The position numbers were made by a program, and so were the translations under genes. The notes under the pieces are model-generated. The model worked only from the letters and a program-made list of their open reading frames with translations, searched no databases and was not told the origin of the DNA. Shown piece after piece: positions 1 through 64,000 of a stretch of 64,000 bases of DNA (position 1 is its first letter; every line of letters starts with the position of its first letter). The stretch is taken from NCBI RefSeq assembly GCF_000427465.1, contig NZ_ATYB01000014.1, forward strand, positions 1,077,570 to 1,141,569, in the 5' to 3' direction. This DNA is from Sinorhizobium arboris LMG 14919. GTDB taxonomy: Bacteria > Pseudomonadota > Alphaproteobacteria > Rhizobiales > Rhizobiaceae.

Positions 1-20
1 TCAACATGATGAAGGGCTGA
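1..20 (+). CDS. nuoK: NADH-quinone oxidoreductase subunit K, 3' end only
   Basis: Only the last codons (NMMKG) and a TGA stop at 18-20 lie in the window. The stop is 7 bases before the nuoL start, as expected for nuoK in a nuo operon. The identity rests on this position and on the short C-terminal peptide, so it is an inference. Confidence 0.6.
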
Positions 21-27
21 GAGGGCT

Positions 28-2022
28 ATGGATACCATCGTCAAGGCTATCGTCTTCCTGCCTCTGATCGGCTTCCTGATCGCCGGCCTTCTCGGCACGC
101 AGATCGGCGCCAAGGCATCCGAATATGTGACCAGCGGTCTGATGCTCGTCACCGTCGCGCTATCCTGGTTCGTCTTCTTCCATGTCGCTCTCGGCGAGGA
201 GGAGATGATCAAGGTTGCGGTGCTGCGCTGGATCCAGTCCGGAAGCTTCGATGTCGAATGGGCTTTCCGCGTCGATACGCTGACGGCCGTCATGTTCGTC
301 GTTGTCAACACGGTATCGACCCTGGTGCATATCTACTCGATCGGATACATGCACCACGATCCGAACCGGCCGCGCTTCTTCGCCTATCTGTCGCTCTTTA
401 CCTTCGCGATGCTGATGCTCATCACGTCGGACAATCTGCTGCAGATGTTCTTCGGCTGGGAAGGCGTCGGTCTCGCGTCATATCTGCTGATCGGCTTCTG
501 GTACAAGAAGCCTTCTGCCAATGCGGCGGCGATGAAGGCCTTCATCGTCAACCGCGTCGGCGACTTCGGTTTTTCGCTCGGTATCTTCTGCGTCTTCGTC
601 CTATTCGGCTCGATCAATTTCGAGACCATCTTTGCCGCCGCTCAGAACTATCTGCCGGCCGAAGGTGCTGCGGCAGGGGACGCAGTCATCAATCTTTTCG
701 GAATGCAGCTCGACAAGGGGCATGCCCTGACGGCCGCCTGCCTGCTGCTCTTCATGGGCGCCATGGGCAAGTCGGCGCAGTTCCTGCTGCACACCTGGCT
801 GCCGGACGCCATGGAAGGTCCGACTCCGGTTTCAGCACTTATCCATGCCGCGACCATGGTGACCGCCGGCGTCTTCCTCGTCGCCCGCATGTCGCCGCTC
901 TTCGAGCTGTCGCCGGACGCTCTCACGGTCGTCACGGTGATCGGCGCGATCACCGCGTTCTTTGCGGCGACGGTCGGTCTCGTCCAGAACGATATCAAGC
1001 GCGTCATCGCCTATTCGACCTGCTCGCAGCTCGGCTACATGTTCGTTGCACTCGGCGTCGGCGCCTATGGCGCGGCGATCTTCCACCTGTTCACGCACGC
1101 CTTCTTCAAGGCGCTCCTGTTCCTGGGCGCGGGCTCGGTCATCCATGCCGTCGACGGCGAGCAGGACATGCGTTACATGGGCGGATTGCGCACGCATATT
1201 CCGGTCACCTACTGGATGATGTTCATCGGTACGATCGCGCTCACCGGCGTCGGCATTCCCGGCACGGTCATCGGCACGGCGGGTTTCTTCTCGAAGGATG
1301 CGATCATCGAATCCACCTTCGCCTCGCATAGCGTCGTTTCCGGTTTCGCCTTCGTGCTGCTGGTCATCGCGGCGCTCTTTACCAGCTTCTACTCCTGGCG
1401 CCTGACCTTCATGACGTTCCACGGCAAGCCGCGTGCCTCCTCGGACGTCATGCACCATGTCCACGAGTCGCCCCAGGTGATGCTGGTGCCCCTTTACGTC
1501 CTGGCCGCCGGCGCCCTCGTCGCGGGCTTCCTCTTCCACGATTATTTCTTCGGGCATCACTATGCCGAGTTCTGGCAGGGCGCTCTGTTCACGTCGGCCG
1601 AAAACGAGCTTCTCGAGGAGTACCACCACGTTCCCCTGTGGGTGAAATGGAGCCCGTTCGCGGCCATGGCGCTCGGTCTCTTCACGGCCTGGTACATGTA
1701 CATCCGCTCGCCGGAGACGCCGAAATATCTCGCCGATCAGCATCGCGGGCTTTACCGCTTCCTGCTCAACAAGTGGTATTTCGACGAACTCTACGATTTC
1801 CTGTTCGTCCGTACCGCCAAGCGCCTCGGCACCTTCCTCTGGAAGGAAGGTGACGGCCGGGTGATCGACGGGTACGGCCCGAACGGGATCGCTGCGCGCG
1901 TTCTCGACGTGACCGACCGGGTGGTCCGCCTGCAGACCGGTTACCTTTACCACTACGCGTTCGCCATGCTGATCGGCATTGCAGCGCTCGTTACATGGAT
2001 GATGCTCGGGAGTTCCTTCTGA
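28..2022 (+). CDS. nuoL: NADH-quinone oxidoreductase subunit L (complex I, antiporter-like)
   Basis: This is the distal proton-pumping subunit of respiratory complex I in the inner membrane. The 664-residue, strongly hydrophobic protein has the usual NuoL length. It carries the conserved segment with K248 and the [20 protein letters not shown] stretch typical of the proton channel, plus a C-terminal tail consistent with the lateral helix. The ATG follows a GAGAGGG ribosome binding site. The stop TGA overlaps the ATG of nuoM by one base, which implies translational coupling. It belongs to the nuo operon entering from the left. The family call is certain. Whether this is the only nuo operon of the genome cannot be seen here. 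Confidence 0.97.
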
Positions 2023-3533
2023 TGACCGATTGGCCCGTACTTTCCGCGGTCACCTTCATGCCGCTCGTCGGCGTACTGCTTCTCCTGCTCACAAGGGAAG
2101 ACAGCGCCTACGGCCGCCGCAACATCCTGAACGTCTCGCTGCTGACGACCGTCTTCACGTTCCTCGTGTCGCTCTACATCTGGTACCAGTTCGACCCGTC
2201 GAACCCGGGCTTCCAGATGGTCGAGAAGCGGGAATGGCTCGGCACCGGCATTTCCTACCATCTGGGCGTCGACGGCATTTCCGTCCTCTTCGTTCCGCTG
2301 ACGACATTCCTGATGCCGTTCTGCGTGCTGGCAAGCTGGGTAACGATCGAGAAGCGTCTGAAGGAATACATGATCGCGTTTCTGATCCTGGAAACGCTGA
2401 TGCTGGGCGTCTTCGTGTCGCTCGACATCATTCTCTTCTACGTCTTCTTCGAGGCGGGCCTCATCCCGATGTTCATCATCATCGGTGTGTGGGGCGGCAA
2501 GGAGCGCGTCTACGCGAGCTACAAGTTCTTCCTCTATACGCTGCTCGGCTCCGTCCTGATGCTGCTTGCCATGATGGCGATGTACTGGCAGGCGGGCACC
2601 ACCGACATCACGCAATTGCTCGCCTATCAGTTCCCGCGCGAAATGCAGACCTGGCTATGGCTTGCCTTCTTCGCCTCCTTTGCGGTGAAGATGCCCATGT
2701 GGCCGGTGCACACCTGGCTTCCCGATGCGCACGTCCAGGCGCCGACGGCAGGATCGGTCATTCTTGCCGGCATCCTCTTGAAGCTCGGCGGCTACGGCTT
2801 CCTGCGCTTCTCTCTGCCGATGTTCCCGCTGGCGTCGGACTTCTTCGCGCCTTTCGTCTTCACGCTGTCGATCATCGCGATCATCTACACCTCGCTGGTG
2901 GCGATGATGCAGACGGACATCAAGAAGCTCATCGCCTATTCCTCGGTCGCGCATATGGGTTATGTGACGATGGGAACCTTCGCGGCGAACGTTCAGGGCG
3001 TACAGGGCGCGATCTTCCAGATGCTGTCGCACGGCATCGTCTCGGGGGCGCTCTTCCTTTGCGTCGGCGTCGTCTATGACCGGCTGCATACGCGCGAGAT
3101 CGCGGCCTATGGCGGCCTCGTCAACAACATGCCCAAATATGCCGTCGCCTTCATGGTGTTCACCATGGCCAATGTCGGCCTCCCGGGAACGTCGGGCTTC
3201 GTCGGCGAAGTGCTGACGCTGGTGGGCGCCTTCCGCGCGAACACCTGGGTTGCCCTGTTCGCGACGACCGGTGTCATCCTGTCGGCCGCCTACGCACTCT
3301 GGCTCTACCGTCGCGTGATCTTCGGCGCGCTGGAAAAGGAAAGCCTCAAGGCGCTGCTCGATCTGTCGGGGCGCGAGAAGCTCATTCTCTATCCGCTGGT
3401 GATCCTGACGATCTTCTTCGGTGTCTATCCGGCACCGGTCTTCGACGCGACCGCGGCCTCCGTGGACTTGCTCGTCAACAACTACGCCGCCGCCCTGCAG
3501 GCAGCGCAAGACGTTGCGCTTTCGGTGCAATGA
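2022..3533 (+). CDS. nuoM: NADH-quinone oxidoreductase subunit M (complex I)
   Basis: This is the second antiporter-like membrane subunit of complex I. The ATG at 2022 overlaps the nuoL stop (TGATG). A longer in-frame start at 1995 would lie inside nuoL and is less likely. The 503-residue protein has the hallmark [10 protein letters not shown] segment (membrane glutamate) and [20 protein letters not shown] (channel region), with many transmembrane helices. It is cotranscribed with nuoL and nuoN; 18 bases separate its stop from the nuoN start. Confidence 0.97.
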
Positions 3534-3551
3534 TCAAGGGACCGATTGGAC

Positions 3552-4994
3552 ATGACTGCTGAAACCCTTATCGCCAGCCTGCAACTCTCGATGCCCGAGC
3601 TGATCCTTGCGGTCGGCGCGATGGCACTCCTGATGATCGGCGTCTTCTCGAGCGAAAGAGCCACACCGACCGTGACCGGGCTTGCGGTCGCGGTGCTCAT
3701 CATCGCAGGGCTTTGGCTCGTGCTGAAGACCGGTGTGGGGGAGGCCTATGGTGGCGCCTTCCTTTCCGATCCGTTCGCCAAGTTCATGAAGGTGCTCGCG
3801 CTGATCGGCTCGATCACCGTGATGGTGATGACCGTCGGTCACGCGCGTTCGGCCCAGATCGACCGGTTCGAGTTCCCCGTGCTTCTGGTTCTGGCCACCC
3901 TCGGCATGCTGCTGATGATCTCGGCCAACGATCTCATCTCGCTCTACCTGTCGTTGGAACTGCAGTCGCTCGCCCTCTACGTCGTGGCGGCAATCAACCG
4001 CGACAGCGTCCGGTCGACGGAAGCCGGCCTGAAATATTTCGTTCTCGGTGCGCTGTCTTCGGGGATGATGCTTTACGGCATGTCGCTCGTCTACGGTTTC
4101 ACCGGGCATACCGGCTTCGGCGAGATCGCCGCAGCGCTGACGGCCGAGGGCCGGTCGCTCGGGCTCGTCTTCGGGCTGGTGTTCATTCTCGCGGGACTTG
4201 CGTTCAAGATCTCCGCGGTGCCCTTCCATATGTGGACGCCGGACGTCTATGAAGGTGCCCCGACGCCGGTGACGGCGTTCTTCGCCGCCGGACCGAAGGT
4301 TGCGGCCATTTCGATCCTCGTGCGCATCGTCATCAATGCCTTCGAGCCCGTCGTCGCCGACTGGCAGCAGATCGTCGTCTTCATTTCGATCGCATCGATG
4401 CTGCTCGGCTCCTTCGCCGCTATCGGCCAGCGCAACATCAAGCGGCTGATGGCCTATTCCTCGATCGGCCACATAGGCTATGCGCTCGTCGGCCTCGCCG
4501 CCGGCTCCATGGCCGGCGTTCGCGGCGTGATCCTCTATATGCTGATCTACATGGTCATGACGCTGGGCACTTTCGCCTGCATCCTCGCCATGCGCCGGAA
4601 GGAAGGCGAGCATGTCGAAGGCATTGACGATCTCGCCGGGCTTTCGCAGACCAACCCGTTCATGGCGACGGTGCTCACGATACTCATGTTCTCGCTGGCC
4701 GGCATTCCGCCGCTGGCAGGCTTCTTCGCCAAGTACTTCGTCTTCGTTGCGGCAATCGAGGCGCAGCTCTATGCGCTGGCGGTTATCGGCGTGCTCGCTT
4801 CCGTCGTCGGCGCCTACTACTATCTGCGGGTCATCAAGGTGATGTGGTTCGAGGAGCCCAGGGGCGAGTTTGCCCGGACGGCGGGCGAGCTTCGGCTGGT
4901 GTTCGGTCTGTCCGGCCTCTTCGTGCTCGGCTATGTGCTCATCGGGGGTCCGCTCGGAAGCGCCGCCGAGGCCGCGGCACGGACCTTCTTTTGA
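3552..4994 (+). CDS. nuoN: NADH-quinone oxidoreductase subunit N (complex I)
   Basis: This is the third antiporter-like subunit of complex I, with 480 residues. The start at ATG 3552 is preceded by AAGGGA at 3536-3541, a good spacing. An in-frame TTG at 3546 is possible but less suited. The segment [20 protein letters not shown] marks the family. The stop TGA at 4992-4994 overlaps the putative TTG start of birA, so the last nuo gene is coupled to biotin protein ligase. Confidence 0.97.
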
Positions 4995-5758
4995 CCGGCG
5001 GACCGAGTGGCGGCCGGATTTCGCCTGGGGATTTCCGGCACGTTGCGCTCGCCGAAACGGTTTCGACCAACAGCGAGTGCCTTCTGCGGGCGCACGAGGG
5101 TGATCCCGGCAATCTCTGGATCACCGCGGCACGCCAGACCGGGGGCAGGGGCCGGCGCGGGCGCGCCTGGTTCTCGGAACCGGGAAACCTCTACGCATCC
5201 CTTCTGCTCATCGACCCGGCTCCGGTGGATAAACTGCATGCGCTGCCGCTTGCGGCGGCGGTAGCGGTTCACCGGGCCATCCGCCGGGTGATGCCACCGG
5301 GCGGGGCCGAAGTCGCAATCAAGTGGCCGAACGACATTCTGATCGACGGTCGAAAAACTTGCGGCATTCTTCTCGAAGGTGAGGTTCTGGCGGAGGGGCG
5401 GCGGGCGCTGGTGATCGGCTGCGGCGTCAATGTCGCCGTCATGCCGGAGGAGGCGCTTTACCCCGTCACGTCGCTTCGGCGGGAGGGTGCGACAGTCTCT
5501 CCCGAGGAGCTGTTCGCGCATCTTTTCGTAACCATGGCCGAGACGCTCGCCGTCTGGGATCGTGGTGCCGGTGTCGCCGCAATCATCGATCAGTGGCGTG
5601 CCGCGGCCAAGGGTATCGGCGAGGCGATCACGGTCAACCTGCCGGACCGCTCGCTTTCCGGCCGCTTTACGGGTATCGATCGGGACGGCCGGCTTCTGCT
5701 CGACACGGGTTCCGGCCCGCCGCAAGCCATAGCGGCCGGCGACGTATTTTTTGGATGA
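4991..5758 (+). CDS. birA: Biotin--[acetyl-CoA-carboxylase] ligase
   Basis: The enzyme activates biotin with ATP and attaches it to biotin carboxyl carrier protein; accB lies at 48389-48868 of this window. The 255-residue protein shows the biotin ligase core motifs: [10 protein letters not shown] (biotinyl-AMP loop), IKWPNDIL (catalytic lysine region) and GCGVNV. There is no N-terminal helix-turn-helix domain, so this is the ligase-only type, not the E. coli repressor type. The chosen start is TTG 4991, overlapping the nuoN stop. Frames further upstream lie inside nuoN. The start is moderately sure, the function strong. Confidence 0.92.
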
Positions 5759-5783
5759 TTAAAAAGTAGAGGCGCATCACAAT

Positions 5784-7451
5784 ATGGCGCAGGATGAAGA
5801 ACTGGTGTTCTTGCCGCTCGGCGGCGTCGGCGAAATAGGCATGAATCTCGGCCTCTACGGCTATGGAAGGCCGGGCCACCGCCAGTGGATCATGGTCGAT
5901 TGCGGCGTGACCTTTCCCGGTCCGGAGCTGCCCGGGGTCGATCTGGTTCTGCCTGATATCGCGTTTCTGGCCGAACAGCGCCGCAACCTGAAGGGCATCA
6001 TTATCACCCATGCCCATGAGGACCATTACGGGGCCCTGAACGATCTTTGGCCGGGGCTGAACGTTCCCGTCTATGCCTCGCCCTTCACTGCGGGCATGCT
6101 GGAGGCCAAGCGCGCGTTCGAAAAGTCGCGCGGCGAAATCCCGATTACGATCTTCAAGCAAGGCGATCGCATCAATGTGGGGCCCTTCAGCATCGAAGCC
6201 GTGGGGGTCAATCATTCGATCCCGGAGCCGATGTCGCTCATCATCCGCACGCAGCTCGGCACCGTCGTGCACACGGGCGACTGGAAGATCGATCTCGAGC
6301 CTTCGCTCGGTCCTCTGACCGACGAGACGCGGTTTCGCCAGATCGGCGAGGAGGGCGTCCTCGCTCTCGTCTGCGATTCGACGAATGCACTGCGCGAAGG
6401 CGTCTCGCCGTCCGAACGGCAAGTCTCCGAAAGCCTCGCCAGGATCATCGCCGAAGCCGAGGGCCGCGTCGGGATCACCACCTTCTCCTCGAATGTCGGC
6501 CGCATTCGTTCGGTTGCGGAAGCGGCGGAGGCTGCCGGCCGGGAGGTGCTCCTGCTCGGCAGTTCGATGAAGCGCGTCGTCGACGTTGCGCGCGACATCG
6601 GGCTTATGGAAGGATTGAAGCCGTTTCTGGCGGAGGACGAGTTCGGTTACATTCCGCGCGACAAGGTCGTCGTCATCCTGACAGGCAGCCAGGGCGAGCC
6701 GCGCGCCGCGCTTGCCAAGATCGCCCGCGACGAGATGCGCAACGTGGCCTTCTCGGCCGGCGACACGATTGTCTTTTCGTCGCGCACCATCCCGGGCAAC
6801 GAAAAGGCGATCAACGACATCAAGAACGGGCTGATCGAGCAGGGCATCCACATCATCACGGATAGCGAGGCGCTGGTGCATGTTTCGGGCCACCCGCGGC
6901 GTACCGAGCTCCAGCAGATGTACCAGTGGGTGAAGCCGCAGATCGTCGTGCCGGTGCATGGCGAGGCCGCGCATCTGACGGCACATGCGGAGCTTGCGCT
7001 GCAATCGGGAATCCCAAGCGTGCCGCGACTGCGCAATGGCGAAATGCTGCGGCTTGCGCCTGGACCCGCGGAGGTCATAGACGAGGCGCCGCACGGCCGC
7101 ATCTACAAGGACGGCACCCTCATCGGCGATTTCGATGAGATGGGGATCGGCGAACGCCGCAAACTTTCCTTTGCCGGGCACGTTTCCGTCAATGTCGTAC
7201 TCGACAATCGCTACGACTTTCTGGGTGACCCGGACGTCGTACCGATCGGTCTTCCGGAATACGACGACGAAGGCGAGGCGATGGAGGATACGCTCTATGA
7301 TGCTGTGCTCGGCGCAGTGGAGAGCATTCCGCGGGCAAAACGGAAGGACCTTGCGACGTTGCAGGAAGCCGTTCGCCGCGCCGTGCGCAGCACCGCCAAT
7401 CAGGTCTGGGGCAAGAAGCCGGTCGTGACGGTTTTCATCACGAAAGTCTGA
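5784..7451 (+). CDS. rnj: Ribonuclease J
   Basis: This is a metallo-beta-lactamase/beta-CASP ribonuclease with 5'-exonuclease and endonuclease activity on RNA. The 555 residues begin with a metallo-beta-lactamase domain carrying H76-A-H78-E-D80-H81. A beta-CASP part with GSSMKR and LTGSQGEPRAAL follows, then a C-terminal domain. In S. meliloti, RNase J is reported to mature 5' ends of 16S and 23S rRNA. The gene lies 25 bases after birA in the same direction, so it may share the transcript. It coexists with RNase E (53968-56736), unlike in E. coli. Confidence 0.95.
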   Translation: MAQDEELVFLPLGGVGEIGMNLGLYGYGRPGHRQWIMVDCGVTFPGPELPGVDLVLPDIAFLAEQRRNLKGIIITHAHEDHYGALNDLWPGLNVPVYASPFTAGMLEAKRAFEKSRGEIPITIFKQGDRINVGPFSIEAVGVNHSIPEPMSLIIRTQLGTVVHTGDWKIDLEPSLGPLTDETRFRQIGEEGVLALVCDSTNALREGVSPSERQVSESLARIIAEAEGRVGITTFSSNVGRIRSVAEAAEAAGREVLLLGSSMKRVVDVARDIGLMEGLKPFLAEDEFGYIPRDKVVVILTGSQGEPRAALAKIARDEMRNVAFSAGDTIVFSSRTIPGNEKAINDIKNGLIEQGIHIITDSEALVHVSGHPRRTELQQMYQWVKPQIVVPVHGEAAHLTAHAELALQSGIPSVPRLRNGEMLRLAPGPAEVIDEAPHGRIYKDGTLIGDFDEMGIGERRKLSFAGHVSVNVVLDNRYDFLGDPDVVPIGLPEYDDEGEAMEDTLYDAVLGAVESIPRAKRKDLATLQEAVRRAVRSTANQVWGKKPVVTVFITKV

Positions 7452-7509
7452 TTTCGGTGCGTGACGCCCTTCGTGGGCGTGCGCTGCAAGGCAAGGAACG
7501 GAGCGTCCG

Positions 7510-7914
7510 ATGTTGGGAAAAGTGAACCATGTGGCAATCGCGGTTCCGGACCTTTTGGCCGCAGTGGAAAGCTATCGCTCCACTCTCGGAGCATCGGTCA
7601 CGGAACCGCAGGCGCTGCCTGAACATGGCGTCACCGTCGTCTTCGTGACATTGCCCAACACCAAGGTCGAATTGCTGGAGCCGCTCGGCGAGGCATCGCC
7701 GATCTCCGCCTTTCTCGAGAAAAACCCGGCCGGCGGCATGCACCACATCTGCTATGAGGTGGACGACATCATCGCTGCGCGCGACCGGCTGACGCTGGCG
7801 GGGGCGCGCATCCTCGGCGATGGCAACCCGAAAATCGGCGCGCATGGCAAGCCGGTCCTGTTTCTCCACCCCAAGGATTTTCAGGGCACTTTGATCGAAC
7901 TCGAACAGGTGTGA
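7510..7914 (+). CDS. mce: Methylmalonyl-CoA epimerase
   Basis: This is a vicinal-oxygen-chelate fold protein of 134 residues. It interconverts (R)- and (S)-methylmalonyl-CoA in the propionyl-CoA to succinyl-CoA route. Two glyoxalase-like halves are visible. Likely metal ligands are H7 (NHVAIAV), H79 (GGMHHICYEV) and E130 (GTLIELEQV), the pattern of bacterial epimerases rather than lactoylglutathione lyases. It starts 58 bases after rnj, past a small hairpin near 7463-7479 (ACGCCC/GGGCGT arms, no T-tract), so it may be cotranscribed. Confidence 0.88.
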   Translation: MLGKVNHVAIAVPDLLAAVESYRSTLGASVTEPQALPEHGVTVVFVTLPNTKVELLEPLGEASPISAFLEKNPAGGMHHICYEVDDIIAARDRLTLAGARILGDGNPKIGAHGKPVLFLHPKDFQGTLIELEQV

Positions 7915-8053
7915 CAGTCGGGCGCGGGGAAGATGTTTGCCGGCCGGGCCGCTCGGCGGTATAAGGAAGTCCGACGCTCCAACTCTTTGAAGCTGCGCAC
8001 TTCCGGACGGAAACCGCCGCGCACTTTGTCCTGGAAGGCTCTAGAGATTTCCG

Positions 8054-8323
8054 ATGTCCTTCTTTTCGACCTTCGCCATCTATTTCATCATCTGGTGGAT
8101 CACGCTCTTCATCGTGCTGCCGCTGGGAGTGCGGACGCAGGCCGAGGAGAACGATGTCGTCCCGGGAACCGTCGAGAGTGCTCCCGCACGTTTCCGCGCC
8201 CTCAGAGTCGTGCTGCTCACGACGGTGATCGCCGCGGTGATCCATTTCGGCTGGTACGTCATTTCGGTGAAGCTCGGCTACGACTTCGACGCCATTCCCC
8301 GCTTCGCGCCGAAATTCTACTGA
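8054..8323 (+). CDS. DUF1467 family small membrane protein
   Basis: This 89-residue protein has two predicted membrane helices (about residues 6-25 and 50-70) joined by a polar segment containing GVRTQAEENDVVPGTVESAP, characteristic of DUF1467. The family is common in alphaproteobacteria and usually sits between the epimerase gene and proS, as here. The function is unknown. The start ATG at 8054 is the first in frame. Confidence 0.85.
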   Translation: MSFFSTFAIYFIIWWITLFIVLPLGVRTQAEENDVVPGTVESAPARFRALRVVLLTTVIAAVIHFGWYVISVKLGYDFDAIPRFAPKFY

Positions 8324-8411
8324 GCGATTGCGGGCCCACAATCACGACAGCCGTATAATGGTGTCCTCTCCTGTGCGTGTCATTGTCATAGAGGTGAGGA
8401 GCGGAGAGGTG

Positions 8412-8436
8412 GAATCGACCTAAAATCACGGTGATC
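8412..8436. repeat. Half copy of a dispersed rhizobial intergenic repeat
   Basis: On the minus strand this reads GATCACCGTGATTTTAGGTCGA. That closely matches the left part of the inverted-repeat element at 52018-52065 (GATCACGTTCATGATTCTAGG...). It lies in the 8324-8542 gap between DUF1467 and vapC, which otherwise holds only a CCTCTCC...GGAGAGG inverted pair and no gene I can support. Confidence 0.5.
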
Positions 8437-8542
8437 CATAGGCGCGATGGGGGAGTGCGGTAGAGCCCTCGCGTCTTCTCGTCTTTCGAGGCCAAGGCGG
8501 TCATGACAAGGCTGTGAGCCTTCGCGCATTCTCAGATGGCCG

Positions 8543-8938
8543 TCAGACCGTCAGGGAAGGGGGCGTGGGGGCATCCAGGGCGTAGGGTTCGCGTATGCCC
8601 GGGTCGTCGGCCGGAAAGTCCTTGGTATTCCGCGTCACGAGCAGAAGGCCGGCGGTCTGCGCCGTTGCCCAGATCACCGCGTCGGGCAGCGTGATGCGGT
8701 GCGACCTGCGCAATGTCACCGCACGGCTGGCGATCTCATCGTTCAAGGCGATCATTTCGAAACCGTCCAGGAAGCGCCGGGTCGGCTCAACCAGATCGGC
8801 GTCCGCTCCAACCATCACCTCCATCCAGGTGATGATGCTGATGGCCCGTTTTTCGAAACGGTCAAGTTCCTTGCGTGCCTGCGGCACCGCATTCAGATGA
8901 TCGATAAGGATATTGGTATCGAATAGTGCGCCTACCAT
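8543..8938 (-). CDS. vapC: VapC-family PIN-domain toxin ribonuclease
   Basis: This 131-residue PIN domain protein has the four acidic residues of the active site: D7 (LFDTNILID), E40 (WMEVMVG), D86 (LPDAVIWAT) and D107 (TRNTKDF). VapC toxins cleave specific RNAs with Mg2+. The start ATG at 8938 overlaps the end of the upstream antitoxin gene by 7 bases, the standard antitoxin-first arrangement. A longer frame reaching 9169 would cover the antitoxin and is rejected. The RNA target cannot be told from sequence. Confidence 0.88.
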   Translation of the reverse strand: MVGALFDTNILIDHLNAVPQARKELDRFEKRAISIITWMEVMVGADADLVEPTRRFLDGFEMIALNDEIASRAVTLRRSHRITLPDAVIWATAQTAGLLLVTRNTKDFPADDPGIREPYALDAPTPPSLTV

Positions 8939-9150
8939 TCGCCGCGCACCTTCTCCTGATAAGTCAGACCGTCGACTTTGCGCTTGCCCCACAAACCGAA
9001 GCCATCTTCGATCTGCTCGCGATAATGACGGTTGAGATAGTCGTCGATGGCTTCGCGGATCAGAGCCGCGCGGGACCGGCGCACCCGCTTGGCGAGGGTG
9101 TCGAGGGCTTCGACCTGGGTATCGTTCATATCGATCAAGGCTCGCATCAT
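8932..9150 (-). CDS. vapB: Ribbon-helix-helix antitoxin (VapB type)
   Basis: This 72-residue protein has an N-terminal ribbon-helix-helix (CopG-like) DNA-binding region (QVEALDTLAKRVRRSRAALI) and a C-terminal tail that would bind the toxin. The ATG follows GGAGGAC directly. It overlaps vapC by 7 bases. A palindrome just upstream (9161-9179) is the likely autoregulatory operator. The class is inferred from fold pattern and context; the exact antitoxin subfamily is uncertain. Confidence 0.8.
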   Translation of the reverse strand: MMRALIDMNDTQVEALDTLAKRVRRSRAALIREAIDDYLNRHYREQIEDGFGLWGKRKVDGLTYQEKVRGEW

Positions 9151-9160
9151 GTCCTCCGAT

Positions 9161-9179
9161 GATATGCACTATGTATATC
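9161..9179 (-). promoter_or_regulatory. Putative vapBC operator/promoter
   Basis: The inverted repeat GATAT-N9-ATATC lies 10 bases upstream of the vapB start, within AT-rich sequence that could hold the minus-strand -10 region. Ribbon-helix-helix antitoxins normally bind such sites to repress their own operon. The assignment is by position and symmetry only. Confidence 0.5.
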
Positions 9180-9319
9180 GTATGGTCTTGGGCGCCGGAA
9201 GGAAAAAGATCGCCTCATTCCGTCCAAGGGTCGCAGGCCGTCGGCCGGGTCCAGCTCTTGACAGCCAACAAAAAGACACTGTTCAAACTGCTTCGCCCCA
9301 ATTTCGAGATGAAAAAACC

Positions 9320-9349
9320 AAAAAAAAACAAGGCCAAAGCCTTGTTTTT
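9320..9349 (-). terminator. Rho-independent terminator of the sRNA
   Basis: A perfect 11-bp stem (9324-9334 with 9339-9349), loop of four bases, is followed on the minus strand by nine T (9328-9320). It has T-rich sequence on both sides, so it could also stop plus-strand transcription. Confidence 0.85.
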
Positions 9350-9469
9350 GAAGTTTCGCGTGATCTTTAATCCGTTTCCGGCGGCAGCGAACAAGCGCGC
9401 CTAAGATCTTATCCTCCCAAGACTTGACCGCGAATTTCGGCAGGAATTTGGTCTTCCTGCCTGTTTTGT
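9320..9469 (-). ncRNA. Small RNA Smr9C (alpha-r9 family)
   Basis: A minus-strand transcript of about 150 bases is supported by three elements. A sigma70-like promoter lies just upstream (9476-9504). A 5' hairpin has GGCAGGAA/TTCCTGCC arms (9439-9461). A 3' rho-independent terminator consists of AAAAACAAGGC/GCCTTGTTTTT arms followed by a run of nine T on the minus strand. Size, strand and position between the small genes and proS agree with S. meliloti Smr9C as I remember it; the name is therefore from memory. A long reading frame through the region lacks a start codon and is not considered coding. Confidence 0.75.
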
Positions 9470-9475
9470 GAGCCG

Positions 9476-9504
9476 AAATTAGCTCAAACCTTGGGCGCTG
9501 TCAT
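9476..9504 (-). promoter_or_regulatory. Promoter of the 9320-9469 sRNA
   Basis: On the minus strand ATGACA (9504-9499) is followed after exactly 17 bases by TAATTT (9481-9476). This places the start of transcription near 9469 and gives an RNA of about 150 bases. Confidence 0.6.
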
Positions 9505-9548
9505 CTGCTTTTTTTGCATTTTTGCTACAGTCGGGCAAAATTTTCCCG

Positions 9549-9577
9549 TTGACACCGATCGTCTTCCTCCTGTTACT
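9549..9577 (+). promoter_or_regulatory. Possible proS promoter
   Basis: TTGACA at 9549-9554 is followed after 17 bases by GTTACT at 9572-9577. The -35 is perfect, the -10 weak. It would give proS a leader of about 275 bases. I see no conserved leader structure in 9578-9859 and no other gene there. Confidence 0.35.
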
Positions 9578-9859
9578 GGCGTGCTCTTTTGCCGCAGGGC
9601 ATGTCTGGTGTTTCTTATCCGGGACATGCGTCGGCGCAACGTCCTGCCAGCGCCAGCGGCAGGGTTCCCTTCCGCGCGCGAAGCGGCTATGAACGCTGAA
9701 CTCGAAGGGTTCCCGTCGATGCGTCGCCGGGAAATCAAGAGCCCTGTTAGAATGGCAACAGCTGCCTTCCCTGATCTCAGGCGAAGAGGGCCGCCGAAGC
9801 ACAACGTCAATTCGCCCGAATCTGTCGATAGTGCGAATTCACCAGTTCTGGAACCTGTC

Positions 9860-11188
9860 ATGCGCCTGTCCCGCTTTTTCATGCCCATCTTGAAGGAAAA
9901 TCCGAAGGAAGCCGAAATCGTTTCCCATCGATTGATGCTGAGGACGGGGATGATCCGCCAGCAGTCCGCCGGCATCTACACATGGCTGCCGCTCGGCAAG
10001 CGCGTGCTGGACAAGGTCAATGCGATCATTCGCGAAGAGCAGAACCGGTCCGGCGCCATCGAACTGCTGATGCCGACCCTGCAGTCGGCGGAGCTCTGGC
10101 AGGAGAGCGGGCGCTATGACGCCTATGGCAAGGAGATGCTTCGTATCAAGGACCGGCAGGAGCGGCCGATGCTCTACGGGCCGACGAACGAAGAGATGGT
10201 CACCGACATCTTTCGCTCCTACGTCAAGTCCTACCGCAATCTGCCGCTGAACCTCTACCACATCCAGCTGAAGTTTCGCGACGAGATCCGCCCGCGCTTC
10301 GGCACCATGCGCTCGCGCGAGTTTCTGATGAAGGATGCCTATTCCTTCGATCTCGATCGGGCAGGGGCGGAGCACGCCTATAACAAGATGTTCGCCGCCT
10401 ATCTGCGCACCTTCGACCGGATGGGCCTGCGCGCCATCCCGATGCGCGCCGACACGGGTCCGATCGGCGGAAACCTGAGCCACGAGTTCATCATTCTTGC
10501 CGACACGGGCGAGTCCGAGGTGTTCTGCCACAAGGACTTCCTCGGCTTCGACATTCCGGGCGAGAATACGAATTTCGACGATGTCGCCGGCCTGAAGGCG
10601 ATCTTCGACAAATGGACGTCGCGCTATGCGGCGACCTCGGAAATGCATGACGAGGCCGCCTTCGACGCCATCCCCGAAGGTGAACGCCTGTCCGCGCGCG
10701 GCATCGAGGTGGGCCACATCTTCTACTTCGGCACCAAGTACTCCGAGGCGATGGGTGCGAAGGTGCTCGGGCCGGACGGCAAGGAACACACGGTGCATAT
10801 GGGCTCCTACGGGATCGGCCCCACCCGCCTGGTGCCGGCGATCATCGAAGCTTCGCATGACGACAACGGCATCATCTGGCCGAAGGGCATCGCCCCCTTC
10901 GACGTCGTCGTCATCAACATGAAAACGGGCGATGACGCTTGCGATGCGGCTTGCGGCAGGCTCTACTCCGATCTCGGCAAGGCTGGATTCGATGTTCTTC
11001 TTGACGACACCGACGAGCGTGCCGGCGGGAAGTTCGCGACCGCCGACCTCATCGGCGTGCCGGTACAGGTGATCGTCGGGCCCCGTTCGATCGCGAACGG
11101 CGAAGTCGAAGTGAAGGACCGCAAGACCGGCGCGCGGGAGACGATGACCGTCGAAGCGGCGATCAACAAACTGGTCGCGGCGAGATAA
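9860..11188 (+). CDS. proS: Prolyl-tRNA synthetase
   Basis: This class II aminoacyl-tRNA synthetase charges tRNA-Pro. The 442-residue form begins [15 protein letters not shown] and lacks the large editing (INS) insertion of E. coli-type enzymes, which is usual for alphaproteobacteria. Visible motifs are [18 protein letters not shown], the motif 2 region [20 protein letters not shown], and motif 3 [17 protein letters not shown]; an anticodon-binding domain is C-terminal. The frame is open upstream to 9491, but the family start is the ATG at 9860. lolC/E begins 15 bases downstream. Confidence 0.95.
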
Positions 11189-11203
11189 CAGACGAAGGGA
11201 TCG

Positions 11204-12517
11204 ATGATGACCGCGGCGACGGACGAGCAAGTGCAGGCTGCCGCTCCATCCAGCATATCTTCCGGCCGTCCCTTTTCCGCCTTCGAGCGTATGGTCGCCT
11301 GGCGCTACCTGCGTTCGCGGCGGAAGGAAGCCTTCATCTCGGTCATCGCCGGCTTCTCCTTCATAGGGATCATGCTTGGGGTGGGAACGCTGATCATCGT
11401 CATGGCGGTGATGAACGGCTTCCGCACCGAGCTCATATCGCGCATTCTCGGAATGAACGGCCACATGATCGTCCAGCCCCTGGACGGCCCGCTCACCAAT
11501 TATGCCGATCTCGCCACCAAATTCTCCGCCGTTCCGGGCGTGACCATGGCCATTCCGATCGTCGAGGGCCAGGTTCTCGCCCAAGGCTTGGGCGATGCGT
11601 CGACGGGTGCGCTCGTTCGCGGGATACGCGCCGACGACCTCACCAAGCTGAAGTCGATCTCGGAGCATATTCAGTCCGGCGACCTCGTCGGCTTCGCCTC
11701 GGGCAGCGGCGTCGCCATCGGCTCACGCATGGCCGAGCAGCTGGGAATCCGGGTGGGGGGGACGATCACGCTCACCTCGCCGAACGGCGACGTCACGCCG
11801 ATGGGCATGAATCCGAGGGTCAAGGCCTATACCGTCTCGGCCATCTTCGAAATGGGCATGTCGGAGTACGACGCGACCATCATCTTCATGCCGCTCGAGG
11901 AAGCGCAGCTCTATTTCAACGCTGAGGGCCTCGTCCAATCGATCGAGATCTTCGCCGAACGTCCGGACGCGGTCGACGAGCTTCGCAAGCCGGTGGAGGA
12001 CGCCGCCGAGCGGCAGATCTTCATTACTGACTGGCGCGAACGCAACAGGACGTTCTTCTCCGCGCTCGAGGTGGAGCGGAACGTCATGTTCATGATCCTG
12101 ACGCTGATCGTGCTGGTCGCAGCGCTGAACATCATCTCCGGCCTGATCATGCTGGTGAAGGACAAGGGCAGCGATATCGCGATTCTCAGGACGATGGGCG
12201 CGACCTCCGGTTCGGTGATGCGCATCTTCTTCATGACCGGCGCCGCAATCGGCGTCACCGGAACCATCGCCGGCGTCGTCCTCGGCGTCGTCGTCTGCCT
12301 CAACATCGAGTCGATCCGCCAGTTCTTCTCCTGGGTGTCCGGCGCCACGCTCTTCGATCCGGAGCTCTATTTCCTCAGCCAGCTTCCGGCCGACATGAAT
12401 GCCGACGAGACCGTCACCGTCGTCGTCATGGCGCTTGCGCTTTCCTTCCTTGCCACGATCTTCCCGGCCTGGCGCGCCTCGCGCCTCGATCCGGTGCAGG
12501 CCCTGCGGTACGAATAA
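11204..12517 (+). CDS. Lipoprotein-releasing system permease (LolC/LolE/LolF family)
   Basis: This is the inner-membrane permease of the ABC machinery that releases outer-membrane lipoproteins to LolA. The 437-residue protein has an N-terminal transmembrane helix (about residues 42-66, with FISVIAGFSFIGIMLGVGTL), a large periplasmic domain, and three C-terminal helices of the FtsX/MacB fold (from about residue 300). A single permease gene is seen here, so the transporter may be a homodimer of LolF type, as in other alphaproteobacteria. lolD follows after 17 bases. Confidence 0.92.
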   Translation: MMTAATDEQVQAAAPSSISSGRPFSAFERMVAWRYLRSRRKEAFISVIAGFSFIGIMLGVGTLIIVMAVMNGFRTELISRILGMNGHMIVQPLDGPLTNYADLATKFSAVPGVTMAIPIVEGQVLAQGLGDASTGALVRGIRADDLTKLKSISEHIQSGDLVGFASGSGVAIGSRMAEQLGIRVGGTITLTSPNGDVTPMGMNPRVKAYTVSAIFEMGMSEYDATIIFMPLEEAQLYFNAEGLVQSIEIFAERPDAVDELRKPVEDAAERQIFITDWRERNRTFFSALEVERNVMFMILTLIVLVAALNIISGLIMLVKDKGSDIAILRTMGATSGSVMRIFFMTGAAIGVTGTIAGVVLGVVVCLNIESIRQFFSWVSGATLFDPELYFLSQLPADMNADETVTVVVMALALSFLATIFPAWRASRLDPVQALRYE

Positions 12518-12534
12518 CAAGGACAACAGCTTAA

Positions 12535-13221
12535 ATGAATGCGCGCGTGGCACTGCAGCTCTCCGGCATCGAGCGGCATTATGGCGAGGGCGACACGTTC
12601 CTGCCGATCCTCAAGGGAGCCGACCTGACGTTGCGAAGCGGTGAGACGGTCGCCCTCGTGGCGCCGTCCGGTACGGGAAAGTCGACATTGCTTCATATCG
12701 CCGGGCTGCTCGAACATCCGGATGAGGGCGAGGTGCTCGTGAACGGTACCTCCTGCAACGGGCTCAGCGACGACCGGCGCACGGCAATCCGCCGCAACGA
12801 GATCGGCTTCGTCTACCAGTTCCACCATCTCCTGCCGGAATTCTCGGCGCTGGAGAACATCATGATGCCGCAGCTGATCGCCGGACTGCCCAAGGCCGAA
12901 GCGGCGGAGCGGGCATCGGCCCTTCTGGACTATATGCGCATCGGCCACCGTGCCAGCCACCGCCCGGCCGAGCTTTCCGGCGGAGAGCAGCAGCGCGTCG
13001 CAATCGCCCGGGCGGTCGCCAATGCGCCGCTCATCCTCCTGGCGGACGAGCCGACCGGCAATCTCGATCCCGAGACGGCCGGCTATGTGTTCGAGGCGCT
13101 GGAAGCTCTGGCGCGCCAGTCGGGGCTCGCGGCGCTGATCGCCACCCACAATCACGAACTCGCTTCGCTGATGGATCGCCGCGTGACGATCGACGACGGC
13201 AGGGTGGTCGAACTGAGATAG
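12535..13221 (+). CDS. lolD: Lipoprotein-releasing system ATP-binding protein
   Basis: This 228-residue ABC ATPase powers the upstream LolC/E permease. Walker A is APSGTGKST (residues 43-51), the signature is LSGGEQQR (147-154), and Walker B ends LLADEP with E172 as likely catalytic base. Its position in the permease operon separates it from the similar FtsE and MacB ATPases. The stop TAG is the first part of an intergenic palindromic element (13222-13256). Confidence 0.94.
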
Positions 13222-13256
13222 AGCATTTCCGCTTTTCTCGAATCGCGGAAACGCCC
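13222..13256. repeat. Palindromic TAGAGC-type intergenic element
   Basis: Immediately after the lolD stop comes AGAGCATTTCCGC...GCGGAAACGC, with arms TTTCCGC (13226-13232) and GCGGAAA (13245-13251). Related beginnings follow dnaE (17282 on) and the aminotransferase (51634 on). The rest of 13257-13490 shows a GGCGGGC/GCCCGCC hairpin at 13394-13410 and no gene I can support. Confidence 0.6.
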
Positions 13257-13502
13257 TATTCGCATTTCCCGACGGAACCGCTCCGCGCCTTTCCTGGAAT
13301 GGCGCTGCTTCGTCCGCCGCAGCGCGCGATACAGCCTCGGCCTGAACCAGACCAGTGCTCACCGCACGGGCCTGCCATCCCGACATGTCGTTCGGCGGGC
13401 GCCGCCCGCCCGCAAAGCCTGCGCGATGTGCGGGGCCGTCGGGGCGCGCGTTAACCATAGCCAGTGAATAGCGGGTCTTCCATGCAGTCTTCCTTGACTA
13501 TC

Positions 13503-13528
13503 GAACAGAAATGGAACAAAAAGAGAAC
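13503..13528 (+). promoter_or_regulatory. Tandem SOS boxes (LexA operators)
   Basis: GAAC occurs at 13503, 13514 and 13525, each separated by exactly seven bases, giving two overlapping copies of GAAC-N7-GAAC, the known LexA operator of alphaproteobacteria. A -35-like TTGACT lies at 13494-13499, so LexA would cover the promoter. The start codon of the 28-residue membrane protein is 22 bases downstream. The same operator occurs in front of dinB (20049-20063). Confidence 0.8.
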
Positions 13529-13550
13529 AATAGCGGAAAGGAGACAAGTT

Positions 13551-13637
13551 ATGGCTGATTTCATACGTGATCTTGCTGCCTTCGCCTCGATGAGCCTTTT
13601 CATCGCGAGCATTTCTGTAATCGCTCTCGGCTTGTGA
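13551..13637 (+). CDS. SOS-controlled 28-residue single-span membrane protein
   Basis: A short frame starts at an ATG preceded by AAGGAG at 13538-13543, an almost ideal ribosome binding site, and ends with TGA at 13635. The product has a short polar N-terminus (MADFIRD) and then one hydrophobic span of about 21 residues (LAAFASMSLFIASISVIALGL). It is flanked by tandem LexA operators upstream and a terminator-like hairpin downstream, so it looks like an independent unit. The SOS-induced division inhibitor SidA of Caulobacter is a 29-residue inner-membrane protein. The resemblance here is in size, topology and control; homology is not claimed. Confidence 0.7.
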   Translation: MADFIRDLAAFASMSLFIASISVIALGL

Positions 13638-13655
13638 CCGACACTCAATCGACGT

Positions 13656-13700
13656 CCCCCGCGTCCTATGCATGTGCAGCAAGAAGCACCAACGCGGGGG
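13656..13700 (+). terminator. Terminator-like hairpin after the microprotein gene
   Basis: CCCCCGCGT (13656-13664) pairs perfectly with ACGCGGGGG (13692-13700). The loop is 27 bases and CAAAAACC follows, not a T-tract. It would separate the microprotein transcript from dnaE. The long loop and missing U-tract make factor-independent termination uncertain. Confidence 0.45.
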
Positions 13701-13789
13701 CAAAAACCCCTTCATGCCGCCCTTGAGACTGGACAGCCGGGACGGGAAACGGGATATCCTCGACGCCGGACGAGAATCGGAGTGCGGCG

Positions 13790-17284
<3,495 letters not shown>

Positions 17285-17360
17285 AGCACTTTTTGGAAAA
17301 GGGCTCGCTGCGGCTCTCCTTCTCCCCGCTCGCGGAGAGAAGATTTCGACAGGGGAATAA
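17285..17360. repeat. RIME-like palindromic intergenic repeat
   Basis: After the dnaE stop (TAG inside TAGAGCACTTTT) comes CTCCTTCTCCCCGCTCGCGG with a matching AGAGAAG arm. This kind of C-rich/G-rich hairpin is typical of rhizobial intergenic mosaic elements. It separates convergent dnaE and the L,D-transpeptidase gene and may help end transcription. Confidence 0.5.
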
Positions 17361-17395
17361 CAGGCAAACCGAGGTGCGGAAATCACCCCATTCCC

Positions 17396-18625
17396 TCATC
17401 TGCGCGGCTCCCTCGTAACGGTGATGAAATCCGTTCCCTTGCCCGTCTCCAGTCCCGCCTCGGCATCGGTGATCGAGAGCGACGAGCCGTTGGCAAGGAG
17501 GCTGGCGATGCGCTCGCGGACGTCTTTGGGTACGGTGATGCGGCTCAGTGTCCGCTCGAGCGAGCCGAACCCGGCAGACTCTCTCTCGGCCGTGATGCCG
17601 AGACGCTTCTTCGTCGCTTTCGGCAGATCGTTATCCAGCGACATGCCGAACCACTTGCCCCGTCCTGTTTTCGTGTCGAGGTCCTGGAACTGCAGCAAAT
17701 GCGTTCCAAGCGCCGCCTCCGGGTCTGCGATCACGACTTCGGACTCGAAAAGCGGCTCGAATTGCCGGCGCACGCGCAGCACGCCATTGGACGGCATGCT
17801 GCGGCCGGCCCTGCGATAGACCGTGTCGATCAGTTCCGGCGTTATCCTGCCTTCGACGGGCAGTCCTTCGGCCCTTTGAAACGCCTCGATCGCGGCGGCC
17901 GTCGACGGACCGTTGAAACCATCCGGCGGGCCGGCAGCGTAGCCGAGCATGTTGAGGAGCGTCTGGAGGTCGCGCACCATCTCTTGCGTGCCGCGACGGG
18001 TAATCAGGATGCGTATCGGGGCCTTCTCGTCTTCGGAGGTAACGGGCAGGGGGCGCCTTTCGGTCATTGCCACTTCGACTGCGCTCTGGTTGAGCTCTCC
18101 GATTGCCGGCCGCAGGGGGACGTCCGACAGGGCCGGCCCATGCCGCCGCGATTCGTTCGGCTGGAACAGCGTCTCGCTCGCGACCTCGACGGGCGCGATC
18201 TGCCGGTCCGATATCACCACATGCATGCCGTAGCCCGTCATCTTGAAGAGGCTCGCCGCGAATTTGGTAGGCAGCCGCACGCAACCGTGCGAAGCGGGGT
18301 AACCCGGCACATGATTTGAGCCGTGCAGTGCGATGCCGGACCAGGTGAGCCGCTGCATGAAAGGCATAGGCGCGTTCGAGTAGATGTTCGACTCGTGGCG
18401 CCGGCGCTTCTCGATTATCGAAAAGATGCCCGTCGGCGTCGCGTGTCCGGATTTGCCGGTGGACACTTTCGACGTGGCAACGACCGCGTCGCCATTATAG
18501 ACGACGAGGGATTGCTGCTCCCTCGACACGACGATCTGCAACGGTGCCTTGGCGCCGGCCGCAAGCGCGGAAGGCGACGCCATGACGAAAACCGCAAATC
18601 CCATCCGGAGAGCGAAACGCAACAC
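17396..18625 (-). CDS. L,D-transpeptidase with peptidoglycan-binding domain
   Basis: This exported cell-wall enzyme has 409 residues. A signal peptide covers about 1-23 (ends ALAAGA). The YkuD catalytic domain follows, with H101-GSN and the SHGCVRL motif (H113, C115 nucleophile). Near the C-terminal half a PG_binding_1 domain is visible (LQTLLNMLGYAAGPPDGFNG...). Such enzymes make 3-3 cross-links or attach proteins to peptidoglycan. Polar-growing Rhizobiales are rich in them. The gene is convergent with dnaE. It is not obviously in an operon with dinB, whose stop lies 125 bases upstream of its start. Confidence 0.9.
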   Translation of the reverse strand: MLRFALRMGFAVFVMASPSALAAGAKAPLQIVVSREQQSLVVYNGDAVVATSKVSTGKSGHATPTGIFSIIEKRRRHESNIYSNAPMPFMQRLTWSGIALHGSNHVPGYPASHGCVRLPTKFAASLFKMTGYGMHVVISDRQIAPVEVASETLFQPNESRRHGPALSDVPLRPAIGELNQSAVEVAMTERRPLPVTSEDEKAPIRILITRRGTQEMVRDLQTLLNMLGYAAGPPDGFNGPSTAAAIEAFQRAEGLPVEGRITPELIDTVYRRAGRSMPSNGVLRVRRQFEPLFESEVVIADPEAALGTHLLQFQDLDTKTGRGKWFGMSLDNDLPKATKKRLGITAERESAGFGSLERTLSRITVPKDVRERIASLLANGSSLSITDAEAGLETGKGTDFITVTREPRR

Positions 18626-18750
18626 TTACCCTCGTTCAGACAATGGCTGCACCGCAAGCACGGTGCCGTGCAACGAGGTTATCGTTCAATATTTAAGGAA
18701 TTGCCCCATGCGGGACGGGAGGCCATCCGGCGCGCAGAGGTTTACGAATT

Positions 18751-20043
18751 CTACCGGTCGCGTCGCCGCTGGCCGAAGGTATAGCCGGTCTCGACGCTCG
18801 TCTTGCCGAATTTGTCGCGCAGCCTGTTGACCGCGTCTTCGGCGGCGGCCCGCCGGGAGGCCAGCGGATCCACCAGATCGGGCGGGTCGGCGAGGTCGGG
18901 ATCGACCAGATCGCTGACGCCGATCCCGATCAGCCTGTATTTCGTCCCGTCGACCTCCTTCTCCAGCAGTTGCACGCCGGTGCGGAAGATGCGGTCGGCA
19001 AGGCGGGTGGGGCTTTCCAGCCGGCGGTTGCGCGTGCGGGTTTTGAAGTCCGCGGTCTTGAGCTTCAGCACCACCGTCTGTCCGGCGAGCGCGGATTTTC
19101 GCAAGCGGAACGCCACCTGTTCGCTAAGGCGCCTCAAATGCGCTACGAGATCCTCCTGACGCGTCAGGTCGTCGTTGAAGGTCGTCTCGGAGGAGACGCT
19201 CTTCGCTTCGCCTTCGATCTCCACGACTCTTTCGTCCAGGCCGCGCGAAAGCCTGTAGAGCCGCTGGCCCATCGTGCCGTAGCGGCGCATGAGGTCCGGC
19301 TCCTCCATCGTCTGGAGTTGCCCGATGGTGCGGATTCCGTCCCTTTCGAGCGTGCCGGCAAAAGTCTTGCCGACGCCCCAGATGAGCGTGACGGGCTTGT
19401 CTCTCAGAAAGTCCACGGCTTCAGCTTGGCCGATGATGGAGAAGCCGCGCGGCTTCTGAAGATCAGAGGCGACCTTGGCCAGGAATTTGCAATAGGACAG
19501 CCCAACGGAGACCGTGATGCCGATCTCCTTCTCCACCCGCTTGGCGAAGCGGGCAAGCGTCCGGGAGGGCGGATCGTGGTGGAGCCGTTCGGTGCCGCTC
19601 AGATCGAGAAAGGCCTCGTCGATCGACAGCGGCTGCACGAGTGGCGTCAACTCCAGCATCATCGCTCTGACCTCGCGGCCGACCCGCACATATTTCTCCA
19701 TGTCGGGCTTGATCACGACTGCCTGCGGGCACGCTTCGAGCGCCTTGAACATCGGCATTGCGGAGCGCACGCCATGAATGCGGGCTATATAGCAGGCCGT
19801 GGAGACAACGCCGCGCTTTCCGCCGCCGATGATGACCGGCTTGTCGGCGAGCTCCGGATTGTCGCGCTTTTCGACCGACGCATAGAAGGCATCGCAGTCG
19901 ATATGCGCCAGGGTCAACCGGTAGAGCTCGGAATGGCGAAGGAGCCGGGGACTGCCGCAGGAACGGCACCGCCTCGTCTGGACGGCTTGCTCCTCGAGGC
20001 AATCACGGCAGAAGCCGGAGGGTGGGACGGCGCTGTCGGTCAT
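18751..20043 (-). CDS. dinB: DNA polymerase IV with N-terminal zinc-ribbon-like extension
   Basis: This is a Y-family translesion polymerase. The catalytic core begins at about residue 43 with [13 protein letters not shown] (D49, D51) and has [12 protein letters not shown] little-finger domain is C-terminal. The first 40 residues carry two CxxC pairs (C12/C15, C26/C29), suggesting a small zinc-binding module absent from E. coli DinB. An SOS box at 20049-20063, only 6 bases from the ATG, predicts LexA control. No Shine-Dalgarno is evident between them, so translation may be leaderless or begin at another codon. Confidence 0.93.
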
Positions 20044-20048
20044 ATCCG

Positions 20049-20063
20049 GAACAAATGTTGAAC
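20049..20063 (-). promoter_or_regulatory. SOS box of dinB
   Basis: GAAC-N7-GAAC (plus strand: GAAC 20049-20052 and 20060-20063) lies directly before the dinB start codon. It matches the alphaproteobacterial LexA operator exactly. DinB is an expected SOS gene, so the site supports reading the tandem GAAC array at 13503-13528 the same way. Confidence 0.8.
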
Positions 20064-20243
20064 GCGGCGACTTTACGCTCTACGCTGCTGAGTCTCAAGG
20101 CGGCGGCTGGAGGCTGTTTTGGATATCGCTGTGAAATTCGAGCGGGCGTCGGCTGGACATTGGGATGCGCTCTTCGCCCCGCGTGAGGCGCTCCGCCGGT
20201 CGTGTTGCTCCATGCTGCTGCAGCAGCGTTCCGGCCACGTTCA

Positions 20244-20513
20244 TCAGTCGTCGAACTCGCGCGGTCCGGAGAAGATATGGTGCGCCCGGACGACCTCTTC
20301 CGGCGATGTTTGCGTGTCATTGCAGAAGGCCATCAGCGTGGGCTCGTGCTCCATCAGAAATGCAACAAGGCCGCCCATGAAGCCCGGTTCGCCGATCGCG
20401 CGACGCAGAGAGGCAGGATCCGTGCCGGTGAGCGCCAGAAAGCGCGACATCAGCTCGGGCTCGTCTGCGAGCCAGGTGAGGATAGCTATCGCCGTATCGT
20501 CAGCGCTTTTCAT
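20244..20513 (-). CDS. DUF3572 family protein
   Basis: This small acidic protein of 89 residues (start [22 protein letters not shown], after GGAAGAGAG) matches the DUF3572 pattern, including [13 protein letters not shown]. It is restricted mainly to Rhizobiales and regularly sits between dinB and divK, as here. A frame extension to 20546 lacks a better ribosome binding site. It is divergent from divK, with a 156-base shared upstream region. The function is unknown. The 20064-20243 gap shows nothing else. Confidence 0.82.
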
Positions 20514-20669
20514 GATATCCGCTCTCTTCCCGGTTGCCGGCAGCAATTACCTATTTTTCAACCAAATCGCGCTAGCCTGGCGATCGATGAAATGGGTCGA
20601 GTCGCCGTTCATGCAACCTATATCTCTCCAGCGGGCTTGCAAGGCAGCGGCAGACAACAAGGGATCGAC

Positions 20670-21041
20670 ATGCCCAAACAGGTGATGATTGTTGAGGATA
20701 ACGAGCTGAACATGAAGCTCTTCCGTGACCTGATTGAGGCTTCGGGCTACGCGACGATCCAGACGCGCAACGGCATGGAAGCGCTTGAACTCGCGCGCAA
20801 GCACCGGCCGGACCTGATTCTGATGGACATCCAGTTGCCGGAGGTTTCCGGCCTCGAGGTGACGAAATGGCTCAAGGAGGATGACGAGCTGCATGTGATC
20901 CCGGTTATTGCCGTCACCGCTTTTGCCATGAAGGGCGATGAGGAGCGCATCCGCCAAGGGGGATGCGAAGCCTATGTTTCCAAACCGATTTCCGTTCCGA
21001 AATTCATTGAGACGATCAAAACTTATTTGGGCGATGCCTGA
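20670..21041 (+). CDS. divK: Cell-cycle response regulator DivK
   Basis: This is a stand-alone receiver domain of 123 residues with all phosphorylation residues: E9/D10, D53 (phosphoacceptor in DLILMD), T83 and K105. In Caulobacter and Sinorhizobium, DivK transmits asymmetric-division signals from DivJ/PleC (CbrA in rhizobia) to DivL-CckA and so to CtrA. The start is ATG 20670 after AAGGGATC. The frame is open further upstream, but the family start is clear. pleD follows after 17 bases, the conserved divK-pleD operon. Confidence 0.96.
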
Positions 21042-21058
21042 CTGCCGGAAAGATCGAT

Positions 21059-22426
21059 ATGACTGCGCGGATCCTCGTTGTCGATGACGTACCAGCCAAT
21101 GTGAAGCTCCTGGAAGCGCGGCTGGTGGCCGAATATTTCGACGTGCTCACGGCGGGGGACGGGCAGGCAGCATTGGCGATATGCGAAAAGACGCCCGTCG
21201 ACCTCGTCCTGCTCGATATCATGATGCCGGGGATGGACGGTTTCGCAGTCTGCGAAAGGCTGAAGGCGAACAGCCGTACGGCGCATATTCCCGTCGTGAT
21301 GATAACGGCGCTCGACCAGCCGTCCGATCGTGTGCGCGGGTTGAAGGCCGGTGCGGACGATTTCCTGACCAAGCCGGTCAACGATCTGCAGCTCATGTCG
21401 CGCGTGAAGAGCCTCGTGCGCTTGAAGAACGTCAGCGATGAGCTGCGTCTCAGAGCCCAGACGGCCCACACGATCGGGCTGCAGGAACTGACGCGCCCCG
21501 ACCGGCCGGACGAGCCCGGCAACATCCTCCTGGTCGATGGCCGCGCTTCCTCACAGGAGCGGCTCACGCGCGCTCTGAAGCCGATCGCCGATGTCGCCGT
21601 CATATCGGACCCGCAGGCCGCTTTGTTCGAGGCGGCCGAGAGCAGTTTCGATCTGGTGATAGTCAACGCGAACTTCGACGACTACGATCCGCTGCGTCTG
21701 TGTTCGCAACTGCGCTCGCTCGAACGAACGCGCTTCATTCCGATCCTGCTCGTCACCGAACAGGGGAAGGACGAGATGATCGTTCGCGCACTCGAACTGG
21801 GCGTGACGGACTACATCATGCGCCCCGTCGATCCAAACGAACTGGTCGCCCGGTCGCTCACGCAGATCCGGCGCAAGCACTGCAACGACCGCCTGCGCGC
21901 GAGCGTCCAGCAGATGATCGAACTGGCCGTGACCGATGATCTCACGGGCCTCCACAACAGACGCTATCTGGAAAACCATCTGAAGCTCCTGGTCGATCGC
22001 GCGACGGCCCGGGGCCGGCCGCTGTCGATCTGCATTACCGATATCGACCGGTTCAAGCGTGTGAACGATACCTTTGGCCATGACGCCGGCGACGAGGTGC
22101 TGCGGGAATTCGCCAACCGCATTCGAGCGACGGTGCGCGGAGCGGACCTTGCCTGCCGTTTCGGCGGAGAGGAGTTCGTCGTCGTCATGCCGGATACGAC
22201 GCCCGAGATGGCGGCCATCGTTGCGGAGAGGCTTCGACTGGCGGTTGAAAGCCGTGGATTCGACATTCCGCAGGCCGCGGCGGTCCTGAGCGTCACGGCG
22301 TCGTTCGGCATAGCGAGCCTGAGGCCGGAGGGTGATACGGCCGAGGCCTTGCTGAAACGGGCCGACATGGCGCTTTATCAGGCGAAGAACGGCGGACGGA
22401 ATCGGGTGGTCGCTGCCGCGGCCTGA
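21059..22426 (+). CDS. pleD: Response regulator / diguanylate cyclase PleD
   Basis: Two receiver domains precede a GGDEF domain in this 455-residue protein. The first receiver has D53 (DLVLLD); the second (about residues 155-270) is degenerate. The cyclase has the active-site GGEEF and an RGAD inhibitory I-site five residues upstream, so it should make cyclic di-GMP and be product-inhibited. In Caulobacter, PleD drives the motile-to-sessile switch. It is cotranscribed with divK. Confidence 0.96.
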   Translation: MTARILVVDDVPANVKLLEARLVAEYFDVLTAGDGQAALAICEKTPVDLVLLDIMMPGMDGFAVCERLKANSRTAHIPVVMITALDQPSDRVRGLKAGADDFLTKPVNDLQLMSRVKSLVRLKNVSDELRLRAQTAHTIGLQELTRPDRPDEPGNILLVDGRASSQERLTRALKPIADVAVISDPQAALFEAAESSFDLVIVNANFDDYDPLRLCSQLRSLERTRFIPILLVTEQGKDEMIVRALELGVTDYIMRPVDPNELVARSLTQIRRKHCNDRLRASVQQMIELAVTDDLTGLHNRRYLENHLKLLVDRATARGRPLSICITDIDRFKRVNDTFGHDAGDEVLREFANRIRATVRGADLACRFGGEEFVVVMPDTTPEMAAIVAERLRLAVESRGFDIPQAAAVLSVTASFGIASLRPEGDTAEALLKRADMALYQAKNGGRNRVVAAAA

Positions 22427-22689
22427 TCCGCCGTAGGCCGATGCCTCATGAGCCGCCTCGCGGAGCCGTCGGGAAGGATCTTGCCTGTTGCGCCCTGGGT
22501 TGTATTCTCCCTGGCGTAGCCGGTGCCAGGACGCGGCACATCCGCGGGCCGCCGGCCCGGAGACTGTCCGAATCTGATACAGAATTAACCAAACGCCGAG
22601 CAATCCTGTGTCGCGATTAAGAATTCATTGATTTTTTTTTAGTTTCAGGCAATGCTGATAAGCGAGGAAGGAAACTTCCACAGCAATCG

Positions 22690-22836
22690 GTTACCCCATG
22701 ATGCTCAGGTCCGCCGCATCTCCTGGGTCGTGGGGTCGGTCGGCTGGCCTCGGATTCGCGGATTCCTCGTGCCGCAGCCGGAACCAGCCGACCCCCATTC
22801 GAAAGCGCCGCTTCGAAGGAGGCGGCGTTTTCTTTT
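22690..22836 (+). ncRNA. Candidate small RNA downstream of pleD
   Basis: Three consecutive hairpins are seen on the plus strand. Hairpin 1 is 22696-22733 (CCATGA/TCGTGG with inner CAGG/CCTG). Hairpin 2 is 22738-22793 with perfect GGTCGGCTGG/CCAGCCGACC arms and smaller inner stems. Hairpin 3 is a classical terminator ending in TTTTCTTTT. No frame with a ribosome binding site covers it. It is more than 260 bases past the pleD stop, so it is either an independent sRNA or a processed 3' product. The promoter is not clear; nine T (22632-22640) lie upstream. The rest of 22427-22690 shows only a CGGGCC/GGCCCG hairpin at 22545-22559. Confidence 0.5.
22802..22836 (+). terminator. Rho-independent terminator (plus strand)
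   Basis: The stem CGCCGCTTC/GGAGGCGGCG (one wobble pair), extended by A-T pairs at its base, is followed by TTTTCTTTT. It ends the candidate sRNA or a pleD read-through transcript. Confidence 0.75.
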
Positions 22837-22873
22837 GCCCGATCCGTTCAGGATCAGCTGCAGGAAAACGCGC

Positions 22874-22905
22874 AAAGAAAAAGCGCCGGCCCGGGGGGCG
22901 GCGCT
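22874..22905 (-). terminator. Rho-independent terminator of rpmG
   Basis: On the minus strand AGCGCCG/CGGCGCT (7 bp, with a C/G-rich inner loop that can extend the stem) is followed by TTTTTCTTT. It lies 25 bases beyond the rpmG stop. Confidence 0.75.
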
Positions 22906-22929
22906 CCTCGACCGAAGAAAGCGGCGATC

Positions 22930-23097
22930 TTACTTGATCTTGGCTTCCTTGAATTCGACGTGCTTCTTTGCGATCGGATCGTATTTCGTCTTCGTCATCT
23001 TATCCGTCATCGTGCGGCTGTTCTTCGTGGTGACGTAGAAGTAACCCGTGTCGGCCGTCGACAGCAGCTTGATCTTGATGGTGGTAGCTTTCGCCAT
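22930..23097 (-). CDS. rpmG: 50S ribosomal protein L33
   Basis: This is a 55-residue basic protein of the large ribosomal subunit, beginning [20 protein letters not shown], with the family motif [11 protein letters not shown]. It contains no cysteine, so it is the zinc-free form. The stop is TAA and a terminator follows. Confidence 0.95.
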
Positions 23098-23192
23098 GGT
23101 CGTCCTGCCTTTATGAAAAAATGAAAGCCGTGGACAACCGGTTGCGGGCCACGGTCAAGGTTGGCGCGAAACTACAAATCGCGACCGAAAAG

Positions 23193-24377
23193 TCAAGACC
23201 GTTTTGGTTTCAAAACGATGCGGACCAGGGAAAGTACGACATAAAGCCCGAAGAAGCCTGCGATTGCCCAGGCGAAGCCGTTATTGCCCGTCACGTCCAT
23301 TGCCGCGCCGATCACCTGCGGCCCGGCCACAGTGCCGACGGCGTAGGAGAACACGAAGGCGGCATTTGCGGCGGCGAGGTCGGCTCCCTGAAGGCGGGAG
23401 CCGAGGTGGCTGAGGCCGACCGTATAGAGACCTGAGACGCACCCGCCCCAAAACAGAAGCACAAGCGCCATCAGAAACCAATTTTCGACCAGCATCGGCA
23501 GGAACAGAGCGCCTATGAGGCCGATCAGCGTCAGAGCAGACAGGATCGTACGGCGGTCCTTCACGCGGTCGGAAAGCATGCCGAGCGGGATCTGGAAGAT
23601 GAAATTGCCGATACCCATGACCGTCAGCAGCAGGGCTGCCTGCGATTCGCTGAAACCCGCTCGTGTCCCGAAGATTGGAAACAGGGAGAGCCCGCCATAT
23701 TCGACCGCGCCGAAAATAAAGACGGCGGCCGTCGCGGTCGGCACCAGCAGGACATAACGCATGAAATGGCGTTTGGGCTTTTCGTTAAGTAGCGGACTTT
23801 CATTGCGCGCGAGAAAGATCGGGATCGCCGAAAGGAGTATGACGCCCGCGCCGACGGCGAAGGGCAGGAGGCCTTCGCTGCCCAGGATCGAAAAGAGCAG
23901 GGGACCGCTCGCAAAGCCGAGCGAGAGCACGGTTCCGTAGATCCCGAGTACGAAGCCGCGCCGGTTGGGCGGCGCGGTGGCGTTGATCCAGAACTCCGAA
24001 AGAATGAAAAGGACCGTGATTGCGCCGTGAAAGACGATGCGCAGGGGAAACCAGAGCCAGAAATTCGTGAGATAGTAGAACCCGAGCGAACTCGCCGCCG
24101 CAAACATGATAGCCAGAAGCATGGTCGGAGCGACGCCGTGGCGATGGGCGAATTTCATTGTGAATGGCGCGGCGGCCATCGATGCCAGACCGGCCATGGC
24201 GGCGTTCAGCCCGTTCAGCGTGGGCGCGATGCCGCGCTTCTCCATGATAACGCTCAGCAGCGGGAGGCCCAAACCGATCGCGATGCCGACGGCGGTGATC
24301 GACGCAAGCGCCGCGATCAATGAAGGCCAGTGGATTTCGTCAACCGGTGCTGACGTACCGGGCGGCGGCTTCGACAT
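23193..24377 (-). CDS. Major facilitator superfamily transporter
   Basis: This 394-residue protein has about 12 membrane helices in two halves, with a DR-containing loop after the second helix region of the C-terminal half (GMLSDRVKDRRTIL) typical of MFS. The substrate cannot be told. The YcaD-like or drug-efflux branch is possible. It lies between the NUDIX gene (12 bases upstream) and rpmG, in the same direction. Confidence 0.85.
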   Translation of the reverse strand: MSKPPPGTSAPVDEIHWPSLIAALASITAVGIAIGLGLPLLSVIMEKRGIAPTLNGLNAAMAGLASMAAAPFTMKFAHRHGVAPTMLLAIMFAAASSLGFYYLTNFWLWFPLRIVFHGAITVLFILSEFWINATAPPNRRGFVLGIYGTVLSLGFASGPLLFSILGSEGLLPFAVGAGVILLSAIPIFLARNESPLLNEKPKRHFMRYVLLVPTATAAVFIFGAVEYGGLSLFPIFGTRAGFSESQAALLLTVMGIGNFIFQIPLGMLSDRVKDRRTILSALTLIGLIGALFLPMLVENWFLMALVLLFWGGCVSGLYTVGLSHLGSRLQGADLAAANAAFVFSYAVGTVAGPQVIGAAMDVTGNNGFAWAIAGFFGLYVVLSLVRIVLKPKRS

Positions 24378-24389
24378 GCGACAGGGCCC

Positions 24390-25106
24390 TCAGAGAAGCG
24401 TGCGATGAAAGCGCCCATGGCGCGTAAAGTAAAACGGAACGGTTCTTTCAGGAGGAAGCGAAGGCTCCGATTCGAGGCCGGTTCTCAGATCCGAGAGAAT
24501 GATCGCGGTGATCTCCGGGACGCGAAGCGAGGAAAAGTCGTTCACATCGATCCATTGCAAATCCTGAAGTTCCTGGCTTTCCAGCACCAGTGAGGGATCG
24601 ATCTCCGCCTCGTCCGCGAAAACGGCAAAGAACCGGGTGTCAAATCGCCTCGGCAGTCCCGGAGGAGTAATGGCCCGAGCCATATAGCGCAAGTTGGAAA
24701 GATCGGGAAGAAAAGGGAGCGCCGCCTCTTGCCGCTTATGCGCCCGTCCGAGACTGACGCCGGCTTCTTCGTAAAGTTCCCGCGCGGCCGCAAGCGCGAG
24801 CGCCCGCGCGCGTGCCTCCGTGATCGCGCGCCCTTCGTTCTCCCTGAGCGACCGCAGAACCGCCGGATGAAGATCCCCGGCAAATTTCAGGCGATGATCG
24901 CCGGGATCGCGGCGGCCACCCGGAAACACGTACAGGTCCGGCATGAAAACATGGGCGCTGTGACGTTTGCCCATCAACACGCGAACGTGCCTGCCCGATC
25001 TGTCGAGAAGCATGATGGAGGCCGCGTCGCGCGTCCTGACCGTCGGATGATTGTCCGCTTCGGCCTGGACTGCGGAAGCGCGGCCGCCAAGCGGCTCCGG
25101 TGTCAT
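24390..25106 (-). CDS. NUDIX hydrolase, NUDT19-like
   Basis: This 238-residue protein has a split Nudix box: YVFPGGRRDPGD, then a long insertion, then AARELYEEAGV. That spacing resembles NUDT7/NUDT19-type CoA pyrophosphatases rather than MutT, so an acyl-CoA or related nucleoside-diphosphate substrate is possible but not shown. The start ATG overlaps the DUF983 stop (ATGA). A longer frame to 25406 would run across that gene and is rejected. Confidence 0.82.
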   Translation of the reverse strand: MTPEPLGGRASAVQAEADNHPTVRTRDAASIMLLDRSGRHVRVLMGKRHSAHVFMPDLYVFPGGRRDPGDHRLKFAGDLHPAVLRSLRENEGRAITEARARALALAAARELYEEAGVSLGRAHKRQEAALPFLPDLSNLRYMARAITPPGLPRRFDTRFFAVFADEAEIDPSLVLESQELQDLQWIDVNDFSSLRVPEITAIILSDLRTGLESEPSLPPERTVPFYFTRHGRFHRTLL

Positions 25107-25558
25107 GCCGAAGGCTCTCGCGGCGGAAGGATGTCTTCGGGCTGGGCGTCGTGACCGCCGAAGCCGTGCATTCTCAAGGCCCATTGCAGCCCGACGACCG
25201 CGCCCTTGACCGGCTGCATCAGGGCGAGCGAACTGACAAGCGTCACCGGCGCCCAAATCGCCAGATGCTGCCATGTCGAAAGCGGCAGCACGAGATCCGT
25301 CATCATGTAGCCGCCAAGCACGAGGTGGCCGACGATCGTGACGACGATATAGGGCGGGAAGTCGTCGGCTCGGTGATGATCCATGCGCTCGCCGCAGGCA
25401 TCGCAAGCTTCGACCGATTTGAGAAAGGCGCGGAACAACCGGCCGCGGCCGCAGGCCGGGCAGGTCCCGAAAAGGCCACGCTTGATCGAGCGGCCGACAG
25501 GCCTTTCGTCGCCCTGCGCTCCGCCGAGCTGAAGCATGTCTGTCGCGGTTGCCTTCAT
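25103..25558 (-). CDS. DUF983 family membrane protein
   Basis: This 151-residue protein begins with a polar region carrying two CxxC pairs (TCPACGRGRLF and ACDACGERM), likely a zinc ribbon. Two or three membrane helices follow (YIVVTIVGHLVLGGYM; LAIWAPVTLVSSLALM). The ATG at 25558 follows GAGGA; a TTG two codons earlier is also in frame. DUF983 genes are found beside respiratory genes or, as in rhizobia, after rnr. The function is unknown. Confidence 0.85.
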   Translation of the reverse strand: MKATATDMLQLGGAQGDERPVGRSIKRGLFGTCPACGRGRLFRAFLKSVEACDACGERMDHHRADDFPPYIVVTIVGHLVLGGYMMTDLVLPLSTWQHLAIWAPVTLVSSLALMQPVKGAVVGLQWALRMHGFGGHDAQPEDILPPREPSA

Positions 25559-25583
25559 GTCCAATCCTCGTGCCGGCCGTGGT

Positions 25584-27953
25584 TCAGTGCCTGCCGCGCG
25601 GCGCTCGCGTTCCCGGCCGTTTGCGTGCTCCCGCCCGGTCGCGGCGTCCCGCTTTGTGGAAGGAGCGTATTGCCGTTGGCATCTTTCGTCCCTCGCTCAG
25701 CATCTCGAAGCGAAGTGCACCGGCCAGCGGCACCGCTTCTGCGAGCTTGACCTGCACCGGGTCCCCGAGACGATAGCCCAGTCCGGATTTCTCGCCGGAA
25801 AGGGCCTGATGTGCCTCATCATAGATGTAATAGTCGCGCCCGAGGGTAGATATAGGGATGAATCCGTCGGCGCCATAGGAGGGGAGGGTGACAAATAGTC
25901 CCGCCTTGGTGACGCCGGAAACGCGTCCTTCGAACTCCTCGCCGACACGGCCGTTCAGATGATGGGCGATCAGCCGGTCGACGGTATCGCGTTCCGCCGC
26001 CATCGCGCGCCGCTCGAAGGTCGAGATTTCGGCGGCGATATCGTCGAGGGTGCCTTCTTCCTCGGGCGTTATGCCGCCTTCGCCGAGCCCGAGCGCGGAA
26101 ACGAGCGCACGATGCACGATCAGATCCGCGTAGCGCCGGATCGGCGAGGTGAAATGGGCGTAGCGCAGCAGGTTCAGCCCGAAATGGCCGATATTTTCCG
26201 GGCTGTAGATAGCCTGGCTTTGCGATCGCAGGACCATCTGGTTCACGATCGTCTCGTAAGGCTTCCCGTCTGCCTTGGCGAGGATGCCGTTGAAATGGTT
26301 CGCCCGCATGTTGCCGCCCTTGGCAAGCGCGATGTCGAGCGTCGCCAGGAATTCACGCAGGCTTTCCTGCTTGACCAGCGACGGTTGATCGTGGACACGA
26401 TAGATCAGAATCTGACGTTTCTGCTCCAGCGTCTCGGCCGCCGCGACATTCGCCTGGATCATCATCTCTTCGATGAGCTTGTGCGCGTCGAGGCGATCCG
26501 GCACGAAGACCCGGTCGACGGTTCCGTCCGGCTTCAGAATGATCTTGCGTTCCGGCACGTCGAGTTCGAGCGGCTGACGGCGTTCCCTTCCGCGCGTGAG
26601 GATACGATAGGCGTCCCAGAGCGGCTTGAGGATCGTGTCCAATATGGGTGCGGTCCTGTCGTCCGGAGCACCGTCGATCGCCGCCTGCGCCTGTTGGTAC
26701 GAGAGCTTGGCCGCGCTTCGCATCATGATGCGGTGGAACGTGTGTCCCGCCTTGCGGCCTTCCTTGGAAAAACGCATCCGGACCGCGAGCGCCGGGCGGT
26801 CGACACCCTCCTTCAGCGAGCAGAGGTCGTTGGAGATGCGCTCCGGCAGCATCGGCACGACCCGATCGGGGAAATAGACCGAGTTCCCGCGTTTCAGTGC
26901 CTCGAGGTCGAGTGCGGTTCGCGCCCTGACGTACCACGAGACGTCGGCGATCGCGACCGTGACGATGACGCCGCCGGGATTGTCCGGCGACGGGTCCGGC
27001 TCCGCATAGACGGCGTCGTCGTGATCCTTGGCGTCTGCCGGGTCTATGGTGATGAGCGGCAGAGAGCGCCAGTCCTCCCGATGCGCCATCGTCGCGGGAC
27101 GCGCAGCTTCGGCCTCCTGCAGCACCCGCTGCGGGAAGACGTGCGGGATGCCATGGGCATGGATCGCGATCATCGAGATCGCCTTTTCGGAAGCGACCGA
27201 GCCGATGACGTTCTGCACCTGCGCGCGCGGCAGACCGTAGCGGCCGATGCGCGAGAGGTGCGCTTCGACGAGATCGCCTTCCTTGGCCTCGCCGGTGAAT
27301 TCCGGATCGATGAGGAGCTCCTCGCCGCGCTTGTCGATCGGCATCAGCCGGCCGCCGCCGCCGGGCGTGGCGCGGAAGACCCCGAGCACCGCGTCCTTGC
27401 GCTTGTCGAGCACCTTGATGATGCGTGCGGTATAGGCAGGGCCGCCGCGATCCTTGGAGGGGAAAATCTTCGCAAGCACGCGGTCGCCGAGGCCGCCCAC
27501 CGGCGTCTTGCCCTTGGCTCTGGCGACGCTTGATTGCTTGATCAGGACTGCAGGCGCAACGCCGTCGTCGTCAAGCCACTCGGCCGGTCGGCCTATCAGG
27601 TCGCCGTCGATGTCGCGAATGGTGATGTCCAGAACGGTGACGGGCGGCAGCCCTCCGGGGCGGACCAGCGACTTGCGCTTTTTCTCGACGAGCCCATCCT
27701 CCTCGAGCGAACGCAGCAGCGCTTTGAGCTCTGCCCGTGCCTCGCCCTTCAGGCCGAACGCCTTGGCGATCTCGCGCTTCGAGGCGTGTTGCGGGTTCTC
27801 GGCAATGAAGCGCATCAGCACGTCGCGAGAGGGAACGACGCCGTGAACGATCGTCTCCCTTTCTCCGGCCGGTGCCGTGCGGGCCGCGCGGCCGTTCTTT
27901 TTGCCTGCGCCCTTTGCGGGCGTGTCGGTCGGGTCGCGCGGGATCCTGCTCAA
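25584..27953 (-). CDS. rnr: Ribonuclease R
   Basis: This 3'-to-5' exoribonuclease degrades structured RNA. The 789-residue protein has an N-terminal winged-helix and cold-shock region, the RNB catalytic domain with the acidic motif DPADAKDHDDAVYAEPD (about residue 300), a C-terminal S1 domain (GEEFEGRVSGVTKAGLFV) and a basic tail. The apparent start is TTG 27953, only two bases after the topA stop, so translation is probably coupled to topA. No ATG gives a better fit. Confidence 0.94.
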   Translation of the reverse strand: MSRIPRDPTDTPAKGAGKKNGRAARTAPAGERETIVHGVVPSRDVLMRFIAENPQHASKREIAKAFGLKGEARAELKALLRSLEEDGLVEKKRKSLVRPGGLPPVTVLDITIRDIDGDLIGRPAEWLDDDGVAPAVLIKQSSVARAKGKTPVGGLGDRVLAKIFPSKDRGGPAYTARIIKVLDKRKDAVLGVFRATPGGGGRLMPIDKRGEELLIDPEFTGEAKEGDLVEAHLSRIGRYGLPRAQVQNVIGSVASEKAISMIAIHAHGIPHVFPQRVLQEAEAARPATMAHREDWRSLPLITIDPADAKDHDDAVYAEPDPSPDNPGGVIVTVAIADVSWYVRARTALDLEALKRGNSVYFPDRVVPMLPERISNDLCSLKEGVDRPALAVRMRFSKEGRKAGHTFHRIMMRSAAKLSYQQAQAAIDGAPDDRTAPILDTILKPLWDAYRILTRGRERRQPLELDVPERKIILKPDGTVDRVFVPDRLDAHKLIEEMMIQANVAAAETLEQKRQILIYRVHDQPSLVKQESLREFLATLDIALAKGGNMRANHFNGILAKADGKPYETIVNQMVLRSQSQAIYSPENIGHFGLNLLRYAHFTSPIRRYADLIVHRALVSALGLGEGGITPEEEGTLDDIAAEISTFERRAMAAERDTVDRLIAHHLNGRVGEEFEGRVSGVTKAGLFVTLPSYGADGFIPISTLGRDYYIYDEAHQALSGEKSGLGYRLGDPVQVKLAEAVPLAGALRFEMLSEGRKMPTAIRSFHKAGRRDRAGARKRPGTRAPRGRH

Positions 27954-27955
27954 GA

Positions 27956-30646
27956 TCAGTCCTTTTTGGCCTTCGCGGCCGGCTTCGATTTAGTCTTTGC
28001 TGCGGCCTTAGGCTTTTCTGCTTTCGCAGTTCCGGCCGACGCAGTCTTGGCAGTCTTCGTTCCGGCCGATTTCCCCTTGGCCGATTTCCCCTTGGCCGCC
28101 TTGCCCTTCGTCGCGCCGCCTTTGGCTTCGCGTTCGGCGATCAGCGCAAGCGCCTCTTCGACCGTGACGGACTGCGGGTCCTTACCCCTCGGCAGCGTGG
28201 CGTTTACCTTGCCCCAGTTCACATAGGGTCCGTAACGCCCGTCGCGAACAGTAATCGCGCCGCCGCCCGGATGTTCCCCAAGCTCCTTGAGAGCTGCCGC
28301 GGCTGTACGGCCGCGCGCGCCGCCAGCCCCTTTGGACTGCTTGTCGGCAAGGACGGAAATGGCGCGGTTCAGACCGATCGAGAAGACGTCCTCGACCGAC
28401 TCGAGATTGGCATAGGTCCCGTCGTGAAGCACGAAGGGACCATAGCGGCCGATGCCGGTGGAGATCATCTTGCCGGTTTCCGGATGCGGGCCGATGTCGC
28501 GCGGCAGGGAGAGAAGGGCAAGAGCCTTCTCGTGATCGATCGTTGCCGGCGTCCAGCCCTTCGGCAGGCTGGCGCGTTTCGCCTCCTTGCCGTCGCCGCG
28601 CTGGACATAGGGGCCGAAGCGGCCGCTGCGCAGCGTGATTTCCTCGCCGGTATGCGGGTCCTTGCCGAGGCTTTGCGGCTCGTTCGACGCGGCTGCTTCG
28701 GCGTCACCGTTGCTGTCGGAGGAGAGCTGGCGCGTGTAGTTGCATTCCGGATAGTTGGAGCACCCGACGAAAGCGCCGTATTTGCCGAGTTTCAGGGACA
28801 GTTTGCCGGTGCCGCAGACCTGACAGGTGCGCGGGTCGCCGCCGTCTTCCCGCTTCGGAAAGACGAGCGGAGCCAGTTCCTCGTTGAGCGCATCGAGCAC
28901 GTTGGTGACGCGCAGTTCCTTGGTGTCCTCGACCTGGGAGAAGAAGTCCTTCCAGAAGTCGCGCAGCACGTCCTTCCAATTCAGTTCGCCGGCCGAAATC
29001 TGATCCAGCTTCTCCTCGAGCGAAGCCGTGAAATCGTATTCGACATAGCGGGTGAAGAAGCTTTCGAGGAACGCCGTGACCAGGCGGCCCTTCGCCTGCG
29101 GCACCAGCTTGCGCTTGTCGATCTCCACGTAGTCGCGGTCGATGAGGGTCGTGACAGTGGCCGCGTAGGTGGACGGGCGGCCGATACCGAGCTCTTCCAT
29201 CTTCTTGATCAGCGTCGCTTCGGAATAGCGCGGCGGCGGCTCGGTGAAGTGCTGGCTGGCGTTGACTTTCTGCTTCGCGAGATTTTCGCGCGCGTTGATT
29301 TCGGGAAGGCGGCCATCCTCGTCACCGTCCTCCGCCTGCTCGCCGTCTTCCTTCATGTCCGTATAGGCAGCGATGAAGCCGTCGAAGCGGATGACCGAAC
29401 CGGTTGCCCGGAGGCCCGCCTTCTTGCCGGCATTGTCGGCGACGATCTCGGCGGTGGTACGCTCGATCTCCGCGGATGCCATCTGGCTCGCGATGCCGCG
29501 CTTCCAGACGAGATCGTAGAGCTTCAGCATGTCGCCATCGAGGAAACGCCGGACCTGGTCGGGCGTGCGGTTGAAATCGGTCGGGCGAATGGCCTCGTGC
29601 GCTTCCTGAGCGTTCTTTGCCTTGGTGGAATAGAAGCGCGGCTTTTCCGGCAGATAGCGCTCGCCGAATTGGCTGCCGATCGCCCGGCGCGCGGCGTCGA
29701 TCGCTTCCGGGGCCATCTGCACGCCGTCCGTACGCATATAGGTAATGAGACCAACGGTTTCGCCGCCGATATCAACACCCTCATAGAGCTTCTGTGCCAC
29801 CTGCATGGTGCGGGAGGCGGAGAATCCGAGCTTCGAGGAGGCGGCCTGTTGCAGCGTCGAGGTGGTGAAGGGCGGGGAGGGGTTGCGTTTGACCGGTTTG
29901 GCCTCGACGCCCTCGACGACGTAGCTCGCGCCGTCGAGCAGGGTCTTCAGCCGGTCGGCTTCCTCGCCATTTCCGACCGCCCTCGGCGGCAGCCGCTTGC
30001 CGTCCGCCGAAACGAGCCGCGCCTCGAATTCGTCGCCGCGGGGCGTCTTCAGAAGCGCCGAGATGTTCCAGTATTCTTCCGCGACGAAGCGCTCGATCTC
30101 CGCCTCGCGGTCGCAGACGAGGCGCAGCGCCACTGATTGCACGCGCCCCGCCGATCGTGCGCCCGGCAGCTTGCGCCAGAGCACGGGCGAAAGGTTGAAG
30201 CCGACGAGATAGTCGAGGGCGCGGCGGGCGAGATATGCATCGACCAGCGACGCGTCGATGTCGCGCGGTTCGGCCATCGCATCGAGAACGGCCTTCTTGG
30301 TGATCGCATTGAAGACGACGCGCCTGACCGGCTTGTCGCCGAGGACCTTCTTCTTTCTGAGGAGGTCGAGCACATGCCAGGAAATCGCCTCGCCCTCGCG
30401 GTCGGGGTCGGTCGCGAGAATGAGGCCGTCGGACGATTTCACCGCGTCGGCGATGTCCTTCATCCGCTTGGCGGAAGCGCCATCGACCTCCCAGGACATT
30501 TCGAAGTCTTCATCGGGGCGAACCGATCCGTCCTTGGCAGGCAGGTCACGCACGTGGCCGAATGAGGCAAGCACCTTATAGCCGGGACCCAGATACTTGT
30601 TGATCGTCTTGGCCTTGGAAGGCGATTCCACCACTACAACATTCAT
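27956..30646 (-). CDS. topA: DNA topoisomerase I
   Basis: This type IA topoisomerase relaxes negative supercoils. The 896-residue protein starts with a TOPRIM domain (MNVVVVESPSKAKTINKYLG; DPDREGEAISWH). The nucleophile is Y303 in GLITYMRTD. C-terminally there is one four-cysteine zinc finger (CQVCGTGKL...CSNYPEC), three degenerate zinc-ribbon repeats (GRFGPYVQ, GRYGPFVL, GRYGPYVN), and a Lys/Ala-rich tail. ATG 30646 has AGAGA at good spacing; ATG 30652 is also in frame. The 30647-30856 gap to dprA shows no gene. Confidence 0.95.
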   Translation of the reverse strand: MNVVVVESPSKAKTINKYLGPGYKVLASFGHVRDLPAKDGSVRPDEDFEMSWEVDGASAKRMKDIADAVKSSDGLILATDPDREGEAISWHVLDLLRKKKVLGDKPVRRVVFNAITKKAVLDAMAEPRDIDASLVDAYLARRALDYLVGFNLSPVLWRKLPGARSAGRVQSVALRLVCDREAEIERFVAEEYWNISALLKTPRGDEFEARLVSADGKRLPPRAVGNGEEADRLKTLLDGASYVVEGVEAKPVKRNPSPPFTTSTLQQAASSKLGFSASRTMQVAQKLYEGVDIGGETVGLITYMRTDGVQMAPEAIDAARRAIGSQFGERYLPEKPRFYSTKAKNAQEAHEAIRPTDFNRTPDQVRRFLDGDMLKLYDLVWKRGIASQMASAEIERTTAEIVADNAGKKAGLRATGSVIRFDGFIAAYTDMKEDGEQAEDGDEDGRLPEINARENLAKQKVNASQHFTEPPPRYSEATLIKKMEELGIGRPSTYAATVTTLIDRDYVEIDKRKLVPQAKGRLVTAFLESFFTRYVEYDFTASLEEKLDQISAGELNWKDVLRDFWKDFFSQVEDTKELRVTNVLDALNEELAPLVFPKREDGGDPRTCQVCGTGKLSLKLGKYGAFVGCSNYPECNYTRQLSSDSNGDAEAAASNEPQSLGKDPHTGEEITLRSGRFGPYVQRGDGKEAKRASLPKGWTPATIDHEKALALLSLPRDIGPHPETGKMISTGIGRYGPFVLHDGTYANLESVEDVFSIGLNRAISVLADKQSKGAGGARGRTAAAALKELGEHPGGGAITVRDGRYGPYVNWGKVNATLPRGKDPQSVTVEEALALIAEREAKGGATKGKAAKGKSAKGKSAGTKTAKTASAGTAKAEKPKAAAKTKSKPAAKAKKD

Positions 30647-30856
30647 CGACATTCTCTGAGACAATTGTTTTGGCGACCCTGCGCGCCAATACCGACGCCA
30701 CGACATGGACAGGGATTCGGGCGCGGTCAAGGGGTTTCATCGAAAATAGCTATATCGCGCCCGAGCGCAACCAAGCGGCAACATTCGAATCGGCTCAACC
30801 GGTGGTCGTCTTTCCCGGCATTGGCTTTGCCGCGGCGGGGCGGCAAAACCTGGCCC

Positions 30857-32007
30857 TCATCCGGCGCTCGAGAGGGATACGAGATTGCCCCCGTGCCGGC
30901 AGAGTTGACCGGCAAGATCCAGTTCGACGAGCACCAGATGGATCTGCGGTGCGGCAAGCCCGGTATGCCGGATGAGGTCGTCGATCTCGACCGGCGTCGG
31001 TCCGAGAGCCTCGAGCACGCGCGAGCGATCGCTATCGTCCGCTGCCCGCGGCATCGATGGCGGTTCATCGAGCCTCGGCTCGCTTGCGTCCAGCCGCGAG
31101 AAAAGATCGCGGCGGCTGAGAGGCGCCAGCGCGTCGATCACGTCGGCGGAGGAGGTCGTGACGGTCGCCCCCTGTTTCAGGAGATCGTTCGTGCCGTGGC
31201 AGCGCGGGTCGAGAGGCGATCCGGGAACGGCGAAGACCAGCCGGCCGAAATCGGCGGCATAGCGCGCAGTGATGAGTGATCCCGAACGGTTCGCGGCTTC
31301 GACGATCGCGACACCGAGGCTGATGCCCGCGACAAGCCGGTTCCGTCGCGGAAAATCGCGTGCTCGCGGCTCCCAGCCGAACGGCATCTCGCTGATCGCC
31401 AGCCCCTCGCCGGAGACGATTTCCTGCAGCAAGCCGATATTCTCCGGCGGGTACGGCCGGTCGAGGCCGCCCGCGAGCACGCGATCGTGCCTGTCCGCAG
31501 ACTGGCGCGGTGCGCGGCGGTGTCGATGCCGCGGGCGAGCCCGGACGTGATGACATATCCGGCAGTTCCGGCGTCGCGGGCGATCATGGCCGCGAACTTC
31601 GCGCCGCTGACCGAGGCATTGCGTGAACCGACGATCCCAAGCGAGGGAGGGGCCGTCGTCTTCAAATTGCCCTTCGCCGCGAGAAGCGGCGGGGCGCCGT
31701 CGATCTGCCTGAGCGCATCCGGATAATCGGGCTCGCCAATACCCACGAATACGGCGCCGAACCGGTGTGCGGCCTCGAGTTCGCGCTCCGCGTCCTCCAC
31801 CGTGGCGACACGCAGGGGCCGGTCCGCGCCGCCGCGGCGCGAGAGCTCCGGCAGCGCCTCGAGCGCCGCCTCTGCATTGCCGAAATGCGTGATCAGATCC
31901 CGGAATGTCGCGGGGCCGACATTGTCGCTGCGGATGAGCCGCAGCCATGCGATTTTCTGGCGTTCGGTCAGTGCGACCCCGGTCTCTCGAGCGCCGCCTC
32001 GTGGCAT
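30857..32007 (-). pseudogene. dprA: DNA processing protein DprA, frameshifted
   Basis: DprA loads RecA on incoming single-stranded DNA during transformation. The first part (start 32007, [26 protein letters not shown]) is in one frame and ends at RTGTIA. The rest ([15 protein letters not shown]..., [11 protein letters not shown]-terminal winged helix) continues in another. At about 31476-31484 the minus strand reads ATCGCGTGCTC where ATCGCGGTGCTC would keep the frame, so one G is missing. With that base the gene would encode about 383 residues. It may be a true strain-specific mutation or a sequencing error. The start overlaps the plsY stop by one base. Confidence 0.85.
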
Positions 32008-32612
32008 CAGCCCTTTTCTCCGATCCGGCTTTCGGTGCCGCTCAGGAGTCGCTGGATGTTGGCGCGGTGCTTGATCCAGGCGATGACTGTCATCACCGCA
32101 AAGAGCACGGCTACTTTGCCGTTGCCGGCTGCGTAGAGTGCAATGGGGATGGCCGCGGTCGCGACGAGCGCCGAAAGAGAGGAGTAGCGGGTGATCTTTG
32201 CCGCCGCCAGCCAGATGGCCGCAAAAAGGAGCACCATCACCGGCACGAGGCCGAGCAACACGCCGATATAGGTCGCGACACCCTTGCCGCCCCTGAAGGA
32301 AAGCCAGACCGGAAAGAGGTGACCGAGAAAGGCGGCAAAGCCGGCGGCGATTCCGGCTTCCACACCCCAGATCGATGCGATCGCTGCGGCGGCCGTGCCC
32401 TTCAGCGCATCCAGCAGCAGCGTGGTGGCAGCAAGCTTCCTGTTGCCGGTTCTCAGCACATTGGTCGCGCCGATATTGCCGGAGCCGATCTTACGCACGT
32501 CACCCAGGCCGGCCATCCGCGTCAGAATGAGGCCGAACGGGATCGAGCCGAGCAGATAACCGAAAACGAGGCATGCGATAGTCGAAGGCAGTCCCAGCTG
32601 CCAGGAAAACAT
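32007..32612 (-). CDS. plsY: Glycerol-3-phosphate acyltransferase PlsY
   Basis: This inner-membrane enzyme transfers an acyl group from acyl-phosphate to glycerol-3-phosphate, the first step of phospholipid synthesis. The 201-residue protein has about five membrane helices and the three conserved loops: [33 protein letters not shown] and the last segment near [15 protein letters not shown] 32612 is chosen; an in-frame GTG two codons upstream also has the GGAAGGGGGG ribosome binding site in reach. Confidence 0.92.
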
Positions 32613-32647
32613 GTCCACCGGTCCCCCCTTCCGTTGACCCGCTCCGG

Positions 32648-33940
32648 TTATGCCGAATGCACGAGTTTGCCCGCAACATAGGTTTGGACGACCCGTCCGG
32701 TAAAGCGTGCATTTTCGAAAGGCGTGTTCTTGGAACGCGAGACGAGCGCCTCCTTGTGGAGAACCCAAGGCTCGTCAAGATCGATGACGGCGATGTCTGC
32801 CCGCGCGCCGGGCTTCAGCGTGCCGGCATCCAGGCCGAAGATCGCGGCCGGGCGGGTTGATAGAGCATCGATCAGCCGCATCAGCGGCACCTGGCCGCTG
32901 TGATAGAGGCGCAGCGCCGCTGCCGCCAGCGTCTCGAGCCCGATCGCCCCATCCGCCGCATCCGCGAAGGGCAGGCGCTTGGTGTCGACGTCCTGCGGAT
33001 CATGAGACGAGACGATGATGTCGATCGTGCCATTGGCCAGCGCCTCGACCATCGCGAAGCGATCGTCCTCGGTGCGCAGGGGCGGCGAGAGCTTGAAGAA
33101 GGTCCTGTATTCGCCGATGTCGTTCTCGTTCAGCGTCAGGTGGTTGATCGAAATGCCGCCGGTGACGTTGATGCCGCGCTCCCGGGCATTGCGTATGGCC
33201 TCGGCCGATTCGGGAAGGGAAACCTTGGCCGCGTGGTAGGCGGCACGCGTCAGGCCGGCGATGCGCAGGTCGCGTTCGAGCGGAATGATCTCGGCTTCGC
33301 GCGGCACGCCCGGAAGGCCGAGCCAACTCGCCAGCAGCCCTTCATTCATGACGCCATTGGCGCCGAGATATCTGTCGCGGGTCTCGAGCGCAATGACCGC
33401 ACCGAATTCGCGCGCATAGGTCATGGCGCGCCGAAGCACCAGCGTGTCGTGGACCGGCTGTCGCCCGTTGGTGAAGCAGACGGCGCCTGCATCGCGAAGC
33501 AACCCGATCTCGGTCATTTCCTGGCCGAGCAAACCTTTGGTCAGGGCCGCCGCCGGATGGACGTTGACGAGCGCCTTGTCGCGCGCGGTCTTCTGCACGA
33601 ACTCGACCAGCGCGATCTCGTCGATCACCGGATCGGTATCCGGCATGGCGATGAAGGAAGTGACGCCGCCGGTCGCCGCCGCACGCGAGGCCGATTCGAT
33701 CGTCTCGCGATGCTCGCTGCCCGGCTCGCCGACGAAGACGCGCGCATCGACCAATCCCGGGACGGCGGTGAGACCGGCGCAATCCTTGACGAAGGCGCCC
33801 GCAGGCACGCCCTGGTTCTGGGCACCCTTTCCCGCCGCGAGGATACGGCCGTCGCTACCGACGACGATGGTGCCGTTTTCGTCCAGGTTTCGCGACGGAT
33901 CTACGATACGCAGGTTCTGCAGAACGAGTGCTCTGGTCAT
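32648..33940 (-). CDS. Dihydroorotase-like protein lacking metal ligands (PyrC'/PyrX type)
   Basis: This amidohydrolase-fold protein of 430 residues aligns with type I dihydroorotase. The metal-binding DxHxHxREPG is replaced by D65-A-R67-V-F69-V-G71-EPG, so both histidines are gone. The usual HCED region reads ALETRD and the TDHAPH segment reads SSHDPQ. It is therefore probably not catalytic. Pseudomonas PyrC' is a known inactive partner needed for aspartate transcarbamoylase assembly. The ATGA overlap with pyrB supports such a structural role. A true dihydroorotase should be elsewhere in the genome. It is often annotated simply as pyrC. Confidence 0.88.
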
Positions 33941-34878
33941 AGGCGCGGCCCCCGGTTCTGCGAAAGAAGCAATGTCTCCATCACGGCCATGCGCACGGCG
34001 ACGCCCATCTCGACCTGCTGCTCGATCACGCTTTGCGGCCCGTCGGCGATTTCCGAGGCGATCTCCACGCCGCGGTTCATCGGCCCCGGATGCATGACGA
34101 GCGCGTCTTCCTTCGCGGCCTTCAGCTTTTCGGCGTCCAGGCCATAATAATGGAAATATTCACGCACCGACGGCACGAAAGAGCCGGCCATACGCTCGCG
34201 CTGAAGTCTCAGCATCATCACCACGTCCGCATCCTTAAGGCCTTCGGGCATGGAGTGGTAGACCTCGGCCCCCATCTCGGCGATGCCGGCGGGAAGCAGT
34301 GTCGCCGGGGCGACGACCCGCACCCGGGCGCCCATCTGGTTCAAAAGCAGGATATTCGAGCGGGCAACGCGCGAGTGGAGGACGTCGCCGCAGATCGCCA
34401 CGATGATCCGCGAGAGCTTGCCCTTGGCACGCCGGATCGTCAGCGCGTCGAGCAGCGCCTGCGTCGGGTGCTCGTGCTGGCCGTCGCCGGCGTTCACCAC
34501 CGAGCAGGAGACCTTCTGAGCAAGCAGCGAGGCAGCCCCGGCCGACGAGTGGCGAACGACCAGCACGTCCGGGTGCATGGCGTTCAGCGTCATCGCCGTA
34601 TCGATCAGCGTCTCGCCTTTCTTCACAGAGGAGTTGCCGACCGACATGTTCATGACGTCCGCACCGAGCCGCTTTCCGGCTAGCTCGAACGAAGACTGCG
34701 TCCGCGTCGAGGCTTCGAAGAACAGATTGATCTGTGTGAGCCCCCGCAGCGAGGAGGTCTTCTTCTCCCTCTGCCGAGAGATCTTGACGGCTTCGTCGGC
34801 GCGATCGAGCAGGAGCGTGATATCCTGTTCCGTCAGCCCCTTGATGCCGAGCAGGTGGCGATGCGGGAAGGTGATCAT
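33937..34878 (-). CDS. pyrB: Aspartate carbamoyltransferase catalytic subunit
   Basis: The enzyme condenses carbamoyl phosphate and aspartate in pyrimidine synthesis. The 313-residue protein has the carbamoyl-phosphate loop [32 protein letters not shown] and the aspartate-side [14 protein letters not shown] 34878 ([11 protein letters not shown]) follows GGGCGG; a frame extension to 34992 has no support. The stop overlaps the start of the PyrC-like gene. No pyrI regulatory gene is seen. Confidence 0.95.
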
Positions 34879-35021
34879 GAGCCGCCCTTGCATTTCTGGA
34901 ATTCGGGTCGCTCTATAGAACGTGGACCCCGGCGCGGCAAGCGGTGCGCCGTCCGTTCCGAAGAAAACTTGAGCCAACAGAATTGTTTCCATTTAGACAG
35001 GAAAGGCTCTAAAACCGGCTC

Positions 35022-36674
35022 ATGAATCAGATGAACCGGACCGAACAGAAACTTGCAGAACTGAACCAGCCCAAGCCCTGGTCCGGTGTTAACGCCTTTC
35101 GCTCCGACCCGTTGGTGGTCGACATCACGTCCAGCATGCCGAAGACGCTGCGCGAGGAGTTCGACGGGCTCGGGCGCTACGTGACCTCGCCCGAGGCGCA
35201 GGAACTGGCCCGCATGGCCAATGAAGGCGCGCCGAAACTGAAGACGCACGGCCCCCGTGGCGAGCGCCTCGACGTCGTAGAGTTCCATCCCGCCTGGCAT
35301 GCGTTGATGCGCCGATCCATGACCACCGGCCTGCATTCTTCCGCCTGGGAGAATTTGCCCGACGAGCGCGGCCGCTCGCACAGGGTTAGGGCGATCCGCT
35401 TCTATCTGACCGCGCAGCTCGAATGCGGCCATCTCTGCCCGCTGACGATGACCAGTGCCTCGGTCGCGGCGATTACCGCTTCGCCCGCCGTCCAGAAGGA
35501 ATGGGCGCCGAAGATACTCTCGCGAAAATATGACTCGTCCAACCGGCCGTGGATGCAGAAGTCCGCCGTCACTATCGGCATGGGCATGACCGAGAAGCAG
35601 GGCGGCACGGATGTGCGCGCCAATACGTCCACGGCCGAACGCGTGGGCGAGGGCATTTATCGTCTCACCGGACACAAGTGGTTCATGTCCGCGCCGATGA
35701 GCGACGCCTTCGTCATGCTGGCACAGACCCGGGAGGGGCTTGGCTGCTTCCTCGTCCCCCGACTGCTCGAGGACGGCGGGGCGAACGGCCTGCGTTTCCA
35801 GCGCCTGAAGGACAAGCTGGGCAACCGTTCCAATGCCTCCTCCGAGGTCGAGTTCTCGGACACGTTCGGCTTTCTGCTCGGAAGCCCGGATGCCGGCATC
35901 CGCACGATCCTCGATATGGTGACGCTGACCCGGCTCGATTGCGCGCTGGCCTCGGCCGGAATGATGCGTGCATCGCTCGCCGAGGCCGTGCACCATACCC
36001 GCGGCCGCAAGGTCTTCGGCAAGGCGCTCGTCAGTCAGCCGATGATGACCAGGGTGCTTGCCGACATGGCGCTGGATGTCGCGGCCGCAAGCGCGCTGTC
36101 GTTCCGTCTCGCCGAAGCTTTCGACAACGCTCATAGCAGCGCCGAGGATGCGGCCTATGCCCGCATTATGACGCCGGTTGCGAAGTACTGGTGCTGCAAG
36201 ATCGCCCCCGCCCTGATCTATGAAGCCATGGAGTGCCTGGGCGGCAACGGCTATGTCGAAGAGCGGGCGCTTGCACGCCACTACCGTGAGGCGCCGGTGA
36301 ATGCGATCTGGGAAGGTTCCGGCAATGTGATGGCGCTCGATGTCCTGCGGGTACTTGGGCGCCGCAAGGAACTGTTCGAACAGCTTTTCGCGACGATTGG
36401 GCGCGATCTCGGTCCCGCCGGGCGCAAGACGATCGACGTTCTGCGTGCCGCCATGTCGCTCTGCGAGCGCGACGAGGGCGCGGCGCGCATGCTGGTCGAA
36501 CAATTGGCTCTCGCGGCGGCTGCCGCCGAGCTCTACCGGCTGGGGGCAGGGCGCATTGCCGATGCATTTCTGGAATCGCGCCTCGCCGCCGGCTGGCGCT
36601 CGACCTATGGCATGCTCGATTCGCGTTTCGATTCGGCCTACATCCTCGATCTGCTCTATCCGGCCGCAACGTAG
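35022..36674 (+). CDS. AidB-like acyl-CoA dehydrogenase
   Basis: This 550-residue flavoprotein of the acyl-CoA dehydrogenase fold has GMTEKQGGTDVRANTST (FAD-side loop), TGHKWFMSAPMSDAFVMLAQT, and the C-terminal MECLGGNGYVEE...IWEGSGNVMALDVLR. Length and the long N-terminal domain are those of E. coli AidB, an alkylation-response protein that binds DNA and lacks a clear dehydrogenase role. The substrate is unknown. It is divergent from pyrB. Its 3' end overlaps the convergent AEC transporter gene by 19 bases. Confidence 0.9.
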   Translation: MNQMNRTEQKLAELNQPKPWSGVNAFRSDPLVVDITSSMPKTLREEFDGLGRYVTSPEAQELARMANEGAPKLKTHGPRGERLDVVEFHPAWHALMRRSMTTGLHSSAWENLPDERGRSHRVRAIRFYLTAQLECGHLCPLTMTSASVAAITASPAVQKEWAPKILSRKYDSSNRPWMQKSAVTIGMGMTEKQGGTDVRANTSTAERVGEGIYRLTGHKWFMSAPMSDAFVMLAQTREGLGCFLVPRLLEDGGANGLRFQRLKDKLGNRSNASSEVEFSDTFGFLLGSPDAGIRTILDMVTLTRLDCALASAGMMRASLAEAVHHTRGRKVFGKALVSQPMMTRVLADMALDVAAASALSFRLAEAFDNAHSSAEDAAYARIMTPVAKYWCCKIAPALIYEAMECLGGNGYVEERALARHYREAPVNAIWEGSGNVMALDVLRVLGRRKELFEQLFATIGRDLGPAGRKTIDVLRAAMSLCERDEGAARMLVEQLALAAAAAELYRLGAGRIADAFLESRLAAGWRSTYGMLDSRFDSAYILDLLYPAAT

Positions 36675-37591
36675 GCGGTAATGAAGAGCACGAGCGGAAT
36701 GGTCAGGAACGAGGCCGCCGTCTGGATCGTCGCGACGGAAGCATAAAGCTCCGCATCTCCTCCCATCTGCTTTGCCAGAAGATAGCCGTTCATCGCGGTC
36801 GGGACGGCCGCGCCGACGGCGATGACGAGCAGGGCATCTCCCCGAATGCCGAGAATCGCGCCGGCGCCCACCATGAACATCGGCATGACGATCAGCTTGA
36901 GGGCGACCCCGAAGAGCGCCGGCATGCTCGGTGTCAGCGCGTCGGCGATTTTGAGGCCGGCGCCGACCAGAATCAGGCCGAGGGCCAGTGAGGCGCTCGC
37001 CAGCATATCGATCGCCGTCATCATCGGTGCGTAAAGGTCGAGGCCGGTAAGATTGAAAAATATGCCGAGCGCCGACGAGATGATCAGAGGGTTGGTGATG
37101 ATCTTCAAAAAGAAGAATCCGAGCCCGCGCTTGCCGCTGCCGAACCAGGTCAGAACGGCGATATTGTAGAAATTGATCGGGATGATGAGCAGCGCCATGA
37201 CGAGCGCCGTCAGGCTGAGGCCGATCGCGCCGTAGAGCTTCTCTGCAACGGCGAGCGCTATGAAGGCGTTCCATCGCGTTGCCGTCTGGAAGATCGACGT
37301 GAAGGTGGCGGCGGAAATGCCGCTCTTGCGCAAGACAGGCCAGGCCGAGAGGAGTGCGGCCGACATCAATGTCACGCTTCCGACCGTAGCGACCGCCGTC
37401 GCATCGGCCTCGAGGCCGGCCAGGTCCGCTTTCGCCAGCGTCGAGAAGAGGAGGGCGGGGAAGAGAAAATAATATCCGAACTGCTCGAGCCCGATCCATA
37501 GCCCCTGGTCGACAAGCGTCGAGCGTCGCAGCGCGACGCCGAGTAGCACGAGCAGGAAGACGGGAAGAATGCTTTCGAAAACGACGGTCAT
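36656..37591 (-). CDS. AEC (auxin efflux carrier) family transporter
   Basis: This 311-residue integral membrane protein has about ten helices in two five-helix halves. The N-terminal VFESILPVFLLVLLGVALRR and the P-containing mid segment are typical of the AEC/malonate carrier family. Substrates in the family include small organic acids; none can be assigned here. ATG 37591 follows GGAG at good spacing. The longer frame to 37618 is less likely. Confidence 0.85.
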   Translation of the reverse strand: MTVVFESILPVFLLVLLGVALRRSTLVDQGLWIGLEQFGYYFLFPALLFSTLAKADLAGLEADATAVATVGSVTLMSAALLSAWPVLRKSGISAATFTSIFQTATRWNAFIALAVAEKLYGAIGLSLTALVMALLIIPINFYNIAVLTWFGSGKRGLGFFFLKIITNPLIISSALGIFFNLTGLDLYAPMMTAIDMLASASLALGLILVGAGLKIADALTPSMPALFGVALKLIVMPMFMVGAGAILGIRGDALLVIAVGAAVPTAMNGYLLAKQMGGDAELYASVATIQTAASFLTIPLVLFITAYVAAG

Positions 37592-37804
37592 CAGGGCTCC
37601 AGGCAGGCGGAGGTTCACGCGTGCAGCGTCACACCTCCCGCGAGACGCGCAAACTCGCTGTAGAGCGCTGAACAGGCAACCGCAAGCCGGCGACCGCTGT
37701 GAATATTAACCTTAACAAATGGTTCACGTTGCGCTTCTGTCTCCGAGATGGAGATACTGGGGCTGCGATTTTCACGAAGGACGGAGCGGTCGGTGAGAGC
37801 TGCC

Positions 37805-37948
37805 ATGCTGATCATCTTGGTGATCTTCTTCGCCGGCCTGGCGCTCGACGTAGCAAGCCTCGCGGGCGTCCTGACCGCATTCGTCCTGCTCGATCGTGCG
37901 ATTTACCCGCTCTTTCGCGGCCGGCATGCGGGGAGGACGGCTCCATGA
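37805..37948 (+). CDS. Tiny two-helix membrane protein
   Basis: The 47-residue product from ATG 37805 is almost entirely hydrophobic (MLIILVIFFAGLALDVASLAGVL...) with a basic C-terminal tail RGRHAGR. GTG 37793 is an alternative start. Its stop overlaps the next start (ATGA), so the two are translationally coupled. I do not recognise the family. TTAACCTTAAC at 37706-37716 lies upstream. Confidence 0.6.
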   Translation: MLIILVIFFAGLALDVASLAGVLTAFVLLDRAIYPLFRGRHAGRTAP

Positions 37949-38280
37949 AGTGGTTGCTGATCCTTTGGGGCGGCCCTGTGGTGCTGCTGACCGGCTGGTA
38001 CGGGCTCTCCTATTACGACATGAGCTTCGGCGTCTTCATGCTGACGCGCGAGGCGCACGACCTCGTCTTCCGGATTTATGGGAACGTCCTGGGAATGCCG
38101 CCGGAAGCCATTCCCCCGCTCGTCGCCCGGGCGATGATCGTCGACAGCCTGATCGTGTTCGGCCTTGTGGCACTCCGGAAACGGCGGCAGATCGCGACCT
38201 GGTATCGGCGTCGCTACGGCGCGCCCCGATCGCCGGAAGCGCCCCTCGCAAGCAATTCCAACCTGTCCAGCGCTCCTTGA
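37945..38280 (+). CDS. Small membrane protein, DUF6105-like
   Basis: This 111-residue protein has an N-terminal hydrophobic segment ([22 protein letters not shown]) and a second near residues 65-80, ending in a basic region. It resembles a conserved rhizobial protein family I recall as DUF6105; that name is uncertain. It is coupled to the preceding tiny membrane gene. Its last 67 bases overlap the convergent ruvX gene. Confidence 0.7.
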
Positions 38281-38711
38281 AGAATGAAGGAAGCGGCGGC
38301 CGAGTCGATGCGTTCGGCGCGCTTCTTGCGCGATACGTCCATTTCGATCAATGCCCGCTCCGCCGCAACCGTCGACAGGCGTTCGTCCCAGAGAACGAAG
38401 GGAATATCCGTTTTCTCCCCCATATTGCGCACGAAGGCTCGCGTAGCCTGGCAGCGGGGCCCCTCCGAGCCGTCCATGTTCACCGGCAGACCGATGATGA
38501 AGGCCGCGATCTTTTCCTTCTCCGCAAACGACAGGAGAGCCTGCGCGTCGGCGCCGAACTTGACGCGGCGGATCACGTCGCGCGGCGTCGCAAAGCGCCG
38601 GCCGAGATCGGAAACCGAAAGGCCGATCGTTTTCGTACCAAGGTCCAGGCCCGCGATCGCCTGGTATGGCGGCAGCCGTTCGGCGAGTTCCTCCATCCTG
38701 AGAATTGTCAT
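38214..38711 (-). CDS. ruvX: Holliday junction resolvase-like protein RuvX (YqgF)
   Basis: This 165-residue RNase H-fold protein has [15 protein letters not shown] near the N-terminus, [17 protein letters not shown] text ([11 protein letters not shown]), and [11 protein letters not shown]...[15 protein letters not shown] at the C-terminus. YqgF/RuvX is implicated in 16S rRNA 5' processing and recombination. The start is MTILRMEEL at 38711; the longer frame to 38849 has no supporting ribosome binding site. It overlaps the convergent gene by 67 bases. Confidence 0.92.
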
Positions 38712-38866
38712 TTGATTTACCGATTCGATCTTTCCAGTGCGCTGGTCTGATCCATATGCTTGTCCTACAGATAAATCGATCACTTTAATCGCCGGGCCGA
38801 TGCGGGCACATCCAGCGTCGTGAGTCGCATCGGAGGCGCGCCGTTTCAAAGAGTCGGGAGAACATC

Positions 38867-39571
38867 ATGAATATCAAATGGCTGGGCCACTCCGCCTTCC
38901 ACATCGAAACGGCGAAAGCCAAAATTCTGATAGATCCGTTTTTCACCGGCAATCCGGCCTTTCGGGAGGAGGAGCGCAAGGCCGCAGCGGCGGGATTGAC
39001 CCACATTCTGCTCACCCACGGCCATGGCGACCATGTCGGCGACACCGTCGCGATCGCCAAGGAAACGGGCGCCACCGTCCTTGCCAATTTCGACCTCTGC
39101 ATGTGGCTCGGTCGGCAGGGCGTTTCGAAGCTGGAGCCAGGCAATACGGGCGGCACGATTCAGCTCGGCAGTTTCTCTGCGACGTTCGTCAACGCGCTGC
39201 ACTCGTCGGCCCAGATCACCGACGACGGCGTTTCGCACTCGCTCGGCAACGCCAATGGCCTCGTTCTGCATTTCGACGATGAGCCGACGCTCTATCACAT
39301 GGGCGACACGGACATCTTCTCCGATATGGCGCTCGTGCAGGAACTGCACGAGCCGGAAATCGGCATCGTGCCCATCGGGGACCGTTTCACCATGGGGGGT
39401 GCCGTGGCCGCGCTCGCATGCCAGCGATACTTCAAGTTCAACACGGCGATCCCGTGCCACTACGGCTCCTTCCCGATCATCGACCAGACGCCGGAGACCT
39501 TCATTGCCGGCATGGACGGTGCCTCGACATTGGTCGCCACGCCCGAGGTCGGCGGCACAGTGACCCTCTAA
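38867..39571 (+). CDS. UPF0173 metal-dependent hydrolase
   Basis: This 234-residue metallo-beta-lactamase-fold protein starts [14 protein letters not shown], with [11 protein letters not shown] as the HxHxDH metal motif, and later [11 protein letters not shown] and CHYGSFPI. It is the YtkL/UPF0173 family, whose physiological substrate is not established. A GC-rich hairpin follows (39584-39602). Confidence 0.9.
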
Positions 39572-39583
39572 AGGAAGAGCGCA

Positions 39584-39602
39584 GCCCGGCCGGAAGCCGG
39601 GC
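39584..39602 (+). terminator. Hairpin between UPF0173 gene and gatC
   Basis: GCCCGGC (39584-39590) pairs with GCCGGGC (39596-39602) over a five-base loop. No T-tract follows, so termination would be weak or factor-dependent. Confidence 0.4.
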
Positions 39603-39677
39603 CGGCGATATTCGCGAGTTGCACGTTGTCCAACTCGCCTTTATAGCGGGGGAAACTTTGCGATACCGGAGACGATC

Positions 39678-39965
39678 ATGTCCGTAGACCTTGCCACCGT
39701 GAAGCGCGTCGCGCGCCTTGCCCGCATCGCCGTCAGCGATCAGGAAGCCGAACGGATGACCAGCGAACTCAACGGTATCCTGGGCTTCGTCGAGCAACTC
39801 TCCGAAGTGAATGTCGACGGCGTCGAGCCGATGACGTCGGTGATGCCGATGAAGATGAAGAAGCGCGACGACATCGTCGCGGATGGTGACAAGGCGGACG
39901 ACGTTGTCGCCAATGCGCCGAATTCGGATCGCAACTTCTTCCTCGTTCCTAAGGTGGTGGAGTAA
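39678..39965 (+). CDS. gatC: Aspartyl/glutamyl-tRNA amidotransferase subunit C
   Basis: This 95-residue small subunit of the GatCAB complex converts misacylated Glu-tRNA-Gln or Asp-tRNA-Asn to the correct amide. The typical start [20 protein letters not shown] and C-terminal [10 protein letters not shown] are present. gatA begins 49 bases downstream. Confidence 0.95.
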
Positions 39966-40014
39966 CCACCTCGCCTCCGCCCCGCCGTTCCGAATGCGAA
40001 AGTCCGATTGCACC

Positions 40015-41496
40015 ATGACCGACCTTACGAGCCTTACGATCGCCGAAGCCCGCGCGAAGCTTTCCGCCAAGGAAATCACCGCGGTCGAATTAACCGACGC
40101 CTATCTTGCCGCGATCGAGGCAGCCAATGAGATAATCAACGCCTATGTCGCCGTCACGCCGGAAAAGGCGCTCGAGATGGCAAAGGCCTCGGACGCCCGC
40201 ATTGCGGCCGGCAAGGCCGGCGCGCTCGAGGGTATCCCGCTTGGTATCAAGGATCTCTTCGGCACGGAGGGCATCCACACGCAAGCATGCAGCCACATAC
40301 TCGACGGGTTCAAGCCGCGCTACGAGTCGACCGTGACCCAAAACCTCTGGAACGACGGCGCCGTGATGCTCGGCAAGTTGAACATGGATGAGTTCGCGAT
40401 GGGCTCGTCCAACGAGACCTCCTATTACGGGCCGGTCAAGAACCCGTGGCGCGCCAAAGGGTCCAATCTGGACCTCGTTCCGGGCGGCTCTTCCGGCGGA
40501 TCGGCGGCCGCGGTCGCGGCGCGCCTTTGTGCCGGCGCCACCGCGACCGATACCGGCGGTTCGATCCGCCAGCCGGCGGCTTTCACCGGTACCGTCGGCA
40601 TCAAGCCGACCTATGGCCGCTGCTCGCGCTGGGGCGTCGTCGCCTTCGCATCATCGCTCGACCAGGCGGGCCCGATCGCGCGCGACGTGCGCGATGCGGC
40701 GATCCTGCTGAAGTCGATGGCGAGCATCGACCCGAAGGACACGACATCCGTTGATCTGCCGGTACCGGACTACGAATCCGCGATCGGCCAATCGATCAGG
40801 GGCATGCGGATAGGTATTCCCAAGGAATACCGCGTCGACGGCATGCCGGAGGAGATCGAGGCGCTATGGCAGCAGGGCGTTGCTTGGCTCAGGGACGCAG
40901 GCGCCGAGATCGTCGATATCTCGCTGCCGCACACGAATTACGCGCTGCCCGCTTACTACATCGTCGCGCCGGCCGAAGCGTCGTCCAACCTCGCGCGCTA
41001 TGACGGCGTACGATACGGTCTGCGCGTCGACGGCAAGGACATCATCGACATGTATGAGAAGACGCGCGCCGCCGGCTTCGGCCAGGAGGTCAAGCGTCGT
41101 ATCATGATCGGCACTTATGTGCTTTCTGCGGGCTATTACGATGCCTATTACCTGCGCGCGCAGAAGGTCCGGACCCTGATCAAGCGTGACTTCGAGCTCG
41201 CCTTCCAAGCGGGCGTCGAAGCGATCCTGACGCCGGCCACGCCGTCCTCCGCCTTCGGCATCGCCGATGAGGACCTCGCATCCGATCCGGTGAAAATGTA
41301 TCTGAACGACATCTTCACGGTGACCGTGAACATGGCCGGCCTTCCGGGCATTGCGGTACCCGGCGGGCTCGACCATAAGGGGCTGCCGCTCGGCCTGCAG
41401 CTCATCGGCAAACCCTTCGAGGAAGAAACGCTGTTCAAGACGGCCCATGTTATCGAGCAGGCAGCCGGCCGCTTCACGCCGTCCAAATGGTGGTGA
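40015..41496 (+). CDS. gatA: Aspartyl/glutamyl-tRNA amidotransferase subunit A
   Basis: This amidase-signature subunit releases ammonia from glutamine for GatB. The 493-residue protein has the Ser-cisSer-Lys triad: K79 ([10 protein letters not shown]), S159 ([10 protein letters not shown]) and S183 ([10 protein letters not shown]). The start is ATG 40015, although the frame is open to 39883. A perfect 14-bp inverted repeat follows the gene (41548-41580). Confidence 0.97.
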
Positions 41497-41547
41497 CGGC
41501 GTAAAGGGGCCGCAAGCCGGCGGAATCTCGGCGATGCCGACCGGATT

Positions 41548-41580
41548 TTGGATACCGGAGACGATATCTCCGGTATCCAA
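41548..41580. terminator. Perfect 14-bp hairpin between gatA and yjhX
   Basis: TTGGATACCGGAGA (41548-41561) and TCTCCGGTATCCAA (41567-41580) are perfect complements around the loop CGATA. It separates convergent genes, so a bidirectional stop or RNA-stability structure is likely. No T-tract follows on either strand. Confidence 0.55.
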
Positions 41581-41601
41581 TACAAGTTGCATAGCCGGCG
41601 C

Positions 41602-41856
41602 TCAGCGGTTGTTGAGTTCCGATCTGACAAGATGTAGCCCGCGTTCGGTAATGCGATAGGGCTTGCCGGCGGACGACTTGATCGCTCTCTTCCGTTTCAG
41701 CTTGCGGAAAAGCTCGAGATCGACGCCTGGATAGACCCAGCCGTCTCTCGTAAAGCAGCGAATCTCGGCGATTGCCTTGCCCTCGCGGGTGATTTCAATA
41801 CGGCCCCCCTGGGCCAAATGGTGAAGAATGCGCTGTTCTGCGCGCGAAATGTCCAT
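41602..41856 (-). CDS. yjhX: YjhX family protein
   Basis: This 84-residue protein matches E. coli YjhX end to end in pattern: SRAEQRILHHLAQGGRI at the start, LFRKLKRKRAIKSS and PYRITERGL.LVR.ELNNR at the end. E. coli YjhX is described as a topoisomerase-inhibiting toxin whose antitoxin YjhQ is a GNAT acetyltransferase. No yjhQ is adjacent here. Two adjoining palindromes lie just before the start (41865-41892). It interrupts the gatCA-gatB set on the opposite strand. Confidence 0.88.
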   Translation of the reverse strand: MDISRAEQRILHHLAQGGRIEITREGKAIAEIRCFTRDGWVYPGVDLELFRKLKRKRAIKSSAGKPYRITERGLHLVRSELNNR

Positions 41857-41864
41857 CGTTCGAG

Positions 41865-41892
41865 TATTCCGGAATAGCGTTCGTCAGAACGC
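41865..41892 (-). promoter_or_regulatory. Adjacent palindromes upstream of yjhX
   Basis: TATTCCGGAATA (41865-41876) is a perfect 12-base palindrome. It is directly followed by GCGTTC-GTCA-GAACGC (41877-41892). They lie 8-36 bases from the yjhX start, where an autoregulatory operator would be expected. A further CGTTC motif lies at 41858-41862. Confidence 0.5.
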
Positions 41893-42189
41893 AAAAAAAC
41901 GTTCCGCAAATCATCCAGTGACAAGCGGGGTTCACGTTTCCGGCCCGTGCACGCTCTTCAGTGAAAGCGGGCAGGGCCCTTACCGGGACTCAGACTGATT
42001 GACCATAAAGACTCCATCTGGACGGCGGATTTTTAGAGAATGGGTGAACGAACGTCAAGGTTGCAATGAGGCTGAGGGCCAGGTCGTTCGCCTCGTCCAG
42101 GGCCGGGCTCACGCCTCACAAGCCTTGCACCGCAGAACCAATTGCTCTACCGAGAAACCACGAATTCAGGCTTCAAAGAAGAGCATGAC
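41893..42189. other. Intergenic region before gatB with tRNA-like fragment
   Basis: About 300 bases separate yjhX and gatB. A run of A at 41893-41900 follows the palindromes. On the minus strand, 42136-42156 reads GGTAGAGCAATTGGTTCTGC, like the D-arm of a tRNA, but no matching T-arm or acceptor stem is present, so it is at most a remnant. The frame 41999-42193 is not supported as a gene. The gatB promoter should lie here; I cannot place it. Confidence 0.35.
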
Positions 42190-43692
42190 ATGAGCATCGT
42201 CGACGTACGCACTCCTGATCCGAAACGCTTTATCCCGGGCGCCACCGGCGACTGGGAGGTCATCATCGGCATGGAGGTCCATGCGCAGGTGCTGAGCAAT
42301 TCGAAGCTGTTCTCCAGTGCGTCGACCGAGTTCGGGTCGGAGCCGAATGCCAATGTTTCGCTCGTCGATGCCGCCATGCCCGGCATGCTTCCCGTCATCA
42401 ACGAGGAGTGCGTCAAGCAGGCCGTACGCACCGGCCTCGGCTTGAAGGCAAAGATCAACAATCGCTCGATCTTCGACCGGAAGAACTATTTTTATCCGGA
42501 CCTGCCGCAGGGCTACCAGATCTCGCAATACAAGGACCCGATCGTCGGCGAGGGCAAGATCATCATTTCCGTCGGTCCGGATCGCAAGGGCCAGTTCGAG
42601 GATGTCGAGATCGGCATCGAGCGCCTGCATCTGGAGCAGGATGCCGGCAAGTCGATGCATGACCAGCATCCCGCCATGTCCTATGTCGATCTCAACCGGT
42701 CGGGCGTCGCGCTGATGGAGATCGTCTCGAAGCCGGACCTGCGTTCGTCTGACGAGGCGAAGGCCTATCTCACCAAGCTCCGGTCGATCCTGCGTTATCT
42801 CGGCACGTGCGACGGCAACATGGACGAGGGCTCCATGCGCGCGGACGTCAACGTTTCGGTTCGCCGCCCCGGCGAAGCTTTCGGCACGCGTTGCGAGATC
42901 AAGAACGTCAACTCGATCCGTTTCGTCGGCCAGGCGATCGAATATGAGGCCCGTCGCCAGATCGCCATCCTCGAGGATGGCGGCGCGATCGACCAGGAGA
43001 CGCGGCTCTTCGACGCCAACAAGGGCGAGACTCGCTCGATGCGCTCGAAAGAGGAGGCGCACGATTACCGCTACTTCCCCGATCCGGATCTCCTGCCACT
43101 CGAATTCGACGATGCTTTCGTGGAAGCGTTGAAAACCGATCTTCCGGAATTGCCCGACGACAAGAAGGAACGCTTCGTTCGCGATCTCGGTCTTTCGGTT
43201 TATGACGCCTCGGTGCTCGTTTCGGAAAAGGCGATCGCCGATTACTTCGAGGCGGTAGCCGATGGCCGCGATGGCAAGGCGGCGGCGAACTGGGTCATCA
43301 ACGACCTTCTCGGCGCTCTGAACAAGGCCGGAAAGACCATCGAGGAAACGCCGGTCTCGCCGGCGCAGCTTGGCGGCATCGTCGATCTCATCAAGAACGG
43401 CACCATCTCCGGTAAGCTCGCCAAGGACCTCTTCGAAATCCTCTGGAACGAAGGCGGCGATCCGGCCGAGATCGTCGAGAGCCGCGGCATGAAGCAGGTC
43501 ACCGATACCGGGGCGATCGAGAAGGCGGTCGACGAGATTATCGCCGCCAATCCCGACCAGGTGGAAAAGGCGAAGGCGAAGCCGTCGCTTGCGGGATGGT
43601 TTGTCGGGCAGGTGATGAAGGCGACCGGCGGCAAAGCCAATCCGCAGGCGGTACAGGCCCTGGTGAAATCCAAGCTCGGCATCGAGGAGTGA
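42190..43692 (+). CDS. gatB: Aspartyl/glutamyl-tRNA amidotransferase subunit B
   Basis: This kinase and tRNA-binding subunit of GatCAB has 500 residues. It carries [23 protein letters not shown], the catalytic-cradle region ([34 protein letters not shown]), [13 protein letters not shown], and a C-terminal YqeY-like domain. The start is ATG 42190. It is separated from gatA by yjhX on the other strand. The GNAT gene starts three bases after the stop. Confidence 0.96.
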
Positions 43693-43694
43693 CG

Positions 43695-44192
43695 ATGTTC
43701 TTCGTCCGTACCGCGAGCGAGCGCGACCTCGAGAAGGTTCGCGCTTTGCTCGCCGAGACGTGGCACGTGACATACGATACGTTCTACGGTGTCGAGAAGG
43801 TCAATGAACTGACGGCGAAGTGGCATTCCATCGAGGCTCTTCGAGCGCGGCTGCAGCGCAAGCATTCCGAGTTTGTCGTCGCCGACAACGGCAGCGAGCT
43901 TGCCGGGATGGGCTATGCCGCCATGTCCGAGTCGCTGGAAAAGACGGTCGTCCTGCACCAGCTCTATGTCCTGCCGAAGTATCAACGCCATGGCGTCGGT
44001 CGCGACATGTTCGCGGAGCTCGAGACCTGCTTCCCGGATGCGGAACGCATGCGGGTGGAGGTGGAGCCGCAGAACCTGCACGCGCTCGCCTTTTATCGCG
44101 CGCACGGATTTGTGGAAGTCGCAAAGACATCCAGTTGCGGTGACGAGCAGTCCGGAATACCGGCGCTCATCCTGGAGAAGCGCCTTTCCTGA
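43695..44192 (+). CDS. GNAT family N-acetyltransferase
   Basis: This 165-residue acetyltransferase starts two bases after gatB. The acetyl-CoA site is seen in LHQLYVLPKYQRHGVGRDMFAEL (V/I-x-x-x-x-R-x-x-G-x-G/A motif), and the usual ending LHALAFYRAHGFVEV is present. The substrate is unknown; RimI-like protein acetylation or small-molecule acetylation are both possible. It is probably in one transcript with gatB. Confidence 0.88.
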   Translation: MFFVRTASERDLEKVRALLAETWHVTYDTFYGVEKVNELTAKWHSIEALRARLQRKHSEFVVADNGSELAGMGYAAMSESLEKTVVLHQLYVLPKYQRHGVGRDMFAELETCFPDAERMRVEVEPQNLHALAFYRAHGFVEVAKTSSCGDEQSGIPALILEKRLS

Positions 44193-44364
44193 CCTTTGAC
44201 GCCGCTCGCATCGATGCGACACAGCCGCTTCGGCTTCGAGATGCAGGTGGAATGACCCGCAGCCAAGAGCGGAATCACTGGACAAGCCGGAAGCGGCGCG
44301 GCATAAGCGGGGGCGAGATTTTGATATCCGGCTGGCTCCCATCGGCCGGTAAAGGACGATGCCT

Positions 44365-44760
44365 ATGAAGCTCCTGCTGCAGATTTTCACCTGGTGGAAC
44401 GGACAGACGATCGGTACCCGGTTTCACACCTGGCGCCATGGCCAGCGCGTCGGGGAAGACGAGTTCGGCAACGTCTACTATCAGGGCGGCAAGGACTCCG
44501 AAGGACGCACACGGCGTTGGGTGATCTACAACGGCCCCGCCGAGGCATCTGCGATCCCGCCGGGCTGGCATGGCTGGATGCATCACCGCACCGACGTCTC
44601 CCCCGCCGACGAGAAATATGTCGTCCGCGAGTGGCAGAAGCCGCACCGCGCCAACCCGACCGGTACGCCCAATGCCTACCGGCCGAAGGGGTCGATCGCC
44701 GGCGCCGGCAAGCGCCCGCGTGTGACCGGCGACTACGACGCCTGGACGCCGCGCTCCTGA
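44365..44760 (+). CDS. NDUFA12-family complex I subunit
   Basis: This 131-residue protein belongs to the NDUFA12/B17.2 family, an accessory subunit of alphaproteobacterial and mitochondrial complex I. Family text includes TWWNGQTIGTRFHTWRHG, VGEDEFGNVYYQ, RRWVIYNGPAEASAIPPGWHGWMH and YRPKG. ATG 44365 lies 8 bases after AAAGGA; ATG 44359 is in frame but too close. It works with the nuo products encoded at the left end of this window but is encoded separately. Confidence 0.93.
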   Translation: MKLLLQIFTWWNGQTIGTRFHTWRHGQRVGEDEFGNVYYQGGKDSEGRTRRWVIYNGPAEASAIPPGWHGWMHHRTDVSPADEKYVVREWQKPHRANPTGTPNAYRPKGSIAGAGKRPRVTGDYDAWTPRS

Positions 44761-44879
44761 GCCCGGGCTCTTCGGGTATCATCCCGCGACTTGCGGGACG
44801 ATCACGGCGCAGCCACATTTCGGGTTTAGCGCCTGAAGTCCATCCGGGACTAACAGCAATGTGCGGGGGATTGGCGGTA

Positions 44880-45332
44880 ATGGCGGGTTTCTGTCTGCGG
44901 GATTTGATTGGCCGGGCAGGGCGGCTTGCGGCCCTTGCCCTTCTCCTTGCCGCTCCGGTGACGTCTACCGTCGAAACCGCGCAGGCGGCACGCCTTCCCA
45001 ATGCCGTCGCGGTCTTCTCCGGCATCGACAAGATTACCGGCCGTATCACCAGCTTTGACGTCTATATCGGTGAAACGGTGCAGTTCGGTGCGCTGCAGGT
45101 AACTCCGCGCGTCTGCTACAGCCGCGACGAGACGGAAGCGCCGAAGACGACCACTTTCGTCGAGGTGGACGAGATCACCCTCGACCGCAAGATCCGTCGC
45201 ATCTTCACCGGCTGGATGTTCGCAGACAGCCCCGGCCTCAATGCCGTCGAGCACCCCGTCTATGACGTGTGGCTGCAATCCTGCAAGACCTCGTCGGACG
45301 TCCCGCCTCCGGACACTGCGGCAAAGCAATAG
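44880..45332 (+). CDS. DUF2155 family exported protein
   Basis: This protein of about 150 residues has an N-terminal hydrophobic signal segment (LAALALLLAAPVTSTVETAQA). The DUF2155 body follows, with FSGIDKITGRITSFDVYIGETVQFGAL, TPRVCYSR and IFTGWMFADSPGLNAVEHPVYDVW; two cysteines could form a disulfide. ATG 44859 is an alternative start. The family commonly follows the NDUFA12 gene in rhizobia. The function is unknown. Confidence 0.85.
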   Translation: MAGFCLRDLIGRAGRLAALALLLAAPVTSTVETAQAARLPNAVAVFSGIDKITGRITSFDVYIGETVQFGALQVTPRVCYSRDETEAPKTTTFVEVDEITLDRKIRRIFTGWMFADSPGLNAVEHPVYDVWLQSCKTSSDVPPPDTAAKQ

Positions 45333-45360
45333 AGCTTCACCGCGGATTCACTTGATTTCG

Positions 45361-46290
45361 TCAGGCGGCGGGTGGTGTCTTGCGACCGAGCAGCCCCCTC
45401 AGGAATTGTGCGATCGCGGCGCCGGCGAGCACGATCAGGAATCCGCCCTTTTTCAGGAAGGCGAGTGCAAGCGCCAGAAGGCCGGCTTTCGCGGCAATCT
45501 TCGCACCCGCTCCGGCGGCTATCAATCCGGCCATTCCGTAAGCCGCGACCTTGTCGCCCTCCTGGAAGTCCGCATAGGCTTTACCCGCATCGAAGCGCAC
45601 CATTTCGGTGACGCTCGGCAAGCCCGCCTTGATCTCTTCCAATTGGTCCAGGCCGGCGACGAAATTCATCTGTAGGACGCCCTCCCTGCCGAGGATGCGA
45701 ATCGAATAATTGAGCGTGTGCGGTGCACTGAAGTCCTTGCCGAAGACCAGGTCGCGCGCCCAATGCATCGTGTGTGTGGCAAGGTCATAATGTGGCGGCG
45801 ATGCCCATCCCACCAGCGTTATGGGGTCATATCCCCGCTTCTCGCGCTCGGTATTCGCTTCCGCCGTCGCCGCCTTCAGTTGGCTTAACAACTCGTCGAA
45901 GTCGGTCGTCAGCGCATCGGAATCGGAAACATAGCCGTCGTTCAGATAGTCGATCACCGAGCCCCACGCGCCTTCCGATTCCGGAGCGTATCTAGTTGGG
46001 AAAATCATTCCCAGATAGCCCTCGGCCGAATGTGGAGGGTTGCCCCAGAGATCGACGAGGACCTTCCGGGTATCTGCCGGGCCAAGGAAATAGAAGTCGT
46101 CCGGCACATTCAGCTTAGCGTTGGCGCCGGCAAGTGTGACGGGGCCCTGCTTGAAATCCAGCGACTCTACAATGGAAGCATATTCCGGCAGAAGGTTCGA
46201 AGGACCGCCGAACACTTCACGATAGGTCTTTGCCTGCGAACTCGCCGCAAAGATTGTGAAGATGTAAAATACTAAAACGAATCTTTTCAT
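45361..46290 (-). CDS. DUF2167 family membrane-anchored protein
   Basis: This 309-residue protein has a signal peptide (MKRFVLVFYIFTIFAASSQA). A large exported domain follows with NVPDDFYFLGPADTRKVL and GWASPPHYDLATHTMHWA, motifs of DUF2167. It ends in hydrophobic segments (AGLIAAGAGAKIAAKAGLLALAL; GGFLIVLAGAAIAQFL) that anchor it in the membrane, with a short basic tail. The function is unknown. It is convergent with DUF2155. Confidence 0.85.
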   Translation of the reverse strand: MKRFVLVFYIFTIFAASSQAKTYREVFGGPSNLLPEYASIVESLDFKQGPVTLAGANAKLNVPDDFYFLGPADTRKVLVDLWGNPPHSAEGYLGMIFPTRYAPESEGAWGSVIDYLNDGYVSDSDALTTDFDELLSQLKAATAEANTEREKRGYDPITLVGWASPPHYDLATHTMHWARDLVFGKDFSAPHTLNYSIRILGREGVLQMNFVAGLDQLEEIKAGLPSVTEMVRFDAGKAYADFQEGDKVAAYGMAGLIAAGAGAKIAAKAGLLALALAFLKKGGFLIVLAGAAIAQFLRGLLGRKTPPAA

Positions 46291-46408
46291 CCCGAGCCCC
46301 TGATTGAAACCAGAGCTTAGTCGAGTGCCGGGATGAAATGCAACCCTTGGGAGAATTTCCCGAGAGAGTTTACGCAACAGGAAAGTCGGCGTTCCCCGGA
46401 GCAGTACC

Positions 46409-47023
46409 TCAAAAATCCAGGTTTGGCGAGGCGATCGCTCTCGCGAGCAGAACTTCGTACTGGACCTTCGGCACGTCGACTGCGCCGAAAGACTTCAGGT
46501 GTTCGGTGGTGAACTGCGTGTCGAGGAGTTGAAAGCCCTTTGACCTCAACCGCTCCACCAGATGGACGAGGCAGATCTTGGAGGCGTCGGTGCGCCGCGA
46601 GAACATGCTCTCGCCGAAAAAGGCTGCGCCGAGTGAAACGCCGTAGAGGCCGCCAACGAGCGTGTCTCCCTCCCAGGCCTCGACGCTGTGCGCATGGCCC
46701 ATCTTATGCAGCGCCGCATATAGCGAGCGGATCGTCTCGTTGATCCAGGTGGTGGGCCTGTCGGGCGCTGGCTGCGCGCACCCTTCGACGACTTCTGCGA
46801 ATGCCGTATCGAAGCGAATTTCGAAGGGACGCCTGCGGATTGCCTTGGCGAGGCTGCGGGATATGTGAAACCGGTCCAGCGGAATGATGCCGCGAATCTC
46901 GGGCTCGACCCAGAAAAGTTCCGGATCGTCGGCCGAGTCGGCCATTGGAAAAAGACCGATTGAGTAGGCGCGCAACAACATGTCCGGCGTGATGTCCGGT
47001 TGTTTGCTGCGCGTCTCCTTCAA
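46409..47023 (-). CDS. aat: Leucyl/phenylalanyl-tRNA--protein transferase
   Basis: This enzyme adds Leu or Phe to N-terminal basic residues, marking proteins for ClpS/ClpAP degradation (N-end rule). The 204-residue protein has [65 protein letters not shown] and [11 protein letters not shown]. It follows accC after 9 bases, the usual alphaproteobacterial aat-accC neighbourhood. Confidence 0.95.
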
Positions 47024-47032
47024 TGTCGTATC

Positions 47033-48376
47033 CTATGCGGATGTTGCGGCCAGATGGTGCTCCAGCCAATGGATATCATAATCGCCGTTCGCGATATCCT
47101 GATTGTTGATCAGGTCCTGAAAAAGGGGAAGAGTTGTCTTGATACCGTCGATGACAAATTCGTCGAGCACACGGCGCAGCCGCATCATGCATTCGACGCG
47201 CGTCCGGCCGTGAACGATCAGCTTACCGATAAGGCTGTCATAGTAGGGGGGTATGCGATAGCCCTGATAAGCACCGCTGTCGACGCGCACACCAAGGCCG
47301 CCCGGAGCATGAAAATGCGTGATCGTGCCCGGGGAGGGGACGAAGGTACGCGGGTCCTCGGCATTGATGCGGCATTCGATGGCATGACCGGAGAAGACGA
47401 TATCCTCCTGCTTGGCGGAGAGGCCGGCGCCGGACGCCACGCGGATCTGTTCGTGCACGAGGTCGATCCCGGTGATCGCTTCCGTAATCGGGTGCTCCAC
47501 CTGCAGGCGCGTGTTCATTTCGATGAAGTAGAACTCGCCGTTCTCGTACAGGAATTCGATCGTGCCGGCGCCGCGATACTTCAGCTTCTTCATCGCGTCG
47601 GCGCAAATCTGACCAATCTTCATGCGTTGTTCGACGTTCAGGGCGGGGGAGTTGGCTTCTTCCCAGACCTTCTGGTGGCGGCGCTGCAGCGAGCAGTCGC
47701 GTTCACCGAGATGAATGGCATTGCCTTCGCCGTCCCCGACGACCTGGATTTCGATATGGCGCGGCTTGCCGAGGAACTTCTCCATATAGACGGCGTCGTT
47801 GCCGAACGCGGCCGCCGCTTCGGAGCGTGCCGTCGCAACCGCATGTTCGAGTTCCGCCTCGGTGCGGGCGACTTTCATGCCGCGGCCGCCACCACCCGCC
47901 GTGGCTTTGATCAGCACGGGGAATCCGATCTGGCGGGCAATCTCCAGGGCATTTTCCGGCTTCACTTCGCCGTCGGAGCCCGGAACGACCGGAATGCCGA
48001 GCTCCTCCGCCGTCTTCTTGGCGGTGATCTTGTCGCCCATGAGGCGGATGTGCTCGGCGGTCGGTCCGATGAACGTGATGCCGTGCGCTTCGAGAATCTC
48101 GGCGAACTTTGCATTCTCAGAGAGGAAGCCGTAACCCGGATGCACCGCATCCGCGCCGGTGATTTCGCAGGCGGCAACGATCTGATGGATGTTCAGATAG
48201 CTATCGCGTGAAGGTGGCGGGCCGATGCAGACGCTCTCGTCGGCAAGCCGCACATGCATGGCGTCGCTGTCGGCCGTGGAGTGCACGGCGACGGTCGCGA
48301 TGCCGAGCTCCTTGCAGGCGCGCAGCACGCGCAAGGCAATTTCGCCGCGATTGGCAATGAGGATTTTCGAGATCAT
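47033..48376 (-). CDS. accC: Biotin carboxylase subunit of acetyl-CoA carboxylase
   Basis: This ATP-grasp enzyme carboxylates the biotin on AccB, the first step of fatty acid synthesis. The 447-residue protein has [20 protein letters not shown], the glycine-rich loop [25 protein letters not shown] and [17 protein letters not shown] 48376 is chosen; GTG 48382 is also possible. It is in an operon with accB (12 bases upstream) and aroQ. Confidence 0.96.
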
Positions 48377-48388
48377 CGCCACCGTGCC

Positions 48389-48868
48389 TTACTCGATCAC
48401 GATCAGGGGTTCGCCATATTCGACCGGGGCCGCGTCCTGCACGAGAATTTCCGTCACCTTGCCGGAGCGGGGGGCCGGAATCTGGTTCATCGTCTTCATT
48501 GCTTCGATGATCAGGATCGTCTGGCCTTCCTTTACCGCCGCGCCGACTTCGATGAAAGGACGCGAGCCCGGAGCCGGGGCGAGATAGGCCGTGCCGACCA
48601 TGGGGGCCGTCACGGCGTTCTTGGCGTTGTGACCGCTTTCGGCGGCGGCCGCGTGGGGCGCAGCGGCCGGCTGGGCAGCCGCGATGGCCGGCGGTACCTG
48701 GTAGGCGGGCGTCGCCTGCATTGGCATAGCAACAGGCGTGCCGTTCCGCGAAACGCGGATACGCAGATCGTCCTGCTCCACTTCGATCTCGGTCAGGTCG
48801 GTATCGTTTAGGATATTGGCGAGGTCGCGAATTAGCGCCTGATCGATACCCGGTTTCTTTTCAGCCAT
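48389..48868 (-). CDS. accB: Biotin carboxyl carrier protein of acetyl-CoA carboxylase
   Basis: This 159-residue carrier has an N-terminal dimerisation region, an Ala/Pro-rich linker (about 50-85) and a C-terminal biotinyl domain. The biotinylated lysine is K125 in EAMKTMN. T126 replaces the more usual L or M after the lysine. It is modified by BirA (4991-5758). Confidence 0.95.
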   Translation of the reverse strand: MAEKKPGIDQALIRDLANILNDTDLTEIEVEQDDLRIRVSRNGTPVAMPMQATPAYQVPPAIAAAQPAAAPHAAAAESGHNAKNAVTAPMVGTAYLAPAPGSRPFIEVGAAVKEGQTILIIEAMKTMNQIPAPRSGKVTEILVQDAAPVEYGEPLIVIE

Positions 48869-48890
48869 GGATATGAGCCTCGTGTTCTTC

Positions 48891-49337
48891 TTATTTGGAT
48901 TTTTCCGTCAGGTTCTTTAGCGCATGCAGCGCCAGAATGTAACTCTGTGCGCCGAAACCGCAGATAACGCCTTTGACGGCTGGCGCGACCATCGACTTGT
49001 GCCGGAATTCTTCGCGCGCATGAATGTTGGAAAGATGCAGTTCCACCACTGGGACTGTGATCGCCCGAACGGCATCGTGCATGGCGATAGAGGTATGTCC
49101 GTAGGCGGCGGGATTGATGGCGACGCCGACTGCCTTTTCGCCAGCCTCATGCAACCAGTCGACCAGCGTGCCTTCATGGTTCGACTGCCGAAAGTCGATT
49201 TCGAAGCCGAGGAGCTTTGCTTCCTCCTTGCACATGGCTTCGATGTCGGCGAGCGTCTTGCCGCCGTAGATACCCGGTTCACGCTTGCCGAGCGCGTTCA
49301 GGTTTGGGCCGTTCAGCACAAAGATAGTCGAAGGCAT
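48891..49337 (-). CDS. aroQ: 3-dehydroquinate dehydratase, type II
   Basis: This is the third enzyme of the shikimate pathway. The 148-residue protein has FVLNGPNLNALGKREPGIYG (Y24 catalytic), FRQSNHEGTLVDW, NPAAYGHTSIA and VELHLSNIHAREEFRHKS (catalytic His). It is the first gene of aroQ-accB-accC-aat, separated from the upstream thioredoxin gene by a terminator at 49393-49420. Confidence 0.96.
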   Translation of the reverse strand: MPSTIFVLNGPNLNALGKREPGIYGGKTLADIEAMCKEEAKLLGFEIDFRQSNHEGTLVDWLHEAGEKAVGVAINPAAYGHTSIAMHDAVRAITVPVVELHLSNIHAREEFRHKSMVAPAVKGVICGFGAQSYILALHALKNLTEKSK

Positions 49338-49392
49338 AAGGGATTCCGGTCCGGTGATGGAGGGTTACCTATAGACTGATGGTTCCCTGAGG

Positions 49393-49420
49393 AAAAGCCC
49401 CCTGGGTTTCCCCGGGGTTT
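49393..49420 (-). terminator. Rho-independent terminator of the DsbA-type gene
   Basis: On the minus strand CCCCGGG-GAAA-CCCAGGGGG forms a GC-rich stem capped by a GAAA tetraloop and is followed by CTTTTCC. A second hairpin, CCGGTGG/CCACCGG (49440-49460), lies between it and the gene stop. Confidence 0.65.
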
Positions 49421-49474
49421 GTCCACAAGTCGTGCTGTTCCGGTGGGGCAACGCCACCGGCGTACGTCCGACCG

Positions 49475-50242
49475 TCAGCAGACGGTCTTGCCGCACGCGC
49501 GCATGTTGGCGACCTTCTGTTCGATCTCGGGCGCCCCAACAGCGCCGAAGACCGCCTCGTTGCCGACGACATAGGAAGGCGTTCCGGTGATCCCGAGCTC
49601 ATTGGCGAGCGTATAGGCTTCGCGCACCGAGGCATCATACGATCCGTCATCCATCTTCTCGCGCAACTGCGCTTCCGTCACGCCGAGCTTGGCGGCAACG
49701 GCGATCGCGGTTTCCTCCGTCGCGCGCTCCTCTGCCCCCAGCAGAGCGCGATGGAAATCGCCGTATTTCGCCGGTGCGATCACGCGGAAGGCTGCGCTGA
49801 CCTTGTGGGCCGCGAGCGAATCCGGTCCGAGAATGGGAAGCTCTTTGAGAACGAAGCGTACGTTCTTGTCCTTGGCGAGGATGTCGTCCATGTCGGACAG
49901 AGCCCGTTTGCAGTAGCCGCAGTTGTAATCGAAGAACTCGACGATCGTCACGTCGCCATCCGGATTGCCGAGGGCTACGTCGTAGGCGGAGTTGAAGATT
50001 GCCTTCTTGTTGTCGGCGATTGCGGCCTGCGCGGATTCCTGCTGCTTGGCTCGCTGCTTTGAGGCGAGCGCTTCCTGCACCTCCAGCATGATTTCCGGAT
50101 TGGCGAGCAGGTACTCTTTGATGAAGGCGCCGAGTTCTTCCTTCTGTTTGGCATCGAGCGCTGCCGCGGGACCTGGCAGCGCGACGCCGGCAGCAAGCGC
50201 GATCAGGGATGCTGCGGCGATCATCTTCATCTTGAGCGTCAT
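49475..50242 (-). CDS. DsbA-family thiol:disulfide protein (DsbG/ScsC-like)
   Basis: This exported thioredoxin-fold protein has 255 residues. A signal peptide covers about 1-29 (ends GPAAALD). A helical segment follows, then the active site C108-G-Y-C111 in FFDYNCGYCKRAL, and cis-proline TP in GITGTPSYVVGN. Two more cysteines (C250, C255) lie at the very C-terminus. The helical N-terminal region resembles Com1/ScsC-type proteins that oligomerise. ATG 50242 follows GAGGAAAGA. Confidence 0.88.
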   Translation of the reverse strand: MTLKMKMIAAASLIALAAGVALPGPAAALDAKQKEELGAFIKEYLLANPEIMLEVQEALASKQRAKQQESAQAAIADNKKAIFNSAYDVALGNPDGDVTIVEFFDYNCGYCKRALSDMDDILAKDKNVRFVLKELPILGPDSLAAHKVSAAFRVIAPAKYGDFHRALLGAEERATEETAIAVAAKLGVTEAQLREKMDDGSYDASVREAYTLANELGITGTPSYVVGNEAVFGAVGAPEIEQKVANMRACGKTVC

Positions 50243-50463
50243 TCTTTCCTCGTGGTCTGCTGTTCCATGTCTGTCGTCGCGTTCGTACACTCGGTCAATG
50301 CGCCAGTTTGAAGGCGACGACAAGTCCCGGCTTGCGCTGATTGGTTGAAACATACGGCGCGCCAGGGCGAAACGAAATGGCAAAATCGGCCGAATTGCGG
50401 CGTTCGCGGACTTGTGAAGCGGGGAGCGATGCGGCAAAGGGCAGAAAGGACGTCAAGAAACCC

Positions 50464-51636
50464 GTGAGGACCAGTCAGTTGGCACAGATGTCGAAACGCA
50501 GCGCAGTCGAGCCGTTCCACGCCATGGACGTGCTGGCAGAAGCCACGCGGCGGCGCGATTCCGGCTACCCGGTCATATCGATGGCCGTCGGTCAGCCTGC
50601 GCATCCGGCGCCGAAAGCAGCGCTCGATGCAGCGAGGCGGGCGCTCGATCACGGGCGGCTCGGCTATACCGACGCTTTGGGCACACTATCCTTGAAGAGG
50701 GCGATTGCCGGTCACTACCACAGTCGGCACGGCATCGCGCTTGATCCGCAGCGGATTGCAGTGACCACCGGATCGTCGGCCGGGTTCAATCTTGCTTTTC
50801 TCGCGCTCTTCGATCCGGGCGATCGCGTGGCCATCGCCCGTCCGGGCTATCCCGCTTACCGTAACATCATGGCCGCGCTCGGGCTCGAAGTGGTCGAGAT
50901 CGAAGCAAATGCCGAGACAGGCTTCACCCTCACGCCGGACAGCCTCGAGCGCGCCGCAGCGCGTACCGGAAAACCCCTGAAGGGCGTGCTTCTGGCAAGC
51001 CCCGCGAACCCGACGGGAACGGTGACCGGCAAGGCGCAGCTGAAGGCGCTTGCCCATTATTGCCGCGACCACTCGATGGCCTTCATTTCCGATGAGATCT
51101 ATCATGGCCTTACGTTTGCCGGCGAAGAAACGACAGCGCTCGAAGTGGCCGACGACGCGGTCGTCATCAACTCCTTCTCGAAATATTACTGCATGACCGG
51201 TTGGCGCATCGGCTGGATGGTTCTGCCTGAGTCGCGGGTGCGCGCCTTCGAGCGCATCGCGCAGAGCCTCTATATTTCGCCGCCGGAGCTATCGCAGATT
51301 GCTGCGGAGGCGGCTCTCAGTGCGCATGAGGAGCTCGACGGCTACAAGCGTGCCTATGCCGTGAACCGGGCATTGCTGCTGGAACGGCTGCCACAGATAG
51401 GCTTTTCGATCGCCTCGCCGATGGACGGCGCATTTTACGCCTATGCGGATGTCAGCCGGTTCACCAACGACAGCATGGCCTTCGCCCGGCGGATGCTGGC
51501 GGAGATCGACGTCGCGGCAACGCCCGGCTTCGACTTCGACCCCATCGAAGGGCACCGCACCATGCGCTTTTCCTATGCGGGCTCGTCGGCCGAAATGGAG
51601 GAGGCGATGAACCGCATCGCGCGCTGGCTGGCCTAG
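50464..51636 (+). CDS. Class I/II PLP-dependent aminotransferase
   Basis: This fold type I aminotransferase has about 390 residues. Conserved features are AVGQPAHPAPKAALDA, TTGSSAGFNLAF, ASPANPTGTV, ISDEIYHGL, the PLP lysine in NSFSKYYCMTGWRIGW, and the C-terminal MRFSYAGS. It resembles aspartate/aromatic-type enzymes; the amino donor cannot be fixed. Start choice is uncertain: GTG 50464, ATG 50488 and ATG 50377 are all in frame. The TAG stop merges into the palindrome at 51634-51671. Confidence 0.85.
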   Translation: MRTSQLAQMSKRSAVEPFHAMDVLAEATRRRDSGYPVISMAVGQPAHPAPKAALDAARRALDHGRLGYTDALGTLSLKRAIAGHYHSRHGIALDPQRIAVTTGSSAGFNLAFLALFDPGDRVAIARPGYPAYRNIMAALGLEVVEIEANAETGFTLTPDSLERAAARTGKPLKGVLLASPANPTGTVTGKAQLKALAHYCRDHSMAFISDEIYHGLTFAGEETTALEVADDAVVINSFSKYYCMTGWRIGWMVLPESRVRAFERIAQSLYISPPELSQIAAEAALSAHEELDGYKRAYAVNRALLLERLPQIGFSIASPMDGAFYAYADVSRFTNDSMAFARRMLAEIDVAATPGFDFDPIEGHRTMRFSYAGSSAEMEEAMNRIARWLA

Positions 51637-51671
51637 AGCGTTTCACTGTTTCATTGAAACCGGTGAAACGT
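51634..51671. repeat. TAGAGC-type palindromic element overlapping the stop codon
   Basis: TAG of the aminotransferase begins TAGAGCGTTTCAC. Outer arms CGTTTCAC (51639-51646) and GTGAAACG (51663-51670) enclose GTTTCA/TGAAAC (51648-51660). It is a compact nested hairpin, probably one of many genome copies. Confidence 0.6.
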
Positions 51672-51710
51672 CCTAACCACGCACGTCCGCGCGGAAAGGT
51701 TACGCAGGGC

Positions 51711-51926
51711 TCACCAATTGCCGGGGTCTGCGGTGTGATCGAGACTGGCAAACTCATCTGCCTTTTTCCGGTCCAGTGCCAGGTTGGTTGCGATCTTCGT
51801 TTCATCCGTGACCGAATAATGCAGGGGGGCCGGCCCGTTGGTCAGTTGCTGATACATGAGCAAGGCAGCCTCCTCGGCAGTGTCGGCTTCGAACTCTTCC
51901 GTAACGATGACGGTGAACTTGTGCAT
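51711..51926 (-). CDS. Conserved small hypothetical protein
   Basis: This 71-residue protein begins MHKFTVIVTEEFEADTAEEAALLMYQQL, which suggests a compact alpha/beta fold. Codon use and the GGAGGACAAGGCC ribosome binding region before the ATG support coding. It is convergent with the aminotransferase gene. I do not recognise a named family. Confidence 0.7.
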   Translation of the reverse strand: MHKFTVIVTEEFEADTAEEAALLMYQQLTNGPAPLHYSVTDETKIATNLALDRKKADEFASLDHTADPGNW

Positions 51927-52017
51927 GGCCTTGTCCTCCCTGCGGGTAAGTATAGGGCGGGATGAGGAAAAGTGTGGGCGGTTCTCCGCCCGGATCCCGC
52001 TCGAAGCTACTGAAATC

Positions 52018-52065
52018 GATCACGTTCATGATTCTAGGTCGACCCGACATAAAATCATCGTGATC
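52018..52065. repeat. Dispersed inverted-repeat element
   Basis: GATCACG-TTC-ATGATT (52018-52033) is the inverse of AATCAT-CGTGATC (52053-52065), apart from a three-base bulge. The centre CTAGGTCGACCCGACAT links them. The left part matches 8412-8436 in inverse orientation. Confidence 0.55.
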
Positions 52066-52109
52066 TGAGGCCTGTTGGGATCAGGGATGGCCGCCGCGGC
52101 TTGTGTGAT

Positions 52110-52227
52110 CTCCTCATTCCTGCGCTCGTCACAGGATCCGGCCATACCGAGTCCCTGGGCTGAAAGAACGCTTCGCCGCGGACGCGGCGCTGCCCTCATC
52201 TTCTGTGATAAGCACGGAGATGAGGAG
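52110..52227. repeat. RIME-like long imperfect palindrome
   Basis: CTCCTCATTCCTGCGCTCGTC at 52110 on and its imperfect complement ending GATAAGCACGGAGATGAGGAG at 52227 form arms of about 27 bases around a GC-rich centre. Such CTCATTCCTG...CACAGGA text is typical of rhizobial intergenic mosaic elements. Together with 52018-52065 it fills most of the gene-free stretch 51927-52503; 52228-52480 shows nothing I can name. Confidence 0.55.
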
Positions 52228-52511
52228 AGATTGCAGTCCTCCCGCACGTATCCTGGGCCGCGCAGCCGGCACTCAAGGAATTCAGGCGCATCGCCATGCG
52301 CGCCGACAAGCCCGCCGGAGCTCCCCATCATCCATCCGCAGCAGCCGTCATAAACTCAAGATGAATCTCAACAGACCTTAGTGGCTGGAGAGTCAGTCGG
52401 CTGCGGGGTGCAGCGCTTTCGGCCGGGGAGTGTGGAGTTTTCAAAGGGGCAGCTTACAGCTGAGCCGCCCCTGCGGCCGCAGCCATGAAAAAAGCCCGGT
52501 TTGTGAACTGA

Positions 52512-52547
52512 CCCCCGAAAGTTGGACATCCACTTTCGGGGGTTTTT
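52512..52547 (+). terminator. Terminator hairpin inside the left end of the IS
   Basis: CCCCCGAAAGT (52512-52522), part of the terminal repeat, pairs perfectly with ACTTTCGGGGG (52532-52542) and is followed by TTTTT (52543-52547), two bases before the orfA start. It should stop transcripts entering from the left and so limit transposase expression. Confidence 0.75.
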
Positions 52548-52549
52548 AC

Positions 52550-53083
52550 ATGTCCAAGCACAGCAGGGCTTTCAAGCAGTCTGTCGTTGAGTTTTATCTG
52601 CGCGGTAATGACGGTTACGGGAAGGTTGGCGCAGAGTTCGGGATCGACCATTCGACGGTCCGCAAATGGGTGGCGATCTACGAGGTGCACGGGGTTGCCG
52701 GTCTTTCAAAGAAGTTCAGTTCCTACGATGCGGAATTCAAGCTATCGGTCCTCAAGCGGATGTGGGAGGATGGGCTTTCCTACCGCCAGACGGCGGCGTT
52801 GTTTAACATCCGCAATGCGGGTTGCCTTTCGGATTGGGAGCGGCGCTACGAGACTGGCGGGATTGATGCCTTGGCCCCGCGCCGCAGAGGAACGCCCCGA
52901 ATGATGCCCGAGCCGCCGCTGCCCAAGCAGCCGCAAGCGCCGCAGAACGATGAGACGAAGAGCCGCGCAGAATTGCTGGCGGAACTGAACTATCTGCGCA
53001 TGGAGAACGCCTATCTAAAAAAACTGGAGGCCTTAACGCGGGAACAACCAGCGCCCAGAAAGCGCAAGTCGTCCAGGCGTTAA
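52550..53083 (+). CDS. IS3-family transposase OrfA
   Basis: This 177-residue protein has two helix-turn-helix motifs (KQSVVEFYLRGNDGYGKVGAEFGI and FKLSVLKRMWEDGLSYRQTAALF), typical of IS150-group OrfA. A Pro-rich linker and a leucine-zipper-like segment (AELLAELNYLRMENAYLKKL) follow. The A7 run near its end is the likely slippery site producing OrfAB. Confidence 0.9.
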   Translation: MSKHSRAFKQSVVEFYLRGNDGYGKVGAEFGIDHSTVRKWVAIYEVHGVAGLSKKFSSYDAEFKLSVLKRMWEDGLSYRQTAALFNIRNAGCLSDWERRYETGGIDALAPRRRGTPRMMPEPPLPKQPQAPQNDETKSRAELLAELNYLRMENAYLKKLEALTREQPAPRKRKSSRR

Positions 53084-53106
53084 GGCCGTTCTATCCGCTT
53101 GAAGCC

Positions 53107-53907
53107 GTGCTCAAGCTGGCAGGGCTCTCGCGCAGCACGTTCTATTATCAGCAGAAGATGGCGTCGCTTGCTGAGAGGCATGCCGCGCTCAGGGAGAGGA
53201 TCAAGGCCATCTTCGCCTTTCACAAGGGCCGCTACGGCTATCGCCGGGTCACCGCGGCGATCCGCCAGCTCGGGCAGAATGTCAATCACAAGACAGTCCA
53301 GCGCCTGATGGTCGAGATGGGGTTGAAATCGCTGGTGCGGCCGAAGAAGTACCGTTCCTACAAGGGCGACGCCGGGCGGGCGGCCCCTGACCTCCTCAGA
53401 CGGCAATTTGCCGCTGACGCGGCCAATCAGAAATGGGTGACGGACGTCACCGAGTTCAATGTCGCCGGCGAGAAGCTCCATCTCTCCCCGGTGATGGACT
53501 TGTTCAACGGCGAGATCATCGCTTTCGAAACCGCCAGAAGGCCGGCCTTCAAGCTAGTGGAAGGCATGCTCAACAAGGCATTGGAAAGGCTCAAGAGCAA
53601 AGACAGGCCGATCCTGCACTCCGATCAGGGATGGCACTACCAAATGCCGGCCTATCAGCGCCGGCTACAGGCGCGGAACATCGCTCAGAGCATGTCCCGC
53701 AAAGGCAACTGTCTCGACAACGCCGCCATGGAGAGCTTCTTTGCCGTGCTCAAATCCGAGTTCTTCCACCCCAACCGGTTCGACAGCATCCAGAGCCTGA
53801 AGGACGGCATCAGTGACTATATCCACTATTACAATCATCAACGCATCAAGCTGAAACTAAAAGGACTGAGCCCTGTGCAATACAGAACCCAGTCCCTAAT
53901 ATCGTAG
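53107..53907 (+). CDS. IS3-family transposase OrfB (rve integrase domain)
   Basis: This is the DDE catalytic part: D in TDVTEFNVAG, D in HSDQGWHYQM and E in NAAMESFFAVLKSE, with the tail YIHYYNHQRIKLKLKGLSPVQY. It lies in the -1 frame relative to orfA. The frame is open upstream through the A7 slippery site, so the natural product is OrfAB (52550-53907). The GTG at 53107 is only the first start-like codon. All catalytic residues are present. Confidence 0.9.
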   Translation: MLKLAGLSRSTFYYQQKMASLAERHAALRERIKAIFAFHKGRYGYRRVTAAIRQLGQNVNHKTVQRLMVEMGLKSLVRPKKYRSYKGDAGRAAPDLLRRQFAADAANQKWVTDVTEFNVAGEKLHLSPVMDLFNGEIIAFETARRPAFKLVEGMLNKALERLKSKDRPILHSDQGWHYQMPAYQRRLQARNIAQSMSRKGNCLDNAAMESFFAVLKSEFFHPNRFDSIQSLKDGISDYIHYYNHQRIKLKLKGLSPVQYRTQSLIS

Positions 53908-53943
53908 CCCAGCAACGTCCAACCTTTGGGGGTCAGTTCATTG

Positions 53944-53961
53944 CTCCGGGCTTTTTTCATG
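53944..53961 (-). terminator. rne terminator, split by the IS
   Basis: CCGGGCTTTTTTCATG (53946-53961) is the perfect complement of CATGAAAAAAGCCCGG (52484-52499) on the far side of the IS. Joined, with one TTG copy removed, they form a 16-bp stem with a TTTGCT loop, 6 bases past the rne stop. The arms are now 1.4 kb apart. Confidence 0.75.
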
Positions 53962-53967
53962 CGTTTC

Positions 53968-56736
53968 TCAGAAGAAACCGCGGCGCTGCCACCAGCCGCC
54001 CTTCTTGGGCTTTGCCGGCTCTTCTTCGTTCTCGCCCTTGCTCGACGTCACCACAGGCTCGGATGCGATTGAAGCCAGATCGCGGTTCGCACGCGTTGGC
54101 TTTGCGCCTTCCAGGTCCGCGACCGCTTCCTCCACCGCTTCGGGTGCGGCCTCTGCGACTTCGGGCTGAGCCTCAACGGCTTTTTCGGCCATTTCGTCTG
54201 CACTCTCGGCCGGTTCCTCGGCCTTGGTTGCCTTCTTGCGGCTGCGTCGCGGCTTTGCGGGTTTCGGCTCTTCCGGAGCGGCCTCGACTTCTGCTGCCGC
54301 GACGTCTACCGGCGTCGCCTCGGCTGCAGCGGCTGCGGGGACTTCCGCCTCCGCACCGTCGCTCATCTCTTCTTCGCCTTCTGCCGCGGAGCCGGTCTCG
54401 CCCTCGGCTTCGGCCAGTTCGTCCTGGCGATTGCGGCGGCCGCCGCGCTTGCCACGGCGGCGGCGCTTGCGCTTCTGCTCGCTGTCGCCGTTCAGAGCAT
54501 CGGTAACGTCGCTTTCATCTTCGGCATCGTCGACGGCGCCTTCGTCGCCGGCCTCTTCCTCAGCTGCGTCGGCAGTCTCAGCGGAGACCGCGTCCGGTCC
54601 ATGGCCCGCACCCTTGCCGCGGCGACGGCGACGGCGCTTGCGCTTGCGGCCGCCCTGTTCGTCGGACTGCCCCTTCTGTTGGTCCTGGCGCGCGGCAGCG
54701 ATTTCTTCCGCTTCCTCTTCGTCGAACTCTTCTTCGACAAAGACCTCTTCTTCTTCCGGCTCCGGCTCGAACTGCAGAATCTGGTCGATCCGCACCGGAT
54801 TTTCGACGGGTTCACCACGGTCGATAGCAAAGTGCTGCGCACCGACATGGGCGTCCGCTTCGACGATGATGGAGACACCGAAGCGCTGCTCGTAGTCCGT
54901 GATGGAGCTGCGCTTCTGATTGAGCAGGTAAAGCGCGATTTCGGGAGTCGTCCGTACGCTGATGTTGTGCGTGGTGTTCTTCAGCAGATGTTCCTCGATG
55001 CCGCGCAGGACATGCAGCGCCACGGAGGATTGCGAGCGGATATGGCCGGTGCCGTTGCAGTGCGGGCAGGTCTGCATCGTGCTTTCCAGCACAGAGGCGC
55101 GGATGCGCTGCCGGGACATTTCGAGCAGGCCGAAATGCGAAATGCGGCCGACCTGGATGCGGGCGCGGTCGTTCTTCAGGCAATCCTTGAGCTTCTTCTC
55201 CACGGCGCGGTTGTTCCGCTTCTCTTCCATGTCGATGAAGTCGATCACGATGAGGCCGGCAAGATCGCGAAGGCGCAATTGCCGCGCCACTTCCTCGGCT
55301 GCCTCGAGGTTCGTCTGGAGAGCCGTGTCCTCGATCGAGTGCTCGCGCGTCGAACGACCGGAGTTCACGTCGATGGAAACCAGCGCTTCGGTCTGGTTGA
55401 TGATGATGTAGCCGCCCGACTTCAGCGTCACCTGCGGTTGCAGCATGCGATCGAGCTGTGCCTCGATCCCGGAGCGCGAGAAGATCGGATGCACGTCGCG
55501 ATAGGGCTGCACGACCTTTGCGTGGCTCGGCATCAGCATCTTCATGAAGCCCTTGGCTTCCTTGTAGCCTTCCTCGCCCGAAACGACGATCTCGCTGATG
55601 TCCTTGTTGTAGAGGTCGCGGATCGATCGCTTGATCAGGCTGCCTTCCTCATAGACGAGGCAGGGGGCAGTCGAGTTCAGCGTCAGCGTGCGGACGTTTT
55701 CCCACAGGCGCATGAGATATTCGAAGTCGCGCTTGATCTCGACTTTCGTGCGATTGGCACCGGCAGTGCGCAGGATCACGCCCATGCCCTGCGGCACGTC
55801 GAGTCCGCGAGCGATCTCCTTCAGGCGCTTGCGGTCCTGCAGGTTGGTGATCTTGCGCGAAATACCGCCGCCGCGCGCCGTGTTCGGCATGAGCACGGAG
55901 TACCGGCCGGCGAGCGAAAGATACGTCGTGAGTGCCGCACCTTTGTTGCCGCGTTCTTCCTTTGCGACCTGGACCAGCAGGATCTGCCGGCGCTTGATCA
56001 CTTCCTGGATGCGGTATTGCTTGCGCGGTTTGCGGATCTGACGGTCCGCCACCTCTTCCATGGCATCTTCGGCACCGACGGATTCGATGATTTCCTTTTC
56101 GCCATCGTGATTGTCGTCGTCATCGTCGTCGTCACGCTGGCGGCGCGCGTCGATGTCCTCGGAGATCGAGTCGGTATCGACCATCGCGGCCATTTCGTTC
56201 TTGCCGCCTTCGCCGTCTTCCGCCGGTCCGCCTTCAGGAGCCACGGCTTCATCGCTGGCCTTCGGTTTCGTGCGGCGGGTGCGCTTCGGCTTGGCCTTGG
56301 GCTTCTCCGCAGCGGCCTCGGCCTCAGCGGCTTCTCCGGCCGCCTCGGCGGCTTCGGCCTGCTCCACGACTTCGGCCACCGTATCTCCAGCCGAAGCGGA
56401 TTTCTGTTCCGCCACGGTCTCGATGGGCTCGTCGTCGTCGCGGCGAGCCTCTTCGGCTTCCGCTTTCAGCAGGGCCTGACGATCTGCGAGAGGAATCTGG
56501 TAATAGTCGGGATGGATTTCGGCGAAGGCCAGAAACCCGTGGCGATTGCCGCCGTAATCGACGAAGGCCGCCTGGAGCGACGGCTCCACTCTGGTTACCT
56601 TCGCCAGGTAGATATTGCCGCGGATCTGCTTTTTATGTTCCGATTCGAAATCGAACTCTTCTATGCGGTTTCCACGTACGACAACGACGCGCGTCTCCTC
56701 TGAGTGAGACGCATCGATAAGCATTTTCTCTGCCAT
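53968..56736 (-). CDS. rne: Ribonuclease E
   Basis: This endoribonuclease is the core of the RNA degradosome, with 922 residues. The S1 domain (YLAKVTRVEPSLQAAFVDYGG) is interrupted by an acidic, Ala/Glu-rich insert at about 77-225, typical of alphaproteobacteria. The catalytic region has SIDVNSGRSTREHSIEDTAL and LIVIDFIDMEEKRN (the two metal-binding Asp). The Zn-link is CPHCNGTGH. A disordered Glu/Lys/Arg-rich C-terminal half (about 640-900) would bind RNA and partners; it ends WWQRRGFF. The terminator is disrupted by the IS. Confidence 0.95.
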   Translation of the reverse strand: MAEKMLIDASHSEETRVVVVRGNRIEEFDFESEHKKQIRGNIYLAKVTRVEPSLQAAFVDYGGNRHGFLAFAEIHPDYYQIPLADRQALLKAEAEEARRDDDEPIETVAEQKSASAGDTVAEVVEQAEAAEAAGEAAEAEAAAEKPKAKPKRTRRTKPKASDEAVAPEGGPAEDGEGGKNEMAAMVDTDSISEDIDARRQRDDDDDDDNHDGEKEIIESVGAEDAMEEVADRQIRKPRKQYRIQEVIKRRQILLVQVAKEERGNKGAALTTYLSLAGRYSVLMPNTARGGGISRKITNLQDRKRLKEIARGLDVPQGMGVILRTAGANRTKVEIKRDFEYLMRLWENVRTLTLNSTAPCLVYEEGSLIKRSIRDLYNKDISEIVVSGEEGYKEAKGFMKMLMPSHAKVVQPYRDVHPIFSRSGIEAQLDRMLQPQVTLKSGGYIIINQTEALVSIDVNSGRSTREHSIEDTALQTNLEAAEEVARQLRLRDLAGLIVIDFIDMEEKRNNRAVEKKLKDCLKNDRARIQVGRISHFGLLEMSRQRIRASVLESTMQTCPHCNGTGHIRSQSSVALHVLRGIEEHLLKNTTHNISVRTTPEIALYLLNQKRSSITDYEQRFGVSIIVEADAHVGAQHFAIDRGEPVENPVRIDQILQFEPEPEEEEVFVEEEFDEEEAEEIAAARQDQQKGQSDEQGGRKRKRRRRRRGKGAGHGPDAVSAETADAAEEEAGDEGAVDDAEDESDVTDALNGDSEQKRKRRRRGKRGGRRNRQDELAEAEGETGSAAEGEEEMSDGAEAEVPAAAAAEATPVDVAAAEVEAAPEEPKPAKPRRSRKKATKAEEPAESADEMAEKAVEAQPEVAEAAPEAVEEAVADLEGAKPTRANRDLASIASEPVVTSSKGENEEEPAKPKKGGWWQRRGFF

Positions 56737-57461
56737 CTAAGCTGTGCTCCTCGGCGCGGCGGGACGACAGACAAAGAGCCTTTTTCGAGGAGGCTGTCTA
56801 AGACGTCGGAGGCTGCGCCGGATAAGAAAGGTCCTGTTTGGCGCAAGCGATGGTGCAGCAGCCAGACGGCAGCCGGAACGTTCAGGTCCCGGGGCCGCTC
56901 TACTTCTGACCGATACTGCTGAGTCACATCAAAGACCAAACAAGAATGCCAATGTCCTGGACCTCTGAAAGAGGCCCGATGAATGCGCCCGCTTGCGGGC
57001 ATCCGGTGAAATTCACCATCAAGAACTCCGGCCACCGCCGGAAATTTGCGAACCAGTATACGGAGGAGGAAATGCGGCGACGGCGGATGAACACCTGCGG
57101 CCGCGGAAGCTTGATACGGTTGCAACCGGTTGTTCCGGCTCGATCACTCCCTGGCGCCAAGCTCGTCTAAAAGCTCCGGCTGCCCGGCCGACGTTTCTAT
57201 CCCGTCAACACTTTCTCCTTGTGACGCTTTTATGTTTTCCATGTCACATTGGCAAGGGAAAAGCCTTTGCCGCCACAATATTGATCGATTCGCTTGCGCG
57301 GGTGTAGCCGGATCTTCCGGCGGAGATCGCTGCGGCGGAGCGGCGCAGGGTGGCCTCTCTGTCAAGCTTCGGTTAACCCTGAGGGTTCATTGGTTGAAGG
57401 GAAGATAAGTGGTGCCGGAGAGCCCTTCGCCGGTACTTTGATGGAAGGATGCGGGGTTCCA
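56737..57461. other. Long divergent intergenic region rne / amidase
   Basis: No gene is supported in about 720 bases. Several small stems are present, such as AGCCT/AGGCT around 56778-56796. On the minus strand the region would form a long leader of rne, which in other bacteria is the target of RNase E autoregulation. A plus-strand frame starting at 56979 (AGAGG before ATG, 63 residues, Arg-rich) is the only possible small gene and is weak. TTAACCCT occurs at 57373-57380. Confidence 0.4.
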
Positions 57462-58721
57462 GTGAAGCGTTCGGCAACTAGGCTTTGTTCGGTGCAGGCG
57501 ATGGGGTGCCATTGCGGTGTACGCATGCTGGTGGCTGCTTTCGCTGCCGTTCTGCTTCTCTTGTCACCCGGGCCGGGCGTGCGCGCCGGGGAGCCGATGC
57601 CTCTCCTTGCCTATGCCGCGCGGATCGCCGGCGACGATGCCCGCACGCGTCTGGTGATCGAGTTCGATCGCGAGCCGGCCTTTTCCGTCCACTACGTCGC
57701 CAATCCCGTTCGCGTCATCGTCGATCTGCCGGAAACGTCGTTCGGGCTGAAGCCGGAAAGCCTGGAGCCTCGCGGGCTGTTCGATGCCATCCGCTATGGT
57801 GGAATGGGGGCAGGGGCTTCGCGGCTTGTGCTCTCCGCCAAGGGATCGACCGAGGTGACGCACGCGGAAGTAATACCGATGGAGGACGGAAAGGGCTTCC
57901 GCCTCGTGCTTGATGCCGAGAGGGTCGATCAGGACCGCTTCGACAAGCTGCTGGCCGAGCAGCAGTGGACGGGTACCGTGCGCGCCGTCAAGACCGACCG
58001 CCCGGCCGTCGCGCCCCCGAAAGCCGGCGCCTTCGTGGTTGCCATAGATGCCGGCCATGGCGGGATCGATACCGGTGCGATCGGCGGCGTCACCAAAACC
58101 GAGGAGAAACATGTGACTTTGGCTTTCGCGAGGGAGCTGGTGGAAACGCTCAATCGCGAAGCCGGCATAGAGGCGTTTCTGACCCGGGACCGCGACGAGT
58201 TTCTGTCCCTGCCTCAGCGCGTGCAGATCGCACGCCAGCGGGGCTCCAACCTGTTCATTTCCGTTCACGCCGATACGTTGCGGCAAAAGGATATTCGCGG
58301 CGCCACGGTGTACACCATCTCCGACAAGGCATCCGACCACCTGGCGGCCGATCTTGCCGCGCGCGAAAATCTCTCCGACGAGATTGCCGGGATACCGCTC
58401 GAAAGCGAACCCGCGGAAGTCGCCGACATCCTTATCGATCTCACCCGCCGCGAAACGCAGGCCTTCTCGGTCAATCTCGCCCGAAGCGTCATTTCCTCGT
58501 TCGAAGGGCAGATCAAGCTGATCAACAATCCGCACCGCCATGCGGGCTTCCGGGTCCTGCAGGCGCCCGACGTGCCGTCGGTGCTGCTCGAACTCGGCTT
58601 CCTGTCGAACAAGGAGGACGAGAAGCAACTGCTCGATCCGCAGTGGCGCAAGAAGGTATCCGCGCTGTTGGCCGATGCTGTACGGCGCTACAGGAATACG
58701 GCGGTTGCAAACGGCGGTTGA
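57462..58721 (+). CDS. N-acetylmuramoyl-L-alanine amidase (AmiC-like)
   Basis: This periplasmic zinc amidase cleaves stem peptides from peptidoglycan during cell separation. It has about 419 residues: signal peptide (MLVAAFAAVLLLLSPGPGVRA), AMIN domain (RLVIEFDREPAFSVHYV..IVDLPET), then Amidase_3 with Zn ligands in VAIDAGHGGIDTGAIGG and ISVHAD, and the catalytic Glu in LLELGFLSN. GTG 57462 is chosen; ATG 57441 is an alternative. Confidence 0.9.
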   Translation: MKRSATRLCSVQAMGCHCGVRMLVAAFAAVLLLLSPGPGVRAGEPMPLLAYAARIAGDDARTRLVIEFDREPAFSVHYVANPVRVIVDLPETSFGLKPESLEPRGLFDAIRYGGMGAGASRLVLSAKGSTEVTHAEVIPMEDGKGFRLVLDAERVDQDRFDKLLAEQQWTGTVRAVKTDRPAVAPPKAGAFVVAIDAGHGGIDTGAIGGVTKTEEKHVTLAFARELVETLNREAGIEAFLTRDRDEFLSLPQRVQIARQRGSNLFISVHADTLRQKDIRGATVYTISDKASDHLAADLAARENLSDEIAGIPLESEPAEVADILIDLTRRETQAFSVNLARSVISSFEGQIKLINNPHRHAGFRVLQAPDVPSVLLELGFLSNKEDEKQLLDPQWRKKVSALLADAVRRYRNTAVANGG

Positions 58722-59088
58722 ACGCGCGGGGCGTTTCCGCGAGCCCTGATTCCGATCCGTCGCAACGCCGCCGTATGGGGATGTGATTTGTGTCCAGCCG
58801 GTAACAGCGATATGCTTTTCAGCAGATGCGCACTGTATAATCCGAAAACAGCCCTATTTTCCTCACAATCCAGGCCCCTTAGGGGGAGGGCGTCCCGATT
58901 TGTTGGGAAACGGTGTTGATGCTTCAGGTTCCTGGCCATATGAGGGAGCCCAGACGCGTATAACTGCAAATACCAGACGATTTCTTTTGGAAGAGTTTGG
59001 CGAGGTCGACTTCCTTCGCGCAATACGCGCGTTCGGGCATTCGGCGACCTCGCAACGGGACGATAATTAAGATACCGGTACCTGACTG
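58722..59088. other. Intergenic region amidase / mrcA
   Basis: About 370 bases without a supported gene. CCCCTTAGGGGG at 58879-58890 is a short palindrome. No clear promoter, terminator with T-tract or repeat was recognised. Confidence 0.4.
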
Positions 59089-61542
59089 ATGATCAGACTG
59101 ATTGGATATTTTTTCGGCATTGGTGCGTTTCTGCTGCTTGGCGCAGCCGCGGCCGTAGCGATCTATCTTGGTGCCATCACGAAGGACCTGCCCGATTACG
59201 AGGTGCTGGCCAATTATGCTCCGCCGGTGACGACGCGCTTCCACGCCGGCAACGGCGCGCTGATGGCCGAATATGCGCGCGAGCGCCGGCTGTATCTGCC
59301 CATCCAGGCAATACCCGACCGCGTCAAGGCGGCATTCATCTCGGCGGAAGACAAGAACTTCTACCAGCATCCCGGTATTGACGTGACGGGACTCGCGCGC
59401 GCCATCGCCGTCAACCTGCAGAATTTCGGCTCCGGGCGGCGCCCCGTCGGGGCGTCGACGATCACCCAGCAGGTCGCGAAGAACTTTCTGCTCAGCTCCG
59501 ACCAGACGCTCGACCGCAAGATCAAGGAGGCGATCCTCTCCTTCCGCATCGAACAGGCCTACAGCAAGGACCGCATTCTCGAGCTTTATCTCAACGAGAT
59601 TTTCTTCGGGCTGAATTCCTACGGCATCGCCGGGGCGGCGCTGACCTATTTCGACAAGTCGGTGACGGAACTGACAATCGCCGAGACCGCCTATCTTGCG
59701 GCTCTGCCCAAGGGGCCGGCCAATTACCATCCGTTCCGCAAGGTCGACGCCGCGATCGAGCGCCGCAACTGGGTGATCGATCGCATGGTCGAAAACGGCT
59801 ATGTCACCAAGGCCGACGGCGAAGAGGCAAAGAAGCAGCCGCTCGGCGTCACGCCGCGCCGCGGCGGCGCGCACCTTTTCGCCTCCGACTTCTTCGCCGA
59901 GGAAGTGCGTCGCCAGATCATCCAGAAATATGGCGACAAAGCTCTCTACGAGGGCGGGCTTTCGGTACGCACGTCCCTGGATCCGCGCCTGCAGGTGGCG
60001 GCGCGCAAGGCGCTGCAGGACGGTCTTCTGAACTATGACGAGCGTCGGGGCTTCCATGGTCCGGTAAAAACGATCGAGATCGGCGGCGACTGGGGTGAGC
60101 CGCTGAGCAAGATCCCGGCGCTCAGCGACGTGCCGGAATGGAAGCTGGCGGTTGTGCTCTCGGTGAACGAAGAGGGCGCCGAAATCGGCATCCAACCGGA
60201 CAAGGAAGCTTCCGGCAAGATCGTTCCTGAACGGGTGACCGGCCATATCGCCGCGGAGAACATGCAGTGGGCCTATCGCTCCGCCGGCGGAAAGCGCAAG
60301 ACTGCCAAATCGCCCGAGGGCGTCTTCGGGCCGGGCGACGTCGTCTATGTCGAGGCACTGGAGAAGGCCGGTGAATATCGGCTGCGCCAGCCTCCGAAGG
60401 TTCAGGGCGGACTGGTGGCGATGGACCCGCATACCGGCCGCGTGCTGGCGATGGTCGGCGGTTTTTCCTATGGGCAGTCCGAGTTCAACCGCGCGACTCA
60501 GGCGATGCGCCAACCCGGCTCCGCCTTCAAACCCTTCGTTTACGCGGCTGCTCTCGACAACGGCTATACGCCGGCATCGGTCATTCTTGATGCGCCCATC
60601 GAGATCGTCGCGGGCGGCCAGGTCTGGCGTCCAGAAAACTACGGCGGCGGCTCGGCCGGGCCTTCGACACTCCGTCTCGGCATCGAGAAGTCGCGCAACC
60701 TGATGACGGTCCGGCTCGCCAACGACCTGGGCATGAACATCGTCGCCGAGTATGCCGAACGTTTCGGGATCTACGACAAAATGGCGCCGCTTCTCGCGAT
60801 GTCGCTCGGCTCGGGCGAAACGACCGTGCTGCGGCTCGTTTCCGCCTATGCCGTCATCGCCAACGGCGGCAAGCAGATCAAGCCGTCGCTGATCGACCGG
60901 ATCCAGGACCGTTACGGCAAGACCATCTTCCGCCACGAGGATCGGGCCTGCGAGAATTGCAACGCCGGCGACTGGGCGGAGCAGCAAGAGCCGGAGCTGA
61001 TCGACAATCGCGAGCAGGTCCTCGATCCGATGACCTCCTATCAGATCACTTCCATGATGGAAGGCGTGGTCGTACGCGGGACGGCAGCAGGCAAGATCAA
61101 GCTCGATCGTCCCGTCGCGGGCAAGACCGGCACCACCAACGACGAGAAGGACGCCTGGTTCGTGGGCTACACTCCCGATCTCGTCGCGGGGCTCTATCTC
61201 GGATTCGACGATCCGGCACCGCTCGGCCGCGGGTCGACCGGCGGCGGCCTGTCGGCGCCGATCTTCAACGCCTTTATGCAGAAGGCCGTGGAGGGCACCC
61301 GCCCCGGCAAATTCGTGGTTCCGGAAGGCATGAGCCTCATTCCCGTCAACCGTAAGACCGGCATGGCGGCCGTCGAGGGCGAGCCGGACACGATCATCGA
61401 AGCCTTCAAGCCGGGCACCGGCCCTGCTGACACCTTCTCGGTCATCGGCGACCTCGACGAATATGCGCCGCCGGAAGAGATATTGAGGACTTCTCCGCAA
61501 GCCAATCAGGCCGTAACCTCCGGTTCCAACGGGCTGTTCTGA
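59089..61542 (+). CDS. mrcA: Penicillin-binding protein 1A
   Basis: This bifunctional peptidoglycan synthase has 817 residues. An N-terminal membrane anchor (FFGIGAFLLLGAAAAVAIYLG) is followed by the GT51 glycosyltransferase domain with catalytic Glu in ISAEDKNFYQHPG, GASTITQQVAKN and LYLNEIFFGLNSYG. An OB-like insert follows, then the transpeptidase with S478-A-F-K481, the SRN motif and KTGTTN. It follows the amidase gene in the same direction, a cell-wall pair. Confidence 0.95.
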   Translation: MIRLIGYFFGIGAFLLLGAAAAVAIYLGAITKDLPDYEVLANYAPPVTTRFHAGNGALMAEYARERRLYLPIQAIPDRVKAAFISAEDKNFYQHPGIDVTGLARAIAVNLQNFGSGRRPVGASTITQQVAKNFLLSSDQTLDRKIKEAILSFRIEQAYSKDRILELYLNEIFFGLNSYGIAGAALTYFDKSVTELTIAETAYLAALPKGPANYHPFRKVDAAIERRNWVIDRMVENGYVTKADGEEAKKQPLGVTPRRGGAHLFASDFFAEEVRRQIIQKYGDKALYEGGLSVRTSLDPRLQVAARKALQDGLLNYDERRGFHGPVKTIEIGGDWGEPLSKIPALSDVPEWKLAVVLSVNEEGAEIGIQPDKEASGKIVPERVTGHIAAENMQWAYRSAGGKRKTAKSPEGVFGPGDVVYVEALEKAGEYRLRQPPKVQGGLVAMDPHTGRVLAMVGGFSYGQSEFNRATQAMRQPGSAFKPFVYAAALDNGYTPASVILDAPIEIVAGGQVWRPENYGGGSAGPSTLRLGIEKSRNLMTVRLANDLGMNIVAEYAERFGIYDKMAPLLAMSLGSGETTVLRLVSAYAVIANGGKQIKPSLIDRIQDRYGKTIFRHEDRACENCNAGDWAEQQEPELIDNREQVLDPMTSYQITSMMEGVVVRGTAAGKIKLDRPVAGKTGTTNDEKDAWFVGYTPDLVAGLYLGFDDPAPLGRGSTGGGLSAPIFNAFMQKAVEGTRPGKFVVPEGMSLIPVNRKTGMAAVEGEPDTIIEAFKPGTGPADTFSVIGDLDEYAPPEEILRTSPQANQAVTSGSNGLF

Positions 61543-61563
61543 CCTTTTTTCCTGATGCTGGCG

Positions 61564-61590
61564 CCCGGAAGCCGCGCAGCGGTTTCCGGG
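61564..61590 (+). terminator. Hairpin after mrcA
   Basis: CCCGGAAGCCGC (61564-61575) and GCGGTTTCCGGG (61579-61590) form a 12-bp stem with one wobble pair and a three-base loop. A second stem (61618-61627 with 61636-61645, two wobble pairs) follows. Neither has a T-tract. They separate mrcA and prfB. Confidence 0.5.
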
Positions 61591-61694
61591 TAAACGGCAT
61601 GCACGAAACAACATGACGCCCGTCGCCTTTACATCGGTGGCGGGCATCGCTATTTGACCGTCACGTTCGAAAAATCACGTCAAGAAGCAGGATC

Positions 61695-62826
61695 ATGCGC
61701 AGCGAAATCGAGAACATCGTCGACGAAATCAAGCAGGCCATAAGCCTGCTGAGGAGGCATCTTTGACTGGGATCAGGCGGTAAGGCGGCTGGACTGGCTG
61801 AACAACAAAGCGGAAGACCCGTCGCTCTGGAACGACGCGGCCGAGGCGCAGAAGCTGATGCGGGAGCGCCAGCAGCTCGACGACGGCATCAATGGACTGC
61901 GCCGCTTCGAACAGCAGCTCAACGACAACATCGAGCTTATCGAGCTCGGTGAAGAGGAGGGCGACTCTGCGATCGTAGCGGAGGCCGAGGAAGCGCTCCG
62001 CCAGCTGCGCGGCGAGGCGGCCAAGAAGCAGGTCGAAGCCATGCTTTCAGGCGAGGCCGATCAGAATGACACCTACCTCGAAGTTCATTCGGGCGCCGGC
62101 GGCACGGAAAGCCAGGACTGGGCGAACATGCTGCTTCGCATGTACACCCGATGGGCCGAACGCCAGGGCTACAAGGTCGAGCTGATGGAAATCCAGGACG
62201 GGGAAGAAGCGGGCATCAAATCGGCCACGCTCCTCGTCAAGGGGCATAATGCCTATGGCTGGCTGAAGACGGAATCGGGCGTGCACCGGCTCGTCCGCAT
62301 TTCGCCCTATGACAGCAATGCCCGCCGTCATACGTCCTTTTCGTCCATCTGGGTCTATCCCGTGGTGGATGAGTCAATCCAGATCGACATCAACGAAAGC
62401 GATTGCCGGATCGACACCTACCGCTCGTCGGGCGCCGGCGGCCAGCACGTCAACACGACTGATTCGGCGGTCCGCATCACCCATATGCCGAGCGGCATCG
62501 TGGTGCAGTGCCAGCAGGAGCGCTCGCAGCACAAGAACCGCGCCAAAGCATGGGACATGCTCCGCGCACGGCTCTACGAGGCCGAACTGAAAAAGCGCGA
62601 GGAAGCGGCCAACGCGGAGGCGGCGTCGAAGACCGATATCGGATGGGGTCACCAGATCCGCTCCTATGTCCTGCAGCCCTACCAGCTGGTGAAGGACTTG
62701 AGGACTGGCGTGGAAAGCACCAGCCCGGGCGACGTGCTCGACGGTGAACTGAACGAGTTCATGGAGGCAGCCCTCGCGCATCGCGTCAACGGTGGTGCGG
62801 ACGCGGCCGTCGACGACCTGAGCTGA
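61695..62826 (+). CDS. prfB: Peptide chain release factor 2, programmed +1 frameshift
   Basis: RF2 terminates translation at UGA and UAA. The first frame (61695-61766) ends after 23 codons at CTT TGA C. A +1 shift past base 61764 continues from GAC at 61765 to 62826, giving 376 residues. AGGAGG (61752-61757) just before CTTTGAC is the stimulating internal Shine-Dalgarno, as in E. coli. Low RF2 promotes the shift, so the gene regulates itself. Motifs: GGQ at 248-250 (SGAGGQHVN) and [15 protein letters not shown], where SPY stands at the usual SPF stop-recognition motif. Confidence 0.96.
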
Positions 62827-62837
62827 TTCTTCGGAGA

Positions 62838-62862
62838 AACGCCGGTGCGCTGCACCGGCGTT
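62838..62862 (+). terminator. Terminator hairpin of prfB
   Basis: AACGCCGGTGC and GCACCGGCGTT are perfect 11-bp arms around a GCT loop, 12 bases after the prfB stop, followed by CTGCATT. The T-tract is poor, but the stem is very stable. Confidence 0.6.
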
Positions 62863-62904
62863 CTGCATTGAGCGAGCCTTGAATGCGGTCTGCCCCTTGT
62901 CGCG

Positions 62905-62975
62905 CTGCCGCGACCTTCACCCCATTGTGACGTGAAGAAGGGATAGGCCGCGCACGTTCCCCGCCTGCGGGGGAG
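62905..62975. repeat. RIME-like intergenic palindromes
   Basis: CTTCAC/GTGAAG arms (about 62915-62937) and CCCCGC/GCGGGG arms (62959-62972) lie in the gap between convergent prfB and the secreted protein. The CCTTCACCCC...GAAGAAGGG text is typical of rhizobial mosaic repeats. Confidence 0.4.
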
Positions 62976-63032
62976 GCCTTGGGTTAAGTTCATGGAAACG
63001 GCAGTCCGAACTCGGCCCGGCCCGGTCGGATG

Positions 63033-63527
63033 TCAGTTTGTCGCCCGCTCGATCCTGATGTCGCCGAGTTCGTCGATCAGCACCGTCCACGACTCGGGCT
63101 CCGTCGCGCCCGGATCGGTCTTCAGGTAAACGGTAGCGAACATTCCCGGCTGCGGCGTAATCCCCGTCGAGGTTTCGGGGCGGATATCCGTGACATAGGC
63201 CTTGAGCGCCGTGAACTCCTCGAGTTCCGCGGAGGAAACGACCTCAGGTCCTGTCGGTGTGGAGGCGATCTGCTGCAGATGAATCTGCGCCGTACCGTCC
63301 GCCTGCCGGACGGCAATCAGTTTATAATAGCCGCGGCGCGCGGCTGATGCCGTGGCCTTGGCATTGCCGCCGCGGTCCTGCCCGCTGTCGGCTGCGTCGC
63401 CATTCTCTTGCCAATAGCCCGTGCTCGTCACGAATATGACGTTCGGAGGCAGAATTGCGCTCTCCTGGGCCACCAGGCTTCCTGCCGGCAGGGCCAGGCA
63501 AAGCGTCATGAGCAGCACTTTATGCAT
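63033..63527 (-). CDS. Conserved exported protein of unknown function
   Basis: This 164-residue protein has a signal peptide (MHKVLLMTLCLALPAGSLVAQ) and a mature part beginning ESAILPPNVIFVTSTGYW, then a polar Gly/Asp stretch and a beta-rich domain (GYYKLIAVRQADGTAQIHLQQI; FATVYLKTDPG; WTVLIDELGDIRIER). No family is recognised. It is probably periplasmic. Confidence 0.75.
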   Translation of the reverse strand: MHKVLLMTLCLALPAGSLVAQESAILPPNVIFVTSTGYWQENGDAADSGQDRGGNAKATASAARRGYYKLIAVRQADGTAQIHLQQIASTPTGPEVVSSAELEEFTALKAYVTDIRPETSTGITPQPGMFATVYLKTDPGATEPESWTVLIDELGDIRIERATN

Positions 63528-63612
63528 CTTGAATATCCTTCGCCACAGCTCCCGGGCCCACGGCTCCGCCTTTCCCGACGGACATATGAAGGCCGCTGCA
63601 GCACTTGCGTTT

Positions 63613-63649
63613 CTGCATGGCTTCGACCGGCCCGATCGAAGCCATGCAG
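63613..63649. terminator. Perfect 14-bp hairpin downstream of nadK
   Basis: CTGCATGGCTTCGA (63613-63626) and TCGAAGCCATGCAG (63636-63649) are perfect complements with a nine-base loop. It lies 54 bases past the nadK stop. No T-tract follows on the minus strand, so its role as terminator is an inference. Confidence 0.5.
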
Positions 63650-63702
63650 GGGCGCCCGAGACCGCCGCCGCTCCTATAATATCACGTCCGCAACGTGTGA
63701 TT

Positions 63703-64000
63703 TCAATTGGAGAACTGCTCGGCCAGGATGCGATCGGACCAGGAATGGTCCGGGTCCGAAAGGATGCGTGCCGTGAGCTTCTCCGATTCAGCGATGCGCA
63801 CGTTGACGACGGACTTGACTTCCTGGTGGTCGGCCACGGCGTTGACCGGGCGCTTGTCGGCCTCGAGGATTTCGATGTCCACGGTCACGTGGTTCGGCAG
63901 CAGTGCCCCGCGCCAGCGCCGCGGCCGAAAGGGACTGACGGGCGTGAGTGCCAGAAGCGGCGCTTCCAGCGGCAGGATCGGTCCGTGCGCAGAGAGGTTA
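63703..64000 (-). CDS. nadK: NAD kinase, C-terminal part (truncated by the window)
   Basis: NAD kinase phosphorylates NAD to NADP. The last 98 residues are present, starting NLSAHGPILPLEAPLLALTP, which is the conserved region after the GSTAY motif. RRWRGALLPNHVTVDIEIL and ADHQEVKSVVNVRI follow. The gene continues beyond position 64000, so start and N-terminal half are not visible. Confidence 0.9.
   Translation of the reverse strand, partial: NLSAHGPILPLEAPLLALTPVSPFRPRRWRGALLPNHVTVDIEILEADKRPVNAVADHQEVKSVVNVRIAESEKLTARILSDPDHSWSDRILAEQFSN

Follow-up and report, generated by a model that had tools for sequence, protein, structure and literature searches.

The window, a 64,000-nucleotide stretch of Sinorhizobium arboris LMG 14919, carries dnaE (positions 13790 to 17284, plus strand), the gene for the replicative DNA polymerase III alpha subunit, which was identified from the ORF list and a profile scan. 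Upstream, on the same strand and beside a permease gene, is a lolD-like ABC transporter ATPase gene (12535 to 13221; PF00005). A Sinorhizobium meliloti record annotates the permease beside its lolD-like gene as lipoprotein-releasing. The stretch between the lolD-like gene and dnaE contains, all on the plus strand, a −35-like element, TTGAC (13494 to 13498), which ends 4 nt before the first of three GAAC words; two overlapping putative operators of the alphaproteobacterial LexA type (13503 to 13528); a ribosome-binding site (RBS), GGAAAGGAG (13536 to 13544); a 28-codon open reading frame (ORF), MADFIRDLAAFASMSLFIASISVIALGL, with its ATG at 13551 and its stop codon ending at 13637, predicted to encode a SidA-like single-span membrane protein; and a GC-rich hairpin in the ORF-dnaE spacer (13656 to 13700).

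To describe this arrangement in other genomes, we defined a unit, upstream of dnaE, as a perfect operator with an RBS and a hydrophobic ORF of 24 to 50 residues in the next 110 nt. The same-genus set consists of 30 loci read, of 32 same-genus matches, and includes the window's own genome. The named set holds the best 80 of 584 relatives, nearly all with Hyphomicrobiales labels, minus one truncated locus (L109), i.e., 79 loci. The class set, which also includes the window's own genome, has 78 loci, two (L212 and L229) having been dropped for too little upstream DNA. The Caulobacter-like set comprises the best 30 loci of 149 genomes found in a family whose two class-sample genomes exceed the cutoff for the holdfast protein HfaD. 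A lolD-like gene lies on the same strand upstream of dnaE in 29/30 same-genus, 61/79 named, and 17/30 Caulobacter-like loci and in 15 of the first 28 class loci analyzed.

The GAAC words begin at 13503, 13514, and 13525, in 11-bp steps, which confirms an earlier claim, made in the initial annotation of this DNA, that three GAAC words with 7-base gaps form two overlapping LexA-type operators. The enrichment of GAAC-N7-GAAC alone is modest, and taken singly the motif is weak evidence: the window has 6 copies versus 2.08 expected (2 of 100 shuffles reach 6), and the genome has 204 (110 + 94) versus 137 (78 + 59) for the reversed pattern. The triple GAAC is found twice genome-wide, here and at one other place that has no small membrane ORF behind it. 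One LexA protein exceeds the Pfam cutoff in this genome, and the stretch ahead of its gene holds a GAAC-N7-GAAC, GAACACATATGGAAC. In the same-genus units, the third operator word is GAAC in 19 of 30 and AAAC in 10, and the gap between TTGAC and the first GAAC is 4 nt in all 30. TTGAC is also found 3 to 6 nt ahead of the box in 51 of the 66 perfect-box units of the named set and 3 to 7 nt ahead in 16 of 18 class-set units, and ahead of the box in only 4 of 16 Caulobacter-like units. From the box to the ATG, the median distance is 55 nt among Caulobacter-like units and 48 nt in each of the other three sets. Judged from these sequence features, LexA control of the unit is very likely.

Further LexA-type sites were seen in the course of this comparison. 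At 15 loci (L121, L123, L124, L127, L129 to L131, and L135 to L142), mostly labeled Bradyrhizobium, Pseudolabrys, or Xanthobacteraceae, a GTTC-N7-GTTC whose start follows that of the GAAC box by 18 nt makes up a head-to-head double LexA-type operator with it. Within the window, GAACAAATGTTGAAC lies at 20049 to 20063, with 5 nt between it and the start of a gene for a DinB-like Y-family polymerase on the minus strand (18751 to 20043; PF00817), making this gene a second candidate LexA target. Four loci (L063, L064, L070, and L072) have a minus-strand gene of about 155 codons, absent in the window, between lolD and the SidA-like unit; the L063 copy, at about −991 to −526 from dnaE, matches DUF5680 (PF18931). 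A GAAC-N7-GAAC lies about 44 to 53 nt ahead of the start of this gene, which is possibly another SOS gene.

The RBS and the 28-codon frame for a single-span membrane protein that had been described at this locus are both present as proposed, and the best 17-residue Kyte-Doolittle mean of the one hydrophobic span is 2.16. The frame is open in the 5′ direction to a GTG at 13464 (57 codons). Three of the five database matches to the ORF are longer frames of 47 to 51 residues from Ensifer/Sinorhizobium that start 5′ of ATG 13551 and are labeled “hypothetical protein,” so annotation of the ORF is not absent everywhere. We prefer ATG 13551 as the start because the RBS precedes it, the conserved peptide starts there, and the whole open frame of many relatives has only 34 codons, which is too short for the upstream-extended starts. 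Four records labeled Sinorhizobium match the locus at about 85% identity, and none of them has an annotated feature there. When four family members were scanned, there was no NCBIfam match and a single subthreshold Pfam match for one member.

The locus was found in 32 of 33 same-genus genomes, the lone genome without it being 85% complete. Coding constraint and retention of the frame alongside the operators had been named as checks on the initial annotation, and both were found. Over 27 distinct same-genus versions of the frame, the pooled dN/dS is 0.092, and of the 28 columns at each codon position, 11, 2, and 22 are variable at positions 1, 2, and 3, respectively; in the other two reading frames, nonsynonymous change exceeds synonymous change. 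The frame is therefore under purifying selection, and the constraint acts on amino acids. Mean identity to the window over the same-genus loci (n = 30) is 0.84 for the boxes and 0.86 for the ORF versus 0.58 farther upstream, falls to 0.26 in the 60 nt past the stop codon, and is 0.74 in the remaining spacer toward dnaE. Operator and frame are conserved together across the dnaE loci; within the genus, the hairpin stretch is not conserved.

An sORF has been reported at this place in S. meliloti: sORF25, from a Ribo-seq set of translated sORFs, lies in the dnaE1 5′-UTR (PMC10117765). The lolD-dnaE spacer of S. meliloti Ak57 contains the unit, and because no frame of at least 20 codons there besides the 28-codon one has a GGAG-type RBS, sORF25 is, from its locus, almost certainly identical with this ORF. 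The Ak57 sequence used (CP090106.1, L299; 3.7 Mb) is labeled plasmid pSymB; it carries lolD-like genes and dnaE and looks chromosomal. LexA, SOS, and SidA have no occurrences in the main text of PMC10117765. Among the listed matches from the open-license literature on SidA or LexA in rhizobia, no title or beginning of an abstract claims a rhizobial SidA, and nothing on the dnaE-upstream locus was found in passages from work on Agrobacterium CcrM or on the small RNAs and start sites of S. meliloti.

The unit was present at dnaE in all 30 same-genus loci and, among the best 80 of 584 relatives, in 66 of the 79 named loci (72 when one operator mismatch was allowed). Among the 30 Caulobacter-like loci, 16 carried it (25 if one mismatch was tolerated); class-wide, it was present in 18 of 78 loci, 5 of these 18 coming from the window's own family or order. 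By hand tally, the class sample has the unit in 11 of the 66 families analyzed, besides the Caulobacter-like family; several of the class-wide peptides from outside the window's own family and order match in position, operator, and hydrophobicity only. The lack of a unit at dnaE does not prove that a genome is without it. Of the 12 missed loci in the named and Caulobacter-like sets, 9 retain the operator and the frame and fail the RBS or start codon rule, and the remaining 3 (L097, L099, and L100) have neither operator nor frame at dnaE. A peptide search of 297 Rhizobiaceae genomes gave matches in 142 at an E value of ≤1, a lead only, as the weak rows are possibly due to chance. When a 32-residue Bradyrhizobium-type peptide was searched in 385 class genomes, there was 1 match, which indicates that at such a distance a peptide search has too little power; we therefore used dnaE synteny instead.

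The modest enrichment of the single operator motif would be compatible with there being no gene at all, i.e., with GAAC words and a hydrophobic frame brought together by chance. However, the unit was found on none of 217 reverse strands of the dnaE upstream regions and in none of 4,340 dinucleotide shuffles of these regions. Elsewhere in the window, on either strand, there is no other combination of operator, RBS, and membrane ORF, and none of 30 other genomic GAAC-N7-GAAC sites (the first 30 of the 204) has such an ORF behind it. These controls, together with the selection on the frame, rule out a chance origin of the unit, and the Ribo-seq data published for an sORF at this position (PMC10117765) argue in the same direction. 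We consider the probability of a chance arrangement negligible and a real gene near certain.

The initial annotation had the unit self-contained and closed by a terminator-like hairpin before dnaE. There is indeed a 9-bp stem, formed by 13656 to 13664 with 13692 to 13700 (−22.7 kcal/mol; z = −2.3). Its loop is long and it lacks a T-run (a U-tract in the transcript), a terminator scan found nothing, and shuffled versions of the whole ORF-dnaE spacer fold as well as the spacer itself (z = −0.38). Given also the 26% identity after the stop codon, we rejected a terminator behind the ORF: the stem stands, the terminator signal does not, and the stretch is not conserved. A rule of our own marked terminator-like sites in 9 of the 72 spacers of the named set and in 1 of the 30 same-genus spacers; none of the 25 and 17 spacers of the other two sets had one. 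The position of sORF25, almost certainly this ORF, in the dnaE1 5′-UTR also speaks against a terminator-closed unit, since it implies read-through (PMC10117765).

A reading frame in a 5′-UTR could also be a leader peptide, or uORF, whose translation tunes the expression of dnaE. Such tuning is allowed for sORFs in 5′-UTRs by PMC10117765, which places sORF25 in one; in the same-genus and named sets, 54 to 537 nt separate the ORF from dnaE, and the dnaE-proximal part of the spacer is 74% identical within the genus. The spacer varies from −11 to 537 nt over all sets, however (−11 to 53 nt among the Caulobacter-like loci), the 60 nt behind the stop codon are unconserved, and selection acts on the amino acids. 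Nor is the linkage in cis constant. In three named genomes that lack the unit at dnaE, the ORF was found at another place (L293 to L295), with E values of 1.5 × 10−4 to 5.6 × 10−4 (per one genome). In Nitratireductor pacificus (L294) and a Mesorhizobium (L295), the ORF has a perfect operator, a lolD-like frame upstream, and no dnaE downstream; in a Chelativorans (L293), it lies beside an ssb-like frame and has an operator with one mismatch (the lolD-like and ssb-like labels at these three loci were assigned by eye). Relocated copies, two of them with a perfect operator, are less easily reconciled with a leader peptide than with an SOS gene that is independent of dnaE. We therefore disfavor a uORF of dnaE and regard it as quite improbable.

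A putative SOS gene upstream of dnaE invites comparison with sidA. Caulobacter SidA is a LexA-regulated inner membrane protein of 29 residues for which two-hybrid tests show contact with FtsW and FtsN (PMC4211646, PMC12700426). In Caulobacter crescentus, sidA is CCNA_02004 (PMC10769358), CCNA_02005 is a nucleoside hydrolase gene (PMC3667746), and dnaE is CC1926 (PMC1839093); from these two locus numberings, sidA and dnaE appear to be neighbors. All 30 Caulobacter-like loci (the best 30 of 149 genomes) have an ORF of 29 or 30 residues just 5′ of dnaE. Queried with its 40-codon frame, the ORF of one of them (L201) is identical to a database entry named cell division inhibitor SidA (P0008) and close to Caulobacter SidA entries (P0012, P0013, and P0017). 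NF033228, the SidA equivalog model with a curated 35-bit cutoff, recognizes each of the five SidA entries that were scanned. In Caulobacter-like genomes, the 29-residue protein that NCBI names SidA is thus encoded directly ahead of dnaE.

We compared sequence profiles built from hand-picked rows (19 rhizobial, 17 Caulobacter-like, and 13 Bradyrhizobium-type), with 200 column permutations that keep the hydrophobic pattern as controls. The rhizobial profile aligned with the SidA profile without gaps from residue 1 (probability, 92; score, 26.4), a score reached by none of the 200 permutations (maximum, 19.6). Majority residues common to both profiles are R6, D/E7, A10, S13, and F17. The rhizobial and Bradyrhizobium-type profiles scored 36.1 against each other (highest control, 17.5), and the window ORF scored 33.1 bits with the Bradyrhizobium-type HMM (0 of 3,000 shuffles). 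The match between the Bradyrhizobium-type and SidA profiles was weaker and less clear-cut, with a score of 19.8 that 3 of 200 controls reached, and in the HMM version of this comparison, 69 of 570 shuffles reached the observed value. On 19 distinct Caulobacter-like ORFs, the rhizobial HMM had a median of 15.8 bits, reached by none of 570 class-kept shuffles. The profile-profile comparison supports sequence homology of the ORF family with SidA.

In the opposite direction, the SidA HMM gave the window ORF 4.5 bits, which 350 of 3,000 shuffles reach and which is not significant. Its median scores on the other sets were low as well: 4.5 for same-genus ORFs (reached by 60 of 480 shuffles), 8.2 for other rhizobial ORFs (17 of 1,140), 5.4 for Bradyrhizobium-type ORFs (34 of 810), and 3.1 for the class sample (61 of 390). 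NF033228 did not report the window ORF, and it exceeded its cutoff in none of 61 Rhizobiaceae genomes and in 1 of 14 control genomes, presumably that of Caulobacter vibrioides. W19 and C22, which are invariant in the Caulobacter-like alignment, are absent from the rhizobial ORFs. Because the SidA HMM and NF033228 miss it, we call the ORF SidA-like: it is probably a positional ortholog, one that the present SidA model does not cover. The initial annotation had seen in it a LexA-controlled, single-span functional counterpart of SidA. This is well supported at the sequence level by the place upstream of dnaE, the operator type, the length, and the profile match; and since the ORF shares that place and operator type with sidA and has nearly its length, it is probably an ortholog of Caulobacter sidA, more than a functional counterpart.

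Our main reading, to which we give a probability of about 75%, is that the locus holds a LexA-repressed gene for a SidA-like inner membrane microprotein, a probable positional ortholog of sidA, that acts as a brake on division via FtsW/FtsI/FtsN. Bound to the two overlapping boxes, which lie downstream of the −35-like element and ahead of the ORF, LexA would hold the gene off. After DNA damage, RecA-driven cleavage of LexA would lead to a burst of the 28-residue single-span protein, which would insert into the inner membrane and, like SidA, keep the septal wall synthesis complex of FtsW, FtsI, and FtsN inactive until repair is finished. For the rhizobial ORF, LexA binding, induction by damage, membrane topology, the FtsW/FtsN target, and division arrest are all predictions, and we infer that arrest through FtsW/FtsI/FtsN is the best-supported mechanism. 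An operator and a membrane span do not by themselves name a target, and SOS peptides of other action exist, such as DinQ (PMC3567139) and TisB (PMC11575346). The product could therefore be an SOS-induced membrane peptide of the TisB/DinQ type, or one with another envelope target, that has the locus and descent of sidA and not its function, as the absence of SidA's W19 and C22 in rhizobia might suggest. In its locus, its type of operator, its length, and the gapless register of its N terminus, the ORF nevertheless agrees with SidA, and we consider another action unlikely.

If the unit works as proposed, Hyphomicrobiales and Caulobacter have one inherited checkpoint in common, and its gene has been missed by the curated SidA model and mostly missed by annotation. 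As the apparent rhizobial counterpart of sidA, the gene suggests that a damage checkpoint of the SidA type extends beyond what annotation shows. SOS division inhibitors are described as unrelated genes in different lineages (sulA, yneA, divS, chiZ, and sidA) (PMC4211646). At about even odds, the SidA checkpoint may be ancestral to much of the Alphaproteobacteria, with an old arrangement of lolD, LexA box, sidA, and dnaE in which the brake is physically tied to the polymerase gene, so that SOS induction both halts septation and reads into dnaE; the ORF would then be the so far unnamed SOS division inhibitor of rhizobia. The frequent linkage to dnaE raises the question of whether polymerase supply and the division block are induced together.

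Several known systems resemble the one proposed here. YneA and SosA are small damage-induced membrane proteins that block division, as we propose for the ORF, and belong to other families and loci. DidA is likewise a small, damage-induced membrane protein that blocks division (PMC4211646). It differs from the ORF in its 71 residues, its SOS-independent induction, its family, and its locus. In contrast to SidA, the window ORF is not recognized by NF033228 and is without W19 and C22, and the 54 to 537 nt that separate the same-genus and named ORFs from dnaE exceed the spacing in Caulobacter-like genomes. As in the case of SidA, the window ORF encodes a protein of nearly the same length (28 versus 29 residues) with one membrane span, has a putative LexA-type operator in its promoter, and lies upstream of dnaE, often after a lolD-like gene, and its family carries R6, D/E7, A10, S13, and F17 in a register counted from the start methionine.
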